The notes under the pieces: generated by a model
Database searches by the model: none
What the model was told of the DNA's origin: nothing
Seen by the model: the letters and a program-made list of their open reading frames with translations, nothing else
Shown: piece by piece, positions 1-64,000 of the stretch
How the letters are laid out: each line of letters opens with the position of its first letter
Numbering within the stretch: position 1 is the first letter of the stretch
Origin: Sphaerochaeta halotolerans
Lineage (GTDB): Bacteria > Spirochaetota > Spirochaetia > Sphaerochaetales > Sphaerochaetaceae
NCBI RefSeq assembly: GCF_003429665.1
Contig: NZ_QUWK01000009.1
Span: 1 to 64,000 of the forward strand
Direction of reading: 5' to 3'
Length of the DNA: 64,000 nt
Made by a program: the position numbers and the translations under genes

Positions 1-926
1 AAGAAGTAGGCAACCGGGTCTATGGAATTGAATAGATTGGTGTCTTCAGTCTTCCAGACCTCGATGTTCTCCTGTTCTCCTTCGATGGTCCAAAGGTCAG
101 TAATGGGGGGCTCAGCAATACCACTTCTCCCTGCGATGAACATAGCCCCACCATCTGTCTGCACGCCTACCGAGGCAGCACTTGATCCGTGGACATGCAC
201 TTTGGCGTGGATGCCAGGTTTCTGGGAGTTAGATACCAGAATTGAAGCAATTGCCCCACTCTCAAATCGTACAGTCCCAACAGCGGTATCCTCTACCTCG
301 ATGTAGGGGTGGTTCACATTCTCCCACTGTGCATAGACCTCCTTGACCGGTCCAAGGTACCAGCAAAGCAGATCCAGCTGGTGAGGAGCCTGGTTTATCA
401 ACACACCGCCTCCCTCACTGTCCCACTTGCCTCTCCATGGGTCACTGTTGTAGTAGTCCTCATCTCGCCAGCCCAGCATCGTGACCTGGCCGATCATAGG
501 AGTACCGAGTTTCCCATCATCGATAGCCTTCCTGATACGCTGACTTGCAGGGAACCACCGGCGTTGGCTTATGACGCCAAGCTGCTTCTTTTCTTGCTTT
601 GCCACCTCGATCATGGCATCACATTCACTCACGGTAAGTGCCATCGGTTTCTCTACCAGGACATGGGCACCTGCCTGCAAGGCAGTAATGGCATGCTTCT
701 TGTGCAGTGGATGGGGGGTGGTGATGATTACAGCATCAACCTTTTCTTGTTTGACCATCTGCTGCATGTCGGTGAAAGGGGTAATGTTCCACTCAGCTGC
801 AAACGCCTCAGCTTTCTCCTTGTTCCTGCCCCAAACAGCAACCAAGCTACTCTCTTTTGCTTCCCTGATCGCCTTTGCATGAACGTGTGCTACCTTGCCA
901 TATCCTACCAGTGCATAACGAACCAT
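1..926 (-). CDS. Gfo/Idh/MocA-family NAD(P)-dependent oxidoreductase (partial, runs off left edge)
   Basis: This reading frame is absent from the ORF track because it has no stop inside the window. It starts at the ATG complementary to 924-926 and stays open for 308 codons. The N-terminus MVRYALVGYGKVA is a Rossmann dinucleotide-binding motif (GxGxxA type). About 95 residues in comes EKPMA, the EKP signature of the family in which the lysine is catalytic. Such enzymes oxidise or reduce sugars, inositols and sugar acids. It is the last visible gene of a tightly packed minus-strand operon (9 bp after the zinc dehydrogenase), so a sugar-acid substrate is likely. The exact substrate cannot be read from sequence. 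Confidence 0.88.
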   Translation of the reverse strand, partial: MVRYALVGYGKVAHVHAKAIREAKESSLVAVWGRNKEKAEAFAAEWNITPFTDMQQMVKQEKVDAVIITTPHPLHKKHAITALQAGAHVLVEKPMALTVSECDAMIEVAKQEKKQLGVISQRRWFPASQRIRKAIDDGKLGTPMIGQVTMLGWRDEDYYNSDPWRGKWDSEGGGVLINQAPHQLDLLCWYLGPVKEVYAQWENVNHPYIEVEDTAVGTVRFESGAIASILVSNSQKPGIHAKVHVHGSSAASVGVQTDGGAMFIAGRSGIAEPPITDLWTIEGEQENIEVWKTEDTNLFNSIDPVAYF

Positions 927-934
927 AGTTTTCC

Positions 935-1978
935 TCACTTTTTACCGGGAACCAGTACAACCTTGAGAAGTTCTTCTTCACGATTGTAGAGTTTGTCGAA
1001 CCAAAGCGGACCTTCTTCCAAAGGTGCCACCTTGCTGATCAAGTCATCCACCACAAGCGTCTTGTTTGCCATCATCTTTAGTACAGCTGGGTATTCCCCG
1101 TTGATTGCACACGTTCCCTGGAGTCTAATCTGTCGGGTTACGACCTGTTGTAGTGGAATTTTGATTTCAGGAGTGATATTTCCCACTAGAACAACCTCTC
1201 CTCCTTTTTTTACCAGGGAGAGCGCTGTCTGAACGGGAGCTGTAGCGCCCACTGCCTCAAAGACAAGGGGGAGCATTTGTCCTGCAGTAATCTGCTGGAC
1301 GTGTGAGAGCATATCGCTTTGTGTTGGATCAAATGCTTTGTCTGCACCTACCTCCAGAGCCTTTTTCCTTCTGTTCTCATCAAGATCCAATGCGATGATG
1401 GTACCACTGGTCATGGTCCTCAGTAGTTTGATGATCAGGAGCCCTATCAAACCGGCTCCTACCACTGCAACATCGTCTGCAAGAGAAACTTGGGCGAGTG
1501 AAATTGCATGGGCAGCAACGCCCGCTGGTTCAGCGAGGGATGCCTGTATAAAATCCAACGAGGGGGGAAGATGAAACAAGATTCGCTCTTCCACCAAGGC
1601 GTACTCGGCGAAAATGCCATCCTGTTTGTACTCTTCACAACTAACCCCAAGTACCCTGCGGTTGTCACAAAGATTGAACAAGCCTTGTCTGCAGTAGGAA
1701 CAGGTACCACAGTAGATGGTTGAGTCAAAGGTAACACGGTCACCAACGGCAAAGCCGGTGACCATCGCACCAACTTCTTCAATGACGCCACTTCCTTCGT
1801 GCCCCATAACAATAGGGGGGCGACGTCGCCCGCTTGATCCATCATAGCCGTGGACATCGCTACCACAGATGGCAGCTGCCTTGACGCGAATGAGCACCTG
1901 GGTAGGGGATGTGATGACAGGGCGCTCCACATCTTGCATTTCCAATTTCTTATAGTCAGTGAGAACAAGTGCTTGCAT
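935..1978 (-). CDS. Zinc-dependent medium-chain alcohol/polyol dehydrogenase
   Basis: A 347-residue MDR-family dehydrogenase. Visible are the catalytic zinc ligands C38, H60 and E61 (in GHEGSG), four structural-zinc cysteines (C90, C93, C96, C104) and a Rossmann motif VVGAGLIGL near residue 173. Family members oxidise secondary hydroxyls of polyols, sugar phosphates or sugar acids with NAD(P)+ (sorbitol, threonine, galactitol-phosphate and related dehydrogenases). The start is preceded by AGAGG and lies just after the kinase stop. The operon also encodes a KDG-kinase-like enzyme and 6-phosphogluconate dehydrogenase, so a hexuronate or polyol step is the likely role. The specific substrate is inferred only. 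Confidence 0.88.
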   Translation of the reverse strand: MQALVLTDYKKLEMQDVERPVITSPTQVLIRVKAAAICGSDVHGYDGSSGRRRPPIVMGHEGSGVIEEVGAMVTGFAVGDRVTFDSTIYCGTCSYCRQGLFNLCDNRRVLGVSCEEYKQDGIFAEYALVEERILFHLPPSLDFIQASLAEPAGVAAHAISLAQVSLADDVAVVGAGLIGLLIIKLLRTMTSGTIIALDLDENRRKKALEVGADKAFDPTQSDMLSHVQQITAGQMLPLVFEAVGATAPVQTALSLVKKGGEVVLVGNITPEIKIPLQQVVTRQIRLQGTCAINGEYPAVLKMMANKTLVVDDLISKVAPLEEGPLWFDKLYNREEELLKVVLVPGKK

Positions 1979-1980
1979 CT

Positions 1981-3081
1981 TTACCTCTGAATACGTGCAC
2001 TGCCACCCTGGGCAAGTGCTTCCACCTGGGCCAAGGTGGCCATGGTGGTATCACCGGGATAGCTGGTCAGGAGCGCTCCATGGGCCCAACCCAGGCGTAG
2101 TGCTTCCTCCGGCTCTTTCCCTTCCAACAGTCCATAGATGAGACCACTGGCAAAACCATCTCCCCCTCCAACCCGGTCATAGATATCCAGGTCACAGGTG
2201 GGAGCCTGATACCCCTTCCCATTGAGATGGAGTACTGCACTCCAGCGGTGTCGGTTGGTTGATTGTACTTCCCGCATGGTGGTTGCCACCGCCTTAATCT
2301 GGGGGAACCGCTTGGAAACGGTCTCCATCATTGCATAGAACGAGGATGGATCGAGCTTGTCAGTCTTGTGTACTTCCGGCCCCTTGAGCCCCAATCCGAG
2401 CTGGAGATCTTCTTCATTGCCGATGAGCACATCAACATGTTCAACGATGGAAGAAAGTGTCTCTTGGGCAACCTGCTGGGGATCTTGACCCGATTCAGCG
2501 ACGGACTTCCAAAGCTTCTCACGATAGTTCAGGTCGAAGGAGATGATAGCACCTTGTTCCTTTGCTTTTTCCATTGCATGGATGATCAGGGAAGGAATGG
2601 TTGGGGAGAGTGCACTGAAGATACCACCGCTGTGGAACCATCTCACCTTCTGGGTGAAGATGGCATCCCAGTCAAAGCTATCCTTGGTGAGTAAGGATGC
2701 CGCTTCATTGCTTCGGTTATAGAAAACCACCGGGGCGCGAAGCCCTTGGCCCCGATCGCTGTACACATGGGCCATATTGGGACCCCTGACCCCATCATGG
2801 GCAAAGCGTTTGTAGAACGCCTGTACCCCCATTCTTCTGACCTCGCTCTCAATTTTCTGTCCGACGGGGTAGTCTACCATTGCACTCGCAATGGCTGTTC
2901 TTTGCCCAAAGGCCCTGCTCAGGTTTGCAGCCACATTATATTCACCACCTGAAACATGCAAATCAAGATTCTGGGCATATTCGAAAGGAATTACACCCGG
3001 GTCGAGACGAACAACCAAAGCTCCAAGTGAGAGAAAATCCAAGGATGCGTCCTCTTTGTTTATGAGTGGAAATGATGCCAT
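1981..3081 (-). CDS. kdgK: PfkB-family sugar kinase, 2-keto-3-deoxygluconate kinase-like
   Basis: A 366-residue ribokinase/PfkB-fold kinase. The N-terminal substrate lid contains SGGEYNVAANLSRAFG (44-59). The C-terminal anion-hole motif reads GGGD at 305-308, with D308 as the expected catalytic base; GGGD replaces the commoner GAGD. The overall pattern and length resemble KDG kinases, which phosphorylate 2-keto-3-deoxygluconate before aldolase cleavage. GGAGG lies 8 nt before the ATG. It sits between 6-phosphogluconate dehydrogenase and a zinc dehydrogenase in one operon, supporting a role in uronate/gluconate breakdown. Another PfkB substrate (fructose, a different keto-deoxy acid) remains possible. 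Confidence 0.8.
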   Translation of the reverse strand: MASFPLINKEDASLDFLSLGALVVRLDPGVIPFEYAQNLDLHVSGGEYNVAANLSRAFGQRTAIASAMVDYPVGQKIESEVRRMGVQAFYKRFAHDGVRGPNMAHVYSDRGQGLRAPVVFYNRSNEAASLLTKDSFDWDAIFTQKVRWFHSGGIFSALSPTIPSLIIHAMEKAKEQGAIISFDLNYREKLWKSVAESGQDPQQVAQETLSSIVEHVDVLIGNEEDLQLGLGLKGPEVHKTDKLDPSSFYAMMETVSKRFPQIKAVATTMREVQSTNRHRWSAVLHLNGKGYQAPTCDLDIYDRVGGGDGFASGLIYGLLEGKEPEEALRLGWAHGALLTSYPGDTTMATLAQVEALAQGGSARIQR

Positions 3082-3100
3082 CTACAGACCTCCAGTGTGT

Positions 3101-4546
3101 TTATACGGTATAGGTGGTGCTGGCGGTATCTCCGCCACGACCGGTCCAGTTAGTGTGGAAAAACTCTCCCCGATTCTTGTCGATGCGTTCATAGGTATGG
3201 GCGCCAAAATAGTCTCTCTGTGCCTGTAGAAGGTTAGCGGGCAGATGTTCAGTTCTGTAGCTGTCAAACCAGGAGAGTGCAGCACTCAGGGAGGGGGTGG
3301 GAATACCATTCAGCGCAGCAGCAGCAACTACTTCTCTCAGACTTTGATGATTTTCCTCTAGGACCTGAACGAAGTAGGGGTCCATGATTAGGTTCTGCAG
3401 CATGGGATTCTTGGTAAATGCCTCACTGATCTTGTCCAGGGATGCAGAGCGGATGATGCAACCACCTCTCCACATGAGGGCAATCCCTCCTAGGTCTAGG
3501 TCCCAGTTGTTTGTCTCTCCTGCTGTCTTGATCAGGCTGAATCCCTGTGCGTAGCTGATAATCTTCGCAGCGTAGAGTGCCTTGCCAAGCATGGTGATGA
3601 ATGCTTTCTGATCAGAAACAGGGTGGTTGGGTGCTAAGTTGAACACTTTACTGGCTGCAAGACGTTCGTCCTTCTGGCTGGAAACACTTCTTGCAAAGAC
3701 CGATTCAACGATCAAGGTCAAGGGAACACCCTCATGAAGTGCGCTGATGCCAGTCCATTTGCCGGTCCCTTTCTGTCCGGCTGTATCAAGAATCTTGTCA
3801 AGCAGGAAGGACCCGTCTTCTTCCTTATATCCAAGGATGTCCGTGGTAATCTCAATCAGGTAGCTGTCCAGGTCGCCTTCATTCCAATGAGAGAAGATAC
3901 GCTGCATGCTCTCATTGTCAAGCTTCAAGAGACGATGCATGAGGTCGTAGATCTCACCGATAAGTTGCATGTCCCCATACTCGATACCGTTGTGCACCAT
4001 CTTTACATAATGCCCTGCGCCTCCGCTTCCGATCCAGTCGCAGCAGGGCTGTCCATGTACATGTGCGCTGATGCCCTGGAGTATGGGCTTCACTGCCTCC
4101 CATGCAGATTTTGAGCCACCAGGCATGATGGATGGTCCCTTCAATGCCCCCTCTTCACCTCCCGATACACCTGTACCTATGTAGAGCAAACCCTTGCTTT
4201 CTACGAAGGCCATTCTCCTCTCGCTGTCTTCGTAATTGGAATTTCCCCCATCGATGATGATATCTCCTGCCTCCAGGAGTGGGATAAGCTTTTCAATGGT
4301 GTCATCGACAGCTTTTCCTGCCTTTACCATCATCATCACTTTTCTGGGACGTTCCAGATTTTCAACCAGTTCTTCAAGGCTGTGGGTACCTATGATGTTC
4401 TTTCCTTTCGCCCTGGAATCAAGGAAGGCATCGACTTTCGCGATGCTCCTGTTGAAGACAGCGACACGAAACCCTTTGCTTTCCATATTGAGCACCAGGT
4501 TTTCTCCCATTACTGCAAGACCAATAAGGCCGATTTTTGCTTTCAT
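3101..4546 (-). CDS. gnd: 6-phosphogluconate dehydrogenase, decarboxylating
   Basis: Oxidises 6-phosphogluconate to ribulose 5-phosphate and CO2 with NADP+ or NAD+. The N-terminus carries IGLIGLAVMGENL (coenzyme Rossmann fold). Further on are the substrate motif SGGEEGA, the catalytic region KMVHNGIEYGDMQ and the C-terminal FHTNWTGRGG tail. Its 481 residues match the long dimeric Gnd class. The ORF track starts at 4564, but GAGGAG lies 10 nt before the ATG at 4546 and the protein then begins exactly at the family N-terminus, so 4546 is preferred. It follows the RpiR regulator with almost no gap. Confidence 0.94.
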   Translation of the reverse strand: MKAKIGLIGLAVMGENLVLNMESKGFRVAVFNRSIAKVDAFLDSRAKGKNIIGTHSLEELVENLERPRKVMMMVKAGKAVDDTIEKLIPLLEAGDIIIDGGNSNYEDSERRMAFVESKGLLYIGTGVSGGEEGALKGPSIMPGGSKSAWEAVKPILQGISAHVHGQPCCDWIGSGGAGHYVKMVHNGIEYGDMQLIGEIYDLMHRLLKLDNESMQRIFSHWNEGDLDSYLIEITTDILGYKEEDGSFLLDKILDTAGQKGTGKWTGISALHEGVPLTLIVESVFARSVSSQKDERLAASKVFNLAPNHPVSDQKAFITMLGKALYAAKIISYAQGFSLIKTAGETNNWDLDLGGIALMWRGGCIIRSASLDKISEAFTKNPMLQNLIMDPYFVQVLEENHQSLREVVAAAALNGIPTPSLSAALSWFDSYRTEHLPANLLQAQRDYFGAHTYERIDKNRGEFFHTNWTGRGGDTASTTYTV

Positions 4547-4565
4547 TGGTGTATGGCTCCTCATC

Positions 4566-5408
4566 TTAAATTCTTCGTTTTGCGATTACATCTCTCATTT
4601 TATTCAAATTTTCCACCCCTGAGTTCTCCAAAAGTTCAAGGATTTCCACATACAGGACATCGATGAGAACCAAGGAGGTGATTCTTGCGGAGAAGGACTC
4701 TGCGACAATTCGGGAGCAACAGGCTCTAACTGGCAGTACATAGTCTCCTAGTTTTGCTAGGGGAGAGCGTCCATTGCTGGTTAAAATCAGCAACTTGGCT
4801 CCATTGTTCCTCAGTTCTTCTGCCAAGGCAAGGGTATCATACCCTTCGCCGGTGTGGCTTATGATCAATGCAACATCATCCTTTGTCGCTTGACTGGCAA
4901 GCATCAGCTGCATATGAAAGTCTGCAGCGTACTGACAGTTGATTCCTGTTCTGATCAACTTATGGTAGGCATCTTGTGCAAGGGTATTGGATCCTCCTAG
5001 TCCCATGAGAAATACAGAGTGAGCCTTGGCTATCAGGTTCGCGATTTCCTTGATAGCCTTACGGTCAATGCTCAGCAATGTTTCTGCAAGCGTTTGCTGT
5101 GCATTCTTGAAGACCATGTCTACGACATCTTCTCCCTCGGTCACCTCTGTTTCAAAAAGTTGTTCATTTCTGGGTATGGTTTCCCTTGCGAGAGCGATTC
5201 GAAAGCGCTGATATCCTGAGTATCCCAGCTTGCGTGCAAAACGCACCATGGTTGATTCGCTGATCCCAATTCTTTCAGCAAGTTTCTCAATACTCGGGTT
5301 TACCGATTCCTTGGGGTGCTCAAGGATGAAGTCAGCTATTTTTTTCTCTTTCGCACTGAGTGTGTGATACTTGCTCCGAATTGTATAGATGGCACTGACT
5401 TCCTGCAT
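4566..5408 (-). CDS. RpiR/MurR-family transcriptional regulator (HTH + SIS)
   Basis: A 280-residue regulator. Residues about 1-80 form the HTH_6 domain (KLAERIGISESTMVRFARKLGYSGYQRFR), which binds DNA. Residues about 125-255 are a sugar-phosphate isomerase (SIS) domain that senses phosphorylated sugars (FLMGLGGSN; later ALIISHTGEGYDT). GAGGAG lies 6 nt upstream of the ATG. As first gene of the catabolic operon and divergent from the ABC importer, it is well placed to control both. Two identical 14-bp repeats lie in the shared intergenic region, one inside its own predicted promoter, suggesting autoregulation. Confidence 0.92.
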   Translation of the reverse strand: MQEVSAIYTIRSKYHTLSAKEKKIADFILEHPKESVNPSIEKLAERIGISESTMVRFARKLGYSGYQRFRIALARETIPRNEQLFETEVTEGEDVVDMVFKNAQQTLAETLLSIDRKAIKEIANLIAKAHSVFLMGLGGSNTLAQDAYHKLIRTGINCQYAADFHMQLMLASQATKDDVALIISHTGEGYDTLALAEELRNNGAKLLILTSNGRSPLAKLGDYVLPVRACCSRIVAESFSARITSLVLIDVLYVEILELLENSGVENLNKMRDVIAKRRI

Positions 5409-5426
5409 AGAGCTCCTCTTGTAGGT

Positions 5427-5455
5427 AGTATAGTATGAAAAAAATATTCAGGCAA
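5427..5455 (-). promoter_or_regulatory. Predicted sigma70 promoter of the RpiR operon
   Basis: On the minus strand a -10 TATACT (5427-5432) lies 17 bp from a -35 TTGCCT (5450-5455). The first copy of the AT-rich direct repeat occupies the spacer, so a bound regulator would occlude RNA polymerase. Confidence 0.55.
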
Positions 5456-5472
5456 TGAGAAAAAAATATTCA
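5437..5472. promoter_or_regulatory. Two direct repeats, candidate RpiR operator
   Basis: GAAAAAAATATTCA occurs identically at 5437-5450 and 5459-5472, start-to-start 22 bp (two helical turns). Copy 1 in context, TGAAAAAAATATTCA, is 15 bp with TGAA/TTCA ends. That is the same length and symmetry style as the HexR (RpiR-family) site TGTAATTAAATTACA. It lies between the divergent regulator and importer. Confidence 0.5.
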
Positions 5473-5480
5473 TTTATCGC

Positions 5481-5508
5481 TATACAATTTCAAAAAAGGG
5501 GGTATACT
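5481..5508 (+). promoter_or_regulatory. Predicted promoter of the ABC sugar importer
   Basis: TATACT at 5503-5508 is a good -10. TATACA at 5481-5486 is a weak -35 (4 of 6 matches) with a 16-bp spacer. The tandem repeats end just upstream. A strong ribosome site AAGGAGATG precedes the 5556 start. Confidence 0.4.
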
Positions 5509-5555
5509 ATAGCTAAAAGGTTGTATTTGTACAATTTTACAAAGGAGATGAAGAA

Positions 5556-6827
5556 ATGAAGACGAAAACAATGATCGTTTTTGTGTTGTTGCTCGGGCTT
5601 TTGTTGGCACCGATGTTTGCACAAGGGACAAAAGATGCAGCTCCGCAAGAAATTCGTGTTTTGTTGGCGAACCACCCTTACGGTGAGTTGCTGAAGACCA
5701 AGATTCCTGAATTCGAAGCAGAGACTGGAATCAAGGTGAACTATGAGAGTCTGCAGGAAAGCCAGCTTACCAATAAGTTGACCACTGAATTCGCAACCAA
5801 CAGTTCTACCGTTGATGTGTTTATGACACGTCCACTCCAGGAAGGCTTGATGTTCATCAAGAATGGTTGGTATGAGAGTTTGGACAACTATGACTTTGCT
5901 GATTATCCTAAGAACTCAGTTGATATCGGCCGGAAAGATGGGAAAGCGTATATTGTTCCTCTCGTAACCGAGTGGCAGGTCATGTACTACCGCAAGGATT
6001 TGTTCCGTAAGGCTGGTCTCTCAATTCCAACCACGTTTGCAGAACTTGAGAATGCTGCAAGAGTCTTGAACAAGGATGGAATTGCAGGTATTGCCTCGAG
6101 AGGCAAGGGTGCTGCAGCAGTAACCCAGCTTTCTTCCTATGTCTACAACTTTGGTGGTAGGTATCTTGAGAATGGAGAGGCTGTTTTTGATAGCCCAGAG
6201 GCAATCGAAGCCATTCGTTATTATGGGAAATTGCTTGGAAATTATGGACCACAGGGTGTGACAAGCATGTCCTGGGAAAATATCATGCCAGTGTTCCAGG
6301 CTGGAAAGGTCGCAATGTGGACTGATGCAAGTGTCTTCTATGGACAGATTGTCGATCCAGCAAAGACCCAGATTCCCGCAGAGGACATTGGGATTGCACA
6401 GCTTCCCAGAGGGCCAAAAGATGATTCACCGTTCACTGTAGTTTCTTGGGGTATGGCAATGTCCTCAGCTTCAAAGAACAAGGATGCTGCACAGAAATTC
6501 CTCGACTGGGCAACAAGCAAGGAACTGGCCAAAGAAGGTATGCTCTCGAACATTACCATGGCTCGAAACTCCGCTTGGGCTGATGCTGAGGTCAGAGCAG
6601 TCATGAATCCGGGTTTGGTTGAGACACAGGCCCATGCCGCAAAGAACGGATACCCGTTTGACCGTCCATTCATGAGTTCTGTTGGACAGGCTCGTGACCT
6701 GATTGGAGAGGTTATCATCGAATCCATCAACACCAAGGGGACTTCAAGCAAGCTTGAGGCACTTGCCAGAGAAAAGGCAGATGCTGTCGATGAGCTTTTG
6801 AAGGCTGACGGTGAGTACGGACTCTAA
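5556..6827 (+). CDS. ABC sugar transporter, extracellular substrate-binding protein (family 1)
   Basis: A 423-residue periplasmic binding protein. Residues 1-23 are a signal peptide (charged KTK, hydrophobic VFVLLLGLLLAP, cleavage after MFA before QGTKDAA); no lipobox cysteine is present. The mature part has the family-1 fold hallmarks: FEAETGIKVNYE near residue 52 and the ILP-like C-terminal helix region. It captures a sugar or oligosaccharide for the two MalF/MalG-type permeases that follow. No ATPase gene is present; these importers often share a genome-encoded MsmK/UgpC-type ATPase. The start has AAGGAG upstream. Confidence 0.92.
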   Translation: MKTKTMIVFVLLLGLLLAPMFAQGTKDAAPQEIRVLLANHPYGELLKTKIPEFEAETGIKVNYESLQESQLTNKLTTEFATNSSTVDVFMTRPLQEGLMFIKNGWYESLDNYDFADYPKNSVDIGRKDGKAYIVPLVTEWQVMYYRKDLFRKAGLSIPTTFAELENAARVLNKDGIAGIASRGKGAAAVTQLSSYVYNFGGRYLENGEAVFDSPEAIEAIRYYGKLLGNYGPQGVTSMSWENIMPVFQAGKVAMWTDASVFYGQIVDPAKTQIPAEDIGIAQLPRGPKDDSPFTVVSWGMAMSSASKNKDAAQKFLDWATSKELAKEGMLSNITMARNSAWADAEVRAVMNPGLVETQAHAAKNGYPFDRPFMSSVGQARDLIGEVIIESINTKGTSSKLEALAREKADAVDELLKADGEYGL

Positions 6828-6846
6828 GTAAGTAGTAACTGGAATT

Positions 6847-6871
6847 GGCCGACCGAGCGTATCGGTCGGCC
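6847..6871 (+). promoter_or_regulatory. Perfect hairpin between binding-protein and permease genes
   Basis: GGCCGACCGA, a 5-nt loop, then TCGGTCGGCC: a 10-bp perfect GC-rich stem 20 nt after the binding-protein stop and 25 nt before the permease start, with no U-tract. It probably stabilises the upstream mRNA, or acts as a partial attenuator, to give excess binding protein. Confidence 0.7.
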
Positions 6872-6895
6872 TATCGCATTGCAAGGAGTTGTCCC

Positions 6896-7774
6896 ATGGC
6901 CAAACAAGGTTTCTTAGAAAAAAATCTACGCTATTTATTCCCACTGCCTGCTGTACTATTCGTGATAATACTGATGGTGTTTCCGGTAGTGTATACATTC
7001 TTTCTTAGTTTTACTGATTGGTCATTGACCAGCGGGAAACCTCTCTCTATTGTGGGATTAGAAAGTTACCTCAAGGTGCTCAAGGAACCCAGGTTTATAG
7101 AGTCACTGGGAAGGACTTTCTACTTTACGTTTGGGGCAGTAATCGTGGAGATGGTTCTTGGAACCGTCCTTGCCCTGATTCTCAACCGGAAGTTCAAAGG
7201 GCAGGGTATGGTGAAAACCTTGTTGTTGTTGCCCTTGGTTGCAACTCCGGTTGCCATTGGTATTGTGTGGAACCTGTTTTACGATCCGACAATTGGTATT
7301 CTCAACTATGTGCTTAGCGTACTGAAGCTACCACAGAGTGGGTGGGTCAGTGATGCTAGGACCGTTATGCCTTCCTTGATTCTGGTGGATATCTGGGAGT
7401 GGACACCTATGATTACCATTATCGTCCTTGCAGGTCTTGCTGGTTTACCCTCTGAACCCTATGAATCGGCCAGGGTAGATGGGGCAAATGCCAGACAGGT
7501 TCTGTTTCAAATTACGCTTCCTATGTTGATGCCGACAATTCTTACTGCTGTTATCCTTCGGGCCATCGATGCCTTAAAAACCTATGATATCATCTACTCG
7601 ATGACTGGGGGAGGGCCAGGGTATGCTTCGGAGAACCTGAATGTCTTGGCGTTTAAATATAGCTTTGAATATTTCAGAATGGGGCAGAGTGCTGTCATGT
7701 TGGTCTTCCTGTTTGCCATCGTCATGCTCTTCAGCTTGATGGTGATGCGCGTACGTAGCATTTTCGAGTTGTAG
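6896..7774 (+). CDS. ABC sugar transporter permease (MalF/UgpA type)
   Basis: Inner-membrane permease of 292 residues with about six transmembrane helices, beginning FPLPAVLFVIILMVFPVVYTF. The cytoplasmic EAA loop (ESARVDGANARQVLFQITLPML) contacts the ATPase. The ORF track starts at a TTG at 6845, inside the hairpin. The ATG at 6896, preceded by AAGGAG 8 nt upstream, is the credible start. It lies 11 bp before the second permease and forms the heterodimeric channel with it. Confidence 0.92.
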   Translation: MAKQGFLEKNLRYLFPLPAVLFVIILMVFPVVYTFFLSFTDWSLTSGKPLSIVGLESYLKVLKEPRFIESLGRTFYFTFGAVIVEMVLGTVLALILNRKFKGQGMVKTLLLLPLVATPVAIGIVWNLFYDPTIGILNYVLSVLKLPQSGWVSDARTVMPSLILVDIWEWTPMITIIVLAGLAGLPSEPYESARVDGANARQVLFQITLPMLMPTILTAVILRAIDALKTYDIIYSMTGGGPGYASENLNVLAFKYSFEYFRMGQSAVMLVFLFAIVMLFSLMVMRVRSIFEL

Positions 7775-7785
7775 GAGGCCAAGAC

Positions 7786-8601
7786 ATGCAGAGAAAACCC
7801 ATTCACTCAATACTCTTCGGCATTATGCTGTTGTTGATCATCATACCAATCCTGTTTCCCTTTATCTGGATGCTGATGAGTTCGTTTAAGACCCAAGTTG
7901 ACATCATCAGTTGGCCTCCAAAGTTCATATTTACCCCAGTGATGCAGAACTATGAAAGGGTGTTCATAGAGCAGGATTTCCTGCACTACATGAAAAACTC
8001 AGTTATTGTATCGGTGGTAAGTGTATTCTTTTCACTTATTCTTGGGCTTCCTGCAGCCTATTCCATTGCTCGGTACAAGCAGAATAAACTTTCTGTCTTT
8101 ATCTTGGTCGCACGCTTGATGCCAGGCATTTCATTTCTTATGCCTTGGTACATTGTCTTCTCAAGGCTACACTTGATGGATAGTTATGTTGCGTTGATCC
8201 TCAGCCATATGCTTATTGCACTTCCTTTGGTCGTATGGGTTATGGCTCCTTACTTCGATTCGGTACCTCGTGAGCTTGAAGAGGCTGCAATGGTGGACGG
8301 GCTGACACAGCAAAGTGCGTTCCTCAAGATTTTGTTGCCACTCTCCGGCCCTGGGGTAGTTACGGCAACCACGTTGAGTTTCATCTTCAGTTGGAACAAC
8401 TTCATGTTCAGCCAGGTGTTGAGTCAACAGAAAACAAGAACGCTCCCCATCGCTGTATATAACTTCCTAAGCTATGTTGAAGTTGACTGGGGTGCAGTCA
8501 TGGCAGCTGCGGTAGTCATCATGGCCCCGGCAATTATTCTTACGATGTTCTTCCAGAAGTATGTTGTCAAAGGACTTACAATGGGAGCTGTGAAAGGATA
8601 G
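7786..8601 (+). CDS. ABC sugar transporter permease (MalG/UgpE type)
   Basis: A 271-residue second permease with about six membrane helices and the EAA motif EEAAMVDGLTQQSAFLKILLPLSGPG near residue 165-190. It ends with the usual MalG-type tail QKYVVKGLTMGAVKG. GGAGG precedes the ATG. Together with the upstream permease it forms the translocation pore of the importer whose binding protein is at 5556. The substrate is not determined; the neighbouring epimerase, KdgF-like cupin and KDG kinase suggest a uronate or related sugar. Confidence 0.92.
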   Translation: MQRKPIHSILFGIMLLLIIIPILFPFIWMLMSSFKTQVDIISWPPKFIFTPVMQNYERVFIEQDFLHYMKNSVIVSVVSVFFSLILGLPAAYSIARYKQNKLSVFILVARLMPGISFLMPWYIVFSRLHLMDSYVALILSHMLIALPLVVWVMAPYFDSVPRELEEAAMVDGLTQQSAFLKILLPLSGPGVVTATTLSFIFSWNNFMFSQVLSQQKTRTLPIAVYNFLSYVEVDWGAVMAAAVVIMAPAIILTMFFQKYVVKGLTMGAVKG

Positions 8602-8640
8602 TCCCGCTTTCTCTTGATGCTTGTCTAGTTTCCCCCCCAT

Positions 8641-8667
8641 ACCCTCTGCTATACTGTAGCAGAGGGT
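8641..8667 (+). promoter_or_regulatory. 11-bp inverted repeat covering the ribosome site of the epimerase gene
   Basis: ACCCTCTGCTA, 5-nt loop, TAGCAGAGGGT. The 3' arm contains AGAGGG, the only Shine-Dalgarno candidate for the ATG at 8675. The folded RNA would therefore hide the ribosome site. It could also work as a weak terminator (tail TTTCCT) after the permease gene. Confidence 0.55.
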
Positions 8668-8674
8668 TTCCTAC

Positions 8675-9481
8675 ATGAGAAGAATCGGTGTTCACGAAAC
8701 TCGTTTCAAGGAATACGGGAACGACGATGTCGTAGCCCTGTTTCCCAAAGTGAGGGAGAACGAATACAATCTGCTCGAAATCAAGGCAGAACGCTTGCTC
8801 TCCTTATCTCCCCTTGGGTTTAAACGGATATCCTTGGAAGCCCGAAATTTCCAGCTTGATCTCTCCTATTCCCTTGTCCTTGGCCCTCTCTATGACCTCT
8901 CATCCCAGGAGGAAGAGGTGAGAAAAAGGGGACTCTCAACAGTTGAACAAATCATCAGGAACATCGGGCAAATGGGTGGAGGAAGCCTAAATGGACCTTT
9001 TTACACTTCTTTTCCTCCTGTGCTCCACTTGAAACCTCAGAAGGATCGCTTATTTGAACAGAGTGTAGGCAGTCTAAGAACATTGGCTATCATTGCTGAG
9101 AACGAGGATGTCTTGTTGAACATCCGTCCGGTAAATCGTTACGAACACTTCTTTTTGAACACTGCCTCAGATGCTCTGCAGTTCGTCCGGGCAGTCAATC
9201 ATCCCAGTTGCGGGATTGATCTTGATACCTTCCATATGAATATCGAGGAGTCGGACATGCTTGCAGCATTCGAGCAAGCCGGGTACTACCTACACTGCAT
9301 CCATATCAGGGAGAACAATGGACAGGCAGTGGGCAAGGGACAGTTACCATGGGATCTTATCAAGGAAAGACTTGATCTCATACACTTTGAAGGTTCGCTT
9401 GTCCATGCCCCAGAGAGTGATATTCAGGATATGGAGATACCTCCTTTTGAGGGTAAGAAGATTAGGCAGATACTTAGCTAG
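8675..9481 (+). CDS. TIM-barrel sugar isomerase/epimerase (AP endonuclease family 2 fold)
   Basis: A 268-residue protein of the Xyl-isomerase-like TIM-barrel family. The C-terminal half contains GIDLDTFHMNIEE (metal-site Asp and His, typical of D-tagatose/D-psicose 3-epimerases and relatives) and HIRENNG. Such enzymes interconvert ketoses or sugar acids using a divalent metal. The N-terminal half is divergent, so the exact reaction is not assignable. It follows the permeases by 73 bp and probably belongs to the same catabolic unit. Confidence 0.78.
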   Translation: MRRIGVHETRFKEYGNDDVVALFPKVRENEYNLLEIKAERLLSLSPLGFKRISLEARNFQLDLSYSLVLGPLYDLSSQEEEVRKRGLSTVEQIIRNIGQMGGGSLNGPFYTSFPPVLHLKPQKDRLFEQSVGSLRTLAIIAENEDVLLNIRPVNRYEHFFLNTASDALQFVRAVNHPSCGIDLDTFHMNIEESDMLAAFEQAGYYLHCIHIRENNGQAVGKGQLPWDLIKERLDLIHFEGSLVHAPESDIQDMEIPPFEGKKIRQILS

Positions 9482-9530
9482 GAGCTTTTCTTCCTTCCTT
9501 AAATTATGTAGGCTGTTTGCAGGAGCACCT

Positions 9531-9854
9531 ATGCATAAAAATACATATGATACTACAAGTGTGATTACCATGGCCCCTGGAGTTTCCAGAAGGGTTCTTT
9601 CCCATACTTCAGAACTGATGTTGGTTGAGGTAACCTTCGCTTCTGGTGCGGTGGTTCCTGCCCATAGTCACCCCCATCAGCAAATAAGCTATATCAAGTC
9701 AGGGCGTTTTTCGTTTACAAACAACGGAGAGGAAGTGGTAGCAGATCCTTCCGATTCCCTGGTATTTCCTTCGAACGTGGAGCATGGTGTCACCTGTTTG
9801 GAAAATGGTGTGGTGCTCGATTGCTTCACCCCCGCTCGAGAGGATTTTCTTTAG
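9531..9854 (+). CDS. Small cupin protein, KdgF-like
   Basis: A 107-residue single-domain cupin. Motif 1 is visible as HSHPHQQISYIKSGRF (two histidines, a glutamine where a glutamate is usual, metal binding) and motif 2 as PSNVEHGVTCLE. KdgF, a cupin of this size with HxHxHxQ, opens the unsaturated uronate ring during pectin/alginate oligomer breakdown; other small cupins are possible. The ORF track's long frame begins far upstream inside the epimerase gene. The ATG at 9531 with AGGAG 5 nt away is the sensible start. Its stop overlaps the convergent regulator's stop. Confidence 0.75.
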   Translation: MHKNTYDTTSVITMAPGVSRRVLSHTSELMLVEVTFASGAVVPAHSHPHQQISYIKSGRFSFTNNGEEVVADPSDSLVFPSNVEHGVTCLENGVVLDCFTPAREDFL

Positions 9855-11320
9855 GATCCCTTCAGGCTTGAGGGAGGAACCCCATGATGCTGTCGGAAGA
9901 CCCTTGAGAAGTAGTTCTGATCATGGAACCCCGTCATCTCAGCTACCTCTCGTATGGTATAATTACTATCACAGAGGAGTTTATAGGCCTTCTCCATTCT
10001 GATCCTCGTCAGATATTCTACAAAGGTAGCTCCAAGATAGGTCTTGCAGAGCCGGCTGAAATACTTTGTATTCAACCCGATTAAATTGGCTGCATCCTCC
10101 AGTGAGATAGGGCTCTCCATATGTTCTTCCAGATACTGCTTGATGAAGGCAAACGGGCGTTCATACCGATCCATGCGGTCTTGCTCGATAGCTTTGCAGG
10201 CAGTATCAAGGAGATCCATGAGATATATTTCCATCTCCATCACTGAGCTCTTGGGGACACTGGGAATTCTCAGAAGTGTAACGGCTTTGCCAACTTCATA
10301 TGAGAAGACCGTAAGTACCTCGAATAGCTCATCGATTGCCCTTTCTTCTTGTTCATGAGAACCCAGAATGACATCGAGGAGCTCATGAGCGAGAGTCCGT
10401 GCCCGTTCTAGCTTTGCATCCAAGGTCTCAGAGAGCATCTGATTCCGAATCTGGATAATCTTTCTCTGGTCTTTGGGGGTAACGAGTACATCACTGTATC
10501 GTTGCAATCGAAGATTCTGACGGAATGCCGTGGTGTAGGCAATTGAGGCAGTAGCGATGGAGTGGGGGATCAGTGCAAAATCGTTAAAGGGTACCCCGAT
10601 ACCGATGGTAATTTCCTGCTCTTTTTGTCTTCCTGCAATCTGTTCTATCACTTTTGCACTCTGATTGGTAAACAGCAAGACGGTGATTCGGTCAACAGAA
10701 GGGAAGTAACTGAGCCATAAATGCCCCCAAGTCCTTCCTTGCATGAAAAATTCCTGTATCTCTTCTTCCGGCAAACCTCCTATAATCAATGCTACTCCCT
10801 CTTTCTCCTTGATACCCTGCATCATGAAATAACTCTGCATAGCATCCTCGGACACACGGCCATATTTCAGCGCAGCAAAGAACTCCCTGGAGAAAATGTT
10901 CAGTACCTCCCGAATCTCCTCTTCTTGTTGCAACTTGTTCTCTTTCTGCTTCTCGAGATTGGCAATCAGGCGGTCGAGAAGGTCATAGACCTCTTTTCGC
11001 TGTACTGGTTTTACAAGGTATTCACTTGCCTTCAGTCTGATTGCCTGGTGGGCGTATTCAAAGGTGCTCCATGCAGTGAGAAATACAATATAGCACTCGC
11101 TGTGTTCCTTCCTGATGAGTTTTGCTGCTTCCAATCCATCCATACCGGGCATACGGATATCGAGAAAGGCAATATGGGGATGGTACTGCTTGGCTAGGAG
11201 TACCGCTTCATTGCCATTTCCGGCTTTTACAACCCTGATAGGGAGCTTTGCTCTTGTAACGAGCAGTTCGATTGCATCACATTCAAGAGGTTCATCATCT
11301 GCGATCAGCAGCGTGTACAT
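9851..11320 (-). CDS. YesN-type response regulator with AraC DNA-binding domain
   Basis: A 489-residue regulator. The receiver domain spans about 1-125, with acidic pocket DDE (8-10), phosphoacceptor D54 in LDIRMPGMDG, and lysine in YLVKPVQ. The middle region is variable. The C-terminal about 100 residues form two AraC helix-turn-helices (DAANLIGLNTKYFSRLCK and VAEMTGFHDQNYFSRVF). It pairs with the histidine kinase encoded just upstream, whose gene overlaps it by 26 bp. Such YesM/YesN pairs usually control nearby sugar or sugar-acid transporters, here the adjacent ABC or TRAP operon. It converges with the cupin gene, stops overlapping by 4 bp. Confidence 0.93.
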   Translation of the reverse strand: MYTLLIADDEPLECDAIELLVTRAKLPIRVVKAGNGNEAVLLAKQYHPHIAFLDIRMPGMDGLEAAKLIRKEHSECYIVFLTAWSTFEYAHQAIRLKASEYLVKPVQRKEVYDLLDRLIANLEKQKENKLQQEEEIREVLNIFSREFFAALKYGRVSEDAMQSYFMMQGIKEKEGVALIIGGLPEEEIQEFFMQGRTWGHLWLSYFPSVDRITVLLFTNQSAKVIEQIAGRQKEQEITIGIGVPFNDFALIPHSIATASIAYTTAFRQNLRLQRYSDVLVTPKDQRKIIQIRNQMLSETLDAKLERARTLAHELLDVILGSHEQEERAIDELFEVLTVFSYEVGKAVTLLRIPSVPKSSVMEMEIYLMDLLDTACKAIEQDRMDRYERPFAFIKQYLEEHMESPISLEDAANLIGLNTKYFSRLCKTYLGATFVEYLTRIRMEKAYKLLCDSNYTIREVAEMTGFHDQNYFSRVFRQHHGVPPSSLKGS

Positions 11321-12824
11321 GTCGTGTCCCTCCTAATTGATTTGGAATGGAAATGCTGACCACTGTTCCCCCTTCTTCACTGATACGATGTATAGCTACA
11401 TTAGCCTTCCCCTTGCAGTAGTGGTCGAGTCGGTCGATGATGTTCTTGATTCCGATATGTTGCTTTGGCTTTCCTTTCTGCTGTATAAGCTTTTGCTCAT
11501 CGATACCGACTCCCGTATCGGTAATAGTGATCAAGACATGCTTCTTCTGTGCTTGTACCCCAATGGTGATACTTCCACCCTCTACCTTTGGTTCAAGACC
11601 GTGGATCATGGAGTTCTCAACAAATGGTTGGATGACCAATGGGGGAAGCCTCATCTCCATAAGGTCAGGAGGACAGGTAATGGTGTAATGCAAACGGTCC
11701 TTGAACCGGAACTGTTGTATGGTGAGATATTCACGAACAAATTGGAGTTCTTCCCCAAGTGATACATCCTCGTGTTCCTCCAAGGTGTAGCGAAAAATGG
11801 AGGCAAGGCTATCGAGCAGATCGACGGTGGAATCAGCATTTTCGAACAAGGCGGTACGGCTGATAATGTTCAGTGTATTGAAGAGGAAGTGGGGATTGAT
11901 CTGCGCCTGGAGTGCCATGTAACGCGCTTTTTCCAACTCCCTGGTGGTGCGTAGCTGTTCCAATTCCTGCTTATGGACCGTTTTCTCTAGTTTTTGATTC
12001 TCCTCAATCATGTGGAGCCGCTCCTTCAGACTCTCCCGCATCTGATTCATGCTCTGCTCGAGATAGCGAATCTCTTCTGGCCCTTCCAGGGGAATCGGGG
12101 GTCCATCAAACTGCCCATGGAAAATTTCTTTCGCAGTATCAACCATAGAATTCACTGGGGTGACCAGGCGCATGGTCATTCTGTACATGGCAATTGTGTA
12201 GGCTATCGCAATGAAAAGAAAGACGAGTATTGCAATGGTCCGATAATTGAGAATCTGTTGTCTTGTCTCCTGCATCCAGACAACCTCATTTTCCACAATT
12301 GCGCTCAGGTACTGGTTGAAGGTATAGTCTTGCAGATACGTATAGACCCTGTCGGTGGAGTAGAATAGGTTGAAGTACTCAAGTCCCTGACTCTCCTTGT
12401 CCATCGCTTGCAGCTTTTCAAGGTTAGCATTGATGTAGTTGATACCATTGCTGATGCCTTGATAGAGGAAATACCGTTGGGGATCTTCCTCATAGGATAC
12501 AGCAATTCTCTGTAAACTGATGTTGATCTCTCTGTCCAAGAGGGAGAAATCAGCCAAGAGAGAGGCATGCTTCTGTGAATCGTCTTCATTGGCAATGAGC
12601 GTGAACAACGTCCTGCTTTGTGCAAGTTGTCCGCTCAATGTGTTGATGGCCTCATAGCGGCTGTTGCGGTTTTGCATCTGGGAGAGAAGGCCGAAAACAA
12701 GACTGAACACAATAATTACCAATGCAAGGATAATGCTTAGCATTGCCATGTTGTAGGAGAGCAGCCATCCTCTCAGTGTTCCTGCTTGTTTTTGGTGGTC
12801 CTGGTCTACGTCGTCAACTGTCAT
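11295..12824 (-). CDS. YesM/LytS-type membrane sensor histidine kinase
   Basis: Two transmembrane segments (about residues 25-50 and 200-220 from the ATG at 12824) flank an extracytoplasmic sensor of about 150 residues. A HAMP linker and coiled coil follow. The histidine box is QINPHFLFNTLN, the ATPase part has PLVIQPFVENSMIHG (N box) and DTGVGID (G box). It should phosphorylate the YesN-like regulator encoded with a 26-bp overlap. The ORF track begins at 12842, but a -10-like TATACT lies within those first codons. The ATG at 12824, 8 nt after it, suggests a leaderless transcript; this choice is uncertain. Confidence 0.88.
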   Translation of the reverse strand: MTVDDVDQDHQKQAGTLRGWLLSYNMAMLSIILALVIIVFSLVFGLLSQMQNRNSRYEAINTLSGQLAQSRTLFTLIANEDDSQKHASLLADFSLLDREINISLQRIAVSYEEDPQRYFLYQGISNGINYINANLEKLQAMDKESQGLEYFNLFYSTDRVYTYLQDYTFNQYLSAIVENEVVWMQETRQQILNYRTIAILVFLFIAIAYTIAMYRMTMRLVTPVNSMVDTAKEIFHGQFDGPPIPLEGPEEIRYLEQSMNQMRESLKERLHMIEENQKLEKTVHKQELEQLRTTRELEKARYMALQAQINPHFLFNTLNIISRTALFENADSTVDLLDSLASIFRYTLEEHEDVSLGEELQFVREYLTIQQFRFKDRLHYTITCPPDLMEMRLPPLVIQPFVENSMIHGLEPKVEGGSITIGVQAQKKHVLITITDTGVGIDEQKLIQQKGKPKQHIGIKNIIDRLDHYCKGKANVAIHRISEEGGTVVSISIPNQLGGTRHVHAADRR

Positions 12825-13041
12825 GATGAAACAGTATAGCATGTTGAGGGTGATAATGGAGAAGATATTCCTCAGTGCATTTGTATTCTACGATACCGGA
12901 TATACCAGCTAAAGCATTGCGGGTGGTAGGACAAAAGGAAGATTTTTCATGAATTTTCCCCAATTTTCCGGCTTTCTTTGCAATGAATCGTACGAGATAC
13001 TGTGGATGAATCAAAACACTTGTTCCTGAAGGAGGAACCCT

Positions 13042-14037
13042 ATGAAAAAAATGCTCGTGTCCGTATTATTGGTCACCCTGCTCATTGCACCGGTGTTCGC
13101 ATAAGGTACTTCTGAGAGCTCATCCCAGAAGCAGATTGTGCTTCGTCTTGCTGACAACCAGCCTATCGGTTATCCAACTGTCCTTGGTGACGAGGAATTC
13201 GCACGTTTGGTAGGAGAGTACACCGACGGTCGTATCAAGATTGAAGTGTACCCTCAGGGCCAGCTTGCTGATGAGAAGAGCGCCATCGAACAGGTTCAGT
13301 TTGGTGGAATTGACTTCACTCGTGTCTCCATTTCTCCCCTTGCATCCTTCCAGCCATTGTTGAATGCGTTGCAGATGCCGTATCTCTACCGCGATGCGAA
13401 CCACATGTGGAACGTACTCAATGGTGAAATTGGCCAGTTCTTCCTTGACTCCATGGAAGAGAAAGGCTTTGTTGGACTGGTATACTACGATAGTGGTGCA
13501 CGCTCCTTCTACAACACCAAGAAGCCTATCTACACTGTCAAAGATCTGGCAGGTATGAAGATTCGTGTTCAGGAGTCAACTCTGATGATGGGCTTGGTAC
13601 AGGCTCTCGGTGCAGTTCCAACCCCGATGGCTTACGGAGATGTCTACAGTGCACTGCAGACCGGTGTTATCGACGGTGCTGAGAACAACTGGCCTTCCTA
13701 TGACTCCTCCAGCCACTACGAAGTCGCCAAATATTACTCAATTGATGAGCACACCCGTGTTCCTGAAATGATCATTGCTTCCAAGATCACCATGGACAAG
13801 CTTTCTGCCGAGGATCAGGCTATTATCAAGAAAGCAGCCAAGGAATCCCAGGCAGTGCAGATTGCAGCATGGGCAGACTATGAGAAGAAGAGCGAAGCGA
13901 AGGTTCGCGCAGCTGGTTCACAGATCAATAAGATCAATGACCAGGCAGAGTTTGCAGCAGCAATGGCTCCTCTCTACGAGAGTCAGCTGAATGCAGAACA
14001 GAAAGCTTGGGTTGAAAAGATCAAAGCTGTCAAATAA
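13042..14037 (+). pseudogene. TRAP transporter substrate-binding protein DctP, interrupted by in-frame stop
   Basis: A strong ribosome site (GGAGG) and ATG at 13042 start a perfect 20-residue signal peptide, MKKMLVSVLLVTLLIAPVFA. The next codon is TAA (13102-13104). The frame then continues without interruption for 311 codons as a full DctP-type protein (AGMKIRVQES; GALGAVPTPM; TGVIDGAENN). Other binding proteins in the window have FAQG at this point, so CAA to TAA is the simplest explanation. Either the gene is recently inactivated, the stop is read through, or the base is a sequencing error. The rest of the TRAP operon is intact. The GTG at 13138 used by the ORF track would lack a signal peptide. 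Confidence 0.8.
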
Positions 14038-14053
14038 CGAATACGTGATTTAC

Positions 14054-14088
14054 AAAAGGTGTGGAGCCAAGCTGGCTCCACACCTTTT
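14054..14088 (+). promoter_or_regulatory. 16-bp perfect hairpin between dctP and dctQ
   Basis: AAAAGGTGTGGAGCCA, loop AGC, then the exact complement ending CTTTT. It lies 16 nt after the dctP stop and 30 nt before the dctQ ATG. It looks like an attenuating terminator or 3' stabiliser that keeps binding protein in excess over the permeases. Confidence 0.75.
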
Positions 14089-14118
14089 GCTGTAATTCTG
14101 TCGAATTGGAGGTATCCC

Positions 14119-14613
14119 ATGGAGCAGTTCAAGAAAGTACTTGACTCCCTGTTCGCCTGGATTCTCAAAGTGGCCATGGTGATGTTGACGGCGATGGTGG
14201 TAATCGTCTTCCTCAACGTTGTCCTACGGTATGGATTCCATTCTGGTGTCCATTGGGCTGAAGAGATATCCCTTGTTATCGTTATCTGGTTTACATTCAT
14301 CTCCATGGCCCTCGGTGTCAAGGAGAACCTGCACATCAACATCACTGTGCTTCCCCGGAAGTTACCAGAGAAATTTTTTATTATCCTCGATGTCATCAAG
14401 GATGCGCTTGAGATACTCATCGGTGCCATATTGATACTATTTGGTTGGAAACTGACACTAAACGGTGCCAGGTCCTTCCTGCCGGCAACCCATATTCCCA
14501 ACTCAATCAACTATGTAGTACTTCCTATCGTGGGAATCTTCATTATTCTCTACGCTGTACTCTATTTGCTTGAAGACTTGAAACGCTATAAGAAAGGAGG
14601 AGTACAGTCATGA
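14119..14613 (+). CDS. TRAP transporter small permease (DctQ)
   Basis: A 164-residue protein with four hydrophobic segments (starting WILKVAMVMLTAMVVIVFLNVVLRY), typical of DctQ, the four-helix subunit partnering DctM in Na+-driven TRAP uptake of organic acids such as uronates or dicarboxylates. The ORF track begins at 14059 inside the hairpin. The ATG at 14119 has GGAGG 8 nt upstream. Its stop overlaps the dctM start (ATGA). Confidence 0.9.
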   Translation: MEQFKKVLDSLFAWILKVAMVMLTAMVVIVFLNVVLRYGFHSGVHWAEEISLVIVIWFTFISMALGVKENLHINITVLPRKLPEKFFIILDVIKDALEILIGAILILFGWKLTLNGARSFLPATHIPNSINYVVLPIVGIFIILYAVLYLLEDLKRYKKGGVQS

Positions 14614-15908
14614 TGAATGCTTCAATGGGCTCCTTTATCCTGATTGGCTCCTTTGTTGTGATGCTGATCTTCAAGTTCCCGATTACGTTCTCCCTCTTTC
14701 TCTCCTCCGTTTTTGCCGCGATGTACCTCAATATTCCGATGATGTCCATTGTGCAGCGGTTGGTTAGCGGAGTGAACTCATTCAGCCTTTTGGCCATCCC
14801 GTTCTTCATCCTCAGTGGTGAGATTATGAGCCAGGGTGGCATCTCCCGTCGCTTGGTAGCCTTTGCAAATGCCCTCATCGGTAGGGTGCGTGGCGGGCTT
14901 GCACAAGTGAATATCCTTGCATCGATGTTCTTCGGTGGTATCAGTGGAAGCGCTGTTGCCGATGTCTCCTCCATTGGAGCCATGCTTATCCCGATGATGG
15001 TCGATGACGGATATGACCCAGACTTCGCTGTAGCAGTCACTGTTACCAGTGCATGTGAAGGGATCTTGATTCCTCCCAGCCATAATATGATTATATTTGC
15101 CATGGCTGCCGGTGGTGGTGTCTCAGTAGGAAAGCTCTTCCTAGGAGGGCTCCTCCCAGGTGTAGGCCTTGGCCTTATGCTCATGATCCCCACAGCAATT
15201 ATTGCCTATATGCGTGGTTACCCCAAAGAGAAGGGATTTGGTTGGAAAAAGACCCTCAAGCTGGCACGTGATGCATTCTTTGGGCTTTTTACGATTCTTA
15301 TCATCATGGGTGGTGTTATCAGTGGGGTATTTACTGCCACTGAGTCCGCAGCTGTTGCAGTGGTTTACTCGTTCATCATCACCTTCTTCGTCTATCGTGA
15401 GATTCCCCTCAAGCAGATGGGCTCCATCCTCCGCAACTCCCTGAAGACCTTGGCAATGGTTATGAGCTTGATTGCCGCAGCATCCTCATTTGGGTACCTG
15501 ATGGCATTTCTACGTATTCCCCAGGCTGTCACCAATGGCTTGTTGGCAATAAGCGGAAATCGTGTGGTCTTGCTTCTCTTGATCAACCTGATGTTGCTGG
15601 TGCTTGGAACCATCATGGATATGGCTCCGTTGATCATCATAACCACGCCTATTCTCTATCCAGTAGTGGTTACCCACCTGGGGATGGATCCCATCCAGTT
15701 TGGTATTATGATGATCCTCAACCTGGCAATTGGACTCACCACGCCCCCGGTTGGGAGTGCGCTCTTTGTTGGTTGTTCAATCGGGAAGATCCCCATCGAG
15801 AAGGCGACCAAGGCAATCATGCCGTTCTATATCATGATGGTTGCTGATCTGATGCTGGTGACCTTCTTCTCTCCGACAACGATGTTCCTGCCTTCTTTGA
15901 TGAACTAG
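14610..15908 (+). CDS. TRAP transporter large permease (DctM)
   Basis: A 432-residue membrane protein with about 12 hydrophobic segments, of normal DctM length. Family landmarks include LLAIPFFILSGEIM near residue 65, GGISGSAVADVSSIGAMLIPMM near 110-130, and ITTPILYPV near 345. It is the ion-coupled translocator subunit. The ATG overlaps the dctQ stop by 4 bp, and a second ATG one codon later is also possible. An inverted repeat about 25 nt downstream may end the operon. Confidence 0.93.
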   Translation: MMNASMGSFILIGSFVVMLIFKFPITFSLFLSSVFAAMYLNIPMMSIVQRLVSGVNSFSLLAIPFFILSGEIMSQGGISRRLVAFANALIGRVRGGLAQVNILASMFFGGISGSAVADVSSIGAMLIPMMVDDGYDPDFAVAVTVTSACEGILIPPSHNMIIFAMAAGGGVSVGKLFLGGLLPGVGLGLMLMIPTAIIAYMRGYPKEKGFGWKKTLKLARDAFFGLFTILIIMGGVISGVFTATESAAVAVVYSFIITFFVYREIPLKQMGSILRNSLKTLAMVMSLIAAASSFGYLMAFLRIPQAVTNGLLAISGNRVVLLLLINLMLLVLGTIMDMAPLIIITTPILYPVVVTHLGMDPIQFGIMMILNLAIGLTTPPVGSALFVGCSIGKIPIEKATKAIMPFYIMMVADLMLVTFFSPTTMFLPSLMN

Positions 15909-15933
15909 AGCACCAATTTGTTCCAAATACAAG

Positions 15934-15966
15934 CCCTGTTGGCCTTTGTGGTCAGCAGGGTTTCTC
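15934..15966 (+). terminator. Probable terminator after the TRAP operon
   Basis: CCCTGTTGGCC, 5-nt loop, GGTCAGCAGGG forms an 11-bp stem with two G-U pairs, followed by TTTCTC. It lies 25 nt after the dctM stop. Confidence 0.55.
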
Positions 15967-16024
15967 ATAGTTGCCGAGTGCAGAGACTCTTTGTATGTTA
16001 TAAGTATAACCAAGGAGGTTTTTC

Positions 16025-17194
16025 ATGCACATGACCTATTTTCTCCCAACCAAACTTGTATTCGGACAAGATACACTGTCAACACTTCACGAGCAGTCAC
16101 TTCCCGGCAAGAAGGCGTTGATCGTTATTTCCAGTGGGACATCAACCCGGAAGTACGGCTATCTTGGTCGAGTGGAAGAACAATTGAAGCAAGCTGGTGT
16201 TGCCTATGAAGTCTTTGACAAGATTCTTCCAAATCCCGTTAAACGGCATGTTGCCGAAGGGGCTGCACTTGCCAAGGAGAAAGGTTGCGACTTTGTCATT
16301 GGTCTTGGTGGGGGGTCGGTTATCGACTCTGCAAAGGCAATTGCCATCATGGCAACCAATGAGGGGGATTATTGGGATTATGTCAGTGGAGGCTCTGGAA
16401 AAGGTAAGCCCATGAGTAAGAAGCCGCTTCCGGTTGTAGCCATTACCACTACAGCCGGAACCGGCACAGAGGCAGACCCTTGGTTGGTTATTACCAAGGA
16501 AGAGACCAATGAGAAGATTGGTATGGGTACTGAGGATACGTTCCCAACACTTAGTATCGTAGACCCGACTTTGATGGTCAGTGTTCCTCCCCAGCTTACT
16601 GCATTCCAAGGATTCGATGCACTGTTCCACAGCACAGAAGGGTATCTCAACAAGACAGCAAATACGTTCAGTGATCTCTATAGCTTGGAAGCAATCAGGC
16701 TTATTGGCAAGAGCTTGAGAACTGCAGTTGCGGATGGTAAGAACCTTGCTGCTCGTGAAGATGTGGCTTTAGCCAACACGCTTGCAGGTTTGGTCGAATG
16801 GACCAGTGGATGTATCAGCGAACACTCGCTGGAGCATGCCATGAGTGCCTTCCATCCTGAGCTTCCTCACGGTGCAGGGCTGATCATGATCAGCAAGGCA
16901 TACTATACCCATATTGCCGAGAATCATATTGCAGATGAACGAATGGCAGCAATGGCGAAGGCACTGGGTAAGGAAGATGCAACAGAGGCAATGGATTTTG
17001 TAAGAGCATTGGAAGATCTCCAGAGGGATTGTGGGGTTGCAGACCTCAAGATGAGTGACTATGGAATGACTGAAGAGGAGATTCCCTTGATGGTGAAGAA
17101 CGCCAGAGAGAATATGGGAGGTCTGTTCGAGGTTGATCCTATGACCCTCAGTGATAAGGATTGTCTGGAGATTTACCAGCAGTCGTTTAGATAG
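16025..17194 (+). CDS. Iron-containing alcohol dehydrogenase
   Basis: A 389-residue group III (Fe-ADH) oxidoreductase. The NAD(P) domain has GLGGGSVIDSAKA (about 97-109). The metal ligands are visible as D and H in FQGFDALFHSTEGY (about 197-210) and H residues in SEHSLEHAMSAFHPELPHG (about 262-280). It reduces aldehydes or oxidises primary alcohols or diols; lactaldehyde, butanol and hydroxy-acid members look alike, so the substrate is open. AAGGAGG precedes the ATG. It sits 116 bp after the TRAP operon and may be a separate unit, ending in a clear terminator. Confidence 0.92.
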   Translation: MHMTYFLPTKLVFGQDTLSTLHEQSLPGKKALIVISSGTSTRKYGYLGRVEEQLKQAGVAYEVFDKILPNPVKRHVAEGAALAKEKGCDFVIGLGGGSVIDSAKAIAIMATNEGDYWDYVSGGSGKGKPMSKKPLPVVAITTTAGTGTEADPWLVITKEETNEKIGMGTEDTFPTLSIVDPTLMVSVPPQLTAFQGFDALFHSTEGYLNKTANTFSDLYSLEAIRLIGKSLRTAVADGKNLAAREDVALANTLAGLVEWTSGCISEHSLEHAMSAFHPELPHGAGLIMISKAYYTHIAENHIADERMAAMAKALGKEDATEAMDFVRALEDLQRDCGVADLKMSDYGMTEEEIPLMVKNARENMGGLFEVDPMTLSDKDCLEIYQQSFR

Positions 17195-17213
17195 TTTACA
17201 ATGTGGTATCATC

Positions 17214-17251
17214 CATCCGTTTCTTGTGTTGCAAGGGGCGGGTGTTTTTTT
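17214..17251 (+). terminator. Rho-independent terminator after Fe-ADH
   Basis: CATCCGTTTCTTG pairs with CAAGGGGCGGGTG (several G-U pairs), followed by seven T residues. It lies about 20 nt after the dehydrogenase stop. Confidence 0.65.
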
Positions 17252-17317
17252 GTGTGGTACTCTGTTTGAGAACCATAGGGAAGAAGCATACTGTCAGCTA
17301 GTGGAGGATTAACCCTG

Positions 17318-17608
17318 TTGTCAAAAGCAATCGTTACAGCTTGGGGGAACCGACAACCTGCTATACTACTCACTACCGTGCATGAGAGCGGTATGTCCTG
17401 TAGCATCTATCCCACTTGTGCAGATCTTTATCAAGATACTGAGATTGTTAAGGCCAACAACTCCTTCAATACGACGAAACAGAACCACTGAGGGGGGGGA
17501 GCCTACTATGTGTTGAGGAAAGCATCCAATCCCGTCAAACACCCTGGGCACGGAGCACTCGTACTCCATGCCTAAGAGGGATACAGATGTCAGGAACAGT
17601 TCTTCTAA
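17318..17608 (+). pseudogene. Remnant of a pyridoxamine 5'-phosphate oxidase-like flavoprotein
   Basis: One frame reads SKAIVTAWGNRQPAILLTT...SIYPTCADLYQDTEIVKANN, then a TGA (17489-17491). The same frame then reads AYYVLRKASNPVKHPGHGALVLHA, another stop, and EGYRCQEQFF. This order matches small FMN-binding split-barrel proteins of the PNPOx family, but about 30 residues of the middle are missing and two stops interrupt it. A TTG start follows GGAGG. The gene is too short and broken to be functional. It ends over the convergent nitronate monooxygenase stop. Family assignment is from pattern recognition only. Confidence 0.6.
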
Positions 17609-19038
17609 TGAGCCAAGTGAGAGGAGAGCACGAGTTTCTCCTTCACGGTCAAACGAAGCACTTCTTCCTGAGAGACAAGCTTGCTGTACTGCTTCTTCAG
17701 AGCAGTGACGACCGCTTTCTGGCTAGGAAGTGCTTCTATTGCTTGCTCATAGCGATCAGTGAGCTCAAGTAGCAAAGCTTCTTTCTTTCCGTATGCATCA
17801 AGCAATACCTTCACTGTATCCAATAGTTCTTTCAGTTTAACTTGCACATTCAACTGGTATCCTCGATGCAATTCATCAACCAAGGTTGCTACCGGGACGA
17901 TTCTCTTAACCCGGTATGCGTTGCTTCCAGCAAATACATATCCGCTGTTCAGCAATCCTCTTCTTGCATTGTTCAATGCAATGGAGATGCAGTAGTGAGC
18001 CTGTTCCGCCTTACAGGTAGCCAGGCACTTCCATGCGCATCGGAACGATGGATTGTTTCCAGCTTCACTATTGAGGATGAATTGGTTGCGAATTGCGCGA
18101 CCCGGCATTCCTACAGGACTTTTGATGAGTCCTATTTGTTCCTTCGTGCAAGAGACATAGGCTTCCTTGAAACGAATATCAGCGTCACACTCGTCAGTGG
18201 CTACAAAACGGGTTGCCATCTGTACGGCACTTGCACCGAGACTGAGTACTTTGTAGATATCCTTCCCTGTGTAGACACCACCTCCTGCGATGACAGGAAT
18301 AGCAACACCCTTGCTCTCTTCAAAGGGTTTCAATGCTTCTACTACCAAGGGAACGATTGTCTCCAGTTGATACTCTGGATCATCCAGTTGTTCAGCGGTG
18401 AAGCCGAGGTGTCCCCCGGCTTTTGGCCCTTCCACGACGACTGCGTCCGGGGTGTCGCCATACAGCTTCTCCCACATGCGGAAAATCATCTGTGCTGCCC
18501 TGGCAGAGCTTACAATAGGGGCGAGCTTGACATTCGCTTTTCTGAGTGCCTCCACGGGTATGTTCTTGATCGGGAGCCCTGCCCCAAGAAAGACAATATC
18601 TACTTTTTCTTCAATAGCTACATCGAGGAGCTGGTGGAAATCATTCACTGCGACCATGATATTTACACCAATGATTCCGTCGCTCATGCTCCTGGCTTTT
18701 CGGATCTCATTTCGAAATGCTCTAAGATTGGCTGCCCTACCGTCCTTATAGTAGTCCTTCTCAAGCAGTCCGATTCCGTTTGCAGCGATGACACCGATAC
18801 CTCCAACGTTGGCTACAGCCGACGCAAGGGATGAGAGAGAGATTCCAACTCCCATTCCTCCTTGGACTATGGGAGTCCTTGCCACAAGATCACCGATCCT
18901 CAATTCCGGCCAGGTAATCTTTGCACTGAGAATTTTTTCAATGGCAGGCTTGACCTCTCCTAGATGGAGTTGTTGCACACAGTGTTGCAACACGTTCTTG
19001 AGATTCGTATGTAATGTTTCTAAGTCTGGTATTGTCAT
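17605..19038 (-). CDS. Nitronate monooxygenase-like FMN enzyme with N- and C-terminal extensions
   Basis: A 477-residue protein with a 2-nitropropane dioxygenase/FabK-type TIM barrel. Visible are TPIVQGGMGVGIS (about 54-66), the FMN-site GPKAGGHLGF near residue 205 with the catalytic-position histidine, and VIAGGGVYTGKDIYKVLSLGASAVQMATRF (phosphate binding). Typical members are 310-360 residues. This one adds about 50 residues before the barrel and about 100 charged, helical residues after it, a form seen in some anaerobe homologues. It oxidises nitronates or acts as an enoyl reductase; which is unclear. It is monocistronic, with a palindrome-rich upstream region. Confidence 0.83.
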   Translation of the reverse strand: MTIPDLETLHTNLKNVLQHCVQQLHLGEVKPAIEKILSAKITWPELRIGDLVARTPIVQGGMGVGISLSSLASAVANVGGIGVIAANGIGLLEKDYYKDGRAANLRAFRNEIRKARSMSDGIIGVNIMVAVNDFHQLLDVAIEEKVDIVFLGAGLPIKNIPVEALRKANVKLAPIVSSARAAQMIFRMWEKLYGDTPDAVVVEGPKAGGHLGFTAEQLDDPEYQLETIVPLVVEALKPFEESKGVAIPVIAGGGVYTGKDIYKVLSLGASAVQMATRFVATDECDADIRFKEAYVSCTKEQIGLIKSPVGMPGRAIRNQFILNSEAGNNPSFRCAWKCLATCKAEQAHYCISIALNNARRGLLNSGYVFAGSNAYRVKRIVPVATLVDELHRGYQLNVQVKLKELLDTVKVLLDAYGKKEALLLELTDRYEQAIEALPSQKAVVTALKKQYSKLVSQEEVLRLTVKEKLVLSSHLAH

Positions 19039-19069
19039 GCTCTATTCCTTTATTATCCGTTGCCGGTAC

Positions 19070-19116
19070 TAATGTGTTCAAACATTAACACAATTACAAA
19101 AATTGTAATAGTGTTA
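19070..19116. promoter_or_regulatory. Two overlapping palindromes upstream of the nitronate monooxygenase gene
   Basis: TAATGT-N6-ACATTA (19070-19087) abuts a 31-bp palindrome, TAACACAATTACAA-AAA-TTGTAATAGTGTTA (19086-19116, one mismatched pair). They lie 32-78 bp upstream of the minus-strand start, where a repressor would overlap the promoter. No cognate regulator gene is intact nearby; an AraC remnant lies just beyond. Confidence 0.6.
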
Positions 19117-19221
19117 GGAAAGAATCTTTATTGACACCCTGCTGTCTCCATCAAAGTGTTGTCTGATCGGGATTGCTTATGCGACGAGACTACTCAAGAA
19201 ATAATCCAGTAATGCGGCTTC

Positions 19222-19365
19222 CTAAGGACCATCTTCCTTTTTCGCTTCAGTTGAGTTCACTCCTTGGAGTGCTTGAAACGCCCGGGTGAAGGAGGTAGGG
19301 GAGTCATATCCAAAGTATAGTGAGACCTTTCCCCCCGGCTGGTAAATCTGCCCGGTTTGAATCAT
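19222..19365 (-). pseudogene. AraC-family regulator C-terminal remnant
   Basis: A 47-codon frame (below the ORF-track cut-off) contains VSLYFGYDSPTSFTRAFQALQGV, the second helix-turn-helix of AraC/XylS regulators (GYxSxxxFxRAFxxxxG). It ends at TAG. Nothing upstream encodes the rest of such a protein, so this is a fragment. It lies between the nitronate monooxygenase and the xanthine dehydrogenase-like gene. Confidence 0.6.
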
Positions 19366-19372
19366 AAAGAAA

Positions 19373-19397
19373 TACCCAAGGAATTGAACCTTGGGTA
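19373..19397 (-). terminator. Terminator of the xanthine dehydrogenase-like gene
   Basis: TACCCAAGG, 7-nt loop, CCTTGGGTA. Read on the minus strand it is followed by TTTCTTT, 23 nt after the gene's stop. Confidence 0.65.
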
Positions 19398-19419
19398 GTG
19401 TCGAAAATGCTCTTAGAAC

Positions 19420-21984
19420 TTAGTGCTTCTTCTTTTGGTAGGGGGTGTCCTCCAAGGGAAGGGATGTACGGAATATCCCGTCATAGCGGTAATACGCATT
19501 CTGACAAGCCGGAGCGGTAGGGATGGTGGTGAGTTCGCCAACCCCTTTCACCCCATAGGCAATAGGATGCTTGCCTGGTCCTTCCACCAACTTCACCTCC
19601 AAGGGAGGTACATCGGTGCTGCGAAGCAGTCCCAAAGTACCATAGCGGACCTTCGGATATCCCTCTTCGATGGGGAAGTCCTCAGTCAACCCATAGCCAA
19701 GGCCCATGGTAACCCCCCCTTCTATCTGACCGGTAAGGGCTTGATGGTTGACAATTTGCCCTACATCACAAGCAGCAACTACCTTCTCCAGTTTTCCTTC
19801 TTCGTCAAGGATGACAACCTGGGCTGAATAGCTGTATGCCACATGACTCACCGGATTCTTCTTCTTGCTGGTAATCGGGTCCGTTATGGATGTATATTCT
19901 CCATAGTACTCCTTACCTTCAAGATCCTTGAGAGAGGACGTCTTTAGATCCTCTTTTAATTTCAAGGCAGCTCTTCTCACTGCTTCTCCCGTAAAGAGCG
20001 ACTGTCGACTTGCCGTACTGGTCCCAGAATCAGGGGTTCTGGATGTATCGGGATCTTCTACGACAATCTCGTGAGCCTTCAGGGAGCATGTCTGTCCAAG
20101 CATCTGGGTACAGACCGTAGCAACTCCCTGTCCCATACAGGCAGCACTGGTCCTGATATGAACCTTTCCCTGTTCAATCGAAAGAATGCAGCGGCCAGTA
20201 TCGGGGAAACCAACACCCAATCCACTATTCTTGAACGCTAGGGCAATTCCTGCCCTAGGTGAGGAGTAATAGGCATCCTTAACAGCTTCAAGGCATTCAA
20301 TGACACCGGTGTCATCGCTTGCAACCTGTCCATTCGGCATGATATCCCCTGGCCTAAGTGCATTGATTCTCCTAATTTCGTAATAGTCCATGCCCAATTC
20401 ATCCGCAAGAAGATTGAGGTTGGACTCCACAGCAAAACAACTCTGGGTGACCCCAAATCCACGGAAAGCACCAGCTGGTACCATATTCGTATAGATTGCC
20501 TTACCGATAACCTCGAAGTTCTGGAAGTTGTATGGGCCAGAGGCATGGGTACATGCTCTCTGGAGTACCGGTCCCCCAAGGGATGCATAGGCTCCTGTAT
20601 TGGCTAGGATAATTGCCTTTACACCGGTAAGATGCCCCTTCTCATCACAACTGGTGGTAATCTCAATATCCATGGGATGGCGCTTTGGATGAACCTGCAG
20701 GCTCTCTTGCCGGGTAAGCCTTACCTTGACAGGAGCCTTTAAAAGCCAAGCTGCAAGCGCTGCATGGTGTTGGACGCTCATATCCTCCTTGCCACCGAAA
20801 CCACCTCCTACGAGCATGCTGTGACAATGCACTTTATTCGGTGGGAGCTGAAGCATTGTGCAGATCTCATGTTGATCATCATAGATGGATTGATCTGAGG
20901 TATGGACGAGTACACCCTCTTCTCCTTCAGGAAGGCCTACTGCACATTCTGGTTCCATGAAGGCATGCTCCGTGTACGGGGTTTTATAGGTACGTGTAAT
21001 GACATGGGGACTTTCCCTGAATGCCTTCTCTACATCGCCACGGTGGATGTGCTCCAGGGAGAGCAGGTTGCCATCCTCATGTACCTTTGGAGATTCCGGT
21101 TCGAGTGCCTTGTAGATATCGAGAACAGGGGGGAGTACTTCATAGGAAACTTCCACCAGTTTTGCAAGCTCTTCCAAGGTTTCAGGGCTCTTGCCAACCA
21201 CGAGACAGATTGCATCCCCGGTGTACCGGGTGATTTCCCCAACAGGAATGAACACCGGCCAGTCCTGCTTCATGTGTCCGATGATATTGTGGGGTACGTC
21301 CTCACTGGTGATGATACGTACGAAATCTGGATGCGTCTTTACCTTTGAATCATCAATGGACAGAACCTTTGCACGGGGAAACGCAGAACGTACAGCCTTG
21401 GCGTGCAACATTCCAGGAATCCTGATGTCATCGGCATACATACCTTTTCCTAGTGCTTTTGGTTCGGCATCTACACGGCGGTAACGTTTGTCGAGCCTTG
21501 GTTCTTCTTCAGTTTTAGGGACCGGCCGGTTCTCCCGAAAGAAGTCAGCACACATGAGAATTGCTTCCTCAATCTTCTTATACCCGGTACAGCGACAGAT
21601 GTTTCCCCTGATGGCTTTTGTCACTTCTTCACGGGTTGGAGAGAGGTTTGTATCGAGCAGACTTTTTGCACTGAGAATCATACCAGGTGTGCAGTACCCA
21701 CACTGTACTGCCCCAGCTTCAGCAAAACAGTAGGCAAATACCTCTGCTTCTCGCTCACTGAGCCCCTCAATGGTTGTAACCGACCTTCCTTCAAGCCGTG
21801 AAAGGGGGATAGTACAGGCCTTCATTTTCTTTCCGTCTACCAAGACAGTACAGGTGCCACAAATACCTTCACTGCAACCGTCTTTGGTGCCGGTCAAGTT
21901 CAAATCCTCACGGAGGAATCGTAGCAGTTTCTTGTCTTCACCGTTGTAGGTGATCTGATTTCCATTTACGCTGAATGCATACAT
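19420..21984 (-). CDS. Molybdenum hydroxylase, fused 2Fe-2S and molybdopterin domains (selenium-dependent xanthine dehydrogenase type)
   Basis: An 854-residue fusion. Residues 1-160 carry two 2Fe-2S clusters (C37, C42, C45, C57; C95, C98, C130, C132). The rest is a xanthine dehydrogenase/aldehyde oxidase molybdopterin domain with VGGGFGGKED, GAFRGFGVTQ and the active-site glutamate in GVKGVGEL. No FAD domain is present. This architecture and length match the selenium-dependent molybdenum hydroxylase 1 family (TIGR03311, from memory), which hydroxylates purines such as xanthine or hypoxanthine. The ATG at 21984 has GGAGA 8 nt upstream and begins at the ferredoxin fold; the track's 22032 start does not. 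It follows a purine-type ABC importer. Confidence 0.85.
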   Translation of the reverse strand: MYAFSVNGNQITYNGEDKKLLRFLREDLNLTGTKDGCSEGICGTCTVLVDGKKMKACTIPLSRLEGRSVTTIEGLSEREAEVFAYCFAEAGAVQCGYCTPGMILSAKSLLDTNLSPTREEVTKAIRGNICRCTGYKKIEEAILMCADFFRENRPVPKTEEEPRLDKRYRRVDAEPKALGKGMYADDIRIPGMLHAKAVRSAFPRAKVLSIDDSKVKTHPDFVRIITSEDVPHNIIGHMKQDWPVFIPVGEITRYTGDAICLVVGKSPETLEELAKLVEVSYEVLPPVLDIYKALEPESPKVHEDGNLLSLEHIHRGDVEKAFRESPHVITRTYKTPYTEHAFMEPECAVGLPEGEEGVLVHTSDQSIYDDQHEICTMLQLPPNKVHCHSMLVGGGFGGKEDMSVQHHAALAAWLLKAPVKVRLTRQESLQVHPKRHPMDIEITTSCDEKGHLTGVKAIILANTGAYASLGGPVLQRACTHASGPYNFQNFEVIGKAIYTNMVPAGAFRGFGVTQSCFAVESNLNLLADELGMDYYEIRRINALRPGDIMPNGQVASDDTGVIECLEAVKDAYYSSPRAGIALAFKNSGLGVGFPDTGRCILSIEQGKVHIRTSAACMGQGVATVCTQMLGQTCSLKAHEIVVEDPDTSRTPDSGTSTASRQSLFTGEAVRRAALKLKEDLKTSSLKDLEGKEYYGEYTSITDPITSKKKNPVSHVAYSYSAQVVILDEEGKLEKVVAACDVGQIVNHQALTGQIEGGVTMGLGYGLTEDFPIEEGYPKVRYGTLGLLRSTDVPPLEVKLVEGPGKHPIAYGVKGVGELTTIPTAPACQNAYYRYDGIFRTSLPLEDTPYQKKKH

Positions 21985-22169
21985 AGCTGTGCTCTCCATC
22001 GTACGTTGGTACGTTTGGTTCTTTGGGAACAAGTGCTAGCCGCTTAGCGTCAGTACCCAGAACTGGATACATCGGTCTGTGATGCTATACATCCTCAAGA
22101 TTGCAATGAACCCGAAAAAAGTCTATATTTTGTTGCGATAAGGTTACAATTGTTGTCTTTTTTTGTTGC

Positions 22170-22203
22170 AGTATACCGCAAAATAATAAAATAACCTCAA
22201 CAA
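22170..22203 (-). promoter_or_regulatory. Possible promoter giving a long 5' leader for the hydroxylase gene
   Basis: On the minus strand TTGAGG and TATACT (the latter at 22170-22175) are separated by about 19 bp. Transcription from here would give a leader of about 175 nt before the ATG at 21984. No known riboswitch consensus was recognised in the leader. Confidence 0.3.
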
Positions 22204-22232
22204 GGTAGAAATGAGCAACGCCCACTTCTACC
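22204..22232 (-). terminator. Hairpin after the purine importer operon
   Basis: Minus strand GGTAGAAGTG, 9-nt loop, CATTTCTACC (10 bp with one G-U), 16 nt after the permease stop. The following sequence, TTGTTGAGG, is not a clean U-tract, so termination may be partial. Confidence 0.4.
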
Positions 22233-22247
22233 ATTGGTTCAGATATC

Positions 22248-23192
22248 CTAAATTCGCTTTTCTCTATTGAATGGGATACCAAGCGAAGTCGGACCAAGAA
22301 GCTGGCTCTCTCTACTAAATGCAAGGACAATGATGACCAGCACATAGGGCAACATTACCGCAAACTCATAGGGGAAGTTGATGCCTTGACCCTGAATAGC
22401 CAACTGCAAGGCTTGCGCCAAACTGAAGAGCAGTGCTCCACCCATAATCTTTACCGGATGCCAGTGCCCAAAGTAGACCAAGGCAACAGCAATGAATCCA
22501 CGTCCAGCGATAATCTCATCACTGAACATTTTCACCTGTGCCAAACTGAGGTATGCGCCTGCAAGACCTGCCAAGGCTCCTCCCACAGCAAGTGCCTGGT
22601 AACGGACCTTGTTGACCTGGATACCAATTGAGTCAGCTGCACGAGGATTGGTCCCTACTGCACGTACCCTGAGCCCCCATGGTGTTTTGAACAGGATGTA
22701 CCATGCAAGGGGAACAAAGAGGAATGCGAGGTAGACCAATACATTGTGACTGAAGAAAATTGGTCCGATGAACGGAATTTTTGAGAGGCCTGGGATGGGG
22801 AAATTCCCGATACCAGGGACTGATTGGGTTCCTCCGATGAAATGTCTGAACAGTGTGCCAGCAGTTCCGACCCCAAACATCTGTAGTCCAATACCTGCAA
22901 TTCCTTGTGGTGCACGGAACGTTACTACAACAAAGGCGAAGAAGATACCAAGCAAGGCACCAACCACCATGGCAAGACCCAACCCCAGGACATTGTACAT
23001 GCCGGAAGTGGGGCCTCCCTGCCCAATGCTATAGGGTACAAGCATTCCTAGGAATGCCCCCATAGCCATGATGCCTTCACAGCCAAGGTTGAAGACTCCT
23101 GCTCTTTGGTTGAACATCTCTCCAAGGCTGGCGATGAGGAGAGCGACCGAGAACGGGATACCCAGACTCAGGATGTTTACGATAAAGTTCAT
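22248..23192 (-). CDS. BMP-type nucleoside/purine ABC transporter permease 2
   Basis: A 314-residue inner-membrane permease of the branched-chain/ribose-type superfamily with about nine hydrophobic segments. GEMFNQRAGVFNLGCEGIMAMGA near residue 25-47 is the hallmark loop of the YufQ/NupQ-type subunit. ALVYFGHWHPVKIMGGALLF lies toward the C-terminus. It pairs with the permease encoded upstream (4-bp overlap) to form the channel for nucleosides or purine bases. Confidence 0.9.
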   Translation of the reverse strand: MNFIVNILSLGIPFSVALLIASLGEMFNQRAGVFNLGCEGIMAMGAFLGMLVPYSIGQGGPTSGMYNVLGLGLAMVVGALLGIFFAFVVVTFRAPQGIAGIGLQMFGVGTAGTLFRHFIGGTQSVPGIGNFPIPGLSKIPFIGPIFFSHNVLVYLAFLFVPLAWYILFKTPWGLRVRAVGTNPRAADSIGIQVNKVRYQALAVGGALAGLAGAYLSLAQVKMFSDEIIAGRGFIAVALVYFGHWHPVKIMGGALLFSLAQALQLAIQGQGINFPYEFAVMLPYVLVIIVLAFSRESQLLGPTSLGIPFNREKRI

Positions 23193-24292
23193 GCTTCCAC
23201 CTCCACATGTTTCTTGCCGATTCCTTGGTATTTACGCCAGACCCGTTCCATCAGGTAGGGGTCGGCGAGAATCATCTTGGTAGCAACGATGACCAGGATG
23301 ATGACACCCTGCAGCACATTGACCATGTTTGCTGGTACTCCGACCATGCGTTGGGTCATGTCCGCTCCAACGATCAAGAGACCAAAAAAGAAAGACGCTG
23401 GTATGATACCTGCAGGGTGCAAGCCTCCAAAGAGGGCGACAACAATCCCACTGAATCCGTACCCTCCAGTAATACCTTCAATTGCTCTTCGGTGAACTCC
23501 CGCGATCTCGATGGCACCTGCCATACCAGCAAAGGCACCACTGATTACCATGGCGATGACCAGATACCAAGTCACGCTGATACCGCCGTACCTGGCTGCC
23601 CGGGCACTTGCCCCAGCTGCTCTCATCTTGTAGCCATAGTTGGTCTTCCAAAGGAGGAGGTAAATAAGCAATGCAAGAAACAAAGCAAAGAAGATACCAG
23701 TATGCAATCGAGTTCCTTTGAGGAACCGATTAAGCCAGATCCCCGTTGAAAGTCTCATGGACTGGGGAGTCCCGCTTCCCATCGTAAGTTCTGCTGGATC
23801 GAGGAATGGACCACGCAGCATGAAGGTATAAATCTGGGCAGCAATATAGTTGAGCATTACCGTCGAGAGCAGTTCGCTGACCTGTAATTTTGCCCTCAGG
23901 ATACCTGGGATGAATCCCCATACTCCTCCTGCCATTGCCCCAGCCAAGATAGCCATTGGAAGCAGGATTGGTTTTGGAAGTTCTGGGAAGGCAAGTGCCA
24001 CTGCTGTGGTACCGAGTATTCCCATCGCCATCTGACCCTCTCCACCGATATTGATGATACCGCTGCGGTACGCCACCGAAATACCCAGTGCTATGATGGT
24101 GAGCGGGATAGCCCTGATCAGAACCTCGGTAAGCTGGAGGGTCGTCTTCAATGGCTCGAAGAGAATGACCCTATAGGTCTTGAAGACATCAGCCCCGATG
24201 GTCATCAAAATTATTGAACCGATCAACATTGCAGCCAAAATGGCCAGAATGATGATGGTAACCTTGTAGAGTACCCTAAACTGTTTGGTCAT
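23189..24292 (-). CDS. BMP-type nucleoside/purine ABC transporter permease 1
   Basis: A 367-residue permease of the YufP/NupP type. After an N-terminal membrane helix come GISVAYRSGIINIGGEGQMAMGIL near residue 70-93 and GISVTWYLVIAMVISGAFAGMAGA near 240. It overlaps the ATPase gene by 17 bp at its start and permease 2 by 4 bp at its end, so the three are translationally coupled. It is the heterodimer partner in the purine/nucleoside importer. Confidence 0.9.
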   Translation of the reverse strand: MTKQFRVLYKVTIIILAILAAMLIGSIILMTIGADVFKTYRVILFEPLKTTLQLTEVLIRAIPLTIIALGISVAYRSGIINIGGEGQMAMGILGTTAVALAFPELPKPILLPMAILAGAMAGGVWGFIPGILRAKLQVSELLSTVMLNYIAAQIYTFMLRGPFLDPAELTMGSGTPQSMRLSTGIWLNRFLKGTRLHTGIFFALFLALLIYLLLWKTNYGYKMRAAGASARAARYGGISVTWYLVIAMVISGAFAGMAGAIEIAGVHRRAIEGITGGYGFSGIVVALFGGLHPAGIIPASFFFGLLIVGADMTQRMVGVPANMVNVLQGVIILVIVATKMILADPYLMERVWRKYQGIGKKHVEVEA

Positions 24293-25814
24293 CTTTCACT
24301 CCTGCCATCAAAATACCAAGACTCCTGCGATTAGCATCCTTCCTGTCAAGGACCTTCTGAATCTGGCCCTTGAAGATTACCGCCACACGGTCTGAGAGGT
24401 CGAGAATCTCATCCAGCTCTTCACTGATGAGCAGGATGCCAATTCCTTCACGTCTGATCTCCAAGAGTTGCTTATGGATGAACTCCGCTGCTCCAAGGTC
24501 CAGACCTCTAATGGGGTAGACTGCAATCAAGAATTTTGGTCTTCTGGAAATTTCACGAGCCAGGATGACTTTCTGGATGTTTCCCCCCGAGAGAGATCCT
24601 GCCGCTATAGAGATATTGGGACTGCGGATATCGAACTTTACACGCAGGTCTTCTGCATTCTTGTCTATGGCCTTGTTCTTGAGGAATGCATGGTTGCTGA
24701 ATTCGTCATGTTCAGTATCCTTGAGTATAAGGTTCTCCTTCAGTGAGAAAGAAGGAACAATGCCTTCTGTGTTGCGCTCCTCAGGGATATAGCCCATACC
24801 GGCTTCAATGATGTGGTGAGGGCTCTTGTTTGCGATGTTTTCGCCATAGAATTGGATCTCTCCACTCTCAACCTTCCTCAGTCCGTTGATGGCCTCAGCC
24901 AACTCCCGCTGCCCATTTCCTGAAACACCGGCGAGGCCTACGATCTCACCAGAGGAGATAGTCAGATTCAGATCCTTGAGAGCAAGAAATCCACGGTCAC
25001 TCTTTACATTGAGGTTCTTGATATCCAGGACGGGAACACCCTCCGGGGCAGGTTCCTCATTCAGTGGAAGGTCTACCTCATGGCCAGTCATCAAGGCAGC
25101 AATGTCGGAAGGGGAGTGCTCATGGGTATTCCCCTCGAAAACAACCGCCCCATGACGAAGGATGGTAATCTTGTCCGAAAGGTCTTTTACTTCCTGCAGT
25201 TTGTGGCTGATGAAGATGATGGAGAGTTCACTGCTCATATTCTTGAGCAAAACAATCAGTTCATCAGTTTCTTGTGGGGTAAGTGCACTGGTTGGTTCGT
25301 CAAGGATCAGAAACCGTGCCCCCAGGCAGAGGGTTTTTACCAGTTCGACTCTTTGTTGTTCTCCAACAGAGAGTTGCCAAATATACGCATCGGGATCGAC
25401 GACGAGCCCATATTTCTTTGCTATTTCAGTAATCCGGTCACGCACCATCCCAAGGTCCAGCTTGTATGGTGACCATGCCGCCTTGAATCCTAGGGCAATG
25501 TTCTCCAGAACTGTCATGTTTGCAACCAGCATGTACTGCTGGTGAACCATGCCGAGCCCTGCTGCAAAGGCATCATTCGGGGAGCGGAAGTGTACTTCCT
25601 CTCCATTGATAAGAATACGCCCTTCATCTGGCTGGTAGAGACCCATGAGTATGTTCATCAAGGTCGTCTTGCCTGCTCCGTTCTCTCCAACCAGCGCCAG
25701 GATCTGGCCCTCTGATATCTCCAAGGTGATGTCATCACTCGCCAAGACTCCAGGGAAGCGTTTGGTGATGTGTTCCATCCGCAGGTTGGTTATTTTCTTC
25801 TGTGTGAGTTCCAT
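24276..25814 (-). CDS. ABC transporter duplicated ATP-binding protein (YufO/NupO type)
   Basis: A 512-residue double ATPase. Domain 1 has Walker A GENGAGKT near residue 43, signature LSVGEQQRVE and Walker B FLILDEPTSAL. Domain 2 has the degenerate Walker A GVSGNGQREL and signature LSGGNIQKV. Its Walker B region reads LIAVYPIRGLDLGA, lacking the usual acidic catalytic residue, as is normal for sugar/nucleoside ATPases. It powers the importer with permeases at 24292 and 23192 and the binding protein at 26922. GGAGG precedes the ATG. Confidence 0.93.
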   Translation of the reverse strand: MELTQKKITNLRMEHITKRFPGVLASDDITLEISEGQILALVGENGAGKTTLMNILMGLYQPDEGRILINGEEVHFRSPNDAFAAGLGMVHQQYMLVANMTVLENIALGFKAAWSPYKLDLGMVRDRITEIAKKYGLVVDPDAYIWQLSVGEQQRVELVKTLCLGARFLILDEPTSALTPQETDELIVLLKNMSSELSIIFISHKLQEVKDLSDKITILRHGAVVFEGNTHEHSPSDIAALMTGHEVDLPLNEEPAPEGVPVLDIKNLNVKSDRGFLALKDLNLTISSGEIVGLAGVSGNGQRELAEAINGLRKVESGEIQFYGENIANKSPHHIIEAGMGYIPEERNTEGIVPSFSLKENLILKDTEHDEFSNHAFLKNKAIDKNAEDLRVKFDIRSPNISIAAGSLSGGNIQKVILAREISRRPKFLIAVYPIRGLDLGAAEFIHKQLLEIRREGIGILLISEELDEILDLSDRVAVIFKGQIQKVLDRKDANRRSLGILMAGVKDDQTV

Positions 25815-25849
25815 GGGGGAAGCCTCCGTGGGAAAGAATGAAAAAAGTA

Positions 25850-25875
25850 GTCATGCAGAGGTGTCCCTGCATGAC
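25850..25875 (-). promoter_or_regulatory. Perfect hairpin between BMP binding protein and ATPase genes
   Basis: GTCATGCAG, 8-nt loop, CTGCATGAC. On the minus strand it is followed by TACTTTTTTC, so it can terminate part of transcription after the binding-protein gene. This is the third importer operon in the window with this arrangement. Confidence 0.65.
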
Positions 25876-25890
25876 CGGGAAACAATGTGC

Positions 25891-26922
25891 TTACAGTTTG
25901 GAGTAATCAACACTGGTGTAGTTGATGGTACCACTTGCAGCTTTGAATGAATCGATGGCTGCATTGACCTTCTCTTCAATCTCCCCTGCATACATGTTTT
26001 CAAGAGCAGGGTTGAACTCAAATACGAATCCACCGTTCTTGAAGTTCAAGGGAATTACTTCCCCACCCAAGATACCGGCGTCCAGCTTGGCCACGAGACC
26101 TTCGATGACGGATGCATAATTGTAGGAAGATGCTGCGATAACCTTGTAGCCCTCGGTAATGTGAATCTGGGCAATGTCCTGGCCAACCCACCAGATGTCC
26201 TTGTCAGGGTAGTCAGCAACAGCACGAAGTGCACCAAGAGCCTGCTGGCTGCTTCCGGTCAATACATCGGCACCACTTCTGATCTGTGACTGTGCAACCT
26301 CTCCGGCTTTTACGAAATCACTGAAGGACCCACTGTGTGCGACCATGATCTTGGCGCTTGGATTGACAGACTGGACACCTAGTACGAAACCACGGTTATA
26401 ACGGGCAGCATCACCAGCATCAACAGGACCGACTAGACCGATGATATTGGCTTTGGTGGTCATACCAGCAATGATACCGGAAAGGTAACCGGTCTCTTCA
26501 CTTTCAGGCATGTAGGTGAATACATTGTCGGGACCAACCTCTGCGCTGGTTCCAAAGGCGAAGGAAACATCAGGATACTCTTCAGCCATTTCCATGATGA
26601 GGTTCTTGTACTGTGCCCCATGTGCGATGATGATATCAAATCCCTGTGCAACATACTGGCGGGCAGCTGAACCGGCATCGACTGGTTTCATCTTCTCTGT
26701 GTAGCTGTACTCAATACGACCGGGCAGGCTCTTCTGGGCAGCAATGATGCCATCATGCATGGCCTGACACCAGCCCTTGTCGTCAATGGTGTTCTCGATG
26801 ATCAAAGCAATTTTGACCACATTGGAATCAGCCTCCTCAGCTGGAGCCTCACTGCTACCTGCAGCAAAAAGCGAACCACTGATGAGCGCAAGACAAAACA
26901 GAATTGTCAGTAATTTTCTCAT
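25891..26922 (-). CDS. BMP-family (Med/PnrA-like) purine nucleoside-binding protein
   Basis: A 343-residue extracytoplasmic binding protein. Residues 1-21 are a signal peptide (LLTILFCLALISGSLFA) cleaved before AGSSEAPAEE. The lipobox cysteine usual in BMP/PnrA lipoproteins is absent. Mature motifs include DDKGWCQAMHDGI, FDIIIAHGAQYKN and PESEETGYLSGIIAGM, typical of BMP proteins. It delivers purine nucleosides or related compounds to the adjacent ABC importer. A strong promoter and GAGGAGAAGG ribosome site precede it, fitting high expression as first gene of the operon. Confidence 0.92.
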   Translation of the reverse strand: MRKLLTILFCLALISGSLFAAGSSEAPAEEADSNVVKIALIIENTIDDKGWCQAMHDGIIAAQKSLPGRIEYSYTEKMKPVDAGSAARQYVAQGFDIIIAHGAQYKNLIMEMAEEYPDVSFAFGTSAEVGPDNVFTYMPESEETGYLSGIIAGMTTKANIIGLVGPVDAGDAARYNRGFVLGVQSVNPSAKIMVAHSGSFSDFVKAGEVAQSQIRSGADVLTGSSQQALGALRAVADYPDKDIWWVGQDIAQIHITEGYKVIAASSYNYASVIEGLVAKLDAGILGGEVIPLNFKNGGFVFEFNPALENMYAGEIEEKVNAAIDSFKAASGTINYTSVDYSKL

Positions 26923-26976
26923 GTTCCTTCTCCTCTTGGAATATCAACCCATTTTTGGTGGGTCTAAGCTTTTTCT

Positions 26977-27006
26977 AGTATAGAGGCTTAATGGATACTC
27001 TGTCAA
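26977..27006 (-). promoter_or_regulatory. Strong sigma70 promoter of the purine importer operon
   Basis: Minus strand TTGACA (27001-27006), 18-bp spacer, TATACT (26977-26982), about 47 nt before the binding-protein ATG. Confidence 0.75.
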
Positions 27007-27028
27007 AAGAAAAGTGAAAATGAAACAG

Positions 27029-27070
27029 AAATTATCGATTGATAATTTGAGCTATCAGTGATATTTATCA
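27029..27070. promoter_or_regulatory. Cluster of GATA/TATC palindromes upstream of the purine importer promoter
   Basis: AAATTATC-GATT-GATAATTT (27029-27048) is followed by CTATCAGTGATA and TGATATTTATCA (27059-27070). These alternating TATC/GATA units lie just upstream of the -35 box, a usual place for activator or repressor sites. The 27071-27165 stretch beyond is AT-rich with nothing recognised. Confidence 0.4.
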
Positions 27071-27165
27071 TAATATTACTAGGAAAATGACGATTTTTTT
27101 GTTGCAATTTTAGTGAAACCTAAATATATGAATATGGTATTGCACCATTCATATAGACTAAAAAA

Positions 27166-28065
27166 CTAGACAATACTTCCAGGATGTATAGATTTTGCAT
27201 TCTTTGTTGCAACTTTTGTTGCTTCGATTACAGCTTGTTGCAGTTTTACGCCTTGTAGCAACTGCACTGTCAGGGCAGCACTCAAGGAATCACCACATCC
27301 GATGGTATTCACCACCTCTGTCTTCACAGTAGGGGAACTGAAGAAACGAGAATTCTGTACCCAGAGTTCAGATGCCCCTCGGGAGATTACAAATGTACAG
27401 CCAAACTGATCATACAAACCACGGAGCATTTTCTTGACAGGCTCCTTGAGATCATCGGTATTCTGATGTTCGGCTACCTGGATTCCAAGGAAGGTATGGA
27501 CTGCTTCACTCAGGTTGATCTTCACTACATCAGGGTGGTGGAGGATACAGCGCTTGAGGTCTTCACCTTTCAAGTCGAGCAAGACAAACTTTCCCAGTGC
27601 TTTCGCTTCCTGTACGAAATCAGCGTACAGAGCATCTGAATATCCAGGGGCACGGGTACCTAAAATTACCAGACCATCGCACTCCTTGATGTGCTGTGAG
27701 AAGAGGGCTCTGATCGGCTTTTCACAAGCTGGGTCGACAGGGAAGGGTTCTTGAACCAATTCAGTAGCTCCTTCACTGGTGAGCACCGTGACACAGGTCC
27801 TGATAGCACTGCCACTGTCCGCCCAAAGCGTGGTGAACCCATCTTTCCTGCAAAGGCTGAGCATCTCCTCTATCCGGTTTCCTCCCAAGTGGGTGAGCAA
27901 AAGGCTCTCGTGTCCTAGCTGGCTGATTATCCTGGCTGCATTCATACCCTTGCCCGATGCATCGAGGTAGTGTTCCTGAGCGCGATTTACCTCCCCTACG
28001 GAAAAGGAGGGGAAACGCATCGTGATCTGGAAGGTTGGATTCAAACAGACCGAGAGAATCTTCAT
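27166..28065 (-). CDS. PfkB-family sugar(-phosphate) kinase, 1-phosphofructokinase/LacC-like
   Basis: A 299-residue PfkB kinase beginning [13 protein letters not shown], the N-terminus typical of FruK/LacC-type phosphosugar kinases (usually LNPALD). [15 protein letters not shown] (about 37-51) is the N-terminal family signature. The anion-hole motif is [13 protein letters not shown] near residue 258, with GCGD in place of GAGD; the aspartate is retained. It overlaps the dCMP deaminase gene by 4 bp. Whether the substrate is fructose 1-phosphate, tagatose 6-phosphate or a nucleoside cannot be decided; the neighbouring nucleotide enzyme leaves the last possible. Confidence 0.82.
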
Positions 28066-28547
28066 GATAGTTTGAGCAGAATTGAACCGTGTTGTGGAAT
28101 CAGCTGTCGGTAGGCAACACCTGTCTTGTCAAACATCAGCTTGGATGCTTTCGTGTTGTCAGCTTCACTGTACTTATCAGAGAGGAATACTACTTCCTTT
28201 ATGCCCGACTGGATGATTGCCTTCGCACACTCATTGCAGGGAAACAATCCTACATACAGCGTGCAACCCTTCAGACTGCTGCTGATTGCGTTAAGAATGG
28301 CGTTCAGTTCAGCGTGGCAGACGTAAGGATACTTGGTCTCGAGCCATTCTCCTTCCCGTTCCCAAGGTATCTCGTCATCATCCACCCCAATAGGGAAGCC
28401 ATTATATCCGACACCGACAATCTTGTGGTCGGTGTTTACAATGCAGGCTCCTACCTGGGTGTTCGGGTCTTTGCTCCTAAGTGACGAGAGGACGGCCACT
28501 CCCATGAAATATTCATCCCAACTGAGATAGTCTTTACGTTTGGGCAT
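28062..28547 (-). CDS. Deoxycytidylate (dCMP) deaminase
   Basis: A 161-residue zinc-dependent cytidine-deaminase-fold enzyme. Zinc ligands and catalytic glutamate are in CHAE (H78, E80) and PCNEC (C104, C107). [15 protein letters not shown] near residue 24-38 and GYNGFP (48-52) are typical of dCMP deaminases. It converts dCMP to dUMP for thymidylate synthesis. The gene overlaps the hydrolase upstream by 14 bp and the kinase downstream by 4 bp. Confidence 0.92.
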
Positions 28548-29484
28548 GATCAGTTGTCTCCTTTTCTAGCAAAAATTCGAGAATGGTATCTGTTAAGGAT
28601 TGTTGGATGGACCGGTAGAGCAGAAGGGCATGACGGCTGTGATTGTAGTTTCCCATTTCTGTCTCAAGGATGTGGAAATCACTACTCCGTTGTTCCTTCT
28701 CTATGATCTTGAGATTTTTGAAGGGGACTGTCTGATCGTTGACATCGTGTATGGAGAACAGTGGGCAGGTAATCTTTCCCAGATCCCTGCGAACACTTTT
28801 CATGGCATGGACAAGGCTCATGCCCGGTCGGATGAAGAGCCCTCCATAGCCGAACCAATATTCGTTGCCATCCTCTCCCTTTGGATTGCCTTTCACCACA
28901 TGGGCTCCAATGGATGGGGTGAAGAGTCCCAAAGTTCTGGTTATATACTGTTTCCAGTCAGTAATGATGCCGTCCCTTACACTGTTGTACACCACAGGGG
29001 CTGCAATAGTCACCAGTTTATCAGGGGAAAGGGTACTTTGGCAGTAGGTTTCACCCAGCTTGAGGGTCATCATCCCCCCCATGCTGATACCCAGCACGTA
29101 GAGTGTCTCATACTGATTCCTGAGGTTTTCGTAGTATCGGCAGAGGTAATCGAACCACTGGGTGAATGTGGTGTGGGCAAACTGCTTAGGATCTGTTCCG
29201 AAGCCGGGCAGCAAAGGTGCGTACACATCCAATCCTGCTTCATGAAAGCGCTCAGCGCTGTAGTGGTATACAGACGGGGTGGATGGAAAGCCATGGACAA
29301 GCAAGATTGCCTGCTTGTTTCCCGGTGTAGTTTTTATGATGCTTTTAGCCTCATCACAGAAGGTCTTGGATTCATCGACGGTGAGCGGTGCGACATTCCT
29401 GTCACGATAACCAAAGAGTGTCGCGTTCCAAACTATAAACACAATGATAAGGATAATGATAAGGAGTAGGATGGTGAACCTCAT
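28534..29484 (-). CDS. Membrane-anchored alpha/beta hydrolase (esterase/lipase-like)
   Basis: A 316-residue protein with an uncleaved N-terminal hydrophobic anchor ([17 protein letters not shown]) and a catalytic domain. [13 protein letters not shown] is the oxyanion strand near residue 61. GISMGGM holds the nucleophile serine near 133. The acid and histidine are probably in HDVNDQTVP and [10 protein letters not shown]. It resembles carboxylesterases of the Est30/monoacylglycerol-lipase type; the substrate is unknown. A TATAGT hexamer ends 7 nt before the ATG and no ribosome site is evident, so a leaderless message is possible. Confidence 0.85.
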
Positions 29485-29524
29485 GGGATTTACTATATCC
29501 CAAAGTTTCGATGAAGGAAAGAGC

Positions 29525-29561
29525 GAAAAAACAAGAGCCTACCGGTGAGGATAGGCTCTTG
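29525..29561 (-). terminator. Terminator of the oxaloacetate decarboxylase operon
   Basis: Minus strand CAAGAGCCTA, 10-nt loop, TAGGCTCTTG, then six T residues, about 30 nt after the beta-subunit stop. Confidence 0.85.
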
Positions 29562-29589
29562 GGATTGTTGTGAATCAAATTCTTTCTAT

Positions 29590-30780
29590 CTAAGCCATCA
29601 TGAATGGGATGACTGCAAGCAAGACACCAGCTGCAACGGCTGAGCCGATAACACCAGCAACATTCGGACCCATGGCGTGCATGAGCAGGAAGTTCTGGGG
29701 ATCGGACTCCTGTCCAACCTTGCTGGAAACACGGGCCGCCATTGGCACTGCGGAGACACCAGCGCTTCCGATGAGTGGATTAACCGGGTGTTTCGGGTCA
29801 AGCTTGTTCATCAGCTTTGCAATCAGAAGTCCAGAGGCAGTACCGATAGAGAATGCAATCATGCCAAGAATGAGGATGCCCAAGGTGTTCAGGTTGAGGA
29901 AGTGGGAAGCTTCCATCTTTGAACCGACAGAGAGCCCGAGGAAAATCGTGACGATGTTCATCAGTGCATTCTGCATGGTGTCAGAAAGACGGTTGGTTAC
30001 TCCACACTCCTTGGCCAGATTACCGAACATCAGGGAGCCGATGAGCGGGGTAGCCGAGGGGAGCAAGATTGCACAAGCGGTCAGAACGGTCAAGGGGAAG
30101 AGAATCCTTTCCAGCTTGGAGACCGGTCGCAGCTGTTGCATCTTGATCATCCGCTCTTCCTTGGTGGTCAGAGCTCGCATGATCGGGGGCTGGATGATGG
30201 GAACCAATGCCATGTAGCTGTAGGCAGCTACGGCAATGGGACCCAGCAGGTCCGGTTTTAGACGGCTAGTCACATAGATAGCCGTCGGGCCGTCAGCACC
30301 ACCGATTATACCAATGGAACCGGCAGCATAGAGGTCGAAGTTGATCCCAGGGATGAAGCTCAGGGCAAGTGCACCAAGAAGGGCAATGAAGATGCCTGCC
30401 TGGGCTGCTGCACCGAGCAACAAGGTCTTGGGGTTTGCAATAAGCGGTCCGAAGTCCGTCATTGCACCAACGCCCATGAAGATCAAAATTGGGAAGAGAC
30501 CGGTATCGATACCCATGTCGTACAACAGCTTGATAAACCCAGGAGCTCCTGAGGTAGGATCAATGCCTGCTACATATCCCATAGGGATGTTCGAGAGGAT
30601 ACAACCGAACCCAATGGTAACCAACAATAACGGCTCAAATTTCTTTGCAATACCTAGGTAGAGGAGGACAAAGCCAATGAGTATCATGACAAAATTGCCG
30701 ACACCAAAGCCTTCAGCCATCCCCAAGAATCCAAACAGTCCTGTGGACTGCCAGAGTTGATTAAACGCTGAACCAATCAT
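29590..30780 (-). CDS. oadB: Na+-translocating decarboxylase beta subunit
   Basis: A 396-residue, strongly hydrophobic protein with about nine or more membrane segments. It carries conserved beta-subunit stretches such as [23 protein letters not shown] (about 95-117), [19 protein letters not shown] (about 155-173, containing the Na+-site aspartate) and [13 protein letters not shown] near 340. It couples decarboxylation of carboxybiotin to outward Na+ pumping. It is last in the gamma-alpha-beta operon, 13 bp after oadA. Beta subunits of methylmalonyl-CoA or glutaconyl-CoA pumps look similar; the OadA partner decides the substrate. Confidence 0.95.
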
Positions 30781-30793
30781 CTCAGAGTCTCCT

Positions 30794-32629
30794 TTAGCTG
30801 ATCACCAGCAATTCGTCATCGCTTTGCATCTGCTGGCCTTGGCTTACGGCGATTTTGGTTACTACGCCATCACAAGGAGCATAGATCTCATTTTCCATCT
30901 TCATGGCTTCCATAATCAAGAGTACCTGGTTCTTCTTGACCTGCTGGCCTTCCTTTACATCCAAGCGAAGAATCAGGCCTGGCATGGGTGCATAGACAGA
31001 GACAGCTTCATGGGAAGCGGCAGCAGAAGCATCGGAGGCAACAGGAGCACTCCCGGCAGTATCCTTGGTTGTTTCGATGGCATTCTCATCGATGCCGAAA
31101 GCAACGTTGAGAGGATACTCATTGCCATTGACCATGGCCGAGTTCTTGGTGAGCTTGACACCATAGGCTTTTCCGTTGACGGTAACGGTGTACTCGCCCT
31201 TCTTCTTGGCAGCTTCTTCTTCGCGGTCAACCTTGTAAATGCCGTTTACCTGAGCTTTACCAGTAAGGTAGAGGATGCCCTTCTCCTTGCAGGAAGCAGC
31301 GATGAAGATGTTCTCATCGGTAAGAGGAAGTCCTTCCTTCTCGAGCATCTCTTTTGCTACCTTTACCCCTTTCTTGGGATCGGCATCGTTGATGTCGACA
31401 ACCTTCTTGGTGGTGGGCTCCATCTTCATCTGTTCAGCACAAATCTTTACAACCTCGGCATCGGGTTCAACGGGAGTTTTTCCAAAGTAACCGAGAACCA
31501 TCTTGCCGTAGCCTTCTGCAATCTTCTTCCAAGGTCCGAACATAACGTTGTTGAAAGCCTGCTGGAAGTAGAACTGGGAAACAGGGGTTACGGAAGTACC
31601 AAAACCACCTTTTGCTACAGTTTCTGCCATTGCCTCGACGATGGCGGGGAACTTGTCCATCATGTTGTTGTCACGCAGCATCTGGGTATTTGCCGTAAGG
31701 GCGCCACCAGGAAGTGGTGAGAATGGGATCTCAGGGCTGACGGTCATTGCTTCAGGGGGAATGATGTAGTCTTTCATACAATCCCTGAATACAGCTTCAG
31801 CTTCACGAATCTTCTTGATATCGATGCCCAAATCATAATCAGTATGACGCAATGCGTGCCACATGGTGATGATGTCCGGTTGACAGGTACCACCGGAAAC
31901 CGGGCTCATGGAGAGATCGACCTGGTTTGCACCAGCTTCAATGGCGCTGACATACTGCTGGATGGAGACCCCTGCGGTGTCATGGGTGTGGAATACGAGG
32001 TTCATATCCTTGCCGAGCAACTTTCTTGCGCGCTTGATGGTCTCATATACATAGGCTGGGGTAGAGGTACCGCTTGCGTCCTTAAAACAGACGGACTGGA
32101 ATTCAATTCCTGCATCCATGATCTGCTTAAGGGTTGCTTCATAGAAGTCAGGATCGTGAGCGCCCTCGGTGTTTGGGGGAAGGCTCATCATGGTTACTAC
32201 TACTTCATGCCGCAGCCCTGCATCAACAATGGACTTTCCGCTGTCGATGAGGTTGTTGACATCATTGAGTGCATCAAAGTTACGGATTGTGGAAATACCG
32301 TGCTTCTTGAAAAGTTTGGCATGCAGGTCGATGACATCTCTTGGCTGGGAGTCCAAGCCTACAACATTGACACCACGGCTAAGGGTCTGCAGGTCTGCAT
32401 CATCCCCAGCGACACGTCGGAACTCATCCATCATGGCGAATGCATCTTCATTGGTGTAGAAGTACAGGGATTGGAAACGGGCGCCACCGCCAGCTTCAAA
32501 GTGGTTGATGCCAGCCTCCTTGGCTGCTGCAACTGCAGGCATGAAATCCTTGGTGAATACACGTGCACCGTATACTGACTGGAATCCGTCACGGAACGCT
32601 GTGCACATAAAATTGACTTTCTTCTTCAT
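30794..32629 (-). CDS. oadA: Oxaloacetate decarboxylase alpha subunit (carboxyltransferase + biotin carrier)
   Basis: A 611-residue protein. Residues about 1-300 are the HMGL-like carboxyltransferase barrel ([30 protein letters not shown] with metal-site HTH). A PYC/OadA middle domain follows. An alanine-rich linker leads to a biotinyl domain with EAMKMENE, biotinylated at K577, 34 residues from the end. It transfers CO2 from oxaloacetate to biotin, giving pyruvate. The N-terminal motif reads RDGFQS instead of the common RDAHQS, a variation worth noting. GGAGG precedes the start; oadG is immediately upstream. Confidence 0.95.
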
Positions 32630-32652
32630 TTGGGATGATCCTCCGGGGTTTC

Positions 32653-32928
32653 TTATTCTTTTGATTTTGCGAAGGCTGCTACGATTGCTGCTGCTATGTC
32701 TGCCTCACTGGCAGAAGGTGCAGAAGCTGCGACAACAGCAGGACTGCTTACGACGGCTTTGGGTTTCTGTGGTGCGATTTTTCTTGCAATTGCGCTCATG
32801 GCCTTGGTGAGAAAAACCAACAACGTAAGAAACACAAACACCGTAGCAATACCCAGAATTGTGAGGATGACCCCATTCTCCAACTGGGCGACAAGTTGCT
32901 CTTTCGGTAGTTGCGCTAAGAATACCAT
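32653..32928 (-). CDS. oadG: Oxaloacetate decarboxylase gamma subunit-like protein
   Basis: A 91-residue small protein with one membrane helix (VILTILGIATVFVFLTLLVFLTKAM, about 19-43) and an alanine/proline-rich cytoplasmic tail. This is the OadG plan, in which the subunit anchors alpha to beta and assists assembly. It is first in the operon, 23 bp before oadA. Sequence conservation in OadG is low, so identity rests on topology and position. Confidence 0.85.
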   Translation of the reverse strand: MVFLAQLPKEQLVAQLENGVILTILGIATVFVFLTLLVFLTKAMSAIARKIAPQKPKAVVSSPAVVAASAPSASEADIAAAIVAAFAKSKE

Positions 32929-32991
32929 ACGAACTCCTATTAAGGTTTATAGTGATCGTAGCCAAGGACTACAAATAACACACTGGGGGTT

Positions 32992-33021
32992 AGTATATCG
33001 GAATCATGGGGAGTGTTTCAA
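32992..33021 (-). promoter_or_regulatory. Promoter of the oadGAB operon
   Basis: Minus strand TTGAAA (33016-33021), 18-bp spacer, TATACT (32992-32997), 64 nt before the oadG start. The remainder of the divergent region to 33254 shows nothing further recognised. Confidence 0.65.
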
Positions 33022-33254
33022 GTAAAGACACGATAAATGCTTTGTGGAATTTAGCATAGCTCATAGTAGAACGTTCATTTTTCTTCGAAAAAACAACCTC
33101 TTTCGAAAGTTCTGGTTTGCCTGTATACAATTATCTGGGTACCTTTTTATAGAATACTGCATCGATGACAGACTGTACTTTACTTCTCTTGTCTGTTTTC
33201 ATCCTTTGCAGTAAGGTACTCTGAGGTAAAATGACCTTAGGAAGAAGGATATAT

Positions 33255-34181
33255 ATGGCTGAAGGAATGGATTTTGCACAGAAAATTGCCGAGGACAAAG
33301 CAATCAGGGGAAATATGGATAAGATTGGGAGAAAAATCCTGATCATGAGTGGGAAAGGCGGTGTGGGGAAGACCACTGTTACTGTCAATCTTGCCAATGC
33401 ACTTGTCGACAGTGGATGTACTGTCGGCATTCTTGATACAGACCTCCATGGGCCAAATGTTGCAAAAATGCTCGGTTGTGAAAAGGAGATCCTCACCACT
33501 GAGAATGATGGAAAGACGTTCTACCCGGTTGAAGCCCGGCCAGGGTTGAAGGTAATGAGCCTTGCCTTTGCAATCGAACCCGATAGTCCTGTGGTATGGC
33601 GTGGGCCTATGAAGATTGCTGCCATCAGGCAGTTCCTGGCCCAGGCTGATTGGGGAGAGTTGGATTATCTTCTCATCGATTCCCCTCCCGGCACTGGTGA
33701 TGAGCAGCTTACCGTCTGTCAGACCATTCCTGAACTTACCGGGACCATTATCGTAACCACCGGGCAAGAGGTTGCCATTCTGGACGCCAGAAGAAGTGTG
33801 AGCTTTTCAAGGAAGATGGGTGTGGCAATTCTTGGTGTCGTGGAGAATATGAGTGGCTTTATCTGCCCCGGCTGCAAGACTGAGATCCCCATCTTTGGTA
33901 TCGGTGGTGGAAAAAAGATGTGTGAGCAGATGGGTGTTCCCTTCTTGGGGCGTGTGCCCCTTGAGGTCCCTCTCATGGAGGCTGAAGATGCAGGCAAGAG
34001 TTATTTGGGTATGCAGCCTGCAAGTCCTTCCTCTGCTGCATTGAAGGCTATCGCTGAGATCATCAACAGCGGAACCGCTGTCTCATCCCATCGTTCAACT
34101 GATTTTGCTGGATCTGCTTCCTGTGCACCTTCTGCTTGTTCCTCGTGTAGCAGTAACTGCTCATCCAGGAAAGGAGAGTAA
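33255..34181 (+). CDS. Mrp/NBP35-family P-loop ATPase (Fe-S cluster carrier type)
   Basis: A 308-residue deviant-Walker ATPase. SGKGGVGKTT is the Walker A near residue 29-38, DTDLHGPN follows, SPPGTGDEQL is the family signature, and GFICPGCK supplies the CxxC cluster ligands. The last 25 residues are unusually serine/cysteine-rich (SSCAPSACSSCSSNC), possibly an extra metal-binding tail. It is thought to bind and deliver Fe-S clusters. The ATG at 33255 follows GAAGGA; the track's 33231 start adds eight residues without support. The Nudix gene begins 4 nt after its stop. Confidence 0.9.
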   Translation: MAEGMDFAQKIAEDKAIRGNMDKIGRKILIMSGKGGVGKTTVTVNLANALVDSGCTVGILDTDLHGPNVAKMLGCEKEILTTENDGKTFYPVEARPGLKVMSLAFAIEPDSPVVWRGPMKIAAIRQFLAQADWGELDYLLIDSPPGTGDEQLTVCQTIPELTGTIIVTTGQEVAILDARRSVSFSRKMGVAILGVVENMSGFICPGCKTEIPIFGIGGGKKMCEQMGVPFLGRVPLEVPLMEAEDAGKSYLGMQPASPSSAALKAIAEIINSGTAVSSHRSTDFAGSASCAPSACSSCSSNCSSRKGE

Positions 34182-34185
34182 GGGT

Positions 34186-34812
34186 ATGTTTGACCCGTTT
34201 TCACAAGATGGAGAAAGTAAGGAGACTAAACATCTCGTTTGGAAGTCTGGTCAGCGTCAGCGTGTCTTTAAAGGACCAATCTTTGATATTTGCACCGTGC
34301 AGCGCACCAGTACGGATGGACGGAGCTCTTCTTTCATCGAGGTCGATGCTCCCAACTGGGTGACCATCATCCCCTGGTACCGAAACGAGCAGGGTGTTCC
34401 CATGATGATCATGGAGGAACAGTTCCGTCATGGGTCGAATACTGTTACCCGTGAGTTTCCTGCCGGGGTGGTGGAAGAGGGTGAAGAGCCGCTCGACGCT
34501 GCGCTCAGAGAGTTACGGGAGGAGACAGGTCTCGCCGGGGGTAGGATGACTGAACTGGGGAACGTCAGTCCGAATTCTGCCTTCATGAACAACCGTTCCT
34601 ACTTTTTCCTGGTCGAGGATGCAGAGCATGTCAGTGACCAGGAACTCGATCCGAATGAACAACTGGATGTCTTTTCTGTTCCAGTGGCCGAAGTGGTTGC
34701 GAATATGGGCACCGGCATTTATGATAATGGTATTATGATGATTGCTTTAGGGTTTTTCCTTCGAGAGGCGCAAAAGCGTCCTGAGTTGGTGACTGCCCTG
34801 AAGAAGGAGTAG
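34186..34812 (+). CDS. Nudix hydrolase, ADP-ribose pyrophosphatase-like
   Basis: A 208-residue protein with a complete Nudix box, GVVEEGEEPLDAALRELREETGL (about 91-113), binding Mg2+ for hydrolysis of nucleoside diphosphate derivatives. The preceding strand MEEQFRHGSNTVTREFPAG is typical of ADP-ribose/ADP-sugar pyrophosphatases. The ORF track uses a start inside mrp. The ATG at 34186, after GGAGAG, is the credible one. It is co-transcribed with mrp and the SIMPL lipoprotein gene, 5 bp apart. Confidence 0.9.
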   Translation: MFDPFSQDGESKETKHLVWKSGQRQRVFKGPIFDICTVQRTSTDGRSSSFIEVDAPNWVTIIPWYRNEQGVPMMIMEEQFRHGSNTVTREFPAGVVEEGEEPLDAALRELREETGLAGGRMTELGNVSPNSAFMNNRSYFFLVEDAEHVSDQELDPNEQLDVFSVPVAEVVANMGTGIYDNGIMMIALGFFLREAQKRPELVTALKKE

Positions 34813-34817
34813 CTCCG

Positions 34818-35528
34818 ATGAAACGAATACGTTTTGCTTTCCCTATATTGGCACTTGCCATTGTTCTTCTACTCTCTTCCTGTGTGACAGGAAGGGACTT
34901 GGTGCGGACCATCGAGGTGCATGGAACTGCAAAGGTGACCATCACTCCAGATATTGCTACCTTTTCCATCCAGGTCAGTGAGCTGGGAAAGACTACCGAA
35001 GAAGCCCAGAGGCTTGCAAATGCCAAGCTGGCGCAACTGCGCTCCGTTCTTGATGAGTACGGGATAGCTGAGGCAGATGTCAAAACCACTTCACTCAACT
35101 TGAGGCCGAGTTACCGTTGGGATGAGGGCGAGCAGATTCTCGAGGGGCAGGTAGCAAGTCAGAGTCTTTCTGTGAAGGTACGTGACCTGAAGGCGCTTGG
35201 TTCAATCATAGACCAAATGGGGAAGGTCAGTGGTATCTATCTCAACTCAGTACAACTTGATAAGGAAGACAAGAGTGAAGCACTTGAGCAGGCAAGATTG
35301 GAAGCAATCCAGAATGCAAAAGCCAAAGCTGAGCTCTATGCAGAAAGTTCAGCCATGCAGGTAGGTTCCCCTATCACAATCAGTGAATACTCCGTTGCCT
35401 CTAATCCCTACAATACAAGGATGAAGATGGAAGCAGTATCTGCGGTTGCTTATGACATGGCTACTGAGATTCCGGCAGGAACAATGGAGGTCTCCTCCAC
35501 GGTTTCCATTGTGTATGAGATGTACTGA
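34818..35528 (+). CDS. SIMPL (DUF541)-domain lipoprotein
   Basis: A 236-residue protein with a lipoprotein signal peptide: hydrophobic FAFPILALAIVLLL then LSSC, cysteine 22 being the lipidation site. The mature part begins IEVHGTAKVTITPDIATFSIQV, the standard SIMPL start, and ends MEVSSTVSIVYEMY. Members of the family, such as BP26/YggE, are periplasmic oligomers linked to oxidative stress; the molecular function is unknown. It is third gene of the mrp-Nudix operon. Confidence 0.9.
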   Translation: MKRIRFAFPILALAIVLLLSSCVTGRDLVRTIEVHGTAKVTITPDIATFSIQVSELGKTTEEAQRLANAKLAQLRSVLDEYGIAEADVKTTSLNLRPSYRWDEGEQILEGQVASQSLSVKVRDLKALGSIIDQMGKVSGIYLNSVQLDKEDKSEALEQARLEAIQNAKAKAELYAESSAMQVGSPITISEYSVASNPYNTRMKMEAVSAVAYDMATEIPAGTMEVSSTVSIVYEMY

Positions 35529-35594
35529 TAGAGAGAAAATAATGAATAGCAACTTGTTTTTAAACAAGGAAATGAAAAAAAGCTATGAAAGGAC

Positions 35595-35623
35595 TTAACA
35601 GACAAGAGATTTATTGGTATAGT
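35595..35623 (+). promoter_or_regulatory. Strong promoter of an orphan transcript
   Basis: TTAACA (35595-35600), exactly 17 bp, TATAGT (35618-35623), in a gap that has no intact coding gene. Predicted start near 35630. Confidence 0.6.
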
Positions 35624-35629
35624 GTAAGT

Positions 35630-35781
35630 GTCCGAACGTGTGGGCGAGTAGCTTATGACATATATTCTCTCTCCCACCGTGTGTCTTGTCGTTTTTTCCC
35701 CCTCTTTTTGAGGTAACGGCAGGTACAGGCCGCGAATATGCGGAACTCCTTCAAGGGTGCAAGCTTGAGGGAGTTTTTTTT
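35630..35781 (+). ncRNA. Candidate small RNA or orphan 5' leader
   Basis: About 150 nt lie between a good promoter and a strong terminator without a convincing ORF. Internal pairing potential includes GTGGGCGAG with CTCTCTCCCAC, the short hairpin CCTCTTTTTGAGG, and CCGCGAATATGCGG. It does not match SRP RNA (no GGAAGGA-type loop), tmRNA or RNase P motifs. Because a decayed hydrolase gene follows the terminator, it may be the former riboswitch or attenuator leader of that gene rather than a free RNA. Confidence 0.4.
35744..35781 (+). terminator. Rho-independent terminator
   Basis: AACTCCTTCAAG, 8-nt loop, CTTGAGGGAGTT (12 bp, one G-U), ending in a run of eight T residues. Confidence 0.88.
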
Positions 35782-35805
35782 GGCTCTTCACATTTTCTTG
35801 TGTGA

Positions 35806-36195
35806 TTGGAACCGAAACAGTTCCCAAAAGCTGAGGATATGCTGATTAATCCGATCAACTATACCAAACAGGTTGTTGAGGGAGATTGCGATCACACTTG
35901 CCCAGTTACCAAGGATATCAAATGTTCTACCAAGTTTTACATCCCTGCAGGGTCCGGCCCAATCAACCGACCGTTTTCGTCCTGCTCCCAGAAAATGCAG
36001 ATTCCTACCAGTTCCTTGTAAACAACAGCTGGATGGCAATGGCTGATGGTTATAAGCTTAACTTCGTACTTGCAGGACCGGGGAATGGCACCTGCAAAAG
36101 TCTAAGAATACCGATACTTGAATGCTCTTTGCGAAGATGTTAGCTACAGCCTCTTCTTCATGAAAACTCTAGACGTAACACGTCATATGTGTTAA
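35806..36195 (+). pseudogene. Decayed secreted alpha/beta-hydrolase-like (esterase) gene
   Basis: Protein-like sequence switches frame at least twice. Frame A gives DHTCPVTKDIKCSTKFYIPAGSGP. Frame B continues NQPTVFVLLPENADSYQFLVNNSW then MAMADGYKLNFVLAGPGNGT. A third frame gives LNALCEDVSYSLFFMKTL. This order resembles the N-terminal half of poly(3-hydroxybutyrate)-depolymerase-like esterases (strand, oxyanion region, conserved Trp), but the catalytic serine region is absent. It is clearly non-functional; the family name is tentative. Confidence 0.45.
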
Positions 36196-36223
36196 TCTGT
36201 GATTGAAAATAAAGGATTCAGAC

Positions 36224-36931
36224 ATGGAAACAACTGTCCGTAACAAAAAAACCCTGGCAGAGCAAACTGCTGATCGCTTGACAGAAACCATCATGAATGC
36301 TGAGTTTAAGAAAGGGCAACAGTTGCCCAGTGAATTCCAGCTCGCTGAAAAACTCGATGTAGGTAGGGGTACCATCCGGGAAGCAATCAAGATCTTGATA
36401 TCTAGGCATGTTGTTGAGATTAAGCGGGGGACCGGTACGTTTGTAGCGGAAAAACCGGGACAGGTCGAGGACCCACTGGGCTTGGCTTTCATCAAGGACA
36501 AGAAGAAACTGTCGATGGACCTCTATGAGATGCGCCTCATGATTGAACCCCAGATCGCTTCTCTCGCCGCCAGACGTGTGACCAAGGAAGGGATGATGAA
36601 GCTCGAGGCATCATTGCAAGCTATAGAAGAGAATATCGCCAAAGGGATGCCATGGACAGATGAAGATATTGCTTTCCATGAAACGATAGCAGAGGCATCG
36701 GGCAATCAATTGGCATCAACGCTCATTCCGATTATCCATTCTGCTGTCAAGGTCTTCGCCTACTTGTATGGGAAACCTCTCACCGAGACAACCATTGCAA
36801 CACACCGCGAAATCATGGACGCCATCAGGGCTAAGGATCCCGAACGTGCGGAGATTGCCATGAGAAATCATCTACAGCGAAACAAGGTTTACGCTGAGCA
36901 CCTTAGAGAGACTGCAGGAGAAAATGCATGA
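36224..36931 (+). CDS. GntR-family (FadR/FCD) transcriptional regulator
   Basis: A 235-residue regulator. The winged helix is at about 10-75 (FQLAEKLDVGRGTIREAIKILISRHVVEIKRGTGTFV). The FCD effector domain follows, with metal/ligand residues in DEDIAFHETIAEASGN and histidines in THREIMDAI and NHL. FCD regulators sense small carboxylic acids or sugar acids. Its stop overlaps the oxidoreductase start (ATGA), so it probably controls its own operon. The ATG at 36224 has AAGGA 7 nt upstream; the track's TTG at 36203 is not needed. Confidence 0.92.
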   Translation: METTVRNKKTLAEQTADRLTETIMNAEFKKGQQLPSEFQLAEKLDVGRGTIREAIKILISRHVVEIKRGTGTFVAEKPGQVEDPLGLAFIKDKKKLSMDLYEMRLMIEPQIASLAARRVTKEGMMKLEASLQAIEENIAKGMPWTDEDIAFHETIAEASGNQLASTLIPIIHSAVKVFAYLYGKPLTETTIATHREIMDAIRAKDPERAEIAMRNHLQRNKVYAEHLRETAGENA

Positions 36932-38400
36932 GGGATAATACCTACGACATCCTTATCATAGGGGGTGGCGTCATCGGATCATCTGTTGCGAGGGAACTTT
37001 CCAGGTACCGCCTGAGAATAGGTGTCCTTGAGAAAGAGCTCGATGTGGCGTGCGGTAATTCCTGCAGAAATACCGGCATGCTTCATGCCGGTTTCACTTA
37101 CAAGCCTGGTTCCCTGAAAGCTGAGTGCGCGGTGGAAGGGAATCGAGAGTTTGACCAGGTGGCACAGGAGCTTGATATTCCTTTCAAGCGAACCGGCAAA
37201 GTGGTAGTTGGCTTTAGTGATGAGGACATGCAAAACATCCTCAGGTTCAAGAGAATTGGCGAGCTGAATGGGGTGCGAGGCCTGGAGATGATCGACAAGG
37301 CCAAGCTAAACCAGATTGATAACAGCGCGGGGGGAGAGTTTGCCCTATACAGCCGAGATTCTGGCATCCTCAATCCGATGTTGTACAACATCGCCCTTGC
37401 GGAAAATGCCCATCAAAACGGTGTGGACTTTTTCTTTGACAGCGAAGTTAAGGCCATTAAAAGGCAGGGTGAACATTTTCAGGTCACAGCTGGTGATTCG
37501 GTTTTCTCCAGTCGCTGGATTGTGAACTGCGCTGGGATGCATTGTGTAACTATTTCTGAAATGTTGGGATTGCATGGGCACCAGGTGAAGGGCTTCAAGG
37601 GAGAGTATTATGTGTTGGACAAGAAAGCCAGTCAGTTCATGAACATCCCAGTCTACCCTGCTCCCAATGCCAAAGGGGGCTTCTCCACCCATGCAACACC
37701 TACTGTCGACGGAAATATCTTGGTCGGTCCTGATTCCTATATCACCGAGGATCCTGACGATTTTGCCTCCACCCGCGATCATATGCAGGGTCTCGTAAAA
37801 GACGGCTCGGCGATATTCAAGCATATGAAGGCTGAGTATTTCATCAGGAATTTTGCCGGGACCCGTTGGAAACGGGTAGACCCTGAGACAGGTGATGTCC
37901 TGGACTTCCTTATTGAGAACAGGGATGACCATCCAGGGGTGGTGAACCTGATCGGAATCGAGTCTCCCGGACTTACCTGCGCCTTGCCCATTGCCCGCCG
38001 TGTGGTGGCAAAGATTCAGGAAAAGGAAGTACTGGAGGTAAACAATGATTTCAATCCATATCGCAAGGGAATTGTACGTTTTGCAGAACAGTCGAAAGAA
38101 CGGAAGAAAGAACTCATAGCCACTGATCCTGACTATGGAGAGATAGTTTGTCGCTGTGAAACTGTTACACGGGCTGAGATTGTCCAGGCAATCAACAATC
38201 CTCTCGGAGCGGTGACATTGACGGGCATCAAGAACCGCACCAGGGCCTGTATGGGTAGATGCCAAGGGGGGTACTGTGAAACACGAATCACGGCCCTGAT
38301 CCAGGAGCAGTGCAAGGTGAGGGAACATGAGGTGATGTACCAACACAAGGGCTCTGGGATGTTCATCGGCAAGGTAAGGGAGGTCCTGGATGGAGAATAA
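36928..38400 (+). CDS. FAD-dependent oxidoreductase with C-terminal BFD-like [2Fe-2S] domain (GlpA-like)
   Basis: A 490-residue protein. DILIIGGGVIGSSVARELS (about 7-25) is the FAD-binding Rossmann motif. NTGMLHAGFTYKPGSLKA (about 48-65) is typical of the glycerol-3-phosphate/2-hydroxyglutarate dehydrogenase group. The last about 90 residues contain CRCE and CMGRCQGGYC, four cysteines of a BFD-type [2Fe-2S] cluster. It resembles the catalytic GlpA subunit of anaerobic glycerol-3-phosphate dehydrogenase. The substrate could equally be another 2-hydroxy acid. It overlaps the GlpB-like gene by 11 bp. Confidence 0.88.
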   Translation: MRDNTYDILIIGGGVIGSSVARELSRYRLRIGVLEKELDVACGNSCRNTGMLHAGFTYKPGSLKAECAVEGNREFDQVAQELDIPFKRTGKVVVGFSDEDMQNILRFKRIGELNGVRGLEMIDKAKLNQIDNSAGGEFALYSRDSGILNPMLYNIALAENAHQNGVDFFFDSEVKAIKRQGEHFQVTAGDSVFSSRWIVNCAGMHCVTISEMLGLHGHQVKGFKGEYYVLDKKASQFMNIPVYPAPNAKGGFSTHATPTVDGNILVGPDSYITEDPDDFASTRDHMQGLVKDGSAIFKHMKAEYFIRNFAGTRWKRVDPETGDVLDFLIENRDDHPGVVNLIGIESPGLTCALPIARRVVAKIQEKEVLEVNNDFNPYRKGIVRFAEQSKERKKELIATDPDYGEIVCRCETVTRAEIVQAINNPLGAVTLTGIKNRTRACMGRCQGGYCETRITALIQEQCKVREHEVMYQHKGSGMFIGKVREVLDGE

Positions 38401-39622
38401 GGATGTCATTATCATCGGTGGAGGCCCTGCCGGGCTGGCTGCAGCCGTTCAACTGTACAAACTTGGGATTACCAATATTCTGATCCTTGAGAGGGAAAAG
38501 CATTTGGGAGGTATCTTGCGGCAATGCATCCATGATGGATTCGGCCTTCAGCGGTTTTGTGAATCGTTGAGTGGCCCTGAATATGCCCAGCGATTCATTG
38601 ACGAGGTAAGAGAGCTGAACATTCCCTATATGACTGAGGTGACGGTAACAGAAGTGACTGCCGGTAGGAAAGTGACAGCCATCTCCAGGAGAGGAGTCAT
38701 GGAATTCCAAGCCAAGGCGGTAGCATTGACCATGGGTTGCAGGGAACGGACACGTGGTGCGATCAGTATTCCAGGGACCAGGCCAGCCGGAGTATATACT
38801 GCTGGAGTTGCGCAATCCTATATGAACCTTGCGAACATCATGCCGGGACAAGAGGTGGTAATTCTCGGCTCCGGTGACATCGGCCTGATCATGGCCCGTA
38901 GATTGACCCTTGAAGGGGCTCATGTCAAAGCCGTATTCGAGGTACAGCCCTATCCCAGTGGTCTGCCACGCAACATCGAACAGTGTCTCAATGACTATGA
39001 AATTCCTCTTTTCTTGAGCCATACGGTGGTTGATGTCAAAGGTCATTCTCGGCTTGAAGGTGTAACCGTAGCCCAAGTCGATGAACAATATCGACCTATT
39101 CCGGGAACAGAACAAGAGTACAATTGCGACACGCTTATTCTCTCAGTAGGTCTTATCCCTGAGAATGAGCTTTCCCTTGGAGCTGGCCTCACACTCGATT
39201 CAAGGACCAAGGGAGCTGTCGTGGATGAAGATTACCAGACAAGCTGCACAGGAATCTTTGCAGCTGGCAATGTCCTGCAAGTCCACGACCTGGTGGATTT
39301 CGTCTCCATCGAGGCTGAACGCATGGCTCTTTCCATCCAAGAGTGCTTCCTCTCTTCCCAGTTTGGGAATGCAGAAATCGAAATCGTTGTTGATGCCTCC
39401 ATATCCTATTCAGTTCCGCAGAAAACTACTGGGAAAAAGGACTTTACACTCTCTCTGAGACCGAAGAGGCCAGGTCGTAATTGTACAGTTTTCGTGAAAC
39501 AGGAAAATGTGACTATCGCCCGAAAGAAGTTCGCCAAAGTCCTTCCCGCTGAGATGATCCAGCTTGCCATTCCAGCAGAAAGGATTGACCCAGAGAAGAA
39601 ATTGGAGATTACACTCATATGA
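38390..39622 (+). CDS. NAD(P)/FAD-dependent pyridine-nucleotide-disulphide-type oxidoreductase
   Basis: A 410-residue flavoprotein with two dinucleotide-binding sites. VIIIGGGPAGLAAAVQLYKLG (about 6-26) binds FAD. EVVILGSGDIGLIMARRLTLEGA (about 160-182) binds NAD(P)H. TSCTGIFAAGNVLQVHDLVDFV near 283-304 is the C-terminal FAD motif. There is no CxxC redox disulphide. It is found with GlpA-like and DUF1667 proteins in anaerobes and probably passes electrons between the GlpA-like flavin and NAD(P) or another carrier. It overlaps both neighbours. Confidence 0.88.
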   Translation: MENKDVIIIGGGPAGLAAAVQLYKLGITNILILEREKHLGGILRQCIHDGFGLQRFCESLSGPEYAQRFIDEVRELNIPYMTEVTVTEVTAGRKVTAISRRGVMEFQAKAVALTMGCRERTRGAISIPGTRPAGVYTAGVAQSYMNLANIMPGQEVVILGSGDIGLIMARRLTLEGAHVKAVFEVQPYPSGLPRNIEQCLNDYEIPLFLSHTVVDVKGHSRLEGVTVAQVDEQYRPIPGTEQEYNCDTLILSVGLIPENELSLGAGLTLDSRTKGAVVDEDYQTSCTGIFAAGNVLQVHDLVDFVSIEAERMALSIQECFLSSQFGNAEIEIVVDASISYSVPQKTTGKKDFTLSLRPKRPGRNCTVFVKQENVTIARKKFAKVLPAEMIQLAIPAERIDPEKKLEITLI

Positions 39623-39984
39623 GAAGAGAGTACACCTGCATCATCTGCCCCATCGGCTGTGATATGACCGCAGAGATTGAAGATAATGAAATGGTTTCTC
39701 TCGTTGGCAACAATTGCGCCAAGGGTAGAGTATATGTACAGCAGGAGTTGACCAATCCGATACGTACTATCGCAACCTCCGTTCTTGTAAAGGGAGGCGA
39801 ATTGCCCTTGGCAAGTGTCCGTCTGAACAAACCGGTACCCAAGGCCAGCCTTTTCAAGGTGATGGCAGAGGCAAAAAAAGTGATTCTGCTTGCGCCGGTA
39901 AGGATTGGACAGGTGGCTTTACAAAACGTTGCAGGAACCGGTGCAGACTTGGTTGTTACCAAGCATGTAGATGCGATTCATTGA
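39619..39984 (+). CDS. DUF1667-family protein
   Basis: A 121-residue protein. It begins REYTCIICPIGCDM, continues with NNCAKGRVYVQQELTNPIRTIATSV, and ends with a hydrophobic strand-rich half. The cysteines (CxxCxxxC plus C33) probably ligate a metal or Fe-S cluster. DUF1667 members regularly accompany GlpA-like and GlpB-like flavoproteins, as here, and may stand in for GlpC as electron-transfer subunit. Its biochemical role is not established. The start overlaps the preceding stop (ATGA). Confidence 0.88.
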   Translation: MRREYTCIICPIGCDMTAEIEDNEMVSLVGNNCAKGRVYVQQELTNPIRTIATSVLVKGGELPLASVRLNKPVPKASLFKVMAEAKKVILLAPVRIGQVALQNVAGTGADLVVTKHVDAIH

Positions 39985-39998
39985 ATGGGTAGGCTTGG

Positions 39999-40190
39999 CT
40001 ACTCCCTAATTCGCTTATAGGCATTCCTCTTACGCCAGAGATGGGCGAACATGAATTTCTCCCCTTTGTTCCTGTCTTGTTTTTCCAGGTATGCAAGGAT
40101 TTTTCTGTGTTCTTCCTGGGTTTGCATCTTTCCTTGGTTGCTGAGGCGTTGGTAGAAGAGCGGGCTGTTTGTGTTCAGGTTCAGCCTACT
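39999..40190 (-). pseudogene. C-terminal remnant of a GntR/FCD regulator
   Basis: The frame ending at 39999 reads LFYQRLSNQGKMQTQEEHRKILAYLEKQDRN...FAHLWRKRNAYKRI. EEHRKIL and the later AHL are the last two metal-binding histidine helices of an FCD domain. The upstream three quarters, including the winged helix, are missing and a TnpB fragment begins at about the breakpoint. It converges with the DUF1667 gene 14 bp away. Confidence 0.55.
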
Positions 40191-40722
40191 GAAGGCAGGG
40201 AGCTTCTTGGAAAGCATTCCCAAGAACTATTTCTGCTTCTACGATGTCGGGCTTCTTAGGCTCAAAGAGCGGTCGTCCACCATGTTCATCTCCACAGACG
40301 CTACGTTCCCGCAGTCCACGGGTACATGCCCAATCCCTCAGGTTCATGCTGGCGTTCCTGTCACGTTCGACCAGCTTCCCGCAGGATGGGCAAATCCACT
40401 CCCTGACAGAGTGGGGTAAATTCCTATATGTTGTTTTACACGTATTGCAAGTCTTCGAGGACGCGTAGAAGCGAGGTGCCAGCATGAAGCGCTTCCCTCT
40501 CTCCCTGCACTTCTGCTCCATCCTCATCCGGAAGAATCCAAACGAGGCATCACATAGGGATTTGGCCAGCTTGCGGTTCCTGAACCTTGGAAAGCCCGCT
40601 TCCTTTCTTTGGAAGAATTTCTTGTAAGCGGTGTCCAGATTCCTCGATGCCATCTGCAGGGCCTGGGAGTTGACCTCGCCAAGCCAGGGATAGACTTTCT
40701 TGAGAATACCTTTCATTGCCAA
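40186..40722 (-). pseudogene. tnpB: IS200/IS605-family TnpB remnant
   Basis: A 178-residue frame with the C-terminal TnpB zinc finger (CNTCKTTYRNLPHSVREWICPSCG) followed by DRNASMNL, the last RuvC segment with its catalytic aspartate. Earlier, ALQMASRNLDTAYKKFFQR and GFPRFRNRK are N-terminal TnpB motifs. Only about 35 residues separate these halves, where full proteins (370-400 residues) have over 150, so the central RuvC-I/II region is deleted. No tnpA is present. It is a dead element fragment. Confidence 0.8.
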
Positions 40723-40736
40723 TCAGAAAAACGTAT

Positions 40737-40797
40737 GAGCACTAGCATCTCTCGCCCAAAGTCGGGAGACTTCTGGTGCTCTTTCTTATAAAAGAGC
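40737..40797. repeat. Imperfect hairpins beside the TnpB remnant, possible IS200/IS605 end
   Basis: GAGCAC (40737-40742) pairs with GTGCTC (40776-40781), enclosing CCC/GGG and flanking pyrimidine/purine arms. An overlapping GCTCTTT/AAAGAGC hairpin occupies 40778-40797. IS200/IS605 elements carry subterminal hairpins rather than terminal inverted repeats. It could also serve as a transcription stop for the GpsA-like gene. Confidence 0.35.
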
Positions 40798-40821
40798 GTT
40801 AGGAGAGGTTAGCCTCAGTAG

Positions 40822-41790
40822 TCAATTGAACACTGCTCTCATGTAGTCATTGAGGTCCTCTTGTTCATACATCATCCGGTAGAGTGCCTGTACGAGGGGG
40901 AACTCCTCTTCTACATGTCTTTCGCGGGTGAGTTCACCCATCAACTTGACGGTTCTGCTTCCCTCAATGACTGTGGCTGAGCTGCCACTGTTGTCAATGG
41001 AGAATCCTTTTCCCATCAAGAGGCCGAGCGTCCTGTTCCGGGAGAGGTCATTGAGACTGGTCAGTCCCAAGTCCCCGAGCCCACAGTAGCAGAAGATGGT
41101 TTCTGTACTGCAGCCAAAAAGACTGAGAAAATGGCGCATTTCCCCGACTGCCTTGGTGTAGATGAGAAAGTCGACATTCGGTGAGTTGAACCGGCCGCTG
41201 ACCAGTCCGATTGCAATGGCATACATGTTCTTCAGGATACTCATCAGCTCGACTGAACGAATATCATCGGTGTAGTCCAAGTAAAGCCCAGTATCCTTGA
41301 GCACTTCCTTCTTGAACCGGTCATAATCCTCTCTCTTTCCCCCAAAGGTGAAGGAGGAGGGTAGCCCATGAAGCACTTCGATTGCGAAGGTCGGTCCCTT
41401 CATGCTTGCTGTTCTGGGAAAGGGAATCTGTTCGGTGATGAAGGCCCCATCATCACTCATGCCCTTTGCCAGGTTGATTACGAGACAGTCTTCCTTTGTA
41501 TACTCCTTGATCTCCTCGGTGAAGGAGATAATGACCTTTGAGGGGATAACAAGGAGAATACAGTCGGCACTGCGGAAAATCTGCTTGTCACTTGTTGCCC
41601 TGATGCTGGTGTTCAGGAAGTGGGTAGGGAAGTACTTGGTATTCCGATGGTTCCGGTTGATATCCTCAACTACATCCTTCTCGATGGACCAGAGGATGAC
41701 GGTATTATTGGTATTCCAAGAGAGCCGTTCGGCCATGGCGGTGCCAAAGACACCGGCTCCTGCAATTACGATGGTATTGTGATAAGGCAA
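40822..41790 (-). CDS. NAD(P)-dependent glycerol-3-phosphate dehydrogenase-like protein
   Basis: A 322-residue GpsA-family protein. VIAGAGVFGTAMAERLS (about 8-24) is the dinucleotide motif. NLAKGM, MKGPTFAIEV, LKNMYAIAIGLVSG (catalytic lysine region, about 188-201) and GLGDLGLTSLNDLSRNRTLG (about 241-260) follow the GpsA order. It would interconvert DHAP and glycerol 3-phosphate for phospholipid synthesis. Several positions are divergent, so a paralogue with another substrate is possible. The start codon is TTG with AAGGAG 7 nt upstream, lying inside the end of the GNAT gene. Confidence 0.85.
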   Translation of the reverse strand: MPYHNTIVIAGAGVFGTAMAERLSWNTNNTVILWSIEKDVVEDINRNHRNTKYFPTHFLNTSIRATSDKQIFRSADCILLVIPSKVIISFTEEIKEYTKEDCLVINLAKGMSDDGAFITEQIPFPRTASMKGPTFAIEVLHGLPSSFTFGGKREDYDRFKKEVLKDTGLYLDYTDDIRSVELMSILKNMYAIAIGLVSGRFNSPNVDFLIYTKAVGEMRHFLSLFGCSTETIFCYCGLGDLGLTSLNDLSRNRTLGLLMGKGFSIDNSGSSATVIEGSRTVKLMGELTRERHVEEEFPLVQALYRMMYEQEDLNDYMRAVFN

Positions 41791-42260
41791 GGCGCAACTC
41801 CTTCTTCGTGTGGCCAGATCATGGTTCGGTGTGGGATGTTTGCTTCATAGAAGATTGTCTGATCTTCTGCAATGAAGCCAAGCTTCTGATAAAATCCCTC
41901 ACTCTGAATCTGGGCATGGATATAGATAGGCTTATGAGAAACGCTCAAGGCACAACGTACCAAGAGTTCTCCATAATGCAACCCACGGTAGGTGGAGAGC
42001 ACTGCAATGCGTTCCAGTTTGGTTCCTTTTTCCGTCATCCGGATACGTACAGTCCCTACTGCTTCATCACCGATGAGCAGCAGGAGATGACCGCAGTCAG
42101 GGTCTTTTCCATCGAAATCGATGGCCTCGCTTACGCCCTGTCCTTTGACGAAAACCTCACGTCGTATGTGCTTGCACATTGCAAGATAGCCCTGATTGGT
42201 CATCAGGGAAGCACTCCCTGGTTCAAGGTATATGACAGTCTGTTCCATTCTGCCCATCAT
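41766..42260 (-). CDS. GNAT-family N-acetyltransferase
   Basis: A 164-residue protein. EAVGTVRIRMTEKGTKLERIAVLSTYRGLHYGELLV matches GNAT motifs A/D around residues 65-100, with acetyl-CoA-binding pattern (Q/R)xxGx(G/A) diverged to RGLHYG. GFYQKLGF near 127 is motif B. It resembles ElaA-type acyltransferases of unknown substrate. It overlaps the GpsA-like gene by 25 bp, so the two are co-expressed. No strong ribosome site is seen; the ATG at 42248 is an alternative start. Confidence 0.82.
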   Translation of the reverse strand: MMGRMEQTVIYLEPGSASLMTNQGYLAMCKHIRREVFVKGQGVSEAIDFDGKDPDCGHLLLLIGDEAVGTVRIRMTEKGTKLERIAVLSTYRGLHYGELLVRCALSVSHKPIYIHAQIQSEGFYQKLGFIAEDQTIFYEANIPHRTMIWPHEEGVAPCLITIPS

Positions 42261-42337
42261 AACGGCAAGTCATGTCTTCGAGCAAGGGGGTGCAAAGTAG
42301 GGAAGAAAATGGGGAAAACAGCGTTCACTCACACAAT

Positions 42338-44680
42338 CTACTTGATCTTCTTGAAGATATAAATCCTTGAACCGAAGTCTCCCAACACTCTGGTCATGGC
42401 ATCATAGCCAGTCCCACCGAACTGTTGGTTTAGCTTGATACCTGCCCAGGCAACCTGCTCACCGGTAACCCGGTAGTGTTCAACCTCACTGTCAAGGGTG
42501 ACTGCTTTGCTGATGGTGTCCTGGGCGATACCTCCCTCAGTGATGGGGAGCGGGCTCACCTGGTTGAGTAGATTTCCGAACATTTTGATGTCGATACGCT
42601 GTTGACGGGGGAACACCTCATAGACAGCATTCAGGTCAACTATTTCCACGCGTAGCTTGTCAGAACCTGGATTTGAAGGATTGAGCTTCTGGGCGAAAAG
42701 TACCAGAAGTTCACTCTTGTCCTGGCTTGCTACTGCCCAGACTACCTGGTTGGAGGTGCTGTTTGCCAGCTTCACCCTCGTAAAGGTTCCATACTGCAGC
42801 AAGGCGCGGTGTGCCTTGTAGAAGGCAATCTGTGCCTTAATGGCATCCTTCTGCTGCCCTTTCAGCTTCGTGACATCCAGTTCATAGCCAAGCACGCCGA
42901 ATGCTGCAATGTTGAACCGTGACTCGAGGTCGGTTCTTCTCAGCGTCTGGTGGTTGGGAGAGTCACTGACATGGCTGCCCATGGTTGAGAGGGGGTAGCC
43001 ACAGCTGGTGCCTTCCTGTATATACAACCTGCTGAGAGCATCGGTGTTGTCACTGGTCCATGTCTGTGGCATGTAGCAGAGCATCCCTAGGTCGAAGCGG
43101 TTGCCTCCACTCGCACATGACTCAAAGAGTACATTGGGGAAGGCTGCAGTGAGCTTCTCAAGTAGTTCATAGAGTCCCAGGATATAGCGATGGAAGAATT
43201 CACCGTGGTCTTTCATTTCTCTGTTTGTGCTATACATGTCACTGAATACACGGTTCATGTCCCACTTGATGTAGTTCACGTTTGCAAAATGCCAAACATC
43301 TGAGAGTTGCTTGAAGAGGTAATCCCGTACATCTGGTCTGGTAAGGTCAAGAATGTACTGGTTCCGTCCCACACTTGGGCGCCTGCCTGGTATGGCGACC
43401 ATCCAGTCGGGGTGTTTCTTATACAGCTGGCTTTCAATGCTCACCATCTCCGGTTCCACCCAGAGGCCGAACATCATGCCAAGCCTGTGTACTTCGAGGG
43501 AGAGGTTTTCCAACCCTGAAGGGAGTTTCTTTGGATTTACGGTCCAGTCTCCTAGACTGGTGGTGTCATCGTTGCGGAGTCCAAACCATCCGTCATCGAG
43601 CACGAACAGCTCAATACCGAGGTTGGCACTCTCCTTTGCCAGGTTGATGAGTTTGTCCTCTGTGAATTTGAAGTAGGTTGCTTCCCAGTTGTTGATCAGA
43701 ACCGGTCGTTCACGGAACTTCCAGGGGCCACGAATGATGTGGTTGTTGATGAAGTGGTGGAAGTTCTGGCTTGCTCCATTGAGTGCATCGGGCGAGTAGG
43801 TCAGTATTGCCTCAGGGGTTTGGAATCGGTCTTGCGGGGCGAGGACCCAGCTGAAGGTTGCTGGGTTGATTCCCGTCAGTACCCTGACCTTTCCATAGGG
43901 GGATGTTTCGACCAGTTCGCGATGGTTGGAGCTGTAGATGAGGTTCATCCCGATGGTCTCTCCATTCTCCTTGGTGAGGAAGATGCAGGGGTTGTGATCA
44001 GCGCTGCTGACGCCACTCTTGCTGTCGTTGATCATAATGCCTGGGGCAAGAGGACGTTCATGCATGTACCGCTCACGGGACCATGCTCCATCGAAGGTGA
44101 CCAGCTTCCAGTCATCAGTGTCTAGATCGAGCTGTGCTGATGCAAGGTTCTTGATAGTCACTTCCTCAGTGCTGTCGTTGTACAGGGTGGCACGCCTCGT
44201 GATGACATTGCTGTCTTCGAAGACGGTGTAAGTAAGGGCAAGTCGCAGGGGGAGGCAAGTTTCCTTGAGCATAACTTCCAAGGTGGTACAGGTACTCTTG
44301 TCCCCATAGGACTCAGGCAATCCACTGAAGGTTCTGGGCTTTCCAGGGAGAATGCGGTAGCTCTTGACGATGAAGTCGAGTGTTTGCATGCCACGGGAAT
44401 AGGAAATGTCGACAGAACTCTCTCGATAATCACCTTTGCCCATGGTAGAGTATTCCATGCAGAGGTTGGTGAAGAAGAGGGTTGGATGGTCACTGTCGTA
44501 GGCAGTACCGGTGCCGATGCTGATACTCCTTTTCTCTGCCAATGCATCGATACTGATGGTCTCTTTGCTGAGATATCTGCCATAATAGAGGTGTTCAAGG
44601 TGCCCTGTTTCGGTTATGGCGAACAGGTAGGTGGTTTTCTTTGTGGATAGGTTGAACAGTCGGTCCTTCTTGGAAATCAT
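42338..44680 (-). CDS. Alpha-galactosidase, glycoside hydrolase family 36
   Basis: A 780-residue cytoplasmic GH36 enzyme of normal length. After an N-terminal beta-supersandwich come ELFVLDDGWFG (about 357-367), LWVEPEMV (about 406-413), YIKWDMNR with nucleophile D474, ESCASGGNRFD (about 520-530), and WTSDNTDA with general acid/base D544. These two aspartates are 70 residues apart, as in characterised family members. It releases terminal alpha-galactose from raffinose, melibiose or stachyose. No signal peptide. AAGGAG lies 9 nt before the ATG. It diverges from the mutarotase-like gene at 44784. Confidence 0.95.
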   Translation of the reverse strand: MISKKDRLFNLSTKKTTYLFAITETGHLEHLYYGRYLSKETISIDALAEKRSISIGTGTAYDSDHPTLFFTNLCMEYSTMGKGDYRESSVDISYSRGMQTLDFIVKSYRILPGKPRTFSGLPESYGDKSTCTTLEVMLKETCLPLRLALTYTVFEDSNVITRRATLYNDSTEEVTIKNLASAQLDLDTDDWKLVTFDGAWSRERYMHERPLAPGIMINDSKSGVSSADHNPCIFLTKENGETIGMNLIYSSNHRELVETSPYGKVRVLTGINPATFSWVLAPQDRFQTPEAILTYSPDALNGASQNFHHFINNHIIRGPWKFRERPVLINNWEATYFKFTEDKLINLAKESANLGIELFVLDDGWFGLRNDDTTSLGDWTVNPKKLPSGLENLSLEVHRLGMMFGLWVEPEMVSIESQLYKKHPDWMVAIPGRRPSVGRNQYILDLTRPDVRDYLFKQLSDVWHFANVNYIKWDMNRVFSDMYSTNREMKDHGEFFHRYILGLYELLEKLTAAFPNVLFESCASGGNRFDLGMLCYMPQTWTSDNTDALSRLYIQEGTSCGYPLSTMGSHVSDSPNHQTLRRTDLESRFNIAAFGVLGYELDVTKLKGQQKDAIKAQIAFYKAHRALLQYGTFTRVKLANSTSNQVVWAVASQDKSELLVLFAQKLNPSNPGSDKLRVEIVDLNAVYEVFPRQQRIDIKMFGNLLNQVSPLPITEGGIAQDTISKAVTLDSEVEHYRVTGEQVAWAGIKLNQQFGGTGYDAMTRVLGDFGSRIYIFKKIK

Positions 44681-44699
44681 AGAATGGTACTCCTTGAAC

Positions 44700-44749
44700 T
44701 TGGAAACGGTCTATGCTACCAGTATACTGTCATTGAGCTGTTTTTAACA
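44700..44749. promoter_or_regulatory. Divergent promoters sharing one palindromic -10 (AGTATACT)
   Basis: AGTATACT at 44721-44728 reads as TATACT on both strands. For the plus gene TTGGAA (44700-44705) is 17 bp upstream. For the minus GH36 gene TGTTAA (44744-44749 complement) is 17 bp upstream. The two polymerases could not occupy the site together. Confidence 0.45.
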
Positions 44750-44783
44750 CCATGTTGTGGAGCTTTTAAAAGGAGAAGTAGGT

Positions 44784-46028
44784 ATGGATATTCGTCGACT
44801 GAGATTATGGGAAAGCAGGAATGCCACTGTTCTTACCAACGACCTGATCCAGGTGGTGTTGGAAGACCAGGGTAGTATGGTGCTGGAACTCAGTGCGCTC
44901 TTGGAAAAGGGTGGACGGATTAATGCTCATCTGATGCCATATTACCGTGGAACGGGTACTTCTGTGTTCAGCGATGAGAATGCCGAGTTTTGGAAAACCA
45001 GTCCGTTCCTCTACCAGAAAGCAGGATCCTATTTCAGTTTCCCAAACTATGGTCCTTCCTATGATGGAATCCAAGGACTCCAAGAGCAGAGTGGGTTCAC
45101 AGCCTCTGCGTATTGGATGGTGGAGCGCTATGGAACAGATCCTGAGTTTGGAGGGGTCTGGCTTATGAGCATGGTACGAAACAGGAAGGAACACTACCAG
45201 GTACGGAAGATTGATATGTTGCTTCCGAACCATCCTGTACATTATACGGCAATTTTCATTACCAACAACGGGAGTGAAGACCTGCTTGCCAATACTGCTT
45301 GGAATAATGAGGTTGGCTCTCCTTTTTTGGAGTCTGGTTGTGTGCTTAATGCCAGTGCACAGAGTTGGAGGACTGGGCCGGAAGAATCCCTTACCGGAGT
45401 TGTTTCACGCTTGCAGCCCAACGTTCAGTTTGATGACTGGAAGAAGGCTCCTCTGAAGCAAGGAGGAACTGTCGATTTGACTGAGGTTTCTCCCCCCATT
45501 GGAAAGACTGACTTTATCAGTGGGGCAATCCCAAGGCTCTCCAACCTTGGTTGGTCAAGTGTGATCAACCCGAGGCAGCAGATGGTCTACTTTACCTTCT
45601 TCCCCGGCCCTCAGGCATTGGGAGAAGGGGAGATCGGGCTGAATTTCAACAACTTCCTCTTTGACTATGGTGGGCGTACTGAGACTCCTTGGGCGCTGTA
45701 TCCGGGAGGGATGAGTCAACAGTACTCGATTAACTGTGGATCGGGTACAAACAATCTGTATGCCGGTACCAAGGAAGCATCTGCTTCTGATACCTTGTTC
45801 GATGCTGATACTACGGTAATCATACCAGCAGGAGAGACGCGTTCTCTCTACTACGCAACAGCTTTTGCTCCGTACGACAACAACCGAATTGGCGGGAATT
45901 TCTACACTGTAGAGCAGGTGGAGGAGGGACTCCTCCTCAAGAGGACGAGGAGTTACGCAATCATCCCAGCTGACTCGGTATTCCACTGTATCAAGACCCT
46001 GGCAAAACGTGTAATGGCAACTGATTAA
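44784..46028 (+). CDS. Hypothetical galactose-mutarotase-like (beta-sandwich) protein
   Basis: A 414-residue cytoplasmic protein without signal peptide or membrane segment. The pattern of tryptophan- and aromatic-rich strands (NDLIQVVLEDQGSMVLEL; HLMPYYRGTG; NTAWNNEVGSPFLESG) resembles aldose-epimerase-superfamily or DUF-type carbohydrate-binding sandwiches, but no catalytic motif was recognised. Being divergent from the GH36 gene it probably acts on galactosides or binds a sugar. The ORF track starts at a GTG (44757). The ATG at 44784 follows AGGAG and is preferred. Confidence 0.75.
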   Translation: MDIRRLRLWESRNATVLTNDLIQVVLEDQGSMVLELSALLEKGGRINAHLMPYYRGTGTSVFSDENAEFWKTSPFLYQKAGSYFSFPNYGPSYDGIQGLQEQSGFTASAYWMVERYGTDPEFGGVWLMSMVRNRKEHYQVRKIDMLLPNHPVHYTAIFITNNGSEDLLANTAWNNEVGSPFLESGCVLNASAQSWRTGPEESLTGVVSRLQPNVQFDDWKKAPLKQGGTVDLTEVSPPIGKTDFISGAIPRLSNLGWSSVINPRQQMVYFTFFPGPQALGEGEIGLNFNNFLFDYGGRTETPWALYPGGMSQQYSINCGSGTNNLYAGTKEASASDTLFDADTTVIIPAGETRSLYYATAFAPYDNNRIGGNFYTVEQVEEGLLLKRTRSYAIIPADSVFHCIKTLAKRVMATD

Positions 46029-46030
46029 AA

Positions 46031-46058
46031 GAAAGGCCACCCCGGTGAGAGGGTGGTC
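46031..46058. terminator. Bidirectional terminator
   Basis: GGCCACCC, 8-nt loop, GGGTGGTC. On the minus strand it is followed by TTTCTTTT, serving the secreted-protein gene at 46083. On the plus strand it lies 7 nt after the mutarotase-like stop. Confidence 0.7.
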
Positions 46059-46082
46059 TTGGACAGACAAGTTTGTATTGGT

Positions 46083-46607
46083 TTATTGAGCATAATATTC
46101 TACGTAAACGGTTCCAGTGTAGGTAGCTTGTGTCGCATTGGCTGCTTCGGTAGCATTGAGTTGTACATTAATGGGATAGCTGTCAACAACCATTTGATTA
46201 ACGCCAGTTCTGTTAGTAATCTCAACTGAAGCAGGAGGCGTTGCTTCAGTGGTGTACTGAACGGATCCAACTTTAACAGTGTAGTTGATAGGGCTTACCG
46301 TGCCATTTGTCAGCTGTGTTGCTCTGAGCTTAAGAATATAACCATCTCGGTTATTGGTCTTGGTCAGTACATACCCAATGGCGGGGTCAGTCAGTTCATC
46401 TTCAGCTGACATTTCGTAACTATCTAGAGCAGTTGCATTCTGGAAGCTTGATACATCAGTTGCCGTTTCTTCAGCAATCTTTATAACGTTTACACCCTGG
46501 ATCACTGTAGAGACATCAAAAGTATCAGATGTAGTCGGATCAACAGCAAATACAGTGAAGGAAGCGAGAGCCAGTACCAACAAAGTTGCAATAATATTCT
46601 TCTTCAT
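46083..46607 (-). CDS. Small secreted protein A (unknown family)
   Basis: A 174-residue protein. Residues 1-21 are a signal peptide (KKNIIATLLVLALASFTVFA, cleaved before VDPTTS). The mature part is rich in Thr, Asn, Val and Ala, has no cysteine and looks all-beta. It ends with NATEAANATQATYTGTVYVEYYAQ. The last strands resemble pilin-like or spore-coat-U-like/DUF4402 surface subunits, but this is only an impression. A related gene lies at 48332. The ATG at 46607 is 8 nt from AAAGGA; the track's ATG at 46616 overlaps that ribosome site. Confidence 0.8.
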   Translation of the reverse strand: MKKNIIATLLVLALASFTVFAVDPTTSDTFDVSTVIQGVNVIKIAEETATDVSSFQNATALDSYEMSAEDELTDPAIGYVLTKTNNRDGYILKLRATQLTNGTVSPINYTVKVGSVQYTTEATPPASVEITNRTGVNQMVVDSYPINVQLNATEAANATQATYTGTVYVEYYAQ

Positions 46608-46665
46608 TTTAAACATCCTTTAGGAGCTACGCTCCAGTGCAAGTTATCTATGCTTTCCCAAGCAC
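46608..46665 (-). promoter_or_regulatory. Structured leader of secreted gene A, shared with gene B
   Basis: The leader has a GTGC...TTGGGAAAGC...AACTTGCAC segment, then the hairpin GGAGC-GTA-GCTCC (46623-46635), then the ribosome site AAAGGATG. The same order occurs before gene B. AAAGGATGTTT resembles a CsrA target overlapping the ribosome site. Confidence 0.55.
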
Positions 46666-46671
46666 ATTTAT

Positions 46672-46700
46672 ATAATAGTAATTCTAAGGACTTATGTCAA
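46672..46700 (-). promoter_or_regulatory. Promoter of secreted gene A
   Basis: Minus strand TTGACA (46695-46700), 17-bp spacer, TATTAT (46672-46677). Perfect -35. The bases TTGACATAAGTC are identical in the promoter of gene B. The gap from 46701 to 47049 is AT-rich and shows no other recognised feature. Confidence 0.75.
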
Positions 46701-47026
46701 CAGGTGTGATTAGTTTTTTGAAAATACTGAGCAATGTAATAGAAAATATTACAATAATATGTTTAAGTTATTATAATATAAAAGAATAAAAAATTCTTAA
46801 CGTAAGATAAACTTATGTCAACTTATAGCAATCAAAGTTTGATATTTGAGCATGTTTTACTATGGTTATACAAATAGTACCAAAATAATTCTTTGTAATG
46901 TACTAACTATGACAGAAGTTGGTGAAATATATGCCTATTTACTGATAATCTATACTGATTGTGACAATATCTCATTAAATATGGGTAGAAGTTTGTAGAA
47001 GTGGCTGCATGTAGATCGAAGAATAA

Positions 47027-47055
47027 TTCTAATACAAGTGGAATTATCCTATAAT
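47027..47055 (+). promoter_or_regulatory. Possible promoter of the AraC/GyrI-like gene
   Basis: A consensus TATAAT at 47050-47055 with a weak -35 TTCTAA (47027-47032) at 17 bp. Confidence 0.4.
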
Positions 47056-47132
47056 CTGAAACTGAGCAAGGACGGTCAAGCTCAAGTTTTGTTTCTCAGC
47101 TAGAGTGCAGTCAATGGAGTTGTAAGGTGACT

Positions 47133-48014
47133 ATGAGAGAAGAACACAAAGAAGCGGTCCAAAGGATGCTGGAGTTTATTGATGAGCATCTAAGTAAGCC
47201 GATCACACTACATCAACTGGCACAGGCTGCCCAGTATTCCCCCTGGCATAGCGCGCGAATGTTCAAGGAGACTACTGGTATGGCTCCATTCACCTACTTG
47301 AGGCACCGACGTTTGAGTGAAGCCGCAAGAAGGTTGGAGAAGCCAGAACAGAAAGTGGTGGATGTGGCGTTTGATTTTGTGTTTGATTCTCATGAAGGAT
47401 TCACAAGGGCGTTCTCAAAACAGTTTGGGATGAACCCGAATGAGTTCAGGCAGCACTGGAATGAGTTTGTCACGAATAGAGCTGCGCGTCGCACAACAAC
47501 CCCAAAACAAGATTCTGAAGGAGAAACTACAATGAAGACTGTATTCGTACAAGTGGTGGATCGCCCGGAGCGAAAAGCTGTTGTGAAGAGCTCGCAGAAG
47601 GCAACTGACTACTTTTCCTATTGTGAAGAGGTTGGTTGTGATGTTTGGGAGGTGCTGAGTTCTATCAAGGAAGCTCTCTACGAGCCGGTAGGGATGTGGA
47701 TGCCTGAGAATTTGAGAAGAATCGGAACTGGTGAATACATGCAGGGGGTAGAGGTTCCCAAAGATTTTGCTGGAATTGTTCCCAAGGGGTACGATCTGAT
47801 TGATCTCCCTGCTTGCCAGATGATGATATTCCAGGGACCTCCGTTTGAAGACGAGGACTTTGAAGAAGCAATAGCAGGACTGTGGGATGTGATGAAGAGG
47901 TATGATCCAACATTCTACGGGTTTACCTGGGCAGACGAAGATGGTCCCAGGTTCCAGATGGAACCATTGGGGTATCGAGGATATATAGAAGCAAGGCCTT
48001 GTAAGAGGGTCTGA
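47133..48014 (+). CDS. AraC-family regulator with GyrI-like effector domain
   Basis: A 293-residue regulator. Residues about 1-105 are the AraC DNA-binding domain: LHQLAQAAQYSPWHSARMFKETTGMAPFTYLR and VAFDFVFDSHEGFTRAFSKQFGMNPNEFR. A linker with QDSEGETTMK leads to a GyrI-like small-molecule-binding domain (about 130-293). Rob/SoxS/BmrR-like proteins of this plan respond to small hydrophobic ligands. The start at 47133 follows AAGGTG; the track's 47127 is a GTG. It stands between the two secreted-protein genes, both on the opposite strand, and could regulate them. Confidence 0.9.
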   Translation: MREEHKEAVQRMLEFIDEHLSKPITLHQLAQAAQYSPWHSARMFKETTGMAPFTYLRHRRLSEAARRLEKPEQKVVDVAFDFVFDSHEGFTRAFSKQFGMNPNEFRQHWNEFVTNRAARRTTTPKQDSEGETTMKTVFVQVVDRPERKAVVKSSQKATDYFSYCEEVGCDVWEVLSSIKEALYEPVGMWMPENLRRIGTGEYMQGVEVPKDFAGIVPKGYDLIDLPACQMMIFQGPPFEDEDFEEAIAGLWDVMKRYDPTFYGFTWADEDGPRFQMEPLGYRGYIEARPCKRV

Positions 48015-48043
48015 AATAATAGATAAACCATTGAATGTATTGC

Positions 48044-48076
48044 AGCCTCCCCAAATAGGGGAGGCTGTTTGATTTT
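48044..48076 (+). terminator. Terminator of the AraC/GyrI-like gene
   Basis: AGCCTCCCC, loop AAATA, GGGGAGGCT, then GTTTGATTTT, 30 nt after the stop. The following 48077-48271 shows nothing recognised. Confidence 0.75.
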
Positions 48077-48271
48077 CGGTAGAGTAAACAGGCCAAGATG
48101 AGAATCTTGTTCAGTAGGAACGAAGCCAGTCCAGACAGATCCAATGTTGGTCGTTTTGGATTCTGTGACAATCTTATCTGGAACCCGGAATCACCAATTC
48201 GCGCTATCAGAGGCTTAAAACACCACTCTCTGAGGAAAATGTGACTATTCTTCCTGGAACCGAAAATTATA

Positions 48272-48311
48272 TTAAAAGAAGGTTGACTAAAGTTGGCCAA
48301 CCTTCTTTTAA
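48272..48311 (-). terminator. Terminator of secreted gene B
   Basis: A 14-bp perfect stem (TTAAAAGAAGGTTG with CAACCTTCTTTTAA) around a 12-nt loop, 20 nt after the gene B stop. An A/T-rich tail is present on both sides. Confidence 0.7.
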
Positions 48312-48331
48312 ATTTCTTTATTGTTAAGTAT

Positions 48332-48859
48332 TTATTCAGCAGTAATATTAAAAGTTATCACACCAGTGTAACCGCCTGTTGCAGCTGAGAAATAGTCGTT
48401 TTGATTCAGCTCTGCTGAAATTTTGTGACTTACAACTATCATTCCGTTTTGTGCTTCAGTTGCATTAATCGCCCTTACTACAACTGCACTCTCAGTAGTG
48501 TTTGTTATATAATTTGCATTATTTGCAGTAACTGTATAATTGATAACTGGAGCATTTGTTAAAGTTTCATTAGTAGTTTCCATAGCTTCAGCTGACATTG
48601 AAATGCTATAAGGTACATTTGTTGCCATTGTTAAGTATGCATCCTCAACAGTATCGCTCCCATCTTCAACGAAAGTAATGGCTATCGAATCCTCAGACGT
48701 TAATCCTAAGAAATGTCCATAATTATTAAGCGTAGCAGGCGCTACAGTAATTTTAAAATTACTTTTCCCAGCAACATTTGTCGTTAAATCTAATTCCGCA
48801 GCAAACACGCCAGCCATTCCGATTACCAGTACCAATAAGATTGCAATAGTCTTTTTCAT
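48332..48859 (-). CDS. Small secreted protein B (paralogue-like to protein A)
   Basis: A 175-residue protein. The signal peptide MKKTIAILLVLVIGMAGVFA is cleaved before AELDLTT. The mature part is cysteine-free, rich in Asn/Thr/Ala and predicted all-beta. It ends INATEAQN...GGYTGVITFNITAE. Length, signal peptide, a shared NATEAxN motif and the closing YTG strand link it to protein A at 46083, though overall identity is low. Probably a surface or pilus-like subunit; function unknown. The ATG at 48859 is preferred over 48868, which overlaps the ribosome site AAAAGG. Confidence 0.8.
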   Translation of the reverse strand: MKKTIAILLVLVIGMAGVFAAELDLTTNVAGKSNFKITVAPATLNNYGHFLGLTSEDSIAITFVEDGSDTVEDAYLTMATNVPYSISMSAEAMETTNETLTNAPVINYTVTANNANYITNTTESAVVVRAINATEAQNGMIVVSHKISAELNQNDYFSAATGGYTGVITFNITAE

Positions 48860-48922
48860 ATCATTCATCCTTTTTAAGGGCAGTGCCCTTGTGCAAGTTA
48901 TTAAGCTCTTTTCCCTAAGCTT
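48860..48922 (-). promoter_or_regulatory. Structured leader of secreted gene B
   Basis: Contains AGCTTAGGGAAAAGAGCTTAATAACTTGCAC-like sequence, the hairpin AAGGGC-ACT-GCCCTT (48876-48890) and ribosome site AAAAAGGATG. Arrangement and the TAACTTGCAC block match the gene A leader. Confidence 0.55.
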
Positions 48923-48928
48923 GTCTGT

Positions 48929-48957
48929 ATATTAATAAGAAAGGAGACTTATGTCAA
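48929..48957 (-). promoter_or_regulatory. Promoter of secreted gene B
   Basis: Minus strand TTGACA (48952-48957), 17-bp spacer, TAATAT (48929-48934). The -35 region TTGACATAAGTC is identical to gene A's. Confidence 0.75.
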
Positions 48958-49134
48958 TACTAAACTAAAAAAAGTTTGAAAAAACCTGATAATTTTTTTA
49001 TAAATTTCTAAATATTTAAATTATATAGATTTAGGAAATATCCATCTTATTATAACTTGTGACAAATGGGTGTGTTTAAGACAGTATTCCATCAGTTTAC
49101 ACTTTTTGTCTGGGTCTTGGGTAAGAGCTAATTG

Positions 49135-49148
49135 GGGTATATATACCC
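49135..49148. repeat. Perfect 14-bp palindrome
   Basis: GGGTATATATACCC in the AT-rich gap between secreted gene B and tRNA-Cys. Possibly a regulator site; no gene is adjacent. The rest of 48960-49370 is AT-rich with nothing else recognised. Confidence 0.4.
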
Positions 49149-49373
49149 TACTTACGTTATAAGTACGGTGGAAGCAAAAGCCGGTTTTTCTGTATGAACT
49201 TGAATAAATATTCAGCTATGAGCGGTATTTTTAGTCGGTTAGCGCTTTTTATGAGTAAATACACAGGCAATATGCATGGATCGTGTAAGAACCCTTGCAA
49301 GCTGATATGTGCCAGGGTTATTGATATATATAAGGAACCGAGGTTTTATGCTTGGTAAGGATTTATATAGAGA

Positions 49374-49402
49374 AACAGCCGCTGAATTGTTCAGCGGCTG
49401 TT
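49374..49402 (-). terminator. Terminator of tRNA-Cys
   Basis: AACAGCCGCTGAA, 3-nt loop, TTCAGCGGCTGTT (13-bp perfect stem), 4 nt past the tRNA 3' end on the minus strand, followed by TCTCTAT. Confidence 0.7.
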
Positions 49403-49406
49403 AAAG

Positions 49407-49478
49407 AGGTGCCAATCGGATTCGAACCGATGTATAAAGGTTTTGCAGACCTTTCCCTTACCACTTGGGTATGGCACC
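49407..49478 (-). tRNA. tRNA-Cys (GCA anticodon)
   Basis: The minus strand reads GGTGCCATACCCAAGTGGTA at the 5' end. The acceptor stem GGTGCCA pairs with TGGCACC, the discriminator is U (usual for Cys), the anticodon loop is CTGCAAA giving GCA, and the T-arm is GGTTCGAATCC. The 3' CCA is not encoded. Confidence 0.95.
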
Positions 49479-49496
49479 AATGCTCATTGCATGATG

Positions 49497-49525
49497 AACA
49501 TAACAGGTTTTTAACCGATAATCAA
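49497..49525 (-). promoter_or_regulatory. Promoter of tRNA-Cys
   Basis: Minus strand TTGATT (49520-49525), 17-bp spacer, TATGTT (49497-49502), about 20 nt before the tRNA 5' end. Confidence 0.5.
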
Positions 49526-49663
49526 GTAGAATTGGATTCTTTCTTGCCGGAGAGTAGCTGGTCCTCTGCTTTTCTCTTGTTCTTCCATTGACAGATGAAC
49601 GTTTATGATTGTATGCTCTGTTTGTAACGGGTTAAAAGTACAAAAACATTCAAGGAAGTGTTC

Positions 49664-50446
49664 ATGTCAAACATACCAGCAAGCAGACAGCACGATATTC
49701 TCACTCTCATTCGTCAGGAGGGGAGTGTGACGGTCAGCTTGCTAGCTGAACAGTTTTCTGTCAGTGAACTTACCATCAGACGTGATCTCGACCACCTTGC
49801 AAAGAAAGGCTTGGTTGAACGTACCCATGGAGGGGCGACTGCCAGGAGAAATCTTCCGGTGGAACCAGACTACCTGCAGAAAGCAAGTGAATACCCCCAA
49901 GAGAAAGCAGCCATTGCAGAAAAAGTCGCTTCTTTCGTAGAAGAAGGCGATACGCTCTACATCAACAGTGGTTCCACCACGTTTGAAGTGATTAGGGCAG
50001 TAGTTGCACTGGAGAAGCGAGTGACCATTGTCACCAACAACATCGATGCCATCTACCTCTGTAAAGAGAGTGAAATTGTCAGACTTATTCTAGCCGGTGG
50101 CATCTACCGAAACCGAAGCCATTCAGTCTCTGGTTCTCTCTCTTCTCTGATCATAAGCCAGATACATGCAAACAAGGCCATCATAGGAGTGGATGGGTTT
50201 TCCCCATCCGCAGGACTCACTACCCCCATCTTAGAAGAGGCTGAGACCACCCGGGCCATGATCGAGCACACGGTGGGCAACGTGTTTGTCGTGGCAGCAA
50301 GCAACAAGATTGGGGTGGTGTCAAACTTCAAGACTGTCTCTCTTGACCAGGTCGATGCCCTGGTAACGGATGAAAAGGGAGCAGAGATAGTTAAGCAAAT
50401 GGAGATTCCAGAGAGTCTGGAAATCATCGTAGCAACCAATATATAG
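49664..50446 (+). CDS. DeoR/GlpR-family transcriptional regulator
   Basis: A 260-residue repressor. The DeoR helix-turn-helix is at about 5-60 (RQHDILTLIRQEGSVTVSLLAEQFSVSELTIRRDLDHLAKKGLVERTHGGA). The sugar-phosphate sensor domain has TLYINSGSTTFEV, VTNN and GVDGFSPSAGLTTP. These regulators respond to phosphorylated sugars. It precedes the malate/lactate dehydrogenase and malic enzyme genes by 9 bp, suggesting it controls them. The ATG at 49664 follows AAGGAAG; the track's 49658 is a GTG. Confidence 0.92.
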   Translation: MSNIPASRQHDILTLIRQEGSVTVSLLAEQFSVSELTIRRDLDHLAKKGLVERTHGGATARRNLPVEPDYLQKASEYPQEKAAIAEKVASFVEEGDTLYINSGSTTFEVIRAVVALEKRVTIVTNNIDAIYLCKESEIVRLILAGGIYRNRSHSVSGSLSSLIISQIHANKAIIGVDGFSPSAGLTTPILEEAETTRAMIEHTVGNVFVVAASNKIGVVSNFKTVSLDQVDALVTDEKGAEIVKQMEIPESLEIIVATNI

Positions 50447-50455
50447 GAGTGCCGT

Positions 50456-51595
50456 ATGAAGTATATGGATGAGTATGCAAAGCAGTATGAAGATTGTGCC
50501 TGGATTCCTTTCGAGGACTTGGAGAAGTTCATGGAAGAAGCCTTGGTGCATGCAGGAGTACCCAAAGATGATGCAAAGATCATCAAGGAGGTACTGATCG
50601 CAAGTGACAAGCGGGGAATCGATAGTCATGGTATCGGGAGACTGAAACCAATCTACATAGACCGCATTGACATCGGGATCATGAACCCTGTCACTGAAAT
50701 CGAGGTCTTGAAAGACCAGGCTGCCACTGCCGTTCTTGATGCCCACAATGGAATGGGGCACGTCGCTGGACACAAAGCTATGGAGATGGCCATCGAGAAG
50801 GCGAAGAAGTATGGCCTTGGGATGGTGGCGGTGCGCAACTCCAACCACTACGGAATTGCTGGCTACTATGCCACCATGGCAACCGATGAGGGAATGATTG
50901 GAATCACAGGAACCAATGCCCGCCCCTCCATTGCACCTACCCACGGCGTAGAGAATATGCTGGGAACAAACCCTCTTACTTTCGGTATTCCAACCGATGA
51001 GGAGTTTCCTTTTGTTCTGGACTGCGCAACCAGTGTCTCCCAGCGGGGAAAGATTGAAGTATACGGCCGTGCAGGAAAAGAACTTCCTGAAGGTTGGGTA
51101 ATTGACCACGAAGGAAAGACCAGAACCGATACGCAGCAGGTGCTCAAGGACCTGACAACCGGTATGGCTGCCCTTACTCCGCTTGGAGGTATTGGGGAGA
51201 CCACCGGAGGTTATAAGGGCTTCGGGTATGCAACCGTTGTTGAGATTCTCTCAGCTGCTTTGCAGGATGGTTCCTGGATGAAGGCTCTCAATGGATTTGA
51301 TGATGAGCACAAGCCCATCCCGTACCCACTTGGACACTTCTTCATTGCCATCAACCCAGAGTTCTTCATGGGATTGGAAACCTTCAAGCGAATTGCAGGA
51401 ACCATTTGCCGTGAGCTTCGCGCTAGCAAGAAGGCACCAGGGGAAGACTACATCTTCACAGCAGGAGAGAAAGAACATCTGGCTTACCAGTTCCGGAAGG
51501 AACATGGATGCCCGGTTCCTCCAAGCCTCCAGAAGGTTATGATCACCCTTCGTGACCGGTTCAAGATGGACTATCAGTGGGATTTTGAAAAATAA
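50456..51595 (+). CDS. Malate/L-lactate/ureidoglycolate dehydrogenase (Ldh2 family)
   Basis: A 379-residue NAD(P)-dependent dehydrogenase of the non-Rossmann LDH2/MDH2 family. Landmarks are SDKRGIDSHGIGRL (about 50-63), AVRNSNHYGIAGYYA (about 124-138, with the catalytic histidine), MLGTNPLTFGIP and GGIGETTGGYKGFGYA near 250. It oxidises (S)-malate, lactate or a similar 2-hydroxy acid. The malic enzyme gene starts 15 bp downstream, so malate metabolism to oxaloacetate and pyruvate is the likely theme. AGGAG precedes the ATG. Confidence 0.9.
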   Translation: MKYMDEYAKQYEDCAWIPFEDLEKFMEEALVHAGVPKDDAKIIKEVLIASDKRGIDSHGIGRLKPIYIDRIDIGIMNPVTEIEVLKDQAATAVLDAHNGMGHVAGHKAMEMAIEKAKKYGLGMVAVRNSNHYGIAGYYATMATDEGMIGITGTNARPSIAPTHGVENMLGTNPLTFGIPTDEEFPFVLDCATSVSQRGKIEVYGRAGKELPEGWVIDHEGKTRTDTQQVLKDLTTGMAALTPLGGIGETTGGYKGFGYATVVEILSAALQDGSWMKALNGFDDEHKPIPYPLGHFFIAINPEFFMGLETFKRIAGTICRELRASKKAPGEDYIFTAGEKEHLAYQFRKEHGCPVPPSLQKVMITLRDRFKMDYQWDFEK

Positions 51596-51610
51596 ACAGG
51601 AGTTATTACC

Positions 51611-52900
51611 ATGCAAGATGATTTGACCAAGCGAGCACTCGATTACCATATGAAAGACGGAGTTCCTGGAAAGGTAACCGTAGTTCCCTCAAAGCCCTGC
51701 CAGACTGCTGATGATTTGGGTCTGGCATACACCCCCGGTGTTGCCAAACCGGTACTGGCCATAGCAGAGAACCCTGAGGATGCCTATAAGTATACCTCAA
51801 AGGGCAACCTCGTTGCTGTTATCTCCAACGGAACCGCCATCCTCGGCCTTGGCGACCGTGGAGCCTTGGCAAGTAAGCCTGTCATGGAAGGCAAGGGTGT
51901 ACTGTTCAAGAGGTTTGCCGATATTGACGTCTTTGACATCGAGCTCGACACCAAGGATCCTGATAAGATCATCGATATTGTAAAGACCCTGAGTCCTACC
52001 TTCGGAGGAGTGAACCTTGAGGATATCAAGGGACCTGAGTGCTTCCGTATTGAGCAGGAGCTGATAAAGAGCTGCAACATTCCCATTTTTCACGATGACC
52101 AACATGGAACTGCCATTATAGCCACCGCTGGCTTGATGAACAGTTGTGAGATTGTCGGCAAGAAACTGGAAGACATCAAGATTGTGGTCAATGGTGCAGG
52201 TGCTGCTGGTATCTCTTGTGCGAAGATGTTCGTTGCCGCTGGTGTGAAGAGGGAGAACCTCCTCATGTGCGACAGCAAGGGCGTCATCTATAAGGGAAGA
52301 ACAGCAGGCATGACTCCTGAGAAGGAAGAGTTTGCAACCGATTTGCCGGCAAGAACCCTAGCTGAGGCTTTGGTGGATGCTGATGTTCTTATGGGCCTCT
52401 CTGTTGCAGACTGTGTTACCCCTGAGATGTTGCTGTCCATGGCCAAGGACCCTGTGGTCTTCGCCATGAGTAACCCGAATCCTGAGATTGCCTACGAGCT
52501 TGCAATGGAGACCAGGGATGATTTGATCATGGCAACGGGAAGAAGTGATTATCCCAACCAGATCAACAACGTATTGGGTTTTCCCTTCATCTTCCGCGGT
52601 GCTCTGGATGTCCGTTCAGTGATTATCAGCGAAGGGATGAAGATGGCAGCTGCGAAGGCTTTGGCTGCTTTGGCAAAGGAACCTGTTCCGGCCTCGGTAG
52701 AAAAGGCCTATGGTGGACAGAAGTTCAGCTTTGGTCGGAACTACATCGTTCCCAAGCCGTTTGACCCCCGTGTAATCGAATGGGAAGCTGTTGCTGTTGC
52801 AAAGGCTGCCTGTGAAGAAGGATTGGCAGGGAAACCCATCACTGACTGGGAAGGCTACAGGAAGAGCCTGGTAAAGCGAATGGAGAAGTACTGGAACTAA
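51611..52900 (+). CDS. NAD(P)-dependent malic enzyme
   Basis: A 429-residue short-form malic enzyme (MaeB without the phosphotransacetylase domain). YTPGVAKPVLAIAENP near residue 36 is the N-terminal signature. GLGDRGALASKPVMEGKGVLFK (about 80-101) holds the catalytic lysine. DDQHGTA is the metal-binding segment, and VVNGAGAAGISCAK (about 193-206) binds NAD(P). It decarboxylates malate to pyruvate. Together with the upstream malate dehydrogenase and the OadGAB pump it completes a malate-oxaloacetate-pyruvate node. AGGAG lies 8-9 nt before the ATG. Confidence 0.95.
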   Translation: MQDDLTKRALDYHMKDGVPGKVTVVPSKPCQTADDLGLAYTPGVAKPVLAIAENPEDAYKYTSKGNLVAVISNGTAILGLGDRGALASKPVMEGKGVLFKRFADIDVFDIELDTKDPDKIIDIVKTLSPTFGGVNLEDIKGPECFRIEQELIKSCNIPIFHDDQHGTAIIATAGLMNSCEIVGKKLEDIKIVVNGAGAAGISCAKMFVAAGVKRENLLMCDSKGVIYKGRTAGMTPEKEEFATDLPARTLAEALVDADVLMGLSVADCVTPEMLLSMAKDPVVFAMSNPNPEIAYELAMETRDDLIMATGRSDYPNQINNVLGFPFIFRGALDVRSVIISEGMKMAAAKALAALAKEPVPASVEKAYGGQKFSFGRNYIVPKPFDPRVIEWEAVAVAKAACEEGLAGKPITDWEGYRKSLVKRMEKYWN

Positions 52901-52981
52901 GCTCTTCATACACACTTTTTCCTATACAGAGACTCCTTTCCTGTGTTGCAGGAGGGGAGCCTCTCCTTTGGTTATCCAGAT

Positions 52982-53011
52982 ATAAAAAGCCCTCCGACAG
53001 ACGGAAGGCTT
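52982..53011 (-). terminator. Terminator shared by malic enzyme and the coiled-coil gene
   Basis: AAGCCcTCCG, loop ACAGA, CGGAaGGCTT (one mismatch). Read on the minus strand it ends in TTTTTA, 27 nt after the coiled-coil gene stop. On the plus strand it lies about 90 nt after the malic enzyme. Confidence 0.7.
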
Positions 53012-53037
53012 AATCTTTACGTAGTATTCTTTGGTTT

Positions 53038-53637
53038 TTACTCTACACCCAGAATCTGTTTTATCTGATCTTTCACCTGGTTCAGGATATTGGTGTACTG
53101 TTCATCCAGCTGACCCAGTTGCTTGTCCAGAAGCTTCATGAACTCAGGATCCTGCTCAGGGCGGAGCGTGAAATTAGGACCATACTGCTGTTGGAGCTGA
53201 GCTTGCTTCTGCTGAAGGTGGGGAGCAAACTGTTGCTTCATCCGTTCAATCAAGTCCTCCTGGTTTTCCAGGTACTGGCTGAAGAAACCTTCCAGTTGTC
53301 CAAGCAACTCTTTCAATTCCTCGTTGCCATCACCCAGGATTTCCCCAAGTTCAAGGACCTTTGAAAAGGATTCCTTGTAGGTAGCATTGCGAGGAAGGGA
53401 GAGATTGGACAGGAATGTGATTGCCATTCCTTCCTTTACTGCATCCTTCTCTTGGCCAACGTAGGAGGCATACTGTTTTTTCGTTCCCTCCTTGGTGGCA
53501 TCTATATCCATGAGGAAGGTTGCTGCAAGTTGTCTGCCCCTCTTGATTAGTTGTTCTTTCTTGATTTTCTTCGGGTCGGCCTGTAAATTTTCTGTCTTCT
53601 CCAAGGCCAGTTCCCATGCAGATTTTATTATTGCCAT
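53038..53637 (-). CDS. Cytoplasmic coiled-coil protein of unknown function (DUF6657-like)
   Basis: A 199-residue, highly charged and helical protein without signal peptide. It starts MAIIKSAWELALEKTENLQADPKK. Its second half is glutamine-rich (HLQQKQAQLQQQYGPN, LLDKQLGQLDEQYTNILNQVKDQIKQ), suggesting oligomeric coiled coils. I associate this N-terminus with a spirochaete protein family (DUF6657), but that is from memory. It stands alone between convergent and divergent neighbours. GGAG lies 6-7 nt before the ATG. Confidence 0.75.
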   Translation of the reverse strand: MAIIKSAWELALEKTENLQADPKKIKKEQLIKRGRQLAATFLMDIDATKEGTKKQYASYVGQEKDAVKEGMAITFLSNLSLPRNATYKESFSKVLELGEILGDGNEELKELLGQLEGFFSQYLENQEDLIERMKQQFAPHLQQKQAQLQQQYGPNFTLRPEQDPEFMKLLDKQLGQLDEQYTNILNQVKDQIKQILGVE

Positions 53638-53717
53638 AACATTCTCCTATCGACCTTAGTAAAGATAGTACAGTTCTCCATCTTGGACAAGTCATGGTTT
53701 GGTGGTACCCTCAACCC

Positions 53718-54368
53718 ATGGAACTGGAGCAGAGCATCATATATATCCTTGATCTGTTGGGGACCTTCATTTTTGCCATAACCGGCGCAGTAAAAGGGGT
53801 ACGGCTCAAGTTGGACATTCTTGGAGTAGTCGTCTTTGCCTGCACAGTCGGATGTGGAGGAGGCATGCTCAGGGATGCAGCAATTGGGGCAACCCCGGTC
53901 GCCGCCTTCTCAAACAGCGCCTACATCTTAATCTGTGTGGGCACCGGTTTGACAGTTTTCTTTCTTGCTCCCAAGGTTGTGGGTCGCTGGAGAGTCATTC
54001 TCTTTGCCGATTCCCTTGGTCTCGGAGTCTTTACAGCCCTTGGAGTTGCAAAAGGGGCAATGTTTGGGATCGGGCCGGTAGGACAGTTACTCTGTGGCGT
54101 GTTTTCTGCAGTGGGAGGCGGTGTTGTCCGTGATGTCATGAGCCGCTCGATTCCCACCGTATTGACCAGTGACTTCTATGCAACCGCCAGCCTCATCGGT
54201 GGCATACTTTACCTTGCACTCGAGTTGACAGAAATTGGACTCTTGAGCAAATGTATCATAGTAAGTAGTGTGGTCTTCTTGATTCGCCTCGTTGCAATCA
54301 AATACAACGTCCACCTTCCTGTGGCACATACTGCCCTACCGGTGGACGACCAGCCACCACTACACTAA
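53718..54368 (+). CDS. UPF0126/TRIC-like seven-helix membrane protein
   Basis: A 216-residue membrane protein with about seven helices in two similar halves. LLGTFIFAITGAVKGVRLKLDILGVVVFACTVGCGGGMLRD and later GAMFGIGPVGQLLCGVFSAVGGGVVRDVMSRSIPTVL repeat the GGGxxRD signature. Bacterial and archaeal relatives form trimeric cation channels (TRIC type); glycine transport has also been proposed. The track's start at 53694 is possible, but ATG 53718 places the first helix as in relatives. Neither start has a strong ribosome site. Confidence 0.85.
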   Translation: MELEQSIIYILDLLGTFIFAITGAVKGVRLKLDILGVVVFACTVGCGGGMLRDAAIGATPVAAFSNSAYILICVGTGLTVFFLAPKVVGRWRVILFADSLGLGVFTALGVAKGAMFGIGPVGQLLCGVFSAVGGGVVRDVMSRSIPTVLTSDFYATASLIGGILYLALELTEIGLLSKCIIVSSVVFLIRLVAIKYNVHLPVAHTALPVDDQPPLH

Positions 54369-54383
54369 CGAAAAGGACTGAAC

Positions 54384-55568
54384 ATGCATTCAAAACCTAT
54401 CTATTATGAAGAACCTTATCGGCAGACCCTCCAAGCAGTTGTCACCTCCATTACAGAAAAAGGAGTAGTCTTGGACAAGACCATCTGCTACCCCGAAGGG
54501 GGAGGGCAGGCAGGAGACAGGGGAACCATAGCAGGGAAACCTCTTCTGGATACTACAAAGGACAATGAACACACCATTTACCACCATGTGGAAGACCCTG
54601 ATTTTTCTGTCGGGGACACGGTGGACATCTCTCTTGACTGGGACCACCGTTATCACTACATGCAGATGCATACAGCCCAGCATGTGGCCAGCGGCTTGTT
54701 GTTCCGCCACTTCTCCATAGCCACGGTCAGCGTACACCAAGGAGAGCGAATCCTCACCATAGAGACTGACCAGAAGGAAGTTCCTGTCTCCGTCTGCTAT
54801 GCCCTGGAGGATATGGTGAACCAGAGCGTGCGTGAAGCAAAGCCAGTTACCTATGAAGTCCACACCCAGCAGAGTGCCCAGGCTTTGGACCTGAGAAGAT
54901 CGATTAAAGTGAACGGGGACGGGGTGAGGCTGGTAGTCGTTACTGATATCGACACCGTTGCCTGTGGTGGGCTCCACGTAGCCAACACCAAGGAGATTGA
55001 TTTCTTCCACTATGAAGGGCAGGAGATGATCAGGGGGCATGTTAGGCTCATCTTTACCATTGGAACCATCGCTCGGGAAGAAATCCGCAAGAAAGAACGG
55101 ATTGTTGCACAATTGAGTGCTCTCTTCTCTTCTCCGATGGAAGATTTGGTTGAGACCGCTACCAAGGCAGTCACCCTGGCATCTTCTGAAAAGAGCGCAC
55201 TGAAGAAGTGCAATGAACGGCTGGCATTCTTGGAGCTGGAAAAACGGATTATACATGCTCAAAAAAAAGAGAGCACTCCTGTTGTGCTTTGGGAGGTAGA
55301 GGATGACCTTTCTCTCAAGGACATCGGAAAGGCTGCCACTGCATTTGAAAATTTGGCTCTCTGCGCCGTACAGCAAAATGGTGAGCAGGTGCTCTGGCTC
55401 ATCGCCCTGGTAGGAGAAGCCTCTACCTTGTTTGATTTCGCCAAGCAGAGACAGAACCTGCTTTCCACCATTGCCGGAAAGGGTGGGGGAAAGCCACCTC
55501 TCTACCAAGGAGTGGGAACAGGGGAAGGGCTCATCCTGCTCAAAACATTCAAGGATCTACTGATATGA
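54384..55568 (+). CDS. Alanyl-tRNA editing protein, AlaX-L type with DHHA1 domain
   Basis: A 394-residue trans-editing factor. The zinc site of the AlaRS editing domain is H96 and H100 (MHTAQH) with C194 and H198 (CGGLH). An N-terminal beta-barrel precedes it (CYPEGGGQAGDRG). The C-terminal half is helical followed by a DHHA1-like domain ending GKGGGKPPLYQGVGTG. It hydrolyses Ser-tRNA(Ala) or Gly-tRNA(Ala). The ribosome site AAAGGA precedes the ATG, and the stop overlaps the VTT-protein start by 4 bp. Confidence 0.93.
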   Translation: MHSKPIYYEEPYRQTLQAVVTSITEKGVVLDKTICYPEGGGQAGDRGTIAGKPLLDTTKDNEHTIYHHVEDPDFSVGDTVDISLDWDHRYHYMQMHTAQHVASGLLFRHFSIATVSVHQGERILTIETDQKEVPVSVCYALEDMVNQSVREAKPVTYEVHTQQSAQALDLRRSIKVNGDGVRLVVVTDIDTVACGGLHVANTKEIDFFHYEGQEMIRGHVRLIFTIGTIAREEIRKKERIVAQLSALFSSPMEDLVETATKAVTLASSEKSALKKCNERLAFLELEKRIIHAQKKESTPVVLWEVEDDLSLKDIGKAATAFENLALCAVQQNGEQVLWLIALVGEASTLFDFAKQRQNLLSTIAGKGGGKPPLYQGVGTGEGLILLKTFKDLLI

Positions 55569-56191
55569 AGTTGCCTGCGTGGCTGAAAGCACTTTTCAAG
55601 AAAGAAACCTATCTCAAGGAGGATGGGTCGCTGGATGTACGAAAACTCCTCCTGCGTACCTTCCTCCTAATGCTCTTTATCTTCGGGATGTATTTCATTG
55701 GTCTCAGGTACTACCGGCTCGCAGGGTGGGACCAGAACGTAGTAGTGCAGCAGTTCATTGAAAACTTCGGGGTACATGGGGTCGCAATCTACGTCTTCAT
55801 CGTAGACCTCTTCGTGCTACCACTCTCTGTGGACTTGATGTGGCCCTTTGTAATGGAGTGGCACCCCGCGCTGGCTATCCTGGTCATGGGTGCCAGCTCA
55901 GTAGCAGGGGCGTTTTGTGCCTACCTATTTGGGAGACTTGTTGGTTTGATGCCCATCTTCAGGAAGTGGGTACTCAAGCAATCAGGAACCCATACCGAGC
56001 AAATCATCACCAAGTACGGAATCTGGGCGATTGTCATCAGTGGCTTGACCCCGCTACCCTTCTCAACCATCTGCACGGTGGCAGGAATCCTGGAACTGAA
56101 AGCACATCACTTCCTTCTAGCCAGCTTGATTCGCTTCCCCCGTATGGCAATCTACTACCTGATCTTTACCGGTCTGATCAACATCGGTTGA
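55565..56191 (+). CDS. VTT-domain (DedA/SNARE-associated-like) membrane protein
   Basis: A 208-residue inner-membrane protein with about five hydrophobic segments. The VTT/DedA-type region has IYVFIVDLFVLPLSVDLMWPF, then GASSVAGAFCAYLFGRLVG and ISGLTPLPFSTICTVAGILELKAHHFLLASLIRFPRMAIYY, where the proline-rich re-entrant loop and the R near the end are conserved. DedA relatives flip or transport lipids such as undecaprenyl phosphate. It is translationally coupled to alaX and converges with purB, overlapping it by 14 bp. Confidence 0.85.
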   Translation: MKLPAWLKALFKKETYLKEDGSLDVRKLLLRTFLLMLFIFGMYFIGLRYYRLAGWDQNVVVQQFIENFGVHGVAIYVFIVDLFVLPLSVDLMWPFVMEWHPALAILVMGASSVAGAFCAYLFGRLVGLMPIFRKWVLKQSGTHTEQIITKYGIWAIVISGLTPLPFSTICTVAGILELKAHHFLLASLIRFPRMAIYYLIFTGLINIG

Positions 56192-57584
56192 GCAGAGAGG
56201 TAATCTCCTGGGCAACCATGCGGGTACGAAGCGCACTGTCTCCTGTATACTGTGTTGCATCCAAGGCCTCCAAGGCAGCTTCCTTGGAGAGGAAGGAGAG
56301 GATTGTCGAATCTTCACTGAGCATGGCCTTCAAGGTGTTTGGTTTGCCATCTTGTACCTCTGCCCAGGCTTTCAGACTGTACTCCCTGATGATCTCGTGC
56401 ATCTCCTGGCGGTTGGCTCCCTTTCGGCCTAGCTCCATCAGGAGGCGTTCACTTGCAGCAAAGATTCCGTATGCTTCCAGGTTGCGTGCAATTCCACTCT
56501 GGTGGATCTGCATTCCCTCAACCACCTTGTTGGCAGTAAGAAGTACCTCATCCAGGGCAAGGAACATATCGGGAAGTACCAGACGACGGTTAGCACTGTC
56601 ATCGAGCGTTCGCTCGAGAAGAGTCGATGCAGCGTTTTGCCAAAGTACCTCATTCTGTGCGGAGATGTACCGGCAGAGGCTGTCGATCTTCTCGCTGTTG
56701 ATCGGATTGCGTTTGAACGGCATGGCTGAAGAGCCTACCTGCTTTGCCCCAAATGGCTCACTCCATTCCCCAATGGGGGGGCTTTGGAGCAGGCGAAAGT
56801 CGATGAAAAACTTATAGAGTGTGCAAGCAAGTGAGCTGAGTGCCGTACCCACGCGGTAATCCTGCTTACGTGGATAGACCTGGGTGGCTGCGGTAAATGC
56901 TTTCAGTCCCAGATGCTCCATGACCCGTTGTTCCAGATCCATTGCAGACATCGTATGGTCCTTGAGCAACTCCGTGTAACTTGCACTGGTGCCAACGGCT
57001 CCTTTCATTCCCTTCCCGCGAATAGATGCCTGCACAGCCAAGAGGCCTTCCAGATCCTCTTTGATATCCTGGGCAGTTTGGGCAAGGCGGTAACCCACCG
57101 TAGTGGGTTCAGCCGGTTGAATGTGGGTGAAGGCCATGCAAGGGGTATCTGCATATGCTTCCATCTTCTCCAGGAAGAGGGAGAGAAGGGTCTTGGTTTT
57201 TTCTATGATCAGGGAGAGTGCTTCTTTGAGCCGTATGGCATCCATGTTGTCCAGGATGTCCATGCTGGTTGCTCCCAGGTGAATGATTGAGCCAGCATTT
57301 GGGCACTGTTCTGCAAAGGTCTTGATCTCCGCCATGAGGTCATGATGGATCTCTGCCTCAATCTCGCTGGCTCGCTCGATGTCAATGTCTTCTTGGTGGG
57401 CGATCAACTCAGAAAGTTGTTCCTTACTGACCAAGCCGGCTTCCTCCTGGGCGCTTGCAAGGGCAACCCAAACCTTCCTAAGGAGTTTTCTCTTATGCTC
57501 CTCGCTGAATACGGTTCGCATTTCCCCACTTGCGTAGCGCCAAGAAAAGGGTGAAATGTAGGTGTCATGGGTAAAGCTTTGCAT
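56178..57584 (-). CDS. purB: Adenylosuccinate lyase
   Basis: A 468-residue fumarase/aspartase-superfamily lyase. HLGATSMDILDNMDAIRLKEAL (about 98-119) and the catalytic flexible loop GSSAMPFKRNPINSEKI (about 286-302) are diagnostic. TPCMAFTHIQPAEPTTVG supplies the general-acid histidine region. It catalyses two steps of purine synthesis, releasing fumarate. The sequence after the start (FSWRYASGEM) fits bacterial and eukaryote-like PurB. GGAGG precedes the ATG. Confidence 0.95.
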   Translation of the reverse strand: MQSFTHDTYISPFSWRYASGEMRTVFSEEHKRKLLRKVWVALASAQEEAGLVSKEQLSELIAHQEDIDIERASEIEAEIHHDLMAEIKTFAEQCPNAGSIIHLGATSMDILDNMDAIRLKEALSLIIEKTKTLLSLFLEKMEAYADTPCMAFTHIQPAEPTTVGYRLAQTAQDIKEDLEGLLAVQASIRGKGMKGAVGTSASYTELLKDHTMSAMDLEQRVMEHLGLKAFTAATQVYPRKQDYRVGTALSSLACTLYKFFIDFRLLQSPPIGEWSEPFGAKQVGSSAMPFKRNPINSEKIDSLCRYISAQNEVLWQNAASTLLERTLDDSANRRLVLPDMFLALDEVLLTANKVVEGMQIHQSGIARNLEAYGIFAASERLLMELGRKGANRQEMHEIIREYSLKAWAEVQDGKPNTLKAMLSEDSTILSFLSKEAALEALDATQYTGDSALRTRMVAQEITSLLNRC

Positions 57585-57631
57585 ACAGACCTCCGCTTAC
57601 CCATGACTGTACCCTCTATGCCAAGCGTAGG

Positions 57632-58705
57632 TCAATCGACATAACGGATGCTCTCCCACGCCTTGTTGTACATCTCCAAACTAGCTCCCAGGTCATCCTT
57701 CAACTCATAGGAAGTGAGCATGTCCACGGTATAGAACGGGGTGGTGGTGCGGTACTGCTCAGCTTCCATGTTCACCGAGGAAGGGAAGTGGAACCTGTCA
57801 AGAAATTGCGCATAATTCTCCGGCTTGTGGATGTAGTTGATGAACTCGAGGGCAAGCTCATAATTCCTGGCTCCCTTGGGAATGCACATTGAGTCAATGT
57901 ACATCGGCCCTCCGTCTTGGGGGAGGAAGAAGTCTACGTTGTTCCATTGGGACTCCTGCAACTCCTCAAAAATTGCCTCAGCATACCCATGTGCAATCCA
58001 ATATTCACCACTGGCAAAGCCCTTTGCAAAACTTTCCGCATCGAACTTGACCAGATTGGGTTTCCACTGGGTGTTAACCAATACCCTTGCTTCCTCAAGC
58101 TCAGCTGGATTTGTGGTGTTGACTGAGTAACCAAGGTAGGCAAGTGCATCGCCAAGCACCTCACGCATGTCATCCATCATCACCATTCGATTCTTATAAC
58201 GTGCATCAGCGAAAATGTTCCAGCTCTTCTCGTAATCGGTGACCATCTCCTTGTTGACAGCAATTCCACTAGCTCCTAGATAGTAGGGTACTGAGTACTC
58301 CATCAGAGGATCATAGGTAGCCTTCTCCAAGGCGAGAGGGGAGATGTACTGAAGGTTGTCCATCTTGGATGTGTCGAGTTTTTCCAGCATACCAAGGTTC
58401 TTCATGATGGAAACATAATCCCCACTGGGAAAGATGACATCATAGCCCGCGCCGGAGGATGCCATAAGCTTGGTGAACATCTCTTCATTGGAGGCGAAGT
58501 AATCGAGAATTACATCTACACCAAACTCCTTTTCAAACGAGGCAATGACAGAGTCAGGGGTATAGTAAGACCAGTTGTATACATAGAGCTTTTTGCTGCT
58601 GCTCTTTGATTCATTCGTTTCGGACTTCTGGCAACCGAGTAGGGCGAGCATGCTGAAGATGGTCAGCAAAATGATGATAATGTGTTTGTGGGTAGGTTTG
58701 CTCAT
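57632..58705 (-). CDS. potD: Spermidine/putrescine-binding lipoprotein (PotD-like)
   Basis: A 357-residue lipoprotein. The signal peptide contains IIIILLTIFSMLALLGC, with C25 as lipidation site. Mature motifs are LYVYNWSYYTPDSVIASFEKEFGVDVILDYFASNEEM, GYDVIFPSGDYV and FINYIHKPENYAQF, typical of PotD/PotF polyamine-binding proteins. It feeds a PotABC importer, but no potABC genes lie in the window; purB is on one side and a PHP phosphatase on the other. AGGAGG precedes the ATG. The 58706-59005 gap shows only short hairpins such as CCTACACAGTAGG. Confidence 0.92.
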   Translation of the reverse strand: MSKPTHKHIIIILLTIFSMLALLGCQKSETNESKSSSKKLYVYNWSYYTPDSVIASFEKEFGVDVILDYFASNEEMFTKLMASSGAGYDVIFPSGDYVSIMKNLGMLEKLDTSKMDNLQYISPLALEKATYDPLMEYSVPYYLGASGIAVNKEMVTDYEKSWNIFADARYKNRMVMMDDMREVLGDALAYLGYSVNTTNPAELEEARVLVNTQWKPNLVKFDAESFAKGFASGEYWIAHGYAEAIFEELQESQWNNVDFFLPQDGGPMYIDSMCIPKGARNYELALEFINYIHKPENYAQFLDRFHFPSSVNMEAEQYRTTTPFYTVDMLTSYELKDDLGASLEMYNKAWESIRYVD

Positions 58706-59005
58706 GGCGAAACCTCCTAAAAGAAAAGATAACTACCCGTCCAGGTCAGCATACGCCATTCCCTGGATCGGTGGCAAATTATGCCTACACAGTAGGCCTA
58801 TAGAAGATTCTAGGCTGGAGTTGAGAGACAAAGAGACTGAATTGAATTGATGCTTGCTTGCATGCTAGCCTCCTTGGAAATTCAGCCCAATAATTAGGTA
58901 TTTCTCCCATTGAGTCAATGACTTGGCACAGTAAAAGAGGAAATATTTCTCACATGTACGGGTGTTGCACAAACCCTCGATATTTCTGATACTTACAGAC
59001 CAAGA

Positions 59006-59845
59006 ATGATGAGAAACCAAGAATACACTCAAGAGGTGGTAAACCTCCACACCCATAGTTTTTATTGTGGCCACGGCAGTGGTACCGTTGAAGAATATGT
59101 CCAGTCTGCAAGCGAAAAAGGTATTGCCTTGCTCGGGATGAGTGAACACTGCCCCGTCCCTGACGGAAGATGGAATCGTAGCCGAATGGACTTTGACCAG
59201 ATTGAATCGTATGAGCGTGATTGCCGAGTAGCAAAAGAGACGGCTCCTGAGGGGCTTTCCGTTCTCACCGGCTATGAGTGCGACTATCTCCCTGAGTATC
59301 AATCGTACTATGCAGAGGTTGCAGAGAGAGTTGACTACCTCATCTGCGCCATCCATGACCTCTCAACAGAGCTGAGCCGAGAGTACTCGGTATTCTGGAA
59401 TCAACTGTCCAAGAAGAATCTCGCCACCTATACTGACATGTACTGCGAATCGCTCTCCTCAGGCCTGTTCCTTTTTGGTGCTCATCCCGACTTGTTCGGG
59501 TACTACTACCATACGTGGGACGGGGAGACAGAAGCATGCAGCAGGGCAATTATAGAGTGTGCTGTCGCCAATAATGTTGCGTTGGAGATCAACGCAAACG
59601 GATTGCGAAAGAGAAAGGTCCAACTACATGATGGTTGGCGTAATCCCTATCCCCTCTCCCCCTTCTGGGAGATAGCAAGCGAGTACCCTCTACAGGTGGT
59701 GACCAATAGTGATGCTCACAATCCATCCCTGCTCAAGGAAGGGTATGAAGCATGTGCCCAGATTGCAAGTGAGAACAACCTTCAGTTCTGTTCCTATAGG
59801 GTGGAAAGAGAGCAAACAGGAAGCACTCGTATTGCCTTGATCTAG
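59006..59845 (+). CDS. PHP-family histidinol-phosphatase-like phosphoesterase
   Basis: A 279-residue PHP-domain enzyme. Metal-binding motifs are visible: NLHTHSFYCGHG (about 13-24, HxH), GMSEHCP (about 44-50), GYECDY (about 88-93), AIHDLS, GAHPDLF (about 154-160) and TNSDAHNP (about 232-239). The pattern matches HisK-type histidinol phosphatases, which hydrolyse L-histidinol phosphate with a trinuclear metal site. No other his genes are nearby, so a related phosphoester substrate is possible. Two adjacent ATGs (59006, 59009) could start it and no clear ribosome site is seen. Confidence 0.85.
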   Translation: MMRNQEYTQEVVNLHTHSFYCGHGSGTVEEYVQSASEKGIALLGMSEHCPVPDGRWNRSRMDFDQIESYERDCRVAKETAPEGLSVLTGYECDYLPEYQSYYAEVAERVDYLICAIHDLSTELSREYSVFWNQLSKKNLATYTDMYCESLSSGLFLFGAHPDLFGYYYHTWDGETEACSRAIIECAVANNVALEINANGLRKRKVQLHDGWRNPYPLSPFWEIASEYPLQVVTNSDAHNPSLLKEGYEACAQIASENNLQFCSYRVEREQTGSTRIALI

Positions 59846-60486
59846 TGTTGTTTCTTCAAGGCCCACTGCCCACTGATTGTTTGCTCACCGATGGTTTCCT
59901 GTTCAAGGAATTCTGCACGGAGAGTCAGTTGGGCGAATACAATGACATCTTTCATTCCCCAACGGAGCGAGAGGAAAGGAATCAGCATGATGGTTCCTCT
60001 CTGGAGCGAGTGCCGGGAAAGCAAGGTGAGATACCCCGTCCCTTGGGGCGGAAAAGGAGGCAACGCCTCTTGAGTCCAGGGCTTGCCCTAAGGTATTGAT
60101 ACCTTTCATTCGTACCATGGATTGTTCCTCATTTGTTCTGCTTAGTTGAGAGGGGAGACAACAAGACCGATCATACCAGTTCCCTGGTAGGAGTGGGTGA
60201 AACGATAGGACCGATTGCACTCCCTGCCACGATGGCTGACATCGTAAACTCAATCAAGCAACAGAAGGAACAGACTTAGAAAGACGACTGCCACTGCTGC
60301 AAGAGGCCTAGCCCCTTATCGGTCGAAGAGCTCTTCTGTATAGCTGATGATGAGACTACTTCCCAATGTTCCTACCGTATAGGTAGAAGAGATACCGACA
60401 TTGGATACATTCAGGGAGGAAATGAGGTGATCGGTAAATATTGATACCCCCATGGTTTGCCCAGGGATGCTTGCAAGGAGACCCAA
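59842..60486 (-). pseudogene. Decayed MFS transporter (N-terminal part recognisable)
   Basis: At 60316-60486 the minus strand reads LGLLASIPGQTMGVSIFTDH, then SSTYTVGTLGSSLIISYTEELFDR, a TAA, and in the same frame GARPLAAVAVVFLSLFLLLLD before a TGA at 60250. This is the first helix, second helix and DRxGAR loop of an MFS permease, with a stop where an aromatic residue normally sits. Further down, GTGYLTLLSRHSLQRG resembles the helix 4-5 region. The final frame (59842-60063) may be unrelated. No start codon or full frame survives. Confidence 0.45.
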
Positions 60487-61075
60487 TCAATGCACTGTTT
60501 GTTTTTGCGTACCTGTCGCTACATACCTTTGCAGAGGACTATGAGGTTTTTCTGGTACTGTCATCCTCAATTTACCTGATGCAAGAAGAGGATCAATGTA
60601 GGTTTTCTTGAAAGACTTTCTATCATTCAATTGCATGGCTTTTATCATTTCATCTCTAGTTCTCGGAATGCTGCAGAAAGAAAGCAAAAATTCAATAGTA
60701 ACTTGTTGTTTACGGAATATCTTAACCCTAAAACTACCACCAATTTCGCTTAATTCTGGTTCAGCAAGCCCTGCTTCCTTGCATGCTTTAAAAACTCTAG
60801 GAATCCCGCTACCCCATTGTTCAATAATCTTCATATAGGTAAAAGCTGCCACTAAAGCGCGGTTTCTTGGTTTTGCTACATCCATTTTTGAGATCTTCAA
60901 TAGTGAGGCCACCAATCAACATCCCTGGGGATGTAATTACCAACCAATCATCGAATAATGCAACTTGCATCTTGGATGGATCAAGATAGGAACGATGGCA
61001 AACTCCATTTCTGCACCCATTCGAATATTTCTCCTTGGCCTATTAAACGCTTGAACACCATTATACAACGAAGGA
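60487..61075 (-). pseudogene. Decayed AlbA-2/HATPase_c_4 (RecG-like) ATP-binding regulator, C-terminal part
   Basis: The 142-residue frame at 60487-60915 has RNRALVAAFTYMKIIEQWGSGIPRVFKACKEAGLAEPE, the C-terminal signature of proteins annotated as ATP-binding or AAA-4/RecG-like transcriptional regulators. Upstream in another frame is LFDDWLVITSPGMLIGGLTIEDL. Further upstream in a third is NIRMGAEMEFAI. These are consecutive segments of the same family joined through frameshifts with part deleted. The N-terminal AlbA_2 domain is absent. Confidence 0.6.
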
Positions 61076-61091
61076 GGGCTGTAAGAGGGTA

Positions 61092-61121
61092 GAAAAAAAG
61101 TACCCTGTACATGACAGGGTA
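61092..61121 (-). terminator. Terminator of the NifX-Mrp-MBL-ferredoxin operon
   Basis: Minus strand TACCCTGT, 5-nt loop, ACAGGGTA, then CTTTTTTT, about 25 nt after the NifX-like stop. Confidence 0.85.
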
Positions 61122-61145
61122 TCCTTGCAGAAAAGGAAAGTTCTG

Positions 61146-61502
61146 CTATTCGCACTCATCATGATGGGCATGCTCGTGGCAAACGCTTCCTGTGGAGGTA
61201 AGGTTACCTGCCAGATATTCCTTGACTACTTCATCGGCGGAACCGCTGGCTCCAACAATGACCTCGATGTTGTGCTCATTGAAGATATCCACAGCACCAC
61301 CACCCATTCCACCACTGATGATGGTATTTACACCCAATTCATGGAGATAATTGGGCAAGAATCCGGGGCGATGCCCTGGGTTTTGCATGCTGTCATGCTT
61401 GAGAATCTTCCCGTTTTCAGTCTCAAAGACCTCAAAACTCTCACAGTGCCCAAAATGGTCACACACGTTCTTGTTTTCACTTGCTACTGCTACTTTCAAC
61501 AT
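61146..61502 (-). CDS. NifB/NifX (ORP-like) Mo-Fe cluster-binding family protein
   Basis: A 118-residue protein of the dinitrogenase iron-molybdenum cofactor family. It has KVAVASENKNVCDHFGHCESFEVFE at the start, NTIISGGMGGGAVDIFNEHNIEVIVG in the middle, and a His/Cys-rich tail (CHEHAHHDECE) that could hold metal. In anaerobes without nitrogenase, relatives (ORP) bind a Mo-Cu sulphide cluster and sit beside Mrp and ferredoxin-type P-loop ATPases, exactly as here. Function is unproved. It lies 4 bp after the Mrp gene. Confidence 0.9.
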   Translation of the reverse strand: MLKVAVASENKNVCDHFGHCESFEVFETENGKILKHDSMQNPGHRPGFLPNYLHELGVNTIISGGMGGGAVDIFNEHNIEVIVGASGSADEVVKEYLAGNLTSTGSVCHEHAHHDECE

Positions 61503-61505
61503 CTT

Positions 61506-62288
61506 TTATTTCTCCCTTGATTCCAATATGTCACAGAGTCCGCTAAGATCGGCTCCCTGGTATGCTTCAATCGTTCCGGTATCGCATGCTTCACTCAACA
61601 GTGGGTCGATGGGTAGTTTTGCAAGTACCTTGAGTGCATGGTGCTCAGCAACGACATCGATATGGCTTTCCCCAAAGACCTTGTACTCTTTCTGGTTGTC
61701 AGGACAAAGGAAGTACGAGAGGTTCTCCACCAAACCTACGATGGGAACCCCCATCTTCTGCGCCATATGCACCGCCTTCTCCACCACCATGGAAACCAGC
61801 TCCTGGGGAGAGGTGACCATGACGATCCCATCAACAGGAAGAGACTGGAATACCGTAAGAGGGACATCTCCTGTGCCAGGGGGCATATCAACAAAGAGGT
61901 AGTCCAACTCTTTCCAGTCCACATCGGTGTAGAAGAGCTTGACCGTGTTTGCAAGCAGTGGACCACGCCAGATGACCGCGTCGCTTTCATTATCCAACAA
62001 CATGTTGGTTGAGATAATCTTAATGCCATTTTTGGTTACTGCCGGTTCTATTCTTCCTTCTTCCCCGGTAGCTTTGCTATGGATACCGAAAGTCTTTGGA
62101 ATGGATGAGCCGGTGATGTCTGCATCAAGCACACCAACCTTGTGGCCTCTTCTTCTCATTTCTGAAGCGAGTAGGCTGGTAACCGAGGATTTTCCCACTC
62201 CTCCCTTTCCGCTGACGATTGCAATGATATTGCCGATGGTGCTTCCAGTCTTGGAATGTACTCTCATATCTGTATTGTGTTGTGCCAT
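61506..62288 (-). CDS. Mrp/NBP35-family P-loop ATPase (second copy)
   Basis: A 260-residue ATPase. Walker A SGKGGVGKSS is near residue 27-36, DADITGSSIPK follows, the family signature is MPPGTGDVPL, and the C-terminal region has YFLCPD. The usual CPxC cluster motif is reduced to a single visible cysteine, so cluster binding may differ from the copy at 33255. The ORF track starts at 62444. The ATG at 62288 with TAGGAG 6 nt upstream fits, since the MBL gene stops at 62299. It belongs to the four-gene NifX-type operon. Confidence 0.9.
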   Translation of the reverse strand: MAQHNTDMRVHSKTGSTIGNIIAIVSGKGGVGKSSVTSLLASEMRRRGHKVGVLDADITGSSIPKTFGIHSKATGEEGRIEPAVTKNGIKIISTNMLLDNESDAVIWRGPLLANTVKLFYTDVDWKELDYLFVDMPPGTGDVPLTVFQSLPVDGIVMVTSPQELVSMVVEKAVHMAQKMGVPIVGLVENLSYFLCPDNQKEYKVFGESHIDVVAEHHALKVLAKLPIDPLLSEACDTGTIEAYQGADLSGLCDILESREK

Positions 62289-62298
62289 GGTATTACTC

Positions 62299-63132
62299 CT
62301 AATATGTCGGGAATTCGAGAACGTCTCCTCCTGCAAGGTAATGGATGGCATCCCCCATCTTTTCCTTGAGGTAGGCATAGTTTTCCTTACCTGTGCAGTG
62401 ACAGGTATAGAATATTGCTTTACTTTCCAAAAGAATGGCTGCAATCTGGTCGAGCACCTCTGGGTCCTCAGGTTTGCCTGTTCGGTGGTTGTAGAGGTGG
62501 AAGCCTCCGATTACCCGGGTAGGGTAGTGACCGAATTCTGTGTGGAAGGCATCCAGGATATTCACAATCCCGCGGTGCGAGCAACCGCTCACCAGGACGT
62601 GTTCATTTTCTTCCTTGATCGCCAGATACTGTTCGTGAGTGAATGAGTCCACAGTGTATGTATCTCCCGATTGCTTGAACAGGCTCTTGTTCCCTGTGGG
62701 GATAAAGCGCTCACCTTCCACCTTACTGAACAGGAATATTCCTTCAGCTACCGGGGTGAGTGCAGAGGTAAAAAGGATTCGGTTATTTCTCAGCAAGTCT
62801 TGGTCGACTCCAATATAGTGGTAATCTCCTTCACTCCGTTCGGAGAAGAAAGGCCCGAAGGCCTCCTTTCTGGCATACAGCGGGGCGGTGTGATTCAAGC
62901 TGAAAAATGATTTGATCCCCCCTCCATGGTCATAGTGGCCGTGGCTGAGGATGGCAAGGTCAACCTGTTTCAGATCAACCCCAAGCTTTTCTGCATTGTC
63001 TGCAAACAAGGCGCTTGCTCCTGTATCGAAGAGCATGGTTTTCTGGTTCCCTTCGATATAGAGACTTAACCCGTGCTCCGATCCAAGATTTGTATTTCTG
63101 GTGGTATTCTCCACCAATGTGGTTATTTTCAT
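62299..63132 (-). CDS. Metallo-beta-lactamase-fold hydrolase (MptA/aminobenzene-phosphate-synthase-like)
   Basis: A 277-residue MBL-fold protein. The metal motif is SHGHYDHGGG (about 63-72), with further ligands in VSGCSHRGIVN (about 190-200) and FYTCHCTGKENY near 240. The start TLVENTTRNTNLGSEHGLSLYIE and FDTGAS are typical of the group annotated as 7,8-dihydropterin-6-methyl-aminobenzene-phosphate synthase relatives. Such proteins recur beside ORP/ferredoxin ATPase genes in anaerobes; the substrate is unknown. It overlaps the ferredoxin-ATPase gene by 4 bp. Confidence 0.88.
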   Translation of the reverse strand: MKITTLVENTTRNTNLGSEHGLSLYIEGNQKTMLFDTGASALFADNAEKLGVDLKQVDLAILSHGHYDHGGGIKSFFSLNHTAPLYARKEAFGPFFSERSEGDYHYIGVDQDLLRNNRILFTSALTPVAEGIFLFSKVEGERFIPTGNKSLFKQSGDTYTVDSFTHEQYLAIKEENEHVLVSGCSHRGIVNILDAFHTEFGHYPTRVIGGFHLYNHRTGKPEDPEVLDQIAAILLESKAIFYTCHCTGKENYAYLKEKMGDAIHYLAGGDVLEFPTY

Positions 63133-64000
63133 ATGTGAATACGCTCCTTCATCAACTGTAAGGTGTTCTCATAGATGGTCCTAATCGCCCCAGCTCCGAG
63201 GCTTTCTATTTCGACCAACGTCTTGCCCCTATTGATTGCTGCGGTTGCCATCTTGTCGTAGGGAATCTTTCCAAGGAACGGTATTCCTTCTTTATAACAG
63301 TATACCTCTATTTCTGCACTTTTGCGCTCATTGGTATCATATTTATTTACAATAACAGCAACTGGTACTTGTAATTGTCTGGCACTCGCAATCACCCTCT
63401 TCAAGTCAGAGAGCCCACTGAGTGAAGGTTCTGCAACCATAAGAGCCAAATCGACCCCACTCAAGGAGGCAATTACCGGGCATCCGATGCCGGGACTGCC
63501 GTCAAGAATTGCGACTTCATGCTCACTACCCACTTCCTTCAGTTGGTTTTTTACCTCACTGACCAGTTTCCCGGTATTGCCACTGCCCATCAGAAGCGTT
63601 GCGGTAGAGAATACCTCATTGTTTCGCTTCAGAAGCTTCAGATCGCCAACTTTTGCTTCTTCGCTGTGTATTGCCTCCACCGGGCAGACATGAGTGCAGT
63701 AGTTGCATCCTTCACAGGCAATAGGAATGATTCTGTAAGGATTCCCTGGCTTGATGGCGTCAAAGCGACACACCTCATAGCACTTGTTGCAATTGATGCA
63801 GAGATCAGGGTCGATGACTGCCTTTGGTAATCCCCTGTAGTCTCTCTTCTGCTCTTGTTCATAGGAGCCCATCACCAGATGAAGATTTGGTGCATCTGTG
63901 TCGCAATCGGCGTAGGCTTTTGCTTCACTGAGTTTGATGAACGCACTGGCAACAGTGGTCTTGCCTGTTCCTCCCTTACCGCTGAGGATCAGAATCTGAT
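63129..64000 (-). CDS. MinD-superfamily P-loop ATPase with inserted 2x[4Fe-4S] ferredoxin domain (partial at right edge)
   Basis: The frame is open to the window end; the track shows only an internal start. At the edge the sequence reads LILSGKGGTGKTTVASAF, the deviant Walker A. Then comes CDTDAPNLHL, followed by a ferredoxin insert: CINCNKCYEVCRFDAI and CEGCNYCTHVCPVEAI, two 4Fe-4S sites. The ATPase resumes with GSGNTGKLV, LDGSPGIGCPVIAS and VAVIVNKYD. Only a few N-terminal residues are missing. These proteins occur in pairs beside NifX-like ORP genes, so a second copy is likely just beyond the window. Confidence 0.92.
   Translation of the reverse strand, partial: QILILSGKGGTGKTTVASAFIKLSEAKAYADCDTDAPNLHLVMGSYEQEQKRDYRGLPKAVIDPDLCINCNKCYEVCRFDAIKPGNPYRIIPIACEGCNYCTHVCPVEAIHSEEAKVGDLKLLKRNNEVFSTATLLMGSGNTGKLVSEVKNQLKEVGSEHEVAILDGSPGIGCPVIASLSGVDLALMVAEPSLSGLSDLKRVIASARQLQVPVAVIVNKYDTNERKSAEIEVYCYKEGIPFLGKIPYDKMATAAINRGKTLVEIESLGAGAIRTIYENTLQLMKERIHI

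Follow-up and report, generated by a model that had tools for sequence, protein, structure and literature searches.

Two genes for secreted proteins, here called A and B, lie on either side of a regulator gene in a 64,000-nucleotide stretch of Sphaerochaeta halotolerans DNA (the window). The two proteins have diverged over most of their length and are preceded by nearly the same promoter and RNA leader, which raises the question of what this shared 5′ end serves and how such different sequences came to stand behind it. The parts of the locus are as follows.

46083–46607, minus strand: gene A, secreted pilin-fold protein of 174 aa (AlphaFold model, pLDDT 89.7)
46608–46670, minus strand: leader of A (covariance-model match, 36.8 bits)
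46672–46700, minus strand: promoter of A (TTGACATAAGTC, 17-nt spacer, TATTAT)
47127–48014, plus strand: gene for a Rob/SoxS/MarA-like AraC-family regulator of 295 aa, between A and B
48332–48859, minus strand: gene B, secreted pilin-fold protein of 175 aa (AlphaFold model, pLDDT 85.4)
48862–48927, minus strand: leader of B (covariance-model match, 34.2 bits)
48929–48957, minus strand: promoter of B (TTGACATAAGTC, 17-nt spacer, TAATAT)

A multicopy family of secreted pilin-fold proteins

Both genes were found on the minus strand with the lengths and positions originally predicted. The proteins contain no cysteine, are rich in Asn and Thr (23–26% of the mature sequence) and are homologous to one another (31% identity, E=6e-10), all as had been proposed. 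The NATEAxN motif was reported as a further shared feature; it is indeed present in A and B, but its positions in the two proteins do not align and it occurs in no other of 54 family members. Used as queries, A and B each matched 24 of the 26 Sphaerochaeta genomes, often in several copies and sometimes in tandem, and the family is sparser in other genera of the same bacterial family. An iterated family profile run over 35 stretches (the window and 34 fetched loci) gave 59 matches, 54 of them longer than 160 aa. The genome that carries A and B has a third leader-bearing member (G000:C48:149010-149604); within one genome, no paralogue comes close to A or B. Neither protein reached the cut-off of any Pfam or NCBIfam family, and a literature search returned nothing on these proteins or on the RNA motif in Sphaerochaeta.

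The locus had been suggested to encode a pilus-like system, and both the predicted folds and a profile match bear this out. The model of B has CfaB (E 3.1e-5, probability 1.00) and CS17 (E 1e-4) as its top Foldseek matches, with CooA also at the head of the list, while PapA, CfaB, Caf1 and CooA are among the matches of A, where CfaB has probability 1.00 and a weak E of 6.6e-3. TM-scores to the matched pilins are low (0.43–0.54). Independently of the structure models, a search of the family profile against PDB sequences found the CS17 subunit (E 2.8e-6). Far from being unrelated structures, the models of A and B thus both match fimbrial subunits, and AlphaFold with Foldseek assigns them the incomplete Ig-like pilin fold. 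These data confirm that A and B belong to a multicopy, secreted pilin-fold family that reaches across nearly all of the Sphaerochaeta genomes.

The resemblance is greatest to the major subunits of class 5 fimbriae (CFA/I, CS1, CS17), with which A and B share predicted fold, size, an unstructured N-terminal stretch and a YTGTVTF-like closing strand. Unlike class 5 fimbriae, the Sphaerochaeta genes are single-gene units with a leader of their own, without an usher or PapD-like chaperone. In 27 genomes, this one among them, neither Usher (PF00577) nor TcfC (PF16967) reached its cut-off, with a positive E. coli control, and the PapD-like chaperone (PF00345) was absent from this and all same-genus genomes searched. 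There is no fimbrial operon beside A or B, and a suspected chaperone-usher cluster near locus L095 proved to consist of GntR regulators and a sucrose-phosphate enzyme. With these three families missing from the genus genomes searched, we rejected a chaperone-usher pilus and term A and B pilin-like rather than chaperone-usher pilins.

Probable replacement of the mature coding sequence at both slots

Comparison of the A and B positions (slots) with those of close sister species, sampled at one genome per species, revealed the most interesting part of the locus, which goes beyond what the original prediction had seen. The proteins adjoining the slots are 90–98% identical between the window and these sisters, whereas the mature A and B proteins are only 25–36% identical. 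Sister A alleles fall into two classes, L065/L066/L087 (86–95% identity) and L067/L072 (98%), which are 25–30% identical to one another although the next gene is 94–98% identical. On the 5′ side, promoter and leader DNA is 88–99% identical and the signal peptide of B 93–100%. The boundaries are sharp: DNA homology is lost in B near codon 20, some 60 nt into the gene (the conserved signal peptide being codons 1–20), and in A near codon 12–15, after 36–47 nt (codons 1–12 being conserved in sisters), and it returns at the A stop codon and about 75 nt past the B stop. Between allele classes mature DNA identity is 46–53%, against a codon-shuffle null of about 48–49%; inside a class it is 85–97%.

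A tree of 50 mature sequences, in which deep nodes are weakened because the aligned proteins are just 20–35% identical, pairs sister B alleles with genes of genomes G002, G001 and G003 or with the third leader-bearing copy of the genome that carries A and B, and sister A alleles with genes of G004 and G005. One clade per slot was rejected for B (p=6.5e-5) and for A (p=0.0043). Given these incongruent alleles and rejected slot clades, the A and B slots behave as expression sites with exchanged cargo. A second pair of family members from these sister genomes, taken as internal control, has kept 98% and 87% identity, so the replacement is specific to the slots. Conserved flanks, sharp breakpoints and alleles incongruent with their neighbour genes are together what allelic replacement looks like.

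No donor allele near the window's A or B was found, the best being 35–38% identical in the mature part, and none in phage, plasmid or viral collections; exchange is therefore inferred from incongruence and boundaries rather than from a caught transfer. Synonymous conservation in the signal peptide is modestly above that of reference genes (0.71 versus 0.58), so a role for the signal peptide as recombination arm is not proven.

We weighed two other origins for this pattern. The mature parts might never have been swapped and might instead have diverged in place through very rapid, diversifying point evolution, with promoter, leader and signal peptide held under constraint. Rapid evolution is common in surface proteins, and similar length, the same fold and the same signal peptide class would all fit. 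However, inside an allele class the divergence equals that of the neighbours (mature A is 95–98% identical within L065/L087 and L067/L072), while the classes stand at random DNA identity to each other; with starred support, the tree places several sister alleles beside genes of distant species, and the second family locus stays conserved in the same genomes. We therefore regard divergence in place as improbable.

Just as improbable, in our estimate, is intragenomic gene conversion from silent cassettes, by which Neisseria pilE/pilS, Borrelia vlsE and Treponema tprK vary. A and B resemble those systems in being expression sites with a constant 5′ end and a variable interior; the genome does carry further family members, one of which, the third leader-bearing copy, falls together with a sister B allele in the tree. 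Against this, a profile search of six genomes found only 2–5 intact family members per genome besides the decayed A copy of G020, and no array of copies that were truncated or lacked a promoter, so that unlike in pilE/pilS, vlsE and tprK no silent cassette array accompanies the expression site. The distance of same-genome paralogues from A and B also speaks against conversion.

Replacement of whole mature sequences is, by comparison, familiar from allelic surface antigens with conserved signal peptide, such as Borrelia OspC and the Clostridioides difficile SlpA cassettes. Like these, A and B combine fixed flanks and signal peptide with a swapped mature sequence and an allele tree in conflict with the species tree. 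They differ from OspC and SlpA in that their alleles range down to 20–36% identity, that variation at one slot is independent of the other, that a covarying RNA leader belongs to the fixed module and that the host genus consists of non-pathogenic spirochaetes.

The conserved promoter and the structured leader

The prediction of near-identical promoters was borne out: A and B both have TTGACATAAGTC with a 17-nt spacer to the −10 box. This likeness exceeds chance, since the 2.93 Mb genome has TTGACATAAGTC at no more than two places and the same architecture stands before family members genus-wide, with TTGACAYAAG upstream of 47 of the 54. In the form TTGACATAAG the 10-mer has only five sites in the window's genome: one each at A and at B, a third upstream of A, and two elsewhere that are unrelated. 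Family genes examined in other genera of the bacterial family mostly keep the extended −35 TTGACATAAGT; no leader RNA was detected at them. Three further conserved sites lie upstream.

46797–46821, minus strand: palindrome TTGACATAAG-TTTAT-CTTACGTTAA, 120 bp upstream of the A promoter (footprint over seven sister species; palindrome scan)
49055–49071, minus strand: conserved block ACCCATTTGTCACAAGT upstream of B (footprint over six sister species)
49150–49164, minus strand: conserved near-palindrome ACTTATAACGTAAGT upstream of B (footprint over six sister species)

The A palindrome forms a conserved island amid drifting sequence, little altered even where the sister is most diverged, and is a likely operator of A. 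This operator-like site and the near-palindrome of B have the core AACGTAAG in common, and ACCCATTTGTCACAAGT is a possible regulatory site. From these motifs the extended −35 would appear to overlap a half-site of a dimeric regulator. The AraC-family assignment of the gene between A and B was upheld, its product being Rob/SoxS/MarA-like; the gene occupies this position in five sister genomes only, all of them close sisters, so it is unlikely to regulate a genus-wide promoter.

Downstream of the promoters, the leaders contain the following elements.

46649–46666, minus strand: hairpin 1 of A, TGTGCT-TGGGAA-AGCATA (from sequence and helix covariation)
46637–46644, minus strand: ACTTGCAC box of A (nearly invariant in 50 leaders)
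46623–46635, minus strand: hairpin 2 of A, GGAGC-GTA-GCTCC
46616–46621, minus strand: ribosome binding site AAAGGA of A
48903–48922, minus strand: hairpin 1 of B, AAGCTT-AGGGAAAA-GAGCTT
48891–48898, minus strand: ACTTGCAC box of B
48876–48890, minus strand: hairpin 2 of B, AAGGGC-ACT-GCCCTT
48868–48873, minus strand: ribosome binding site AAAGGA of B

Both genes thus have the common leader that had been described: a hairpin whose loop is purine-rich, TAACTTGCAC, a further GC hairpin, and AAAGGA as ribosome site. In about 45 family members the elements follow in the same order: first a 5′-terminal hairpin, whose RGGRAA loop is conserved, then the box ACUUGCAC, hairpin 2 and finally the ribosome site. 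Judging from the −10 spacing, hairpin 1 would lie at the predicted transcription start, at the very 5′ end of the RNA. A GGATG in the leader precedes the conserved start MKK by 8–9 nt and is probably not a translation start, MKK being the conserved one. We also rejected a small leader peptide, the short frame of A not being conserved among the other leaders.

Alignment of 38 leaders with MAFFT and RNAalifold gave no useful structure because variable loop lengths displace the 3′ arm, and a covariance model seeded with eight leaders was used instead. This model found 46 leaders in 23 of the 26 whole genomes. All but one of them (45) stand directly upstream of family genes, the other before a remnant with a decayed signal peptide. 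Two leaders of genome G008 led to two family members overlooked by our earlier single-sequence searches, and the leader thus also serves as a tag for such members. Across the 46 distinct rows of the leader alignment 92.8% of cells pair and 12 of the 13 pairs have changed on both sides; the covariation score, which is favoured by an alignment fitted to the structure, is 0.430 versus 0.234 for shuffled and at most 0.143 for slid controls. Even allowing for that fit, stems like that of L219, wholly different in sequence (CGGATTC/GAATCCG) around the same AGGGAAA loop, leave little doubt that the pairing is real. Both the proposed selection on RNA structure and the expectation of further, covarying copies in related genomes are supported by these results, as is the view of a multigene set under one promoter and leader, which extends genus-wide.

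Rfam had no match to the A and B leaders (positions 44000–50000 of the window, E up to 1) and none at gathering cut-offs at six relatives' loci. A promoter-plus-box scan across 84,980 species turned up no true leader outside Sphaerochaeta or Spirochaetales records; the remaining matches had no leader architecture, and leader-pattern matches in viral contigs were due to chance.

Could the likeness of leader and promoter reflect the mere ancestry of duplicated genes, or homology kept for recombination, with no function as RNA? The 5′ module is after all a conserved cassette end. But in the helices a change on one side is compensated on the other, whereas loop and box do not change, as L219 again illustrates, and DNA homology alone would not maintain pairing, which makes this reading very improbable, more so than either alternative origin of the alleles. 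Least credible, although CsrA targets were originally suggested, is a CsrA-controlled translation switch acting through the GGA in loop 1 and the ribosome site: most aligned leaders do have A(N)GGA in the hairpin-1 loop and Shine–Dalgarno, as does the CsrA-repressed hag leader of Bacillus subtilis, but unlike hag they have an additional conserved box (ACUUGCAC) and a second hairpin, neither of which CsrA would need. The 17 Sphaerochaeta genomes searched, which include several complete ones, all lack csrA (PF02599) (controls in E. coli, B. subtilis and T. maritima positive), which excludes CsrA as the leader's partner.

A model for cargo exchange behind a fixed 5′ module

The best explanation overall, and one we consider probable, is that A and B are expression sites at which pilin-fold mature sequences are exchanged behind a fixed 5′ module. 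This module would comprise the TTGACATAAGT promoter overlapping a regulator half-site, the two-hairpin RNA leader and the signal peptide; the 3′ flank of the slot is conserved as well, and the mature coding sequence between the two ends would be exchangeable. The most likely mode of replacement is homologous recombination, in which the conserved ends let alleles arriving from other Sphaerochaeta enter the slot. Any incoming cargo would thereby be guaranteed transcription, translation and export under the same control. The leader would act as RNA: a trans-acting factor other than CsrA probably binds its RGGRAA-loop hairpin and ACUUGCAC box, or these may stabilise the mRNA, and hairpin 2 may set access to the ribosome site. 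The protein would then be exported by the Sec pathway and may be displayed on the surface as a pilin-like subunit without using the classical chaperone-usher route. More tentatively, and with the balance somewhat against it, promoter, leader and signal peptide could form a portable platform with a dedicated trans-acting leader partner, whose pilin-fold cargoes are assembled without chaperone or usher.

Pathogens under immune pressure are known to exchange surface antigens behind fixed ends. In Sphaerochaeta, a genus of non-pathogenic spirochaetes, the same kind of exchange appears at two independent slots, where the breakpoints fall within the signal peptide and a covarying leader goes with it that is shared across the genus and has no Rfam entry. 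The selective force behind the swapping is a matter of inference, and the locus offers a clean system for its drivers in the absence of adaptive immunity, be they phage, protists or partner binding. The same system also bears on the usher-free assembly of pilin-fold subunits and on the partner that would bind the leader.

Gene surroundings of the proposed expression sites

Slot A, the proposed expression site of gene A (46083-46607, minus strand), adjoins a gene conserved across the genus, for whose product a comparison with Pfam and NCBIfam returned no family above its cut-off. Elsewhere in the window, an ORF was judged by eye alone to be TnpB-like on the basis of its CxxC zinc-finger motifs.

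44757-46028, plus strand: slot A neighbour gene, 423 aa
40186-40722, minus strand: ORF resembling the C-terminal portion of IS605-type TnpB

A conserved gene block lies close to a slot in more distant species (L063, L064, L069, L070, L075, L079, L084), accompanied at four of these seven loci (L063, L064, L069, L075) by a nearby cobalamin riboswitch.

Leaderless, interrupted and decayed family members

The secreted pilin-fold family includes a second conserved pair whose promoters begin TTGACATACG or TTGACATAAGT, and from which the structured two-hairpin leader is absent.

L095:7926-9344 and L096:8503-9919: second conserved pair

In genome G016 (L070:14967-15190), ATGAAAG and a GC-rich, repeat-like stretch of approximately 150 nt separate the leader from the point at which the signal peptide starts again. 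In a sister species (L068; G020:C1:1339187-1339844), in-frame stops disrupt gene A while its promoter and leader are intact. At L070:5030-5150, a promoter and leader stand ahead of a signal peptide that has decayed, and an unrelated gene follows; this is the remnant of a lost family member.

Insertion sequences around slot B

Three sister species carry differing insertion sequences near slot B, the site of gene B (48332-48859, minus strand), or between the slots, with types assigned by eye as IS4/IS1634-like, IS66-like and IS3-like.

L067:9813-11507: insertion sequence
L068:9831-11912 and 13431-14702: insertion sequences
L072:6854-7681: insertion sequence

The interval around slot B and between the slots is an insertion hotspot.
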